Source: an uncultured Lachnospiraceae bacterium (GTDB lineage Bacteria > Bacillota > Clostridia > Lachnospirales > Lachnospiraceae). From it: a stretch of 36,542 bases of DNA. A program made the translations under genes and the position numbers. This document shows positions 1-36,542 of this stretch, piece after piece (within the stretch, counting starts at the first letter, position 1; each line of letters begins with the position of its first letter). A model generated the notes under the pieces. That model saw only the letters and a list, made by a program, of their open reading frames with translations. It ran no database searches and was not told the origin of the DNA. Where the stretch lies: NCBI GenBank assembly GCA_947628045.1, contig CANQYP010000006.1:1-36542 (forward strand). Reading direction: 5' to 3'.

Positions 1-846
1 GTACGCCTCGATCGCGTCCATGTTGCCGATGCGGTCCGCGTACTTGTCGATCAGCGGATGCTCCGGAGCGATGACCATGAATGTGACGCCGAACAGCGTG
101 TCCGGGCGCGTCGTGTAGATCTCCAGCTTTTCGCCCGTCCCCTTCACGTCGAACCAGACGAACGCGCCAGTCGACTTGCCGATCCAGTTCTCCTGCTGCT
201 GCTTGACGTTCTTCGGGTAATCCACGTCCGCGAGTCCCTCGAGCAGCTTGTCCGCGTACTCTGTGATCTTCAGGTACCAGACCGTCTTCGACTTCTGCAC
301 GACGTCGCTGTGGCAGATGTCGCACTTGCCGCCCTGGCTGTCCTCGTTCGAGAGCACGACCTTGCAGCTCGGGCAGTAGTTCACGAGCGCCGTATCGCGG
401 AACACCAGCCCGTGCTCAAACATCTTCAGGAAAATGTACTGCGTCCATTTATAGTAATCCTCGTCCGTCGTGTCGATCACACGGCTCCAGTCGAAGGAAA
501 AGCCCACCTTCTTGAGCTGGTTGGAAAATTTCTCGATATTCTTGTCCGTGATGATGCGGGGGTGTGTCGACGTCTTGATCGCGTAGTTCTCCGTCGGGAG
601 CCCGAATGCATCGAACCCAATCGGAAACAGGACGTTGTAGCCCTGCATACGGCGCTTGCGCGCGACCACCTCGATGCTCGAATACGCCTTGATATGACCG
701 ACGTGCATGCCGGCTCCGCTCGGGTACGGGAACTCGACCAGCCCGTAGAATTTCGGACGCTCGTCAAAATCAGCCGCCTCAAATACCCGGCTCTCCTGCC
801 ATCTCTTCTGCCACTTCGGCTCGATCAGCTTGAAGTTATGTTTCAT
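1..846 (-). CDS. leuS: Leucyl-tRNA synthetase, N-terminal part (runs off the left edge)
   Basis: Minus-strand translation from ATG at 846: MKHNFKLIEPKWQKRWQESRVFEAADFDERPKFYGLVEFPYPSGAGMHVGHIKAYSSIEVVARKRRMQGYNVLFPIGFDAFGLPTENYAIK...; class I aaRS motif and CPSC zinc motif; AGGAGG RBS just upstream. Absent from the ORF track because the frame is open to the edge. Confidence 0.96.
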   Translation of the reverse strand, partial: MKHNFKLIEPKWQKRWQESRVFEAADFDERPKFYGLVEFPYPSGAGMHVGHIKAYSSIEVVARKRRMQGYNVLFPIGFDAFGLPTENYAIKTSTHPRIITDKNIEKFSNQLKKVGFSFDWSRVIDTTDEDYYKWTQYIFLKMFEHGLVFRDTALVNYCPSCKVVLSNEDSQGGKCDICHSDVVQKSKTVWYLKITEYADKLLEGLADVDYPKNVKQQQENWIGKSTGAFVWFDVKGTGEKLEIYTTRPDTLFGVTFMVIAPEHPLIDKYADRIGNMDAIEAY

Positions 847-945
847 AATAGACTCCTCCTAATTGATAAGCTTATGCTTGAATCCTATACTCGCGGTCAC
901 GGCAGCGAATGCCTTGATCCCTGCTGTACCCATTACTGATGCATT

Positions 946-951
946 ATTATA
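946..951 (-). promoter_or_regulatory. Candidate -10 (TATAAT) of the leuS promoter
   Basis: Minus strand TGGACT-18 bp-TATAAT about 100 nt upstream of the leuS ATG. Confidence 0.5.
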
Positions 952-1031
952 CAACCATTTCCCGCAAAAGTCCAGTTACGCTTCATGTCGGACTGGGGCA
1001 ATTCCGCCCTCTCCCCAAACGAAACGTTTTT

Positions 1032-2408
1032 TCACCTGCCCGGCGTCCCGCGCAGACTCATTTTTCTTTCATACCTCCGGTACACCGCGAACGACAGCGC
1101 CACGGTCAGCACGTCCGCCGTCGCCTGTGACCAGACGATCCCGTTGATGCCGAGCAGCCGGTTCAGGAGGAACAGCATCGGGATATTGAACACCGCCCAG
1201 CGCATGACGCCGAGGAAGAGCGCGTACCCGCCCTTGCCGAACCCGTTGAACAGATATACATGGAAAAAGCTCAGGAACATCAGCGGCGTCGCGAGCACGC
1301 GAATGCGAAGGAACACCGTGCCGAGCGCCACGGTCTGAGCGTCCCCGATGAAGATATGCATGATCGGTCCGGCAAACAGCTCGTACAGCGCCACACTCAC
1401 CGCCGCGCAGACCAGCCCGAGTCTCATGGAATAGCGTTTCGTCTCGTTCATTCGCGCATAATTTTTCGCCGAATAGTTGTAGGCGATGATCGGCATCATG
1501 CCCTGGCAGATCCCGATGCCGACGTTCAGCGGCAGCCGCTCCACCTTCAGCACGATGCCGACGGCGGCGAGCGCGATGTCGTTGTAGCCGGACATCAGCC
1601 GGTCGATCACAATGTAGTCCAGGTCAAACAGCAGCGTGGCGATCGCCGAGGGCAGCCCGACGCCGAACACCTCCGCGACGCTTGTCCCCGCCGGGAACCG
1701 ATACGGCGGATACAGCCGCAGTACCGTGTCCCTGCGCATGCGGAACAGCACGAAGATAAAATAAGCGCAGGCAATGCAGTTGGACAGGCAGGTCGCCGCG
1801 CCCGCGCCGACGATCTCCATGCCGTCCGGCAGCAGCACGAACATAAACAGCGGATCCAGCGCGATGTTGATCAGTCCGCCCATCGTGATGCCGAACCCCG
1901 CCTTCTTCGACTCGCCGACGCTCCGGATCAGCATGGACAGCGTATTCGACAGCACCGTCGGCACGGCGCCGCAGACGATCACGAAGAACGCATAGCTGCT
2001 CGCATAGCGGTAGGTGTCCTCTCCCGCCCCGATCTGCTCCATCAGCGGGCGCATGAAGATCAGCACGCCAAGCGAGAACAGCGCGGACAGCGCCACGCTC
2101 AGGTAGACGCAAAAGCTGTAGACTCTCCCCGCCTCCTCCGGCTGCTTTCTGCCCAGCAGCCGCGAGATCAGCGCGCCTCCGCCCGCGCCCGCAAGCCCGG
2201 CAAGCGACGCCGTAATGTTGAAGATCGGCAGGATCAGCGAGGCTCCCGCCACCATGTACGGATCGTCGGTCCGCCCGATGTAAAACGTGTCCGCCATATT
2301 GTAGATCAGCACGATGAGCTGACTGATGATCGTCGGGACCGCCATCGTCCGCACCGCCTTTGCGACCGGCATCCGCTCAAAAATGTCTGTGTTGCTGTTT
2401 TTGTCCAT
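1032..2408 (-). CDS. MATE family efflux transporter
   Basis: 458 aa polytopic protein; MAVPTIISQLIVLIYNMADTFYIG and GVGLPSAIATLLFDLDYIVIDRLM are MATE-like. Confidence 0.92.
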   Translation of the reverse strand: MDKNSNTDIFERMPVAKAVRTMAVPTIISQLIVLIYNMADTFYIGRTDDPYMVAGASLILPIFNITASLAGLAGAGGGALISRLLGRKQPEEAGRVYSFCVYLSVALSALFSLGVLIFMRPLMEQIGAGEDTYRYASSYAFFVIVCGAVPTVLSNTLSMLIRSVGESKKAGFGITMGGLINIALDPLFMFVLLPDGMEIVGAGAATCLSNCIACAYFIFVLFRMRRDTVLRLYPPYRFPAGTSVAEVFGVGLPSAIATLLFDLDYIVIDRLMSGYNDIALAAVGIVLKVERLPLNVGIGICQGMMPIIAYNYSAKNYARMNETKRYSMRLGLVCAAVSVALYELFAGPIMHIFIGDAQTVALGTVFLRIRVLATPLMFLSFFHVYLFNGFGKGGYALFLGVMRWAVFNIPMLFLLNRLLGINGIVWSQATADVLTVALSFAVYRRYERKMSLRGTPGR

Positions 2409-2511
2409 GCTCTGCTGCCTTCTTTCGTCCTTTGTTCCTCTGCATCAATTTAGTTATTTTCCCACAAGATAGGCAGACCGTCAAGAAAATTATCGATTTC
2501 TCGAAAAGTCC

Positions 2512-2539
2512 TTGTGATTTCTCCGTTTTTCTATATAAT
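2512..2539 (+). promoter_or_regulatory. Candidate sigma-A promoter for carB (TTGTGA-16-TATAAT)
   Basis: ttgtga at 2512-2517, tataat at 2534-2539, then aggagg RBS and ATG 2585. Confidence 0.7.
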
Positions 2540-2584
2540 GTATAGTTAGAATACCAAATCACACAACATCAGGAGGATACAGGA

Positions 2585-5500
2585 ATGCCAAAGAGAACAG
2601 ATATCCATAAGGTGCTTATCATCGGCTCCGGTCCCATCGTGATCGGTCAGGCATGTGAATTCGACTATTCCGGCACGCAGGCGTGCAAGGCGCTGCGCAA
2701 GCTGGGCTATGAGATCGTACTGGTGAACTCCAACCCTGCCACGATCATGACCGACCCCGAGATCGCGGACGTCACCTACATCGAGCCTTTGAACGTAGAT
2801 CGTCTGGAGCAGATCATTCAGAAGGAACGCCCGGACGCGCTGTTGCCGAACCTGGGCGGGCAGTCGGGTCTGAACCTGTGCGCGGAGCTGAACAAAGCCG
2901 GAATTCTGGACAAATACAATGTGAAGGTGATCGGCGTGCAGGTGGACGCGATCGAGCGCGGCGAGGACCGCATCGAGTTCAAGAACGCGATGAACGCCCT
3001 CGGCATCGAGATGGCGCGCAGCGAGGTCGCCTACAGCGTGGACGAGGCGCTCGCGATCGCGGACAAGCTGGGCTATCCGGTCGTTCTTCGCCCCGCCTAC
3101 ACGATGGGCGGCGCGGGCGGCGGTCTGGTCTACAACCGCGACGAATTGAAGGTGGTCTGCGCGCGCGGTCTGCAGGCGAGCCTTGTCGGGCAGGTGCTCG
3201 TCGAGGAATCCGTGCTCGGCTGGGAAGAGCTGGAGCTCGAGGTCGTGCGCGACACGGACAACAACATGATCACCGTCTGCTTTATCGAAAATATCGACCC
3301 GATGGGCGTCCACACGGGCGACTCCTTCTGTTCAGCCCCGATGCTCACGATCTCAGAGGAGACGCAGAAACGTCTGCAGGAGCAGGCGTACAAGATCGTC
3401 GAGTCCGTGCAGGTGATCGGCGGCACGAACGTACAGTTTGCGCACGATCCGAAGACCGACCGCATCGTCGTCATCGAGATCAACCCGCGCACCTCCCGCT
3501 CCTCGGCGCTTGCCTCCAAGGCGACCGGTTTCCCGATCGCGCTGGTCTCCGCGATGCTCGCCTCCGGGCTTACCCTGGCGGACATCCCCTGCGGCAAATA
3601 CGGGACGCTGGACAAATACGTGCCGGACGGCGATTATGTCGTGATCAAGTTCGCCCGCTGGGCGTTCGAGAAATTCAAGGGCGTCGAGGACAAGCTCGGC
3701 ACGCAGATGCGCGCGGTCGGCGAGGTCATGAGCATCGGCAAGACCTACAAAGAGGCGTTCCAGAAGGCGATCCGCAGTCTGGAGACCGGGCGCTACGGAC
3801 TCGGGCACGCGAAGGATTTTGACCGCCTTACGAAGGAACAGCTCCTGCAGAAACTGATCACGCCGTCCAGCGAACGCCACTTTGTGATGTACGAGGCGCT
3901 GCGCAAGGGCGCCACTGTGGACGAGATCCACGAGCTCACGCATGTGAAGAAATGGTTCATCGAGCAGATGAAGGAGCTGGTCGAGGAAGAGGAACTGCTG
4001 CTGCAGTCCAAGGGCTCCCTGCCCGCGGACGAGCTGCTGATCGCCGCCAAGAAGGACGGTTTCTCAGACAAGTATTTAAGCCAGCTGCTGGAGATCCCGG
4101 AGACGGATATCCGGGAGCGCCGCATCGCGCTCGGCGTCGAGGAGGCGTGGGAGGGCGTACACGTGAGCGGCACGCAGGATTCCGCCTACTACTACTCCAC
4201 CTACAATGCGCCGGACAAGAACCCGGTGAACACGGACAAGCCGAAGGTGATGATCCTCGGCGGCGGTCCGAACCGCATCGGGCAGGGCATTGAGTTCGAC
4301 TACTGCTGCGTGCACGCGTCGCTCGCCCTGAAAAAGCTCGGATTCGAGACGATCATCGTCAACTGCAACCCGGAGACGGTGTCCACCGACTACGACACCT
4401 CCGACAAGCTGTATTTTGAGCCGCTGACCCTGGAAGACGTGCTCAGCATCTACAAGAAAGAAAAACCGCTGGGCGTGATCGCGCAGTTCGGCGGGCAGAC
4501 GCCCCTGAACCTGGCGGCTGACCTGGAGAAAAACGGCGTGAAGATCCTCGGGACTTCCCCGTCTGTCATCGACCTGGCGGAGGACCGCGACCAGTTCCGC
4601 GCCATGATGGAAAAGCTGGACATTCCGATGCCGGAGTCCGGCATGGCGACCACCGTGGACGAGGCGCTCGCGATCGCCGCGAAGATCGGCTATCCGGTCA
4701 TGGTACGTCCGTCCTACGTACTCGGCGGACGCGGCATGGAGGTCGTCTACGACGACGAGAGCATGACCGAATATATGCAGGCTGCCGTGGGCGTGACCCC
4801 GGACCGCCCGATCCTGATCGACCGTTTCCTGAACCATGCGATGGAATGCGAGGCGGACGCGATCAGCGACGGAACGCATGCCTTTGTGCCCGCCGTCATG
4901 GAGCATATCGAGCTCGCCGGCGTCCACTCCGGCGACAGCGCCTGCATTATCCCGAGCGTCCATATCTCCGAGGAGAACGTGGCGACGATCAAGGAATACA
5001 CCCGCAGGATCGCGGAGGAGATGCATGTGCGCGGTCTGATGAACATGCAGTACGCGATCGAGAACGGCAGGGTTTTCGTGCTGGAGGCGAATCCGCGCGC
5101 GTCCCGCACCGTGCCGCTGGTATCGAAGGTCTGCAACATCCGCATGGTACCTCTGGCGACTGAGATCATCACCTCGGAGCTGACCGGGCGTCCGTCGCCC
5201 GTACCCGCTCTGAAGGAACAGGAGATCCCGAATTACGGCGTCAAAGAGGCGGTATTCCCCTTCAATATGTTCCAGGAGGTCGACCCGATCCTCGGACCGG
5301 AGATGCGTTCCACCGGCGAGGTGCTCGGACTTTCGCGCTCCTATGGCGAGGCATACTACAAGGCGCAGGAGGCGACGCAGTCCCGCCTGCCGCTTGAGGG
5401 GACCGTGCTGATCTCCGTGAACCGCAAGGACAAGGCGGAAGTCGTCGACGTCGCGCGAAAATTCGCGGAGTGTGGATTCCGCATCGTGGCGACCGGCACC

Positions 5501-5809
5501 ACCTGTGACCTCATCAATGAGGCGGGCATCGCGGCGGAGAAAGTGAAAAAACTCTACGAGGGACGCCCGAACATCTCCGACATGATCACGAACGGGCAGA
5601 TCGACCTGATCGTGAATTCCCCGGTCGGCAAAGACAGCGTGCACGACGACAGCTACCTGCGCAAAGCCGCGATCAAGGCGAAGGTGCCGTACCTCACCAC
5701 GATCGCCGCGGCGATGGCGTCGGCGGAAGGCATCTACTATGTGAAACACCACGGCAACAGCGAGGTGCGGTCGTTACAAGCGCTCCACAGCGAGATCCAC
5801 GACAAATAA
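2585..5809 (+). CDS. carB: Carbamoyl-phosphate synthase large subunit
   Basis: 1074 aa; MPKRTDIHKVLIIGSGPIVIGQACEFDYSGTQACKALR; duplicated ATP-grasp halves; C-terminal MGS-like domain. Confidence 0.98.
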   Translation: MPKRTDIHKVLIIGSGPIVIGQACEFDYSGTQACKALRKLGYEIVLVNSNPATIMTDPEIADVTYIEPLNVDRLEQIIQKERPDALLPNLGGQSGLNLCAELNKAGILDKYNVKVIGVQVDAIERGEDRIEFKNAMNALGIEMARSEVAYSVDEALAIADKLGYPVVLRPAYTMGGAGGGLVYNRDELKVVCARGLQASLVGQVLVEESVLGWEELELEVVRDTDNNMITVCFIENIDPMGVHTGDSFCSAPMLTISEETQKRLQEQAYKIVESVQVIGGTNVQFAHDPKTDRIVVIEINPRTSRSSALASKATGFPIALVSAMLASGLTLADIPCGKYGTLDKYVPDGDYVVIKFARWAFEKFKGVEDKLGTQMRAVGEVMSIGKTYKEAFQKAIRSLETGRYGLGHAKDFDRLTKEQLLQKLITPSSERHFVMYEALRKGATVDEIHELTHVKKWFIEQMKELVEEEELLLQSKGSLPADELLIAAKKDGFSDKYLSQLLEIPETDIRERRIALGVEEAWEGVHVSGTQDSAYYYSTYNAPDKNPVNTDKPKVMILGGGPNRIGQGIEFDYCCVHASLALKKLGFETIIVNCNPETVSTDYDTSDKLYFEPLTLEDVLSIYKKEKPLGVIAQFGGQTPLNLAADLEKNGVKILGTSPSVIDLAEDRDQFRAMMEKLDIPMPESGMATTVDEALAIAAKIGYPVMVRPSYVLGGRGMEVVYDDESMTEYMQAAVGVTPDRPILIDRFLNHAMECEADAISDGTHAFVPAVMEHIELAGVHSGDSACIIPSVHISEENVATIKEYTRRIAEEMHVRGLMNMQYAIENGRVFVLEANPRASRTVPLVSKVCNIRMVPLATEIITSELTGRPSPVPALKEQEIPNYGVKEAVFPFNMFQEVDPILGPEMRSTGEVLGLSRSYGEAYYKAQEATQSRLPLEGTVLISVNRKDKAEVVDVARKFAECGFRIVATGTTCDLINEAGIAAEKVKKLYEGRPNISDMITNGQIDLIVNSPVGKDSVHDDSYLRKAAIKAKVPYLTTIAAAMASAEGIYYVKHHGNSEVRSLQALHSEIHDK

Positions 5810-5844
5810 AACGTTCCTTTCGGACAAGAAACATCAAAACACCA

Positions 5845-5892
5845 GGAACGCCGTACTGCCATTGATTTCATATACCGGCGGTACGGCGTTCC
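5845..5892. terminator. 16-bp inverted repeat (one mismatch, 16-nt loop) between convergent genes; candidate bidirectional terminator
   Basis: ggaacgccgtactgcc (5845-5860) / ggcggtacggcgttcc (5877-5892). The right arm lies inside the 3' end of the minus-strand ORF. Confidence 0.55.
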
Positions 5893-6677
5893 ACATGAAA
5901 ACCAGCTTTCTCCAGGCTTTTCTGCGCTTTCTGCGCGTTCTGACCGCCCTGTATCTCCAATATCACGCGCCGGATTTCGCAGGGAAGTCCCAACTGCGCA
6001 AGCCAGCGCCTCATCTGGTCAGCGTCCATGTAGAGCCCGTCTTCCTCGACGATTCCCAGAAACTTGGCATCCTGAAATCGGCGGTCTCCTCTGTCTCCCG
6101 ACATATTGCCTGTCCCCCCATTGCCAATTGCATTGTCAATTTCTGTATCTACGCCGCCCCGCACCGCGAGACGGACAGCGAGGGAGTCGATTTGTTCTTT
6201 CAGGATCTTTGTCTGCCGCTCGGAGATCAGATTCCCGTATTCGTCCGACAGACTGCCCAAAAAATCCTGTCCGGCGATCAGCAACGGCTGCATTCCCGTC
6301 CGTCGCTCTCCTGCGCTTTTCAGGATCGTCAGCGGATATTCGGACAGCGCAGCGCCGTAAAGCTCTGTGTCCGCGTGATACCTGTCTATGCAAAGTTCCA
6401 CATCCGCGCCGTAGAGCGCCCACCGCCTGCGCAGTCCGGGGAACGCATCCATCTGCTCCAGAATTTCCGCGGAAAATGTTTCAAAGCGCCCTGTCCGCCG
6501 GAAGAGCCCGGACGCCGCGGACGTCCCTGTCTGCGCAGACGGCGCGGAAACCGTCAGCCGAAAAAGCGCCTGTTCCTGCCGCTCCGTCTGCCACAGCTGC
6601 AGCGACAGCCACCCGGCAAGCAGCAAAAGCCCGACCAACAGCGCCCGGATATACGTCAAATACGTCGACCTCTGCAT
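5868..6677 (-). CDS. Hypothetical single-pass membrane protein, last gene of the ABC transporter locus
   Basis: 269 aa; N-terminal TM LRALLVGLLLLAGWLSLQLW-like segment, then a soluble domain; purine-rich RBS upstream of ATG. Confidence 0.75.
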   Translation of the reverse strand: MQRSTYLTYIRALLVGLLLLAGWLSLQLWQTERQEQALFRLTVSAPSAQTGTSAASGLFRRTGRFETFSAEILEQMDAFPGLRRRWALYGADVELCIDRYHADTELYGAALSEYPLTILKSAGERRTGMQPLLIAGQDFLGSLSDEYGNLISERQTKILKEQIDSLAVRLAVRGGVDTEIDNAIGNGGTGNMSGDRGDRRFQDAKFLGIVEEDGLYMDADQMRRWLAQLGLPCEIRRVILEIQGGQNAQKAQKSLEKAGFHVERRTAGI

Positions 6678-6708
6678 GAGTCATTCCCCTTCTTCCCAAG
6701 AATTTTTT

Positions 6709-6854
6709 CTCCCGCTATTTTTCGCGCATGACTTTCCGTTTCGGGAGACATGTTTTCTTCCCTTTCTTCCTATGAGTTTTTCTCCCGCTATTTTTCGCGC
6801 GTGATTTTCCGTTTCAGGAGACATGTTTTCTTCCCTTTCTTCCTATGAACTTCT
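6709..6854. repeat. Tandem direct repeat, period 73 bp, two full copies plus partial flanking copies
   Basis: ctcccgctatttttcgcgc... begins at 6709 and 6782, and ctcccgct again at 6855; 6 mismatches between the two full copies by eye. Confidence 0.9.
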
Positions 6855-8888
6855 CTCCCGCTGCGCCGCGAGCAAATCCGCCAGCGCGTTCCGGCTCCTG
6901 CGCAGGCGCCAGCCCATAAGGACGACGATCAACACAAAAAGGACTCCCATCAGCAGCAGGATCGCCGCCTGCCACTGGTTCGTCTGTTCCTCCGTCTTCT
7001 CCACGGAGAGCTCCACGATTCGTGGTTCCAGGATCTCCGTGGCGAATTCCTGTGTCTGGCGGTACGTCTCCCCGTACGCGTCCTCGTATGTCAGCGTCAG
7101 CGTACCCGCAGTCTGCCCGTACAGCTCGCCGACAGTGTCGTCCTGTCCTGAGTGTTTCACGTTGTTTCCGTCTGTTCCCGCATCCGCCAGGGACTCCATC
7201 GCCTTGCTGCCGACGTAGATTCGCAGCACGCCCTCATAGGACGCCCCAGCCTCAAGATTCCCGGCAAAGACATCCCCGGTCGCGAACAGCCCCCGCCCCG
7301 CGAACTCCACGCGCACATTGTAGACGGCGGCTTTTCCGGCATTGTGAATCGCAAAACTTCCCTCAACTGTGTCGGTCGCATAGACCTGCGCTGCCAGCCG
7401 GAACCCTTCCAGCACGACCTGCGACGGCTGGTAGATGTCCAGCTCCACGACCTCCGCCATCGTGTAAGCGGTTCCCTGATCGTTCTCATAGTCAAGCGTG
7501 ATCGTCACCGCCGCCTTCCCTTCCTGCGCGTTCGGTTTTACCGAGAGAAACGTCGGCAGAGAGATCGTCTCCTGCGCCCGGACTTTCCCGAAGTAAAAGG
7601 ACGTACAGCCCAAACCGATCGACTCCGACTCACTCCCCAGCGTCGCTTTCATGTTGTAGACAGGCTCGTCTCCCGTCATATTCTGAAACACAGCCGTGAA
7701 CGCATACTCCTGCCCCGCGGTGAGCTGTTCGCCGTCCAGGCTTTGCGAGAGCAGGAGAAACTTCGGCTGGCGGTGAATCTTCTCCGCGCTGCTGTCGGAA
7801 TCCACGCCTCCCCCATAGTTTCCTCCGTAGCTCCCCGCGCTGCCGCCAGACTCCCCGCCGCCAAAAACTTCTTGCAGCTCTTCTCCCATCTCACTTTTCT
7901 CTTGCTCCGTCTCCTCAGTCAATGGCTCCGTCGGCAAAACCGTTTCCGTCAAAGGTACTTCCGTCGCGGCGGTCTCCGTAACCGGCTGCCCGGGATCCGT
8001 CTCCCCGGCATTCGGCGGCACGTCCCCGTCCGCCGGATGCAAGAAATCGCCGTTTGTCCCCGGATCGTCCGGGACGAGCAGCGGCGGCTCTTCTGTCCCC
8101 GACTCGGGCGGTTCCGTCTGCCCCGGCGTGTTCTCCGCGCTAGACCCGGGCGGCTCCGTCTGCCCCGGCATATCCTCTGTATCAGACCCGGGTGAATCCG
8201 TCTGTCCCGGCGCATTCTCCGCGCCAGACCCGGGTGAATCCGTCTGCCCCGGTACGTTCTCCGCGCCAGACCCGGACGAATCCGTCTGCCCCGGCGCATT
8301 CTCTGTGCCGGGCTCAGGCGGCTCCGCCCCGTCCGTCACCGTGATGAAGATCCGGCTGCCAAGCTCCGCGCGCTGCCCCGCCTCCGAATAACCGACTGCC
8401 CTGACCGTCACCGGGTACTTGCCGTTTCGCCGCCTGTTCTCCAGCCTGATCTCACAGCAGAAGATATATGCCTCCACCGGCATCGCGGATCCTGCAAAGA
8501 GAAACTGTCCCTTCAGAACCTCCTTGCGGTAATTCGCGTACACAAAAGGCGCGTTCTCCCCCATATCCAGTTCCACCGTGAGGCGGTTCTGCCGCAGCGC
8601 TCCGCTCGAGAGGAACGGAACGACCAGATACACGACGCCATTCTCCACCTTCGGAACGTAGCCCTGTGAATAGGACATGTCCATATGCTCATAAAGGTGT
8701 TCCGTATCGATGTCAAGATGTACGGTGTCAACGTCAAGGTGCGCCTGCCCATCCGTTTCCCCTGTGTTTCGCGTATCGGGTTCCGTTTCTCCCGCCAGCG
8801 CCGGAACTCCGGTCAGAATAAAAGCCAGCAGGATCACGGCAAAGCTGCGCACCGGGTTCCTTTTCCCTTTCCTTCTCATCTTCCTCAT
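6843..8888 (-). CDS. Exported, membrane-anchored COG1361/S-layer-like protein with proline-rich repeats
   Basis: 681 aa; signal peptide (SFAVILLAFILTGVPALAG), PGQTDSPGSGAENA repeats, Ig-like central domains, C-terminal TM AAILLLMGVLFVLIVVLMGW and basic tail; ATGA overlap with upstream ATPase gene. Confidence 0.8.
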   Translation of the reverse strand: MRKMRRKGKRNPVRSFAVILLAFILTGVPALAGETEPDTRNTGETDGQAHLDVDTVHLDIDTEHLYEHMDMSYSQGYVPKVENGVVYLVVPFLSSGALRQNRLTVELDMGENAPFVYANYRKEVLKGQFLFAGSAMPVEAYIFCCEIRLENRRRNGKYPVTVRAVGYSEAGQRAELGSRIFITVTDGAEPPEPGTENAPGQTDSSGSGAENVPGQTDSPGSGAENAPGQTDSPGSDTEDMPGQTEPPGSSAENTPGQTEPPESGTEEPPLLVPDDPGTNGDFLHPADGDVPPNAGETDPGQPVTETAATEVPLTETVLPTEPLTEETEQEKSEMGEELQEVFGGGESGGSAGSYGGNYGGGVDSDSSAEKIHRQPKFLLLSQSLDGEQLTAGQEYAFTAVFQNMTGDEPVYNMKATLGSESESIGLGCTSFYFGKVRAQETISLPTFLSVKPNAQEGKAAVTITLDYENDQGTAYTMAEVVELDIYQPSQVVLEGFRLAAQVYATDTVEGSFAIHNAGKAAVYNVRVEFAGRGLFATGDVFAGNLEAGASYEGVLRIYVGSKAMESLADAGTDGNNVKHSGQDDTVGELYGQTAGTLTLTYEDAYGETYRQTQEFATEILEPRIVELSVEKTEEQTNQWQAAILLLMGVLFVLIVVLMGWRLRRSRNALADLLAAQRERSS
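8101..8310. repeat. Five tandem copies of a 42-bp unit (14 aa, GSGAENAPGQTDSP-like)
   Basis: gac(c/t)cggg...gttctccgcgcca units start at 8101, 8143, 8185, 8227 and 8269. Confidence 0.92.
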
Positions 8889-9532
8889 CTGATCTGCACC
8901 TCGCTCATCACGCCCGCGTCCATCTCGAACACGCGGTCACAGAGAATACGGATATCCTCGCTGTTGTGGCTCGCCAGAAGGATCGTCCGCCCCTTCTCCT
9001 TTTCCTGCAAAAGCAGTCCGCGGATCTCCTCCACCCCGTGCCGGTCAAGCCCGTTAAAAGGCTCGTCGAGCACGAGGAACTCCGGCTGTTCCATGATCGC
9101 CTGCGCGATGCCGAGTCTCTGCCGCATTCCGAGCGAATACTTCGCCACAGGCTTTTTCAGTCCCGGGTCAAGCCCCACGCGCAGCAGCGTCTCCGTGATC
9201 TGGACGCGTTTCAGTTTCCCACGCAGATCCGCGAGGATCTCCAGGTTCCGTCTGCCGCTTAGGTTGCCCAGAAATCCCGGCGTCTCGATGATCACACCCA
9301 GGCTTTCCGGAAAGTCGATCTCCTTTCCGATCAGTTTTCCGCCCACCCGCACAAGCCCCTCCGTGACAGGCAGAAATCCGCAGATGCACTTCATCAGCAC
9401 CGTCTTGCCGGAACCGTTGTTCCCGACGATGCCGCAGACCGTCCCGCGCTCCAGCGAAAAGTCGAGCCGTTTCAGGATCTCCTCCTTGCCGAAACATTTG
9501 CGCACCCCAGTCAGCTCAATGTAATTGTCCAT
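8885..9532 (-). CDS. ABC transporter ATP-binding protein
   Basis: 215 aa; Walker A GNNGSGKT, signature YSLGMRQRLGIAQAI, Walker B FLVLDEPFNGLD. Confidence 0.95.
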   Translation of the reverse strand: MDNYIELTGVRKCFGKEEILKRLDFSLERGTVCGIVGNNGSGKTVLMKCICGFLPVTEGLVRVGGKLIGKEIDFPESLGVIIETPGFLGNLSGRRNLEILADLRGKLKRVQITETLLRVGLDPGLKKPVAKYSLGMRQRLGIAQAIMEQPEFLVLDEPFNGLDRHGVEEIRGLLLQEKEKGRTILLASHNSEDIRILCDRVFEMDAGVMSEVQIR

Positions 9533-9616
9533 GCCGCGCCTCCATTCGCCGTTTCGAAACCTATATGAAAGCTGTAATGCAGGTCAGCATCGCAGCATAA
9601 TAATACTGCCGTGACC

Positions 9617-10345
9617 TCAGATTTCTCTCAAAGCATGCTCCAGCGCAAGCGCGTGCAGCAGCGCACAGCCCGCCGCCAGCAGCAGAAGGAAAAGCCAAAG
9701 CCCGAGTTTTCCCTCGCCCCAGTTCTGCTCCGCCTTGATCCACTCCGCCGGATCCATGCAGTAGAGCCCCTCCAGATAACGGTCGCGCAGGATCACGCAG
9801 CTGTAAAACAGGACAAACGGCAGCCCGAACGCCAGATAAACCGTACCTCCTGTGATCGCGCACACCGCGCTCAGGGACGCCAGCGCGCTCGCAATCAGAC
9901 ATACTCTTCCGCTCAACTCCCAAAGCGCCCGAATCGGCTCGATCTGTCCGCTCCAGACCTGCTCCCGCGCAAAAAAGAGCAAAAAAAAGAAAAGCACGGC
10001 GAAAAATATCGCGAACAGCCACACCAACGCGCCCGAGAGCGCCGTTGTGAGCAGCTTGTCCATGCAGTACTCGCGCCTTCCTCTCCGCGCGAGCAAAAAT
10101 CGCTGAAACCTTCCCCGGCGCTCCCGCAGATATTCGTCGCCATACGGAATCACAGACGTCAGCGGGAGCAGAAACAGCACCGTCCTGGAGCGCAGCGCCC
10201 ACGCAGGCAGGCTGAGGAACGTGCCAGCCGCGAGTGTCTTCGCCCCGAGGGACCCAGCCCACGCAGTCCCCGCCAGGATCCCCAGAAAGGACAGCAGCAC
10301 CGCCAGATAAAATTTTCTGTCCCGAAACAGCCGTTTCAGATCCAT
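9617..10345 (-). CDS. ABC transporter permease-like membrane protein
   Basis: 242 aa, multiple hydrophobic segments; adjacent to the ATPase and a second permease. Confidence 0.75.
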   Translation of the reverse strand: MDLKRLFRDRKFYLAVLLSFLGILAGTAWAGSLGAKTLAAGTFLSLPAWALRSRTVLFLLPLTSVIPYGDEYLRERRGRFQRFLLARRGRREYCMDKLLTTALSGALVWLFAIFFAVLFFFLLFFAREQVWSGQIEPIRALWELSGRVCLIASALASLSAVCAITGGTVYLAFGLPFVLFYSCVILRDRYLEGLYCMDPAEWIKAEQNWGEGKLGLWLFLLLLAAGCALLHALALEHALREI

Positions 10346-10346
10346 A

Positions 10347-11231
10347 TCATTCCGTCCCTGAAAATGTGAAATTGTACCGCCGCGCCGCGCGCCCGCTCAA
10401 AAGCGCCAGCGCCCCGAGCACCCCTGCAAAGATCAGGAGAGACTGGGTGACGGTCGGAAGATCGTCGTAGCCGAAATCATGCATTCCGTAGACCGCGTGG
10501 TTGAGCGGACTGATCCAGCCGACGAGACTGCGGATCCGATAGAGCTGATACTCCTCATACCCCAGCAGTTTCCCGATCACCTCCGGCTCCAGCAGAAAAC
10601 CGTACAAGCTGTAGCCAAGCGCAAGCAGCATGCCGTATTTCCTGCCCGGCAGCAGATTCCCGAGCAGAACCAGAAAGCCGAGCGTGAGACTGTAGCCGAA
10701 CATCAGCGCCGCCACCTGCAGCATACAGCCATACGGACGAATGCTCTCCATCAGCTTGACCGTGGACGGTATGTGGAGTTCCCTCCCGGTCTTCGAATAG
10801 CCGAGGATCGCCGCCGTCTCGCTCCAGAGATTGCCCGGAAAGGAATCCCGCATGCACAGCGCGATCGTGACCGCAAGCACAAACGCCACGTACAGGACCG
10901 TCACCAGCACGACGTAACCGAGCTGCGCCGCAAGCCACCTGCGCCGCGTCATCCGCACCAGGTAAAACGGCGTGAACGCGGAGAGTTTCGGCAGGTCGGA
11001 GAACAGAAAGATCAAAAGCAGCGAGACGAGCAGAACTGCCTGTGTGTCGCCGAACGTCCAGATGAACGGCTCCGCCGCCTGCATCGGCGCGCCGAAGTGG
11101 ATCACCGCCTCGTACACGCGCCCGCTCAGCAGGTAGCAGACGATTGCGCTCAAGAGGAAGACGATCACGGTCCGCGAGTTTCGGAAAAACCCGAGAAAGT
11201 TGAAACGCGCCGCCGCGCAGATCTGCCTCAT
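10347..11231 (-). CDS. ABC transporter permease-like membrane protein
   Basis: 294 aa polytopic protein (VIVFLLSAIVCYLLSG, LLVSLLLIFLFSDL, LVTVLYVAFVLAVTIALC); one base from the next gene. Confidence 0.75.
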   Translation of the reverse strand: MRQICAAARFNFLGFFRNSRTVIVFLLSAIVCYLLSGRVYEAVIHFGAPMQAAEPFIWTFGDTQAVLLVSLLLIFLFSDLPKLSAFTPFYLVRMTRRRWLAAQLGYVVLVTVLYVAFVLAVTIALCMRDSFPGNLWSETAAILGYSKTGRELHIPSTVKLMESIRPYGCMLQVAALMFGYSLTLGFLVLLGNLLPGRKYGMLLALGYSLYGFLLEPEVIGKLLGYEEYQLYRIRSLVGWISPLNHAVYGMHDFGYDDLPTVTQSLLIFAGVLGALALLSGRAARRYNFTFSGTE

Positions 11232-11331
11232 GCCCGCTCACTCCTTCACTTCCCTGTTCCGCTCCCGATCATTTTCCATATACAACCCTGTCCCGGGTCA
11301 GATAAGCGCTCTCCCTGACTTACCTCCCGGA

Positions 11332-13008
11332 TCAGTATCCGAGGTTCCGGTCGATCACGGTGCCGTCCGCCGCGTTTACAGTCAGAAAGCTGTTCTGGGG
11401 GCGCTCAACCGTGCTGCTCCCGGTCTCTCCCTCGTAATCGTACTCATCCGTATGCCGCCCGAAGAAATCCCAGACCGGCACGAGAAGTCCGGACCGGCTG
11501 TCCGTTCCCGGGTCGTAGATCCGCATATAGCCAAGCTGCACCCGGTCGATCTCATACTCGCTGAGCGTCGAGTACTCCATATCCGCGCTCTTGATCCGCA
11601 GCATCTGCTCAAAGATCCCCGCGATCTCCGGGAAGGAAAGCATCTCCACATTCTCCACCTGCTGCTCCTCGACGTCATAAAGATTCATGATCGTCACATT
11701 CTGCAATCCTTCTGCATTCACCGTGAGTTCCACGCGCTCATAGCACCAGGGCACCGTCGTCGTGTCGTCCATCGACTGCAGCGCGCCGCCGTAGTTTTCC
11801 TCGTCTGTGACCGGGAAACCGCCGACGTCACGGGTATAATCCACCTGCCAGCCAGTCGACTCAAACTCGGACCCGGAGCTGCTGCCCGCCTCTTCCTCGA
11901 TGATCCGCCAGCTTGCGCTTAAGTTGACCGCCTTGGCTGAAAACTCTTCCGAAAGCCCCAGCTTTTCTATATAGGCATCTGCCATCGCCTGCGCCTCCTC
12001 CTGCGAGATTCCTGTCATCCGGACGAGCTCCTCCGGCGACGGCAAGCGCTCCGGACCGAGCTCGTTCAGTTCCAGCGTATGCCATGACACTTCCTCCAGT
12101 CGTTCCTTTCCCCGCCGGATCTTGATCTCCATCGGCATATCCCGCATGCTATTCAGCCTGTAATCATAGAACGTGCCGTCGTCCATCTCCACTGCCCCGC
12201 TGAACCATTTATCATCTCCGTCCTGATTGTACTGCTTTTCTCCGTTCTCCCCGCCGATCCACCAGCTCGCCCCGAGCGCCGGCGTCACCTCACTTCGCTC
12301 CGGCTCCTCGGGCGCGTCTGCATAGTTCTGTTCGCAGGTGTCAATATAATCCTGCAGCGTCGGCATATCCGCCAGATCTTCCTCGCTGTAATATGGAAGA
12401 CTCTCCTCCGACACATAAGGTCCGTAAGGATGGCTGCCCTCCGCCTGCCACGCCTTATACCGCTCGAGTTTCTCAAGCACATCTTCTTTCGTCTCCACGA
12501 AGTACGTGTCCCCGTTGTAGACTGGCTGATCGCCGAAGAACGCCTCCGTCACCCGATCGATCCATTCCTGTGAAAATTCCCGCTGCGTCACCTTCCACAC
12601 CGATACCTTTTCCACGTCCGGCACGATCACCTGCGCGTCACAGCTCAGCTTATAGATGCCTTCGCTGTCCGAGGCGGTGTAGCGCTCTGGCACCTGCAGG
12701 CGCTGCGCGAGGGCGTTCGTGCTGCTGACGTTCGCATCTGGAGCGTCCTCCGGATTTCCGTCGGACACAGGCTGATCGTCTGATGCCGTTTCGTCTGATG
12801 CCGTTTCGCCTGATGCGCGATTTTGTCCGTCCTCTGCGCTTTTTTCTGTCAGACTTTCCTGCGCGTCCGCCTCCTGATACTGGGCGAGGCTGTTGTCGCC
12901 CTTCTGGCGCACCACCGCCTGATCCGGCGTTTTCGCGCAGCCCGCTGACAAAAGCAGCGCAAGCGCCGCGGCTGACAGCCCCAAAAATCTTATTGTTCCG
13001 TTCTGCAT
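11332..13008 (-). CDS. DUF6034-like lipoprotein (family name from memory)
   Basis: Likely start at internal Met (MQNGTIRFLGLSAAALALLLSAGCAK) with lipobox LSAGC; the longer ORF starts at 13044. Confidence 0.75.
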   Translation of the reverse strand: MQNGTIRFLGLSAAALALLLSAGCAKTPDQAVVRQKGDNSLAQYQEADAQESLTEKSAEDGQNRASGETASDETASDDQPVSDGNPEDAPDANVSSTNALAQRLQVPERYTASDSEGIYKLSCDAQVIVPDVEKVSVWKVTQREFSQEWIDRVTEAFFGDQPVYNGDTYFVETKEDVLEKLERYKAWQAEGSHPYGPYVSEESLPYYSEEDLADMPTLQDYIDTCEQNYADAPEEPERSEVTPALGASWWIGGENGEKQYNQDGDDKWFSGAVEMDDGTFYDYRLNSMRDMPMEIKIRRGKERLEEVSWHTLELNELGPERLPSPEELVRMTGISQEEAQAMADAYIEKLGLSEEFSAKAVNLSASWRIIEEEAGSSSGSEFESTGWQVDYTRDVGGFPVTDEENYGGALQSMDDTTTVPWCYERVELTVNAEGLQNVTIMNLYDVEEQQVENVEMLSFPEIAGIFEQMLRIKSADMEYSTLSEYEIDRVQLGYMRIYDPGTDSRSGLLVPVWDFFGRHTDEYDYEGETGSSTVERPQNSFLTVNAADGTVIDRNLGY

Positions 13009-13132
13009 GTGAAATCTCCCCTCTGCCTGTAGTTCGACCAGCATTCAAGTCCTGTTTTCCCGCCATTCTCCATCCGCTCGCGCACAGACTCGAATCCCCC
13101 GTCCTCCGCAGTTTGTTTGTCGTGTCAGGTAC

Positions 13133-13138
13133 AGTATA
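13133..13138 (-). promoter_or_regulatory. -10 box (TATACT) of the lipoprotein-ABC operon promoter
   Basis: TATACT exactly 30 bp downstream of the operator at 13169-13187; weak -35 (AAGACA/AGACAC), as expected for an activated promoter. Confidence 0.6.
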
Positions 13139-13168
13139 AGACGATCACGATTTCCGTGTCTTTGCCGC

Positions 13169-13187
13169 GATGTAAACAAGTTGTAAC
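13169..13187 (-). promoter_or_regulatory. Candidate OmpR/PhoB-type response-regulator site A: GTTACAACTTGTTTACATC
   Basis: TTACA direct repeat, 11-bp phase; near-identical to site B at 15545-15562 with identical spacing to the -10. Confidence 0.7.
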
Positions 13188-13199
13188 GATCGGCGGCTG

Positions 13200-13313
13200 C
13201 AATTGCTCTGGCGAAGTTCAGCTGTATTGTCTTCCGCCTGATCTCACGGATATGCTGCTTTGCGATCTCACAATTTCTCTGGCGCGGCTCAGCCGGATCG
13301 TCTTCCGCCTGAT
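13200..13313. repeat. Degenerate direct repeat, 43 bp at 71-bp spacing, copying the histidine kinase 3' end
   Basis: caattgctctggcgaagttcagctgtattgtcttccgcctgat (13200) versus caatttctctggcgcggctcagccggatcgtcttccgcctgat (13271); 7 mismatches by eye. Confidence 0.85.
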
Positions 13314-14743
13314 ATGCAATGGCAGGTCACTGTCGTCCCCTTCCCGGGCTTGCTCTGAATCTCCAGGCTCCAGCCGTGCAGCCGCGCGATCTGCTCGCAG
13401 AGCGCCAGCCCGAGCCCGGCGCCGCCCGCCTGACGGGACCGGGATTTGTCCACCATGTAAAACGGCTCCAGGATCTTCGCAAGCTCCTCCTGCGGGATGC
13501 CCTGTCCTTCGTCAGACACCGAAATCCCTTCTTTCGCCGCCGCGAGCCGGATCGTGCCGCCCGGCGCGCTCGCCTTCACGGCGTTTTCCGTCAGATTCAC
13601 GAGAAGGCTGACCAGAAGATCCGCATCCCCCTCGACCGTCGCCGCTCCCTCCCCGACCTCTGTCTCCAGACGCAGCCCTTTCTCCACGAGCTGTCGCTGC
13701 AGCAGCGCCTTCGTCTCCGCGAAAAGCCGCTCCACCTCCAGCGTCTTTTTCTCCGCCTCGATCCCCTCCCCGCTCTCCCCGGAAAGCTCCTCGAGCTGCA
13801 AAAGCTTTGCGGACAGACGCGACAGGCGCTTGCACTCCTGCTCAATATACGAAAGCGCCTCCTGCTGCCGCTCCTGCGGAAGTTCGACGCGCTGCAGCAG
13901 CTCGGCGTAGCCCTGTATCCCGGTCATCGGCGTCTTCAGCTCGTGCGCGAGCGCGCCCAGGAGCCGCCGCTGTTTCTCATTCGTCGCGGCAAGGTTCTGC
14001 ACCTGCCCTTCCACCTGCCGCGCCATCTCGTTAAAGCTCCTCGCCACCTCCGTCACTTCGTCATGTCCGCGTTCTTCCACGCGTACACGGTAATCCCCGC
14101 CCGCGATCCTTGCCGCAGCAGCGCTCAGCTCGCGCACCGGGCGCAGAATGCGCCGAACCGCCAGCGACAGCACAAAGAGCAAAAGGACGACCAGTGCAAG
14201 CGCCATCCCGCCGCCCCGCAAAAACAGCTCACGGCTTTCTTCATACAATTCCGTGACGTCCCGGTAATGGATCAGCTCAAACTTGGTATTGCCGATCGGT
14301 TCGTACAGAATCAAGAGCTTTCTGCCTTCTGTCTCCCCGATGAGCGCCGAAACGCCGCTGTGCCACACGCCCTCGTCCAGATACTTTTGCAGTTCCGAAA
14401 AATCGTCCCCATGCTCTTTCAGATAATCCAAGTCAAACGCAAAAGAGGAAATATTGGACAGCTCTTCCCCGTCATAGTAGAGCGCCGCGTTTGCGCCGTA
14501 CCCCATCTGAAACCTGCTGCGCCCCCAGAACCGTTCTCCGTTCTCGTCCTGAAGGTAGCGCCGGTTCCGGCCAAACTCCTCTGAAAAGCGCTGTGCCGAC
14601 GCATTCAGGCGCGCCAGCTCGCTGTTCAGGACACTGCCGAGGCGCATCCGCTGCGTCTCCGTCAGGTTCCAGATTGAGAATAGCTGGGAAAAAAGAAACA
14701 GCAGACCGACGGTCGCTGCCAAGATTTTTGTCGTCAGTTTCAT
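13289..14743 (-). CDS. Sensor histidine kinase (HAMP, HisKA, HATPase_c)
   Basis: 484 aa; two TMs, HAMP-like linker, H-box LLGALAHELKTPMTGIQGY, N-box NLTENAVKAS, G-box DEGQGIPQEE and GGAGLGLALC. Confidence 0.96.
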   Translation of the reverse strand: MKLTTKILAATVGLLFLFSQLFSIWNLTETQRMRLGSVLNSELARLNASAQRFSEEFGRNRRYLQDENGERFWGRSRFQMGYGANAALYYDGEELSNISSFAFDLDYLKEHGDDFSELQKYLDEGVWHSGVSALIGETEGRKLLILYEPIGNTKFELIHYRDVTELYEESRELFLRGGGMALALVVLLLFVLSLAVRRILRPVRELSAAAARIAGGDYRVRVEERGHDEVTEVARSFNEMARQVEGQVQNLAATNEKQRRLLGALAHELKTPMTGIQGYAELLQRVELPQERQQEALSYIEQECKRLSRLSAKLLQLEELSGESGEGIEAEKKTLEVERLFAETKALLQRQLVEKGLRLETEVGEGAATVEGDADLLVSLLVNLTENAVKASAPGGTIRLAAAKEGISVSDEGQGIPQEELAKILEPFYMVDKSRSRQAGGAGLGLALCEQIARLHGWSLEIQSKPGKGTTVTCHCISGGRRSG

Positions 14744-14744
14744 T

Positions 14745-15419
14745 TCAGTGTACCTCCAGCCGGTACCCGACGCGCGGCACCGTTTTGATCACATCGCCGA
14801 AATCGAGTTTCTTGCGGATGCGCGCGATATGCACGTCAATCGTCCGCGTCTCTCCCTCGAACTCCACGCCCCACAATACATTCAGAAATTCCTCGCGCCG
14901 GATCACGATGTTCTTGTACTTCACGAGCAGGAGCAGGCAGTCGAACTCCATCGGCTTGAACGGGATCTCCACGCCCGCCTTGCGCACAATGCGCTCCTTC
15001 GGATAGATCGCGACGTCCAGCACCCGCAGACACTCCTCCTGTTCCTCCGGTTTCCGGCAGCGATCCAGCACCTTCTCCACGCGCACCAAAAGCTCCAGCA
15101 TCTCGAACGGTTTCACCAGGTAATCCTCCGCGCCCTCGCGCAGCCCTTTGATCTTGCTCGGCAGGTCGCCGCGCGCGGTCAGGAAGATCACCGGGATTTG
15201 CCGCTCCCGCAGCTTGGGCAGCAGCGTGAACCCGTCCTTGCCCGGCAGCATGACGTCGAGCAGCGCCAGGTCGTAGGCGGCGCCGTCCTCCGCCAGATGC
15301 CGACTCAGCTCGTCCCCGTCGTAGAACGGGACGGCGCGGTAGCCCGCCGTCTCCAGATTGATGCAGATCAGCTCATTGATCGGCTTTGCATCCTCAATTA
15401 CCAAAATATCCGCGTTCAT
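14745..15419 (-). CDS. OmpR/PhoB-family response regulator
   Basis: 224 aa; receiver domain LALLDVMLPGKDGF, winged-helix EGETRTIDVHIARIRKKL. Confidence 0.96.
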   Translation of the reverse strand: MNADILVIEDAKPINELICINLETAGYRAVPFYDGDELSRHLAEDGAAYDLALLDVMLPGKDGFTLLPKLRERQIPVIFLTARGDLPSKIKGLREGAEDYLVKPFEMLELLVRVEKVLDRCRKPEEQEECLRVLDVAIYPKERIVRKAGVEIPFKPMEFDCLLLLVKYKNIVIRREEFLNVLWGVEFEGETRTIDVHIARIRKKLDFGDVIKTVPRVGYRLEVH

Positions 15420-15508
15420 TCTGCCGCTCCCTCTGATTTTTCTTCCAAAACGATAAGAACGGCAGACAAGCCGACTCCAAAGGGAGCCGTCTGCCTGCCG
15501 CCGCTCTT

Positions 15509-15537
15509 ATCATATAACGTTCTTCCGCCTTGTACAA
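15509..15537 (-). promoter_or_regulatory. Promoter of the two-component operon (TTGTAC-17-TATGAT)
   Basis: -35 at 15532-15537 and -10 at 15509-15514 (minus strand). Confidence 0.7.
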
Positions 15538-15544
15538 TGCAGAA

Positions 15545-15562
15545 GATGTAACCAGTTTGTAA
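15545..15562 (-). promoter_or_regulatory. Candidate response-regulator site B: TTACAAACTGGTTACATC
   Basis: TTACA-N6-TTACA direct repeat (11-bp phase), 30 bp upstream of the -10. Confidence 0.7.
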
Positions 15563-15578
15563 AAATTTTCTCTTTCGG

Positions 15579-17375
15579 TCAATGGTAGCTCTTGATCCTG
15601 ATCTGCAGCGTCCGTCTGCCCATATACTCATTGATCGAGGGATAATATGCCACGGCAAGTTTCATGCCGTTTCCATGCCCCCGGAAAAGCTCCTCCACGC
15701 GCATCTCGCCGTATTTCCGGTTCAGATATGCGCGCATCTCGTCCACGTCCCCAAAATACAGCGCGTCCATGAACTGCCCTTCGCCGCAGCCAACGCGAAA
15801 CTTCAGCACATTCGCGTTTCTCCCGAGGATCCGGGCACTGTACAGCGCCAGTTCGGATTCGGAGAAATTCGGTTTCTCATTGCCCTTCCCGAACGGTTCC
15901 AGGAGCGAAAGCTGCTCAATAAATTCCTCCGACAGGGAACCCGGCGACAATTCTCCGTCAAGCCTGATCTTTTCGATCAGGTCTTCCTCGCTCAGCGCAC
16001 AGTTCTCGTTCAGCCTGCGGCGCATCTCCCCGATATTCTTCTGGTCCAGGGAAAACCCTGCCGCCATCGCGTGCCCGCCATAGTGCCGGAGCAGATCCTT
16101 GCATTTCATCAGCTCATCAAACATCGGGTACTCGTCGATGGAACGTCCGGAGCCCTTCGCCCCGTCTTTTGTGTCTGTCACGACAAAGGTCGGACGGTAA
16201 TAATATTCGCGCAGTCTGCCCGCCACGATCCCCGCGATGCTCTCATGACAATGCGGCAGATAGACGACCAGCACACGGTCCTCCCCGTATACGCCATCCT
16301 CGATCTGCCCGCACGCCTCCTTCACTGCCTGTTCCGTCAGCAGTTTCCGTTCTTCGTTCAGCTCCTTCAGCTGCCGCGCCAGAGTCAGCGCCTCGTCCTC
16401 TGTCTCGGACAGGAACAGCCGCAGCGAACGGTATGCCGTATCCAGCCGCCCGCTCGCGTTGATACAGGGACCGATGATAAATCCGATGTGATACGCGCTG
16501 ACCCGCGTCAGGTCAAGCTCACAGACCTGCGCCAGCGCCCGAAGTCCCGGATTCTCTGTCGTCGCGAGCCGACGCAGCCCTTCTCTGGCGAGAATGCGGT
16601 TCTCATCCACCAGTCCCACCACGTCTCCGATCGTCGCGATCCCGACAAACGGGAGCAGATCGCACAGCTCGCTCTTCTGCAGCCCGCAGAGCCGTCCGAG
16701 CACGCAGCACAGTTTCCACGCCACCGCCGCGCCGCACAGATCCTGAAACGGATAGCTGCAGTCCGGCTGTTTCGGGTTCACGAGCACATCAGCCTCCGGG
16801 AGAAGATAACGTCTGCCGGACGTTTTGTCCTCCTTGTACTTCAGCTCATGATGGTCGGTGACGATCACGGTCAGCCCCTGCTCTTTCGCGTACGCGATCT
16901 CCTTGACCGCCGTGATCCCGTTGTCGCAGGTAACGACCGTGTCGACGCCCTCCTGCACCGCCGCCTCAAGCAGCTCCCGGTTCAGTCCGTAGCCGTCCTC
17001 GATGCGGTCCGGGATCCGGTAATCCACGCTCCCGCCGCAGCGCGAGAGGATCCGGTAGAGAACATAGGTGGAACACACCCCGTCAATGTCATAATCGCCG
17101 ATGATCCAAAGTTTCTTTCCTGCATCGATCTTCTGTTTCAGCAGCTTGGCCGCCTCCACGCAGCCCTTCATGCGGTCCGGCGCATACAGGTCCGACAGCG
17201 CCCCGCGCAGATACCGGCGGATCGCCTCGTCTCCCTCTATGCCGCGGTTGCGCATAATCTCCAGGATCCTCGGGTCGAGCTCATACTGCCCGCCGACCGC
17301 CTTCCGGTCATATTCCAGAGCCGCCGGTTCCCCGAGCGGCTCCCAGATCTTTTCCCATGTATGCTTTCTCTTCAT
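15579..17375 (-). CDS. recJ: Single-stranded-DNA-specific exonuclease RecJ
   Basis: 598 aa; DHH motifs IIGDYDIDGVCST, VTCDNGITA, VTDHHE; GGHAMAAGFS DHHA1 motif. Confidence 0.96.
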   Translation of the reverse strand: MKRKHTWEKIWEPLGEPAALEYDRKAVGGQYELDPRILEIMRNRGIEGDEAIRRYLRGALSDLYAPDRMKGCVEAAKLLKQKIDAGKKLWIIGDYDIDGVCSTYVLYRILSRCGGSVDYRIPDRIEDGYGLNRELLEAAVQEGVDTVVTCDNGITAVKEIAYAKEQGLTVIVTDHHELKYKEDKTSGRRYLLPEADVLVNPKQPDCSYPFQDLCGAAVAWKLCCVLGRLCGLQKSELCDLLPFVGIATIGDVVGLVDENRILAREGLRRLATTENPGLRALAQVCELDLTRVSAYHIGFIIGPCINASGRLDTAYRSLRLFLSETEDEALTLARQLKELNEERKLLTEQAVKEACGQIEDGVYGEDRVLVVYLPHCHESIAGIVAGRLREYYYRPTFVVTDTKDGAKGSGRSIDEYPMFDELMKCKDLLRHYGGHAMAAGFSLDQKNIGEMRRRLNENCALSEEDLIEKIRLDGELSPGSLSEEFIEQLSLLEPFGKGNEKPNFSESELALYSARILGRNANVLKFRVGCGEGQFMDALYFGDVDEMRAYLNRKYGEMRVEELFRGHGNGMKLAVAYYPSINEYMGRRTLQIRIKSYH

Positions 17376-17392
17376 ATCGTGCCTTCAGGCTC

Positions 17393-19537
17393 TTATTTTT
17401 CCGCCTTCGCGCCCACGCGGGTCTTCAGCACATACCACAGACCGCCCGTGACGCAGACGGAGGAATAGCCGCCTGCCACCACGCCGACGATCAGCGGGAG
17501 CGCGAACTCTTTGATCGTCGCCACGCCGAGCACGTACAGCACCGCAATCGTGAGGAACGTCGTCACAGAGGTGTAGATGCTCCGCGTCAGCGTCTGCGTG
17601 ATGCTCGCGTTCACAATCTCCGCAAGGGAAGATTTCTTCATCAGTTTCATATTCTCACGGATACGGTCAAAGATAACGATCGTCGCGTTGATCGAATAAC
17701 CCACGATCGTCAGCATACACGCGATGAACGTATTGCCCACGGAGATGCGCACCAGCGCGTAGCACGCGAACACGACCAGTACGTCGTGCAGCAGCGCGAG
17801 CACCGCGCTCCCCGCGAAACGGATATCCTTGAACCGGAACCAGATGTAGACCAGCATGCACAGCGCAGCCACGATCACGGCGATCACCGCGTCCTGACGC
17901 ATCTCGTTGCTCACGACTGAGGAGATCGTCTCGAAGTTGATCGCCTTCTCCTCGACTCCGTATGCCTCCTGGATCGCTGCGGAAACCTTCTCGCGCTCGT
18001 CCACGGTGAGCACACGCGTCTTGATGTTGACCTCGTTGGAGCCAGCCACCTTCTGGGTCTGGATCTCCGCGTCCCCGATGATGTCGCGGATGATCGGTTT
18101 CACGTCCGCGTCGATCTGGTCGATCGAGAGGTCCTCATTGAACAGCACGCTCGTAGCCGTACCGCCGCGGAAGTCCATGCTCAGGTTCAGCGCGCCCTTG
18201 CCCGCCGCGGAATTGATCAGCATCATCGCCGGTCCGACCAGGATCAGCACCAGCGAGATGATAAAGAACATTTTTCTTCTGCCCACGAAGTCGATCGGCT
18301 TGAGCTCTTTCGCTCTTCCGTAATATTTCTCATCCTTGAACCCTATCTCGTACAGCGCGTTCACCAGCAGCCTGGAGATCACCAGCGCCGTGAACATCGA
18401 CAGCACGATACCGAGCGCCAGCGTCTGGGCAAAGCCCTTCACGCTGCCGGTGCCGAGCAGATTCAGCACGAACGCCGCGATCAGCGTCGTGATGTTGCCG
18501 TCGAGGATCGCGGAAAGCGCTTTCTGGAAACCGGTCTTGATCGCCGGTTTCACCGCCTTGCCGTCGGCGATCTCCTCACGGATACGCGCGTAGATAATGA
18601 CGTTCGCGTCGACCGCCATACCGATCGTCAGGATGATACCCGCGATGCCGGGCAAGGTCAGCGTCAGGTCAAGCGCATTTATGGAAAGCAGCATCAGTCC
18701 CACATAGATCAGTAGGGAAAGACCTGCCACAACGCCCGGAAGGGCATATACGATGATCATGAAGATGATGACAAGCGCCAGACCGATCGCGCCCGCGATC
18801 AGGCTCGTACGGATCGCGTCCTGTCCGAGCTGCGCGCCCACCACCGTGGAGCGGATCTCCTCAAGCTCCAGGGAGAGGGAACCGATACGGATCGAAGAGG
18901 CAAGGTTCTGCGCCGACTCCGCCGTAAAGCTGCCGGAGATGACCGCCGTACCGCCCGTGATCGCCTCGTTGACGACCGGAGCGCTGATGATCTCGCCGTC
19001 ATACACGATGTTGATCACCTTGCCGACGTTCGCCGTCGTCGCGTCCGCAAACGCCTTCGTGCCTTCGCTGTTCAGGTCGAGCTCCACCACGTACTCGCGG
19101 TTGCCCATCTTGTCCTGCTGCTGCGCCGCCTGCGCGTTGTCCACCTGCGAGCCGTCCAGAACGACCGTGCCGTCCTCGAGCTGGAATTCCAGAGAACCCG
19201 GCTTGCCGAGCTCCTCGAGGATCGCGTTCGCGTCGCTCACGCCCGGGATCTCGATGTTGATCCGGTTCGTGCCCTCCTGGTAGACCTGCGCCTCGGTGCT
19301 GTAGCCGTCGACACGCTGCTGCAGCTTGTAGCGCGTATCGCTCATATCCTCCGCCGAGGGATTGTCGTCCACCGCCTGGTACGTGATGCTCACGCCGCCG
19401 GAAAGGTCGAGGCCCAGAATGATATTCTTCGCCGCGCCCGTCCCGCTCTTGCCGATGCCGAACGCCGATACATACGCCAGAAGTACCAGCGCCACCAGCA
19501 GACCTGCAAGTGTCCATGTAGCTTTTTTCTTGTTCAT
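17393..19537 (-). CDS. secDF: Protein translocase subunit SecDF (fused SecD-SecF)
   Basis: 714 aa; IILGLDLSGGVSITYQ, PGIAGIILTIGMAVDANVIIYARIREE, then SecF part SMDFRGGTATSVLF and GYSINATIVIFDRIREN. Confidence 0.96.
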   Translation of the reverse strand: MNKKKATWTLAGLLVALVLLAYVSAFGIGKSGTGAAKNIILGLDLSGGVSITYQAVDDNPSAEDMSDTRYKLQQRVDGYSTEAQVYQEGTNRINIEIPGVSDANAILEELGKPGSLEFQLEDGTVVLDGSQVDNAQAAQQQDKMGNREYVVELDLNSEGTKAFADATTANVGKVINIVYDGEIISAPVVNEAITGGTAVISGSFTAESAQNLASSIRIGSLSLELEEIRSTVVGAQLGQDAIRTSLIAGAIGLALVIIFMIIVYALPGVVAGLSLLIYVGLMLLSINALDLTLTLPGIAGIILTIGMAVDANVIIYARIREEIADGKAVKPAIKTGFQKALSAILDGNITTLIAAFVLNLLGTGSVKGFAQTLALGIVLSMFTALVISRLLVNALYEIGFKDEKYYGRAKELKPIDFVGRRKMFFIISLVLILVGPAMMLINSAAGKGALNLSMDFRGGTATSVLFNEDLSIDQIDADVKPIIRDIIGDAEIQTQKVAGSNEVNIKTRVLTVDEREKVSAAIQEAYGVEEKAINFETISSVVSNEMRQDAVIAVIVAALCMLVYIWFRFKDIRFAGSAVLALLHDVLVVFACYALVRISVGNTFIACMLTIVGYSINATIVIFDRIRENMKLMKKSSLAEIVNASITQTLTRSIYTSVTTFLTIAVLYVLGVATIKEFALPLIVGVVAGGYSSVCVTGGLWYVLKTRVGAKAEK

Positions 19538-19608
19538 GATCGTTATCTCCTTTATTTCTTTTGCGACAGCCGCCCGAAATGCAGTCGCCGCATTTTATTA
19601 CAGATTGT

Positions 19609-21177
19609 CTATTCCGCCAGCGCCGCCTTGATCATAAGCGCGCACTCCACACGCTTGCGCTGGAGCTCGCAGCCGATGTCGTAGGCGTCCCGGATCGTCC
19701 CGTGGAAATTGTAGGAATTCGCCGCGCAGCCGCCGCTGCAGTAGAACTTCGCGAAACAGCTGCGGCACTTCTCCTTCGTGTAGACGTTGCAGCGCTTGAA
19801 CTCGTCCACGATCTCCGGTCGCGTGACGCCCTCGTCCACATTTCCCATCAGGTACTTCTCAACCCCGACAAACTGATGGCAGGGATAGAGATCTCCCCAG
19901 GGCGTCACGGCAAGGTACTCCGTGCCGGAACCGCAGCCGGACAACCGCTTGTACACGCACGGACCGCCGCTCAAGTCAATCATATAGTGGAAGAACGTAA
20001 AGCCGCGCCCCACCTTCTCGCGTTTCACCATCTCAGCCGCCAGCCGGTCATACTCCGCGAAGATCTTCGGCAGATCCTCCTCCCGGAGCGCATAGTCCTC
20101 CGCCTCCGGAGCCACCACCGGCTCGACCGAGATCTGCTCAAAGCCCTCGTCCGCCAGATGCAGAACATCGTTGGCAAAATCCAGATTGTAATGGGTAAAC
20201 GTCCCGCGGACGTAATATTTCTGTTGTCCCCTGCTGTCCGCGAACCGCTTGAACTTCGGCAGCACCAGATCGTAGCTGCCCTTGCCGCCCCGAAACGGAC
20301 GCATACGGTCGTGCACTTCCTTCCGCCCGTCCACCGAGAGCACCACATTCGCCATCTCGCGGTTGCAGAACTCCATGATCTCGTCATTCAAAAGCACGCC
20401 GTTCGTCGTCAGCGTAAAGCGGAAGTTCTTGTTGTGCAGCTTTTCCTGCTCCCTCCCGTACGCGACCAGATCCTTCACGACCTGCCAGTTCATCAGCGGC
20501 TCGCCGCCGAAAAAGTCCACCTCGAGATTCCGGCGATCCCCGGAATTCGCGATCAGGAAATCCAGCGCCTTCTTCCCGACCTCAGAGCTCATCAGCGCGC
20601 GTCTGCCGTGGTATTCGCCCTCCTCCGCAAAACAGTACCTGCAGGCGAGGTTGCAGTCGTGCGCGATGTGCAGGCACAGAGCCTTGACCACCGTACTGCG
20701 CGCCGTGTAATCGGTGATCGCATTCTCGTACACGTCCTCCGAGAACAGCACGCCGGCGTCCGCGAGCAGCCTGCACTCCTGCAGCGCCTCGCCGATCTCA
20801 TCGGTCGGATACTTCGCGATCAGCTCCTCCATGATCTCAGTCAGAAGTCCCGCCCCTGGCAGATCCTCCGGCTGCTCCGCCGCTCCGTTCCCACGCTGCC
20901 CTGACGCATCGATCTGCTCTTCCGTCTGGTTTTCCGACTCTGCTCTGATCCGATCTTTCAGCTCTTCTGTCTGGCTTTCCGACTCTGCTCTGGTCCGGTC
21001 GTCCGGCTCTTCCACCTCTCGGACGATCCTGTGCATCACCTGCACGATCTTGCGCTCCGGGCATTTCTTCAGCAGCAGCTCAATCACCTCGTACACCAGC
21101 TCGTCCACCACATGGACGGAGCCGCTGTTCACATCCAGCACGATGTTATATCCGTTGTTCTTGTATTGATGGATCAA
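19609..21177 (-). CDS. scfB: SCIFF/ranthipeptide maturase, radical SAM-SPASM thioether synthase
   Basis: 522 aa; RRE-like N-terminus (NNGYNIVLDVNSGSVHVVDELVYEVI), radical SAM motif CNLACRYCF, SPASM cysteines CGSGTEYLAVTPWGDLYPCHQFVG...CRSCFAKFYCSGGCAANSYNFHGTIRDAYDIGCELQ. Confidence 0.95.
   Translation of the reverse strand: MIHQYKNNGYNIVLDVNSGSVHVVDELVYEVIELLLKKCPERKIVQVMHRIVREVEEPDDRTRAESESQTEELKDRIRAESENQTEEQIDASGQRGNGAAEQPEDLPGAGLLTEIMEELIAKYPTDEIGEALQECRLLADAGVLFSEDVYENAITDYTARSTVVKALCLHIAHDCNLACRYCFAEEGEYHGRRALMSSEVGKKALDFLIANSGDRRNLEVDFFGGEPLMNWQVVKDLVAYGREQEKLHNKNFRFTLTTNGVLLNDEIMEFCNREMANVVLSVDGRKEVHDRMRPFRGGKGSYDLVLPKFKRFADSRGQQKYYVRGTFTHYNLDFANDVLHLADEGFEQISVEPVVAPEAEDYALREEDLPKIFAEYDRLAAEMVKREKVGRGFTFFHYMIDLSGGPCVYKRLSGCGSGTEYLAVTPWGDLYPCHQFVGVEKYLMGNVDEGVTRPEIVDEFKRCNVYTKEKCRSCFAKFYCSGGCAANSYNFHGTIRDAYDIGCELQRKRVECALMIKAALAE
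20911..21000. repeat. Two tandem copies of a 45-bp unit in the maturase gene
   Basis: Encodes DRTRAESESQTEELK / DRIRAESENQTEEQI. Confidence 0.88.
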
Positions 21178-21196
21178 TGACAGACTCCTCTCCTGT

Positions 21197-21280
21197 CAGA
21201 CCTCAGGTCGCCGCAAATCCATGAAACAGTGCCTGCAACAGACAAGCAGCGAAGCTGATCCGCTGCCTGTGGTCTGACGC
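21197..21280. promoter_or_regulatory. Intercistronic nested inverted repeat between SCIFF precursor and maturase
   Basis: gtcagacctcagg (21197-21209) / cctgtggtctgac (21268-21280), 12 of 13 paired; inner hairpin gcagcg (21248-21253) / cgctgc (21263-21268). Confidence 0.6.
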
Positions 21281-21312
21281 GTATTTTGTTTGTTACCAGT
21301 CTGACACTTGCC

Positions 21313-21456
21313 CTATTTGCTCTGCTCACACGTCTGGTTGCCTACCGTACAGGACGTCTTGCACGCGGACTGGCAGGAAGTCTGGCACTCGCCGCAGCCG
21401 CCCTTCTTCAGCGTGCCCTGTAACGGTTTCGTGTTCAGCGTCTTGATATGTTTCAT
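21313..21456 (-). CDS. scfA: SCIFF (six cysteines in forty-five residues) ranthipeptide precursor
   Basis: Minus-strand translation MKHIKTLNTKPLQGTLKKGGCGECQTSCQSACKTSCTVGNQTCEQSK (47 aa, six Cys); AGGAGA RBS; directly upstream of the maturase. Too short for the supplied ORF track. Confidence 0.96.
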   Translation of the reverse strand: MKHIKTLNTKPLQGTLKKGGCGECQTSCQSACKTSCTVGNQTCEQSK

Positions 21457-21487
21457 GCCTGTATTCTCCTTATCCTCGTATTTTCTT

Positions 21488-21581
21488 CGGTCATATCGTC
21501 TCCGTCCGACAATCGCCGTTTACGGCTCTGATCTTATGGACTCCCATCCGAGCCGAACGGTTTTATCTCCTTCTATGACCG
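21488..21581 (-). ncRNA. Candidate structured 5' leader RNA of scfA
   Basis: Outer stem cggtcata (21488-21495) / tatgaccg (21574-21581); inner stem ccgtt-ta-cggctc (21516-21528) / gagccgaacgg (21550-21560). Confidence 0.45.
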
Positions 21582-21593
21582 ACCCTGTCAGGT

Positions 21594-21599
21594 ATTGTA
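21594..21599 (-). promoter_or_regulatory. Candidate -10 (TACAAT) for scfA
   Basis: TACAAT on the minus strand just upstream of the leader hairpin; no good -35 found. Confidence 0.35.
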
Positions 21600-21724
21600 A
21601 CACAGAACTTGAGAAAATAAAAGAGGTTTCTTAAAAATAAATCCCTCGCGCGCATAAATCGCATGAACCCTCTTTCCTGACGGAACGAAAACGTGTATAC
21701 TGACAGCATTGGAGGAAAACGATC

Positions 21725-22468
21725 ATGAATATCCTGTTTCTCGGCGACAGCATCACCGACTGCGGTCACTGTTTCACCCCGGACAACCTCGGAGACGGCT
21801 ATGTGAAAATACTCTCACTTCGATACGGCATATCCGCCGTGAACGGAGGGAGCGACGGGTTCACCTTCCCGGATATGCTCCGCAAATGGAAACTGATGTA
21901 CGCGCAAAGAGCATATGACGGCATCGTCGTCACCTGCGGCATCAACGACGTAAGCGTGATCGCCGACCTCGCGGAAAGCGGCAGACATGAGGCAGCCTCC
22001 GCGTTTCTGGAGGATTCCATGACGGCGCTGCGGATGTTTCTGGACGAATTGCGCGTTAGGACTGAATCGCAAGAATCCGATACAGCTGCCCCATCGTCCA
22101 CGCGCGAACTAAAGCATAGCGGCTCTGTCCCGTCGTCCGACAGCCCCAGGATCCTGCTGCTGGAGCCGTTTCTTTTCCCGGTCCCGCAGGCACGTCTGCG
22201 CTGGATCCCTGCTTTGCAGGAAGTGCGCCAGCGCATGCAGGAGACGATCACAGCGTTCAATGCCGTACAGCGTCCTCTCGCTGAAACAGGATCTGTCCAT
22301 ACCGCAAGCGCGCCCTGCGCCCGATATGTCCCGACACAAGCTGCCCTGGACGACCTTGCCGGGCAAATCGGTTTGTCTGCGGTCACGACAGACGGGATCC
22401 ATCTGACCGGCAAAGGTCACGAGTGTCTTGCGAAACTCGTGGCAGATGCGCTTGAAATAGAGAACTAA
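21725..22468 (+). CDS. SGNH/GDSL-family hydrolase
   Basis: 247 aa; block I NILFLGDSITDCG, block III VVTCGINDVS, block V DGIHLTGKGHE. Confidence 0.9.
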   Translation: MNILFLGDSITDCGHCFTPDNLGDGYVKILSLRYGISAVNGGSDGFTFPDMLRKWKLMYAQRAYDGIVVTCGINDVSVIADLAESGRHEAASAFLEDSMTALRMFLDELRVRTESQESDTAAPSSTRELKHSGSVPSSDSPRILLLEPFLFPVPQARLRWIPALQEVRQRMQETITAFNAVQRPLAETGSVHTASAPCARYVPTQAALDDLAGQIGLSAVTTDGIHLTGKGHECLAKLVADALEIEN

Positions 22469-22532
22469 CCCCGCTTGACAGCACCCTCTGCTGAAAATCT
22501 CCAACACACTCAACAAGGTCTATCCGTCCCAT

Positions 22533-22587
22533 AAGCAAAGGAGCAGCAACCTCACGGTCGCTGCTCCTGTATCATTGCTTTTTTATT
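22533..22587. terminator. Intrinsic terminator between convergent genes
   Basis: aggagcagc...gctgctcct hairpin (22539-22568), outer AAGCAA/TTGCTT pairing, T-rich tail ttttttattt. Confidence 0.65.
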
Positions 22588-22589
22588 TA

Positions 22590-24668
22590 TCAATCCTCTT
22601 CCGCATTCTGCCGTGCCGCGATCTCGCGCTCCTGCACGTCGTTCGGAGCCTGCTCGTAGCGCGCGAACTCATAGGAGTAGTCGCCGCTGCCGCCGGTCAT
22701 GGAGCGCAGCTGCGTGGAATAGCCGTACAGCTCGGACATCGGGACGTCCGCCTCGATGATCGTGTTGCCCTTGTGATCCGGGTTCATGCCGAGCACGCGC
22801 CCGCGCCTCTTGTTGAGGTCGCCCATCACGTCGCCCGTGAACTTATCCGGCACCGTGACCTTCATCGACGCGATCGGCTCAAGCAGAACCGGTCCCGCCT
22901 CCATAAAGCCCTTCTTGAACGCCTGGCTCGCCGCGGTCTTGAACGCCATCTCGGACGAGTCTACCGGATGGTAGGAGCCATCGTAGAGCACTGCCTTCAC
23001 GCCGACCACCGGATACCCGGCAAGCGGCCCCTTCACAACGGAATCCTGAATGCCCTTCTCGACTGCCGGGAAGTAGTTCTTCGGCACCGCGCCGCCTACG
23101 ACCTCCTGCTCGAACTCATACGGCGTCTCGAGGGAATCCAGCGGTGAGAAACGCATCTTGACGTGGCCGTACTGCCCGTGTCCGCCGGACTGTTTCTTGT
23201 ACTTGGAATCCACGTCGGAGCTCTTGCGGATCGTCTCGCGGAACGCCACCTTCGGTTTCGTCAGCTCGACGTCTACCTTGTACTTCGTCAAAAGCTTGCT
23301 GGCAATAATGTCCAGATGCTGGTCGCCCAGACCATAGAGCAGCGTCTGGCGGTTCTCGCCGTCGTTCACTACCTTGATCGTCAGATCCTCCTGCGCGAGT
23401 TTCGCGAGCGCCTGGGAAATCTTGTCCTCCTCGCCTTTCGCCTTCGCCATGTACCGCTTGTATGTATACGGTACCGGAGCGTCGATGCGTCCGTATGCGA
23501 TCGGGGTCGCCTTCGTGGAGAGCGTGTCGCCCGTGGAGGCGTTGAGCTTGCCGATCGCGCCGATGTCGCCCGCGTGGAGCTCCGGCACCTCGACCGCCTT
23601 GCTGCCTTCCATCACATAGAGCTTGCTGACGCGCTCTTCGTTGTCCGTCGCCTCATTGTAGAGCGTGTCGTCGTTCTTGAGCACGCCGGAGGCAACCTTG
23701 ATCATAGAGTATTTGCCGATGAACGGGTCCACGATCGTCTTCCAGATAAAGGCGGATTTCGCCTTGGAGAAATCATAGTTCGCCTCGAAGACTTCCTTTG
23801 TCTTCATGTTCACGCCCGCGATCGCGCGTTTCTCAGGCGACGGCATATAGCTCACGATATCGTCGAGCAGGATCAGGATACCCTGCAGGTTCAGGCTCGC
23901 GCCCATCGTCACCGGCACGATCGAACCGTCGGAGACATTCGTGTGGAGCGCGGAAACGATCTCCGCCTCGGAGAACTCTTCGCCGTTGAAATAGCGGTCC
24001 ATCATCTCCTCGCTGGTCTCGGCGACCGCCTCGATCAGGTTCTCACGGTACTTGTCGAGGTAATCCCGCAAATAATCCGGGATCTCGCACTCGACCTTCT
24101 CCTGCTTATTCACATAACGTCTGCCCGCCATCTTCACGACATTGACGTAGCCGACCAACTTCTCGTCCTCGCGGATCGGAAGGTGCAGCGGAGCGATCTT
24201 CTTGCCGTAGAGCTCAGTCAGATCCTCGACCACCTTGCGGTAGCTCGCGTTGTCAAAGTCCATATTGGAGACATAGAAGAAACGCGGGAGCTTATACTTC
24301 TCGCAAAGATCCCATGCCTTCTGCGTGCCTACCTCGACGCCGCTCTTGCCGTTGACCACGATGATGGCGGCGTCCGCGGCCGCGGCTGCCTCCTCCGCCT
24401 CGCCGAGGAAGTCAAAATAGCCCGGCGCGTCCAGGACATTGATCTTCGTGTCGCCCCAGACGATCGGCACCATGGACGTGCTGATCGAAAACTTTCTCTT
24501 AATCTCTTCTTTATCGAAATCGCTGATCGTGTTCCCCTCAGCTACGCTGCCAAGCCGGCTCGTAATGCCTGACAGATACGCCATGGACTCAACAAGGCTC
24601 GTCTTACCGGATCCACCGTGTCCAAGAATAACAACATTGCGGATCTTGTCTGTTGTGTAAACCTTCAT
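22590..24668 (-). CDS. Elongation factor G-like translation GTPase (EF-G paralog)
   Basis: Start at MKVYTTDKIRNVVILGHGGSGKTSLVES; DAPGY G3; EF-G domains II-V. P-loop and G4 differ from canonical FusA. AGGAGG-like RBS before 24668. Confidence 0.92.
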   Translation of the reverse strand: MKVYTTDKIRNVVILGHGGSGKTSLVESMAYLSGITSRLGSVAEGNTISDFDKEEIKRKFSISTSMVPIVWGDTKINVLDAPGYFDFLGEAEEAAAAADAAIIVVNGKSGVEVGTQKAWDLCEKYKLPRFFYVSNMDFDNASYRKVVEDLTELYGKKIAPLHLPIREDEKLVGYVNVVKMAGRRYVNKQEKVECEIPDYLRDYLDKYRENLIEAVAETSEEMMDRYFNGEEFSEAEIVSALHTNVSDGSIVPVTMGASLNLQGILILLDDIVSYMPSPEKRAIAGVNMKTKEVFEANYDFSKAKSAFIWKTIVDPFIGKYSMIKVASGVLKNDDTLYNEATDNEERVSKLYVMEGSKAVEVPELHAGDIGAIGKLNASTGDTLSTKATPIAYGRIDAPVPYTYKRYMAKAKGEEDKISQALAKLAQEDLTIKVVNDGENRQTLLYGLGDQHLDIIASKLLTKYKVDVELTKPKVAFRETIRKSSDVDSKYKKQSGGHGQYGHVKMRFSPLDSLETPYEFEQEVVGGAVPKNYFPAVEKGIQDSVVKGPLAGYPVVGVKAVLYDGSYHPVDSSEMAFKTAASQAFKKGFMEAGPVLLEPIASMKVTVPDKFTGDVMGDLNKRRGRVLGMNPDHKGNTIIEADVPMSELYGYSTQLRSMTGGSGDYSYEFARYEQAPNDVQEREIAARQNAEED

Positions 24669-24721
24669 AGTTTTTCCTCCAATTTTAGTTAGTCCGTGGA
24701 CAGAAACACCCACATGGATAT

Positions 24722-24750
24722 ATTCTACTAAAACCACAACAATAATTCAA
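24722..24750 (-). promoter_or_regulatory. Promoter of the EF-G-like gene (TTGAAT-17-TAGAAT)
   Basis: -35 at 24745-24750, -10 at 24722-24727 on the minus strand. Confidence 0.65.
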
Positions 24751-24808
24751 GTATTTTATCCACTTTTAACAATATTTTTATTTTTCATACGTTAAAGCGG
24801 CAAAGCCT

Positions 24809-24837
24809 TTGACAGCCACTTTTCAAAATAGTAAAAT
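24809..24837 (+). promoter_or_regulatory. Promoter of tyrA-aroA (TTGACA-17-TAAAAT)
   Basis: Consensus -35 at 24809-24814, -10 at 24832-24837. Confidence 0.75.
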
Positions 24838-24875
24838 ATACGGGACAGATTTACGATAGAAAAGGACGGACTCAT

Positions 24876-25976
24876 ATGGACTGGAATACCTTTGGCTTTA
24901 TCGGACTCGGACTGATCGGCGGCTCGCTCGCGAAAACGCTCCGGCGCGTCCTGCCGGGCTGCCGGATCCTCGCCTATACCAGAACGCGCGCGACCACACA
25001 GCAGGCGCTTGCCGAGCAGGTGATCGACCAGATCTGCGAATCACCCGCGGACGCCGCGTTCGCCTCCTGCGACTGCATTTTCCTCTGCGCGCCGGTCGGC
25101 AGCAATGTCGAGGCGCTGCGGCTCTTAAAGGACGTCGTCCCGGAGCGCTGCATTCTCACGGACGTCGGCAGCGTGAAGACGGACATCCATCTCGCCGCGT
25201 CCGAGCTCGGGCTGAACGGGCGGTTCATCGGCGGACACCCGATGACCGGTTCGGAGAAATCCGGTTTCGCGAACGCGAACGCGCACCTGTTTGAGAATTC
25301 CTACTTCATTCTCACGCCATCGGAAGGCTGCAGCCCGGAGAAGATCGAGACATACCGCGCGCTTGCCGCAAAGCTCGGCGCGCTGCCGATCATTCTCGAC
25401 TACCGGCAGCACGACTTTGTCACTGCTGCGGTCAGCCATCTTCCGCACCTGATCGCCGCCTCGCTCGTCAACACCGTGCACGACCTGGACTCCAAAGAAG
25501 AGGTCATGAAGATGATCGCCGCGGGCGGATTCAAGGATATCACGCGCATCGCCTCCTCCTCGCCCGAGATGTGGGAGCACATCTGTCTCTCCAACCGGGA
25601 CAACATCTCCGCGGTCATGGATACCTTCATCCGTCTCCTCGAGGATTCGCGGGACCAAATGCGCGCCGGGAACGGACAAGCCATCTACCGGACGTTCGAG
25701 CGCTCCAGGGATTACCGGGACTCGTTCTCCTCGTCCCCGCTGGGCGCGATCAAAAAAATCTATACGATCTACTGCGACATTGTGGACGAATCCGGAGCGA
25801 TCGCCACGATCGCCACGACCCTCGCGGTCAACGGGATCAGCATCAAGAACATCGGCATCGTGCACAACCGCGAATTTGAGGACGGCGTGCTGCGCATCGA
25901 GTTCTATGAGGAAGAACCGTCGCTCAAGGCAGCGGAGATCCTGCGGCAGCACCGGTATCAGGTGTGGGTGCGATAA
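24876..25976 (+). CDS. tyrA: Prephenate dehydrogenase with C-terminal ACT domain
   Basis: 366 aa; FGFIGLGLIGGSLAKTLRR, FIGGHPMTGSEKSGF, SHLPHLIAASLV, ACT region AIATIATTLAVNGISIKNIGIVHNREFEDGVLRI. Confidence 0.93.
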   Translation: MDWNTFGFIGLGLIGGSLAKTLRRVLPGCRILAYTRTRATTQQALAEQVIDQICESPADAAFASCDCIFLCAPVGSNVEALRLLKDVVPERCILTDVGSVKTDIHLAASELGLNGRFIGGHPMTGSEKSGFANANAHLFENSYFILTPSEGCSPEKIETYRALAAKLGALPIILDYRQHDFVTAAVSHLPHLIAASLVNTVHDLDSKEEVMKMIAAGGFKDITRIASSSPEMWEHICLSNRDNISAVMDTFIRLLEDSRDQMRAGNGQAIYRTFERSRDYRDSFSSSPLGAIKKIYTIYCDIVDESGAIATIATTLAVNGISIKNIGIVHNREFEDGVLRIEFYEEEPSLKAAEILRQHRYQVWVR

Positions 25977-26002
25977 TAGGACGTGAAAGGAGAATCCTCA
26001 CC

Positions 26003-27280
26003 ATGAAACTGAAATATACCGCTCCCCTGCGCGGTGAGCTCGCCGTGCCGGGGGACAAGTCGATCTCACATCGGAGCGTCATGTTCGGAGCGCTCGCGCA
26101 GGGGCGCACGGAGATCCGCCACTTTCTGACCGGCGCGGACTGCCTCTCTACCATCGCCTGTTTCCGAAAGATGGGCATCGAGATCAGCCAGAACGGTTCC
26201 GATGTGACGGTGTTCGGCAGAGGGCTCCACGGTCTGTCCGCGCCTGCGGGCGTCCTTGACGCTGGCAACAGCGGGACGACAGTCCGCCTGATGTCGGGAA
26301 TCCTTGCCGGGCAGGATTTCCCCTCGGTCATCACGGGAGATGACTCGATCTGCCGACGCCCGATGAAACGCGTCTTACAGCCGCTGACCGAGATGGGCGC
26401 TTTCATCACCTCGCAGCAGGGAAACGGCTGCGCTCCGCTGGATATCCGTCCGGCGCGGCTGCACGGCATTCACTATCCGTCGCCGGTCGCCTCCGCGCAG
26501 GTCAAGTCCTGCGTGCTGCTCGCCGGACTCTATGCGGACGGCAGGACGAGCGTCACGGAGCCCGTGGTCTCGCGCAACCATTCTGAGCTGATGCTCCGCT
26601 ATTTCGGGGCGGACGTCACCTCCGAGGGCTGCACCGCGTCCATCGCCCCGGAGCCTGTGCTGCGCGGGCAAAAGATCAACGTGCCCGGCGACATCTCTTC
26701 CGCCGCCTACTTTATCGCCGCTGCGCTGCTGGTGCCCGGCTCCGAGGTCCTTCTGAAAAACGTCGGCATCAATCCGACGCGCGACGGCATGCTCCGCGTC
26801 TGCCGGGAGATGGGTGCGGACATCACCCTTCTGAACGAGGATCATTCCGGCGCGGAGCCGTGCGCGGACTTTCTGGTACGCAGCAGCTCGCTGCACGGCA
26901 CCACGATCGAGGGGGCAATCATCCCGTCCTTGATCGACGAGCTCCCGATACTCGCTGTTCTCGCGGCATTCGCGGACGGAACGACCGTCATCCGCGACGC
27001 AGCGGAGCTGAAGGTAAAAGAATCCGACCGCATCGCCGTCATGACAGAGAATCTTGCCCGCATCGGCTGTGACGTTGAGGCAAGGGAAGACGGCATGGTC
27101 ATCCGCGGCGGGAAAGCGCTCCATGGAGCCGTGATCGACAGCCACAAGGATCACCGCGTCGCCATGAGTTTCGCGGTCGCCGCGCTCGCCTGTTCCGGCG
27201 AGACAGAGATTCTGGACAGCGACTGCGTGACGATCAGCTACCCCGGATTCTATGACGATCTGAATATGCTGTGCCGTTGA
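26003..27280 (+). CDS. aroA: 3-phosphoshikimate 1-carboxyvinyltransferase (EPSP synthase)
   Basis: MKLKYTAPLRGELAVPGDKSISHRSVMFGAL; DAGNSGTTVRLM; ESDRIAVM; DHRVAMSFAVAAL. RBS aaaggag before ATG 26003; ORF-track start at 25964 is upstream. Confidence 0.96.
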   Translation: MKLKYTAPLRGELAVPGDKSISHRSVMFGALAQGRTEIRHFLTGADCLSTIACFRKMGIEISQNGSDVTVFGRGLHGLSAPAGVLDAGNSGTTVRLMSGILAGQDFPSVITGDDSICRRPMKRVLQPLTEMGAFITSQQGNGCAPLDIRPARLHGIHYPSPVASAQVKSCVLLAGLYADGRTSVTEPVVSRNHSELMLRYFGADVTSEGCTASIAPEPVLRGQKINVPGDISSAAYFIAAALLVPGSEVLLKNVGINPTRDGMLRVCREMGADITLLNEDHSGAEPCADFLVRSSSLHGTTIEGAIIPSLIDELPILAVLAAFADGTTVIRDAAELKVKESDRIAVMTENLARIGCDVEAREDGMVIRGGKALHGAVIDSHKDHRVAMSFAVAALACSGETEILDSDCVTISYPGFYDDLNMLCR

Positions 27281-27312
27281 GCTGTCGTAACATTTTTTCG
27301 GTCAGATCTGAT

Positions 27313-27338
27313 CGAGTAGGGCGGATTTTCCCTACTCG
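27313..27338 (+). repeat. Perfect 9-bp inverted repeat downstream of aroA
   Basis: cgagtaggg-cggatttt-ccctactcg. Confidence 0.75.
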
Positions 27339-27397
27339 CTGCGCGACCCGCGTGCTGCGATAACAGCAATTTTTCCGCTCACGGGTCTGCGCATAAA

Positions 27398-27436
27398 AAC
27401 GTCCGCGCAAAACTGCTGCACGGACGTTCTTTTGTT
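27398..27436. terminator. Bidirectional intrinsic terminator between aroA and the minus-strand lipoprotein gene
   Basis: aacgtccg...cggacgtt stem, cttttgtt on plus and TTTTTATG on minus. Confidence 0.75.
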
Positions 27437-27473
27437 CTGTGCTGACTTTTCCTGTATTTTCACTTAATTCATT

Positions 27474-27533
27474 GTATTTTACTGTGTTTCACCGCGTTCC
27501 ACTGCATTTCGCCGTACTGCACTGTTTTCTCAA
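27474..27533. repeat. Degenerate 10-bp tandem repeat, about six units
   Basis: gtattttact / gtgtttcacc / gcgttccact / gcatttcgcc / gtactgcact / gttttctcaa at 27474, 27484, 27494, 27504, 27514, 27524. Confidence 0.65.
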
Positions 27534-27543
27534 GCTTGCCGCC

Positions 27544-30453
27544 TCAATTGACTGTCGGCGCCTCGCCGCTCAAGCCGAGGGCAACTGCCTTCTCCGCGTT
27601 CCAGAGCAGCTCATCCGACTCGTATGCCGCCACGCAGCCGCTATCCACCTGAGCCTGATTCAGCCCGATCAGCGGAACGCTCATGTCGTCCGCATATGCG
27701 CATACAGTCACCAGCAGCTCGTCGATCAGCTGATCGTCCAGACAGAAAATGCAGTCCGCGGAATCCACCAGCTCGGACGCCGCCAGGTCGATATCCACAT
27801 CGGAGCGAATCTCCATAAGCGACAGCTCCGCGCCGTACGTCTCCGCCAGTTTCTCGTATTCCGCAATCTGATCCGCCGCGGTCTGATTCTCGGAAGAATA
27901 GAGAATGCCAATCCTCTGCGCGTCAGGGAACAATCCTTTCATAAGCTCAAACTGGCTCTCGATCCCCTCGGTCAGTTTCAATGCCTCCGCCTCGGATTCT
28001 GTCACTGCCTCCGTTTCTGATTCGGTCTCCTCCCAGGCGTCCTGGGCTCCCGCATCGGTCTCAGCCGTCCCTTCGGACTGCTCCCCGCCGTCTGTCGTCC
28101 CGCTTTCCGTCTGGTTCGTGGATCCCGTCTGTGCGCTGTCTCCCGACTGTGCGTCGTCTCCCGGCTGCGCGTTGTCTCCCGGCTGCGCGTCATTCTCCGT
28201 CTGCGCGCTGTCCTCCGGCTGCGTCTCCTGCATCTTCGCCCTCGCCATGTCAGCGATCCGCGCCTCGTCCGTGTCCGCCTTTCGCAGATACTCTGATTTC
28301 ATGTAGCCAACCTCTACGCCGTCGGAAGACTCAAAGTAGATCTGCGTCCAGCCGTCGTCGTTCTTTGCCGCGTAAACCAGCATGCCGTCGGACAGCGTCG
28401 CCGTGACCTCCGCCTCCGTAGACGGCTCCCTGCGCACGTTGACATGAATGTCCGCGACGGTGCAGACGCCCGTCCCGAGCGGTTCCGCCGCAGTCTCGGG
28501 TTCCGTCTCCGCCTCGCCCTCTATCTCATCTTCCGTCTCGCCTTCTGCCTCGCTTTCAGCTCCTGTCCCGGTCTCTGTCTCACTGTTCTCCTGAGTTTCC
28601 GCGCCGCCGGTCTCTGTCTCACCGTTCCCCTGCGTTTCCGCACCGGTCTCCTGAGTTTCGGCATCGTTCCCCGATTCATCATTTTCCTGCGTTTCCGCGC
28701 CCGTCTCCGCCTCGGCGTCCTCCTGCGTTTCAGACTCAGTCTCCGTCTCGGAACGTTTTTGCTCCTCTATCAGCTCCAGGAGTCTCGGATTGTCATATTC
28801 CGCCTTCTCAAGATACTCCTGCAGCACATAAGCCTCTTCCGTCTCACCTGCGCCCGCATAGCGAATCTTTACCCAGCCGTCCTGCGCTTTCCCCAAAACA
28901 AGCACGCGCTCTCCTGCCGTAAGCATGCCAAGCTTGCCGGATTCCGCCGTCGCCTGCGCGCGGACATTGATCACTTCCTTCGCCGCATAAAGGTTCTCCG
29001 AATCCGTCAGGTATTCCGTCTTAACATAGCCTTCGCCAAGCCCCGTATCAGACTCATAAAAGATCCGGGTCCATGCGCCCGACTCGGCGGCAGCATAGAC
29101 GCTCATTCCCGCCGTCAGCGACGCTACCTGCGCGGCGTCCGTGCCCGGCTGCTCGCGGACGCGAACCGTTCTCTCAATGATACGGAGACCTTCCTCAAAT
29201 TCCGCCTCCGTTTCTGTCTCTGATTCCGTCTCGGTCTCCGTCTCGGATTCTGATTCTGTCTCAGACTTCGTCTCGGACTCCGTCTGCCGTTTCGTCTCAG
29301 ACTCCTTCTCCGATTCCGTCTGCTTTGTCTCTGATTTCGTCTCGGATTCTGTCTGCCGTTTCGTCTCAGACTCCTTTTCCGACTCTGTCTGCTTTGTCTC
29401 AGACTCCGTCTGCCGTTTCGTTTCAGACTCCTTCTCCGATTCCGTCTGCTTTGTCTCAGACTTTATCTCGGACTCTGTCTGCCGTTTCGTCTCAGACTCC
29501 TTTTCCGATTCTGTCTGCTTTGTCTCAGACTTCGTCTCGGACTCTGTCTGCCGTTTTGTCTCAGACTCCTTTTCCGATTCCGTCTGCTTTGTCTCAGACT
29601 TCGTCTCGGACTCTGTCTGCCGTTTCGTCTCAGATTCCTTTTCCGATTCTGTCTGCCGTTTTGTCTCGGACTCTGTCTCTGACTTCGTCTGTTTCTCTGT
29701 CTCAGCCTTCCGCTGCGTCTCCGACTGAGGCTGTGTCTCGGCTGCCAACTCGCCCTGTGACGCAGAGCCGGACAAAGCACTCGTCCCGGCGGTATTCTCC
29801 GTCTGTGGCACCGCAGTTTCAGCAGTATTTTCCGTCTGCGGTGTCGCAATCCCGGCGGTGTTCTCCGTCTGCGGCGCCGCAGTCTCAGTGGTCTGCGCCT
29901 TCTTCGCGGCTTTCTTTGCCGCCTTCTTCGCGGTCGCCGTCTGTCCCTGCGTCTCGGACTCCGTCGCTTTCAGCGTCTCCGGCTCCGTCTGCGCCCTCAG
30001 CGTCTCCGATTCCGTCGCCTTCTGCGTCTCGGATTCTGTCGCCTTCTGTGTCTCCGATTCCGTCTGCGTCTTCTCCGCAACGCCCGCTTTTTGCACAAAG
30101 CCGTCCCGGTTCTCGAAACGCGCCGTCTTCACGCCCTCTTCCTCGACCAGCTCCGACTCCTCCACGATCAGCTCTTCCTCTTCAGGCAGCTCTGTGGAAG
30201 ATTCCGCCTCATCACCGGACAGGTCGATCTCCAGAGACTGCATCTCCGTATCGATCTCCGGCGTCTCGGACTCCGACTGCGGCTCAGTCTCAGACTCCGT
30301 TTCGGACTCCGTCTCCTGCCCGTCGACGACGACCATATCGGCGACCGCCAGCGTCTGCAGCTCCGTCTCCCCGCCGTTTTTCTTCCCGCATCCGGACAGC
30401 GCCGCCGCGATCACGGACGCGCTGATCAAACCCGCAACTGCTCTGTACTTCAT
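27544..30453 (-). CDS. Repeat-rich lipoprotein: lipobox, Thr/Glu/Ser/Lys/Gln stalk, three SH3b-like domains, C-terminal partial ABC_sub_bind-like domain
   Basis: 969 aa; signal/lipobox ISASVIAAALSGCGKK; SH3b-like segments (TVRVREQPGTDAAQVASLTAGMSVYA, EVINVRAQATAESGKLGMLTAGERVLV, DIHVNVRREPSTEAEVTATLSDGMLVYA); C-terminus QFELMKGLFPDAQRIGILYSSENQTAADQIAEYEKLAETYGAEL. Confidence 0.85.
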   Translation of the reverse strand: MKYRAVAGLISASVIAAALSGCGKKNGGETELQTLAVADMVVVDGQETESETESETEPQSESETPEIDTEMQSLEIDLSGDEAESSTELPEEEELIVEESELVEEEGVKTARFENRDGFVQKAGVAEKTQTESETQKATESETQKATESETLRAQTEPETLKATESETQGQTATAKKAAKKAAKKAQTTETAAPQTENTAGIATPQTENTAETAVPQTENTAGTSALSGSASQGELAAETQPQSETQRKAETEKQTKSETESETKRQTESEKESETKRQTESETKSETKQTESEKESETKRQTESETKSETKQTESEKESETKRQTESEIKSETKQTESEKESETKRQTESETKQTESEKESETKRQTESETKSETKQTESEKESETKRQTESETKSETESESETETETESETETEAEFEEGLRIIERTVRVREQPGTDAAQVASLTAGMSVYAAAESGAWTRIFYESDTGLGEGYVKTEYLTDSENLYAAKEVINVRAQATAESGKLGMLTAGERVLVLGKAQDGWVKIRYAGAGETEEAYVLQEYLEKAEYDNPRLLELIEEQKRSETETESETQEDAEAETGAETQENDESGNDAETQETGAETQGNGETETGGAETQENSETETGTGAESEAEGETEDEIEGEAETEPETAAEPLGTGVCTVADIHVNVRREPSTEAEVTATLSDGMLVYAAKNDDGWTQIYFESSDGVEVGYMKSEYLRKADTDEARIADMARAKMQETQPEDSAQTENDAQPGDNAQPGDDAQSGDSAQTGSTNQTESGTTDGGEQSEGTAETDAGAQDAWEETESETEAVTESEAEALKLTEGIESQFELMKGLFPDAQRIGILYSSENQTAADQIAEYEKLAETYGAELSLMEIRSDVDIDLAASELVDSADCIFCLDDQLIDELLVTVCAYADDMSVPLIGLNQAQVDSGCVAAYESDELLWNAEKAVALGLSGEAPTVN
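29225..29715. repeat. Tandem 69-bp (23 aa) repeat array, about six copies, one shortened
   Basis: Unit KQTESEKESETKRQTESETKSET on the minus strand; boundaries approximate. Confidence 0.88.
29789..29887. repeat. Three tandem 33-bp units (PQTENTAGxxx)
   Basis: gcggtattctccgtctgtggcaccgcagtttca / gcagtattttccgtctgcggtgtcgcaatcccg / gcggtgttctccgtctgcggcgccgcagtctca. Confidence 0.85.
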
Positions 30454-30519
30454 TCTCTGAAACCTCCTTACCCTTATCCGCTGCTCCCCATATGAACGCT
30501 CTGCGTATTTAAGCAGAAA

Positions 30520-30540
30520 GCGCCCCAGAAACTGAGGCGC
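30520..30540 (-). terminator. Candidate terminator after pnp
   Basis: Minus strand GCGCCTCAG-TTT-CTGGGGCGC hairpin followed by TTTCTGCTTAAAT. Confidence 0.5.
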
Positions 30541-30550
30541 CGAAAGTCTG

Positions 30551-32638
30551 TCAATCTTTTACGTCTTTTATGCTGAAACTCATTCTTCCCATCTTGTCCT
30601 TGCCAAGGCAGACTACCTTCACCTTATCGCCCAATGTAAGCACGTCCTCCACGCGGTTGATCCGCTCCTTGGCAATCTTGGAGATGTGCACCATGCCTTC
30701 CTTGCCAGGAGCGAACTCGACGAACGCGCCGAACTCCTTGATGCTGACCACCTCGCCGGTGAACACCTGTCCCGCCTCGAAGTCGGTCACGATGATGTTG
30801 ATCATCTCCGCAGCCTTGTCCATCATCTCCTGGTCGGTGCCGCAGATCGACACGAAACCGTCGTCGTTGATGTCGATCTTGACGCCCGTGCGCTCGATGA
30901 TCGTGTTGATCGTCTTGCCGCGCTGTCCCACCACATCGCCGATCTTCTGCGGATCGATCTGGATCTGAATGATCTTCGGCGCGTACTTGCTGACCGTCGG
31001 TCTCGGCTCTGCGATGCACGGCGTCATGATCTCATTCAGGATGTACTCACGCGCCTCGTGGGTACGCGCGATCGCCTCCTCGACGATCGGTCTGGTAAGA
31101 CCATGGATCTTGATGTCCATCTGGATCGCGGTGATCCCGTCGTGGGTGCCCGCCACCTTGAAGTCCATGTCGCCGAAGAAGTCCTCAAGCCCCTGAATAT
31201 CGGTCAGAACCACATAATCGTCATCGGTCTCCCCGGTCACCAGACCGCAGGAGATGCCCGCCACCTGTTTCTTGATCGGCACGCCCGCTGCCATCAGAGA
31301 CATCGTGGACGCGCAGATGCTCGCCTGTGAGGTCGACCCGTTGGACTCGAAAGTCTCGGAGACGGTGCGGATCGCGTACGGGAACTCCTCCTCGCTCGGG
31401 AGCACCGGAATCAGCGCCTTCTCCGCCAGCGCCCCGTGTCCGATCTCGCGGCGTCCCGGTCCGCGGCTGACCTTCGTCTCGCCTACGGAATAGGACGGGA
31501 AATTGTAATGGTGCATATAGCGTTTGTTCGTGATATTCTCATCGAGCCCGTCCACCTTCTGCATATCCGACAGCGGAGCGAGCGTCGTCACGGTGCAGAT
31601 CTGCGTCTGTCCGCGCGTAAACATCGCGGAACCGTGTACCCTCGGAATGATATCCACCTCCGCCGCCAGCGGGCGGATCTGCGTGATCTGTCTGCCGTCC
31701 GGGCGCTTGTGATCCTTGAGGATCATCTTGCGCACCGTCTTCTTCTGGTACTGATACAGCGCCTCGGAAAGCAGCCCAAGCCACTCCTCGTTGTCCGCAA
31801 ACGCCTCCTCGAGCTTTGCGGAGATCTGACGGATATTCTCCTCGCGCTGCTGTTTCACATCCGTGAAGACGGCAACCTCCATCTCCTCCGGCGGCACGAC
31901 CTTCTTCATCGCCTCGAACAGCTCCTCCGGGATCGCGCAGCTCTCGTATGTGTGTTTCGGCTTGCCGACCTCAGCCACCATCTTGTTGATAAAATCAATG
32001 ATCGTCAGGTTGATCGCGTGGCACTTGTAGATCGCGTCGATCATGAGCTCGTCCTTCACCTCGTTCGCGCCCGCCTCGATCATGATGACCTTCTCGCCGG
32101 TCGACGCGACCGTGAGCTGCAGGTCGCCCTCGTCCCACTGTGTCTGGGACGGATTGACGATCAGCTCGCCGTCCACCAGACCCATCTGCGTCATCGAGCA
32201 CGGACCGTCGAACGGAATGTCCGAGATCGCCGTCGCGATCGCGGCGCCCAGCATTGCCGTAAGCTCCGGACGGCACTCCGGGTCAACCGACATGACCATA
32301 TTGTTCAGCGTGACGTCGTTCCGGTAATCCTTCGGGAACAGCGGGCGCATCGGGCGGTCGATCACGCGCGAGGTCAGGATCGCGTTCTCAGACGGCTTGC
32401 CCTCCCGCTTGTTGAATCCTCCCGGGATCTTGCCCACCGAGTAAAATTTCTCCTCATACTCCACGCTGAGCGGGAAAAAGTCGATCCCGTCGCGCGGTTT
32501 CTCCGACGCCGTCGCCGTGGAAAGTACCGTCGTGTCCCCATAGTGCATAAACGCACAGCCGTTTGCCTGCGCGCCCACACGTCCTACGTCGACCGTGAGC
32601 GTTCTCCCCGCAAGCTCCATTGAAAAACTCTTGTACAT
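30551..32638 (-). CDS. pnp: Polyribonucleotide nucleotidyltransferase (PNPase)
   Basis: 695 aa; duplicated RNase PH domains, KH (IGDVVGQRGKTINTIIERTGVKIDI) and S1 (VFTGEVVSIKEFGAFVEFAPGKEGMVHIS) domains. Confidence 0.97.
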   Translation of the reverse strand: MYKSFSMELAGRTLTVDVGRVGAQANGCAFMHYGDTTVLSTATASEKPRDGIDFFPLSVEYEEKFYSVGKIPGGFNKREGKPSENAILTSRVIDRPMRPLFPKDYRNDVTLNNMVMSVDPECRPELTAMLGAAIATAISDIPFDGPCSMTQMGLVDGELIVNPSQTQWDEGDLQLTVASTGEKVIMIEAGANEVKDELMIDAIYKCHAINLTIIDFINKMVAEVGKPKHTYESCAIPEELFEAMKKVVPPEEMEVAVFTDVKQQREENIRQISAKLEEAFADNEEWLGLLSEALYQYQKKTVRKMILKDHKRPDGRQITQIRPLAAEVDIIPRVHGSAMFTRGQTQICTVTTLAPLSDMQKVDGLDENITNKRYMHHYNFPSYSVGETKVSRGPGRREIGHGALAEKALIPVLPSEEEFPYAIRTVSETFESNGSTSQASICASTMSLMAAGVPIKKQVAGISCGLVTGETDDDYVVLTDIQGLEDFFGDMDFKVAGTHDGITAIQMDIKIHGLTRPIVEEAIARTHEAREYILNEIMTPCIAEPRPTVSKYAPKIIQIQIDPQKIGDVVGQRGKTINTIIERTGVKIDINDDGFVSICGTDQEMMDKAAEMINIIVTDFEAGQVFTGEVVSIKEFGAFVEFAPGKEGMVHISKIAKERINRVEDVLTLGDKVKVVCLGKDKMGRMSFSIKDVKD

Positions 32639-32707
32639 GCTCTCTTCTCCTTTTCTGAATGTTGTCTGTCCGCATCAGAACAAGGCGTCTGCAAGAGTTC
32701 CGAAACT

Positions 32708-32744
32708 ACTGAAAAAAGGATTCCCGCCGAATCGTCTTTTCAGT
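32708..32744. promoter_or_regulatory. Inverted repeat in the rpsO-pnp intergenic region (proximal to pnp)
   Basis: actgaaaa...gattc-ccgcc-gaatc...ttttcagt. Confidence 0.55.
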
Positions 32745-32786
32745 GGTCTCGGCTGTCTCCCTGCAGAACCTGTCCTGTACACAGAC

Positions 32787-32822
32787 GAGGCTGCCGCCAA
32801 ACAGCGTATGCGCGACAGCCTC
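32787..32822 (-). terminator. Hairpin directly after rpsO: candidate attenuator or RNase processing site
   Basis: Minus strand GAGGCTGTCGC...GCGGCAGCCTC (11-bp stem with one wobble). Confidence 0.5.
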
Positions 32823-32830
32823 ATTACTCT

Positions 32831-33097
32831 TTACTTTCTGATGCCAAGCTTTGCGATCAGCTCACGGTAGCCCTCAAGGTTCGTCTTCTTGAGGTATGCG
32901 AGCAGTCCGCGCCTCTGACCTACCATCTTCAGAAGCCCTCTCCTGGAATGGTGATCCTTCGGGTGTGTCTGCAGATGCTCGGTCAGCTCCTGAATGCGCG
33001 CCGTAAGCACCGCGATCTGCACCTCCGGCGAACCGGTGTCGCCGGGCTTTCTGGCATACTCGTTGATGATAGCCGTCTTCTTCTCTTTTGAGATCAT
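32831..33097 (-). CDS. rpsO: Ribosomal protein S15
   Basis: [101 protein letters not shown]. Confidence 0.97.
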
Positions 33098-33125
33098 ATG
33101 CTCTCCTCCTGTCTTGATATCGCCT

Positions 33126-33166
33126 GCTGCCAGGAAAATGGTCGGAGCGTCCGATTTCTGGGCAGC
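33126..33166 (-). ncRNA. Candidate structured rpsO 5' leader (possible S15 autoregulatory element)
   Basis: Minus strand GCTGCC...TCGGA-CGC-TCCGA...GGCAGC between the rpsO promoter and ATG. Confidence 0.4.
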
Positions 33167-33187
33167 GGTTAAAATGAACACTCAGTT

Positions 33188-33216
33188 ACTATACCATAAG
33201 AACGCTTTTCCGTCAA
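33188..33216 (-). promoter_or_regulatory. rpsO promoter (TTGACG-17-TATAGT)
   Basis: -35 at 33211-33216, -10 at 33188-33193; the -35 contains the ribF stop codon. Confidence 0.8.
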
Positions 33217-33779
33217 CCGAAAAACTTAGGGAAAAAGTTCCTCGGCGGATAGGGATACCCGAGCAGGTTCTCCGCCAGCTCCCGGTCCCCGCGCGCAAGC
33301 GCCTCCTTCACATAAGTGCTGCTGATCTCCCTGCCCTCATGGCATTCCTTCTCCACGACGATCAGGCGGAACCCGTATTTCCCCTGCAGCTTTGCGAGGA
33401 GCGCGACGTCACCGCGCCGCCGGTAGCCGAAACGGAAATCCGTCCCCACCACGACATAGCGGGTCTTCAGCTGCTCTGCAAGCACCCCGGACACGAACGC
33501 CTCCGGCTCCATGCCCAGGATCTCCGGGACATAGGGGCAGCGTATCATGCAGTCGAGCCCGTATGCCTCCAGCATCCCGCGTTTCTCCTGCGCCGTAAGC
33601 AGAACGGAACCGTCCTCCGGCGCGATCACAAACGCAATGCCGTAATAGCCGCGGTCCTGCAGGCGCAGGACTTCACGGATCAATTTCTGATGCCCTCTGT
33701 GCAGCCCGTCAAATTTGCCGAGCATGACCGCGGACGGCGACGGAGAAGAAAACTCCGTCGTGTCATGTATCTCAATCAT
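33213..33779 (-). CDS. ribF: RibF-like FAD synthetase domain protein lacking the riboflavin kinase domain
   Basis: 188 aa; VMLGKFDGLHRGHQKLI, VVVGTDFRFGYRRRGDVALL, ISSTYVKEALARGDRELAENLLGYPY then stop. Confidence 0.88.
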   Translation of the reverse strand: MIEIHDTTEFSSPSPSAVMLGKFDGLHRGHQKLIREVLRLQDRGYYGIAFVIAPEDGSVLLTAQEKRGMLEAYGLDCMIRCPYVPEILGMEPEAFVSGVLAEQLKTRYVVVGTDFRFGYRRRGDVALLAKLQGKYGFRLIVVEKECHEGREISSTYVKEALARGDRELAENLLGYPYPPRNFFPKFFG

Positions 33780-33844
33780 CGGTTTCCCTTCATTCTACTG
33801 TCAGATTCTCTAAGCGCCCTCTAAATCCGATGCATGCCGCGCGC

Positions 33845-34855
33845 TCACAGGAACATCGTCTTCGCGCAAAGGCAGCGTTTCTGCGCGTTCCACTCATAGA
33901 GGGCGAGAAACGTCCGGTCCGCGCCGTACACGCGGAACTGTCCCAGCCAGTTCCCTTCACCGGCGACACCGCCGTCTCCTGCCTCCGGCGGCTGAACAGC
34001 GCTACGCGCAGGCAGCTCCGGCGCCAGCGTGTTGCCGTTTCGCACGAGGCGCTCCGTCTCCGGCGGCTGAACAGCGCAGCGCGCAAGCAGCTCCGGCGTC
34101 AGCGCGTTGCCGTTTCGCACGAGGCGCTCCGCCTCCGCCGTCAGGATCAGCGCCGGAAACTCCGAAAACACCGAATCCGTCCTCTGCACCAGCTCCCCGA
34201 GGCGCCCTTCGTCCCGGTACTGCTCCACGACCGAGAGTTTCACGCTGTCCTCCAGCAGGAACGGTCCCGCCTTCGTGCGCAGCAGCTCCTTCATGCAGCC
34301 GCCGCAGCCAAGCGTCTGTCCGATGTCGTGGCACAGGGAGCGAATATAAGTGCCCTTGGAGCACGACACAGTCAGCGTGAGCTCCGGGAGCGCCACTTCC
34401 TCCACCGTAATGTCGTAGATCGTGATCCTGCGCGCTTTGCGCTCGACCTCGATTCCCTGGCGCGCCAGGTCACAGAGCTTTTTCCCTCCGACCTTGAGCG
34501 CCGAATACATCGGCGGAATCTGCTCCTGCTCCCCGACAAAGCCCTGAATACAGGCGCGCGCCTCCGCCTCCGTGCAGGTCACCGGTCTGTGCGCAAGCAC
34601 CTGCCCCGTTATATCCTGCGTATCGGTCGTCGTCCCGAGCAGCAGCACTGCGCGGTAGGTCTTGTCGCGGTCCGTGATCCGGTCACAGACCTTCGTCGCC
34701 TTCCCCAGGCAGACCGGGAGCACGCCCTGCGCCTCCGGGTCCAGCGTCCCCGTATGTCCGATCCGTTTCTGTCCCAGGATCCCCCGGAGCTTTGCCACCA
34801 CGTCGTGCGAGGTATAGCCGCTCTCTTTGTAAATATTCAGGATCCCGTCAATCAC
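33845..34855 (-). CDS. truB: tRNA pseudouridine(55) synthase TruB
   Basis: 336 aa, GTG start overlapping the upstream stop; MIDGILNIYKESGYTSHDVVAKLRGILGQKRIGHTGTLDPEAQGVLPVCLGKATK. Confidence 0.96.
   Translation of the reverse strand: MIDGILNIYKESGYTSHDVVAKLRGILGQKRIGHTGTLDPEAQGVLPVCLGKATKVCDRITDRDKTYRAVLLLGTTTDTQDITGQVLAHRPVTCTEAEARACIQGFVGEQEQIPPMYSALKVGGKKLCDLARQGIEVERKARRITIYDITVEEVALPELTLTVSCSKGTYIRSLCHDIGQTLGCGGCMKELLRTKAGPFLLEDSVKLSVVEQYRDEGRLGELVQRTDSVFSEFPALILTAEAERLVRNGNALTPELLARCAVQPPETERLVRNGNTLAPELPARSAVQPPEAGDGGVAGEGNWLGQFRVYGADRTFLALYEWNAQKRCLCAKTMFL
33987..34136. repeat. In-frame 75-bp tandem duplication in the truB 3' region
   Basis: Copies 33987-34061 and 34062-34136, 6 mismatches by eye; encodes ERLVRNGNxLxPELxARxAVQPPE twice. 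Confidence 0.95.
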
Positions 34856-35814
34856 TGTTCCTGCCCCTCAAGCTGACGCTCGATGCACGGCAGAAGAAGG
34901 TGCAGCACCTCGTAAGCCGTCCCCTTCATATTGCAGCCCGCCGCGCGCACGTGCCCGCCGCCGCCAAACTCCTGCGCCACGCGGCTCACGTCGACCGCCG
35001 ACTTCGAGCGCATGCTGACCTTGTACACATTCGGCTCTGTCTCATAGAGGAAGATCGCGACTTCCACGCCGTATGTGCCCACGAGCGTCTCGACGATGCC
35101 GTCCAGATCCGAGGTCTCCACCTCGAAGAACCTCATCTCCTCCTGCCGGACAAAGCTGAAGATCACCCTGCCGTTGTCCAGAAGGGTGCTCTCCATCAGC
35201 GCCTTCCCGTGGATCATTCTCTGGTAATACGATTTGTCGTAATAGGTGGCGTTGATGATCTTTGAGCCGTCGATCCCCCGGCGCATCAGCCGCGCCGCGA
35301 GCTCCAATGTCTCCGGGGACGTGCAGGAATGCCGGAACACCCCTGTGTCATGCACAATGCCCATATAGAGCGCCTCCGCCGCCTCGAACGGGATCTTCTC
35401 CTCCTCGAGGATCCGCACGACCAGCTCGGAAGTCGAGCTCGCGTCCGGGACAATGTAGTCCACGTCCCCGAATCCGCTGTTGCTGATGTGGTGGTCGATG
35501 CAGATCGTCCGTTTCGCGCGCTTTCGGAACTCCCCGGCGGCGCCGAGCCGGAACTCATCCGCACAGTCCAGGCAAAAGAACAAGTCACAGCTCATGTCCT
35601 TCGGGATCTCGTGCCGCACTTCATCCACGCCGGGAATGATGTGGTAAGCGCGCGGGATCTTCTCCAGATAGACCGCCGCCTCCACGCCCGGATAATTTTT
35701 TTTCAGATAATGATACAAGCCGAGGCAGGAGCCGATCGCGTCCCCGTCCGGACGGATATGCCCCGCGATCGCCACAGACCGCACGCCCTCTAATTCCTTC
35801 GCCAGATCAATCAT
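34852..35814 (-). CDS. DHH/DHHA1 phosphoesterase, NrnA-like (oligoribonuclease / pAp phosphatase)
   Basis: MIDLAKELEGVRSVAIAGHIRPDGDAIGSCLGLYHYLKK; ICIDHHISN; GGGGHVRAAGC; start overlaps the rbfA stop. Confidence 0.9.
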   Translation of the reverse strand: MIDLAKELEGVRSVAIAGHIRPDGDAIGSCLGLYHYLKKNYPGVEAAVYLEKIPRAYHIIPGVDEVRHEIPKDMSCDLFFCLDCADEFRLGAAGEFRKRAKRTICIDHHISNSGFGDVDYIVPDASSTSELVVRILEEEKIPFEAAEALYMGIVHDTGVFRHSCTSPETLELAARLMRRGIDGSKIINATYYDKSYYQRMIHGKALMESTLLDNGRVIFSFVRQEEMRFFEVETSDLDGIVETLVGTYGVEVAIFLYETEPNVYKVSMRSKSAVDVSRVAQEFGGGGHVRAAGCNMKGTAYEVLHLLLPCIERQLEGQEQ

Positions 35815-36187
35815 CGCTGTCCTCCTTCTTCCCGTCTGCACCCACCACTTTGTCGATCAGCTTTGACATATTCACGCCGTACGCGATCGACTGATCCAGG
35901 ATAAAGCGGATCTCCGGGGTGTTCCTCAGATTGACGCTGTGCGCGATCTGCCTGCGTACGTAGCCCTCGGCGCTCTTAAGCCCCGCGAGCGTATCGGCAG
36001 CCGCCTTCTCATCGCCCAGCACCGAGATATACGCCTTGCACGTCTTCAAATCGGGCGCGACCTCGACCGCCGTCACAGAGGTCATCGGGGCGATCCGCGG
36101 ATCCTTGATCTCGTTCTGAATGATCCGGGAAAGCTCCTTTTGTACCTCACCGTTGATTCTTGTATTTTTGATGCCGTTTTTTCTCAT
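35807..36187 (-). CDS. rbfA: Ribosome-binding factor A
   Basis: MRKNGIKNTRINGEVQKELSRIIQNEIKDPRIAPMTSVTAVEVAPDLKTCKAYISVLG. Confidence 0.95.
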   Translation of the reverse strand: MRKNGIKNTRINGEVQKELSRIIQNEIKDPRIAPMTSVTAVEVAPDLKTCKAYISVLGDEKAAADTLAGLKSAEGYVRRQIAHSVNLRNTPEIRFILDQSIAYGVNMSKLIDKVVGADGKKEDSDD

Positions 36188-36221
36188 TCCAGTCCAGCCT
36201 CTCTTGAACGTTTCCCGCCTT

Positions 36222-36542
36222 CTACCGCGGGACCTCAACCATGATGTACGCCTCGACCTTGTCTTCTTCCTTAATGTCGTTAAATTTCTCAAACACAAGA
36301 CCGCACTCGTAACCGGCTTTGACTTCCTTCACATCGTCCTTGAACCGTTTCAGCGACGCGAGCGAGCCCTCGTAGATCACCGCGTCGTCCCGCGAGATCC
36401 GGATCAGGCAGTTGCGCTGGAACACGCCGTCGGTCACATAGGAACCGGCGATCGTGCCGACGCCGGACGCCTTGAAGAGCTGGCGCACCTCCGCGTGCCC
36501 GATCACCTTCTCCTCGAAGATCGGATCGAGCATGCCCTTCAT
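36222..36542 (-). CDS. infB: Translation initiation factor IF-2, C-terminal part (runs off the right edge)
   Basis: [104 protein letters not shown]. Confidence 0.95.

Follow-up and report, generated by a model that had tools for sequence, protein, structure and literature searches.

Predicted tandem TTACA operators at two promoters of a proposed Wal-like two-component locus encoding a DUF6034 lipoprotein in Lachnospiraceae

Related systems and gene content of the locus

Among the described systems closest to the locus analysed here is WalRK(YycFG)-YycHI of Bacillus and Staphylococcus. In that system YycH and YycI regulate the kinase WalK, which they activate in S. aureus and repress in B. subtilis (PMC10746227), and WalR recognizes an operator with the consensus TGTWAH-N5-TGTWAH (PMC4168254). 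The locus resembles it in that an OmpR-family regulator and a kinase with a WalK-like core are encoded beside the gene of a YycI-like extracytoplasmic protein, and in that its operator fits the WalR consensus when read on the opposite strand. It differs in that its regulator and kinase lie far below the cut-offs of the WalR and WalK models, that its YycI-like protein, some 560 amino acids long, is a lipoprotein whereas YycI is TM-anchored, that the lipoprotein gene has an operator and promoter of its own rather than belonging to the kinase operon, and that it holds a single YycI-like gene, not two. The Pho boxes of PhoP and PhoB, from B. subtilis and E. coli and also from the same genus as our genome, are direct repeats with 11-nt units (PMC4415409). 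The sites at the locus share the 11-bp period and, with the Pho boxes of the same genus, the TTACA half-sites and the distance to the -10, but they lack a third half-site over the -35, carry other spacer bases and are found in a locus that contains no phosphate genes. MtrAB-LpqB of Actinobacteria also combines a two-component pair with an adjacent lipoprotein gene, and MtrA is the best sequence match of our regulator in the PDB, but the regulator and kinase fall short of the MtrA and MtrB models. Finally, antimicrobial-peptide exporters of the LanFEG/CprABC type share with the locus an ATPase nearest to TIGR03740, two small permeases and OmpR-family control; unlike theirs, the ABC genes here are not constant across the loci that bear the operator.

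The window, a stretch of 36,542 nucleotides from an uncultured Lachnospiraceae bacterium, belongs to a genome of 2.68 Mb that is in fragments; the genome-wide counts given below cover all 2.68 Mb on both strands. The minus strand carries sites A and B and all of the genes discussed here, in the order SecDF (17393-19537), RecJ (15579-17375), site B, the response regulator (14745..15419), the sensor histidine kinase (13289..14743), site A, the DUF6034 lipoprotein (11332..13008), two ABC permeases (10347..11231 and 9617..10345), an ABC ATPase (8885..9532) and a 681-aa exported protein with a C-terminal anchor (6843..8888). The lipoprotein reading frame starts at 13008 (MQN...), as it does in the orthologues, and not at the ATG at 13044 chosen by the ORF finder. 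The first permease has five hydrophobic segments and no Pfam match, the second has a weak match to ABC2_membrane_4, and the 681-aa protein, which contains a weak CARDB-like stretch, closes the probable operon that begins with the DUF6034 gene. On its other side, SecDF adjoins a gene for a radical SAM/SPASM protein (19609-21177), an arrangement that we take to be the one seen with SCIFF peptide maturases.

The assignment of the encoded regulator to the OmpR/PhoB class, made in the original prediction, agrees with its domain content, which is a receiver followed by a Trans_reg_C domain (PF00072, PF00486). Among the NCBIfam models PhoB and MtrA score best, without any model reaching its cut-off, and the score to the WalR (YycF) model NF040534 was 139-140 bits against a cut-off of 340. 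We also considered the regulator as the WalR orthologue of this genome and rejected it, as its 139 bits compare with 270 bits for another, WalR-like regulator (G000:C9). In the alignment, the recognition-helix region GETRTIDVHIARIRKKL corresponds to a GETRT[IV]D[VA]H[IV] pattern that shows few changes across the clade of this regulator. The kinase has HAMP, HisKA and HATPase domains and, by hydropathy, two hydrophobic segments that enclose an outside loop of about 145 amino acids. Its best NCBIfam model is WalK (YycG; NF033092), with 182 bits over the kinase core only and a cut-off of 725.

Sites A and B and their conservation

Site B (TTACAAACTGGTTACATC, 15545..15562) precedes the promoter of the regulator gene and site A (TTACAACTTGTTTACATC, 13169..13186, or 13187) that of the lipoprotein gene. 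Both 18-mers are present as originally described, each matching TTACAN6TTACATC on the minus strand with zero mismatches, and in both the TTACA recurs after 11 bp, so that each is a pair of direct half-sites at the 11-bp period of OmpR/PhoB-family tandem operators. The claimed gap of 30 bp between the end of the 18-mer and the -10 was also found to be exact, with positions 13139-13168 separating site A from TATACT (13133..13138) and positions 15515-15544 separating site B from TATGAT (15509..15514); counted from the second TTACA, each -10 begins 32 nt further on. The regulator promoter has a probable -35, TTGTAC, at 15532..15537 with a 17-bp spacer, in place of which a promoter scanner ranks TGTACA first, at a spacer of 16 bp. 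No good -35 was seen at that place in the lipoprotein promoter (AGACAC / AAGACA).

Within the window, the number of matches is not striking: two were found with up to two mismatches where 0.61 were expected, and 11 of 100 shuffles reached two. Because this count is unremarkable, the case is carried by uniqueness across the genome and by conservation. TTACAN6TTACATC occurs exactly twice in the genome, as sites A and B, and not at all in the reversed control, in accordance with the genome scan that had been proposed. For the shorter TTACAN6TTACA the count is 7, compared with 5 for its reversed control, while TTACAN6TTACA-N32-TANNNT is found solely at A and B (control 0). The five other copies of TTACAN6TTACA were considered as members of a regulon and set aside, as they have no TANNNT hexamer at +32. 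That the full architecture is confined to two places in the genome speaks for a regulator of local, not global, scope.

In order to follow the sites across related loci, orthologues of the regulator were collected from 24 further genomes of the genus, where they are 60-95% identical, and from named Lachnospiraceae down to about 50%, and the loci were oriented and scanned, giving 47 regions upstream of the regulator gene and 45 lipoprotein (DUF6034) promoters. These loci are related and their counts are not independent; merging near-identical 60-mers reduced them to 17 sites of type B and 27 of type A. On the regulator side, an exact TTACAN6TTACA was present in 27 of the 30 loci whose regulator is at least 58% identical, compared with 0.03 expected in all 47 regions. 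The three exceptions were a contig cut 64 bp 5' of the gene and two loci with degenerate sites or none, L128 (regulator 79% identical; two mismatches) and L129 (74%). On the lipoprotein side, 41 of the 45 loci had the site with at most one mismatch (27 exact, 14 with one), where 0.34 were expected. A spacer of 6 was clearly enriched, with 27 loci at each promoter, and other spacers from 0 to 20 were seen in 0-2 loci, except that a spacer of 16 also occurred in 11 loci at the lipoprotein promoter. None of the permutations of TTACA was found in more than 2 loci. The trailing ATC of the motif as first proposed is not kept (the orthologues have AAC, ATT, AGC or AGT), and since it varies in this way the motif proper is TTACAN6TTACA.

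The distance to the -10 is conserved as well. Among the non-redundant loci, a -10-like hexamer lies at offset 32 in 22 of the 27 lipoprotein promoters (0.35 per other offset) and in 9 of the 17 regulator promoters (0.29 per other offset), a fixed distance that fits an activator site. Lack of conservation in orthologous loci had been named beforehand as grounds for giving up the prediction; the sites came through this check strongly at both promoters, the -10 distance included. The orthologous A promoters have no recognizable -35 (AGACAC, GGACAT, ATATCT and the like), and in the B promoters of the closer groups a TTG is kept at the -35 (TTGTAC, TTGCGT, and TTGAAA in a second group). This suggests, from the promoter sequences, that the regulator may be expressed at a basal level and positively autoregulated, with the lipoprotein gene under stricter control. 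In sixteen more distant loci, with regulators about 45-58% identical, the lipoprotein site was present in 15 (at most one mismatch) and the regulator site in none. It follows that control of the lipoprotein is retained over a wider range of relatives, and that only the closer loci have the autoregulatory site.

The surroundings of the sites vary among the lineages. In seven loci of one group of the genus, group 2 (L071, L072, L074-L076, L083 and L086), the kinase and DUF6034 genes are separated by a permease gene and site A still stands immediately before DUF6034; the first permease would there fall in the regulator-kinase operon and not in that of the lipoprotein. The site is often absent from DUF6034 genes of other genera. 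DUF6034 genes of five other genera (L098, L099, L101, L104 and L105) have a variant operator, TTACAATTTGTTTAAA, and again at +32 a hexamer, which is TAGGAT or TAGAAT. Three Brevibacillus loci (L153, L155 and L162), with regulators about 46% identical, contain TTACAACTC(T/G)ATTACAT about 46-48 bp before their own regulator gene, and two of them (L153 and L155) have a gene for an exported protein between regulator and kinase.

Operator class and candidate binding proteins

When the genus was scanned for the full architecture, sites were also found before pstS-like genes and before a Na/Pi-cotransporter-like (NptA-like) gene, these genes being recognized by eye from their sequences. These pst-type sites have the same TTACAN6TTACA and the same -10 offset as A and B, which rules out an operator class private to the encoded regulator. 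Because the repeat and the -10 spacing are shared, we place the A/B operator in the Pho/Wal class, and the sequence alone does not name the protein that binds it. The promoters concerned (L217, L219, L220, L228 and L240, at position 1501 or its reverse-strand equivalent) look like Pho boxes, with TTACAN6TTACA, mostly a third TTTACA-like half-site, and then the -10 at +32. In our genome, the B. subtilis-type PhoP pattern TTWACAN5TTWACA had one match, which is not above control.

The shared geometry, together with the 11-nt repeat units that define the Pho-box class (PMC4415409), leaves room for a reading in which A and B are Pho boxes of the PhoP/PhoB orthologue of this genome and the locus belongs to the phosphate-starvation regulon. 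We consider this unlikely, as the additional half-site reaching the -35 that characterizes Pho boxes was found in 13 of 15 Pho-type sites and in 0 of 19 locus sites, a contrast that is descriptive in that context and this very appearance were the basis on which the two classes were separated. The spacer bases differ between the two kinds of site (TTACAA...G vs TTACAT...T), site B stands directly before the regulator's own gene throughout the closer clade, and the locus lacks phosphate genes. Control by the WalR-like regulator G000:C9, with the locus as part of the Wal regulon, is a still weaker candidate. Both sites, read on the plus strand as TGTAAACAAGTTGTAAC and TGTAACCAGTTTGTAAA, fit TGTWAH-N5-TGTWAH, and this regulator is much the stronger WalR-like protein by model score; but a broad regulon needs many sites, whereas TTACAN6TTACA is barely more frequent in the genome than in the control, and across genera the site tracks the encoded regulator gene and its DUF6034 neighbour. 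Because the site is rare genome-wide and associated with the gene of the encoded regulator, that regulator is favoured as the binder.

Two further readings concern what the sites do. The direction of regulation is not readable from sequence alone, and A and B might be repressor operators through which the regulator represses both promoters, with negative autoregulation. This seems improbable to about the same degree as control by G000:C9, since an operator that lies 5' of the -35, and not over the promoter, is, as a general rule, typical of activation (PMC4168254), and the A promoters have no good -35; this upstream position and the poor -35 together are what activation would typically show. 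That the repeats arose by chance, or that some other constraint such as RNA or DNA structure preserves them, would suit the unexceptional count in the window and is otherwise scarcely credible, as the repeat is conserved in two places with a fixed spacer and a fixed -10 offset, against the 0.03 and 0.34 loci expected. The explanation that we prefer, and hold to be quite likely as a whole, is that the phosphorylated regulator binds A and B and activates both promoters, with a YycI-like lipoprotein as its target. The geometry that the sites share with Pho boxes raises the matter of how two regulators in one cell stay apart on nearly identical operators.

The DUF6034 lipoprotein and the proposed circuit

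The lipoprotein (PF19499; lipobox LSAGC) belongs to a family of unknown function, and no papers on DUF6034 or on EUBREC_2869 were found in the literature searched. An AlphaFold2 model built from 34 DUF6034 orthologues (pLDDT 78) was compared with solved structures by Foldseek. The best match was 5coz, an uncharacterised solved structure, followed by 9a5d, a WalK-YycH model (E 2.6e-5), and 2o3o, the YycI of B. subtilis (E 4.5e-5), the last two each with probability 1.00. When the modelling was repeated with a distant member of the family in the lead (pLDDT 80), the matches were again 5coz and YycI 2o3o (E 1.7e-5), and also YpeB (5boi). The likeness to YycI is partial, with TM-scores of 0.2-0.4, incomplete overlap of the folds, and a sequence similarity that lies for the most part in the last 50-100 residues. 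Profile-profile comparison by hhalign, using a YycI alignment made from Bacillus and Brevibacillus loci, gave E values of 1.8e-6 and 1.2e-6 in the C-terminal region, with the common pattern V.LGY...P.W...NA.DG.I. No member of the family reached the 29.7-bit cut-off of the Pfam YycI model PF09648, to which 4 of 34 had weak matches (best E 0.0031), and DUF6034 had no sequence match to any solved LpqB-kind protein. Judging from the models, DUF6034 probably has a YycI-like fold.

The circuit that we propose would begin with the phosphorylated regulator, which would bind TTACA-N6-TTACA head-to-tail as a dimer at roughly -60 to -45, just 5' of the -35, and from there activate both the regulator and the lipoprotein promoters. 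The partial -35 (TTG...) of the regulator promoter would allow basal expression and positive autoregulation, and the lipoprotein promoter, with no good -35, would depend on the activator. The YycI-like lipoprotein so produced may tune the adjacent kinase, and the ABC exporter would be an added output in this lineage. The original prediction of autoregulation together with activation is well supported by sequence, in that both sites are conserved, at a fixed distance from the -10 and in an activator position, with a narrower scope for each part. Autoregulation is predicted for the closer loci but its site is absent from the more distant relatives, and activation of a transport operon is supported as far as the conserved site before the lipoprotein gene is concerned, but ABC genes lie 3' of that gene in only some of the operator-bearing lineages.

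Feedback of the lipoprotein on the kinase is proposed because DUF6034 has the fold of YycI, which regulates the kinase WalK; as YycH and YycI activate in one species and repress in the other, the sign of such feedback is not predictable here. Feedback of the lipoprotein on the adjacent kinase, in a Wal-like envelope-sensing module extended in this lineage with an ABC exporter, strikes us as about an even call. The locus would operate in the manner of a Wal module, but the cut-offs of the WalR, WalK and YycI models place it outside that group. We further put forward, tentatively and as slightly less probable than its opposite, that this is a widespread and undescribed Wal-like module of Lachnospiraceae, in which the regulator directly activates the gene of a YycI-like lipoprotein and this protein in turn regulates the kinase of the pair, the closed sensor-feedback loop being the core function of DUF6034 and the ABC exporter a lineage-specific feature. 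The wiring implied would make a kinase regulator itself the most conserved target of the response regulator. For an uncharacterised two-component system of many gut Lachnospiraceae these results offer a predicted binding code and promoter geometry, and DUF6034 gains a probable fold and role.

The ATPase was also compared with the lantibiotic-protection ABC ATPases (TIGR03740), its nearest NCBIfam model, and was not assigned to them, as it scored 162 bits, about half of the cut-off of 309.75. Elsewhere in the window (27544-30453), a 969-aa protein was found to combine three SH3_3 domains and an ABC substrate-binding domain in a single chain.
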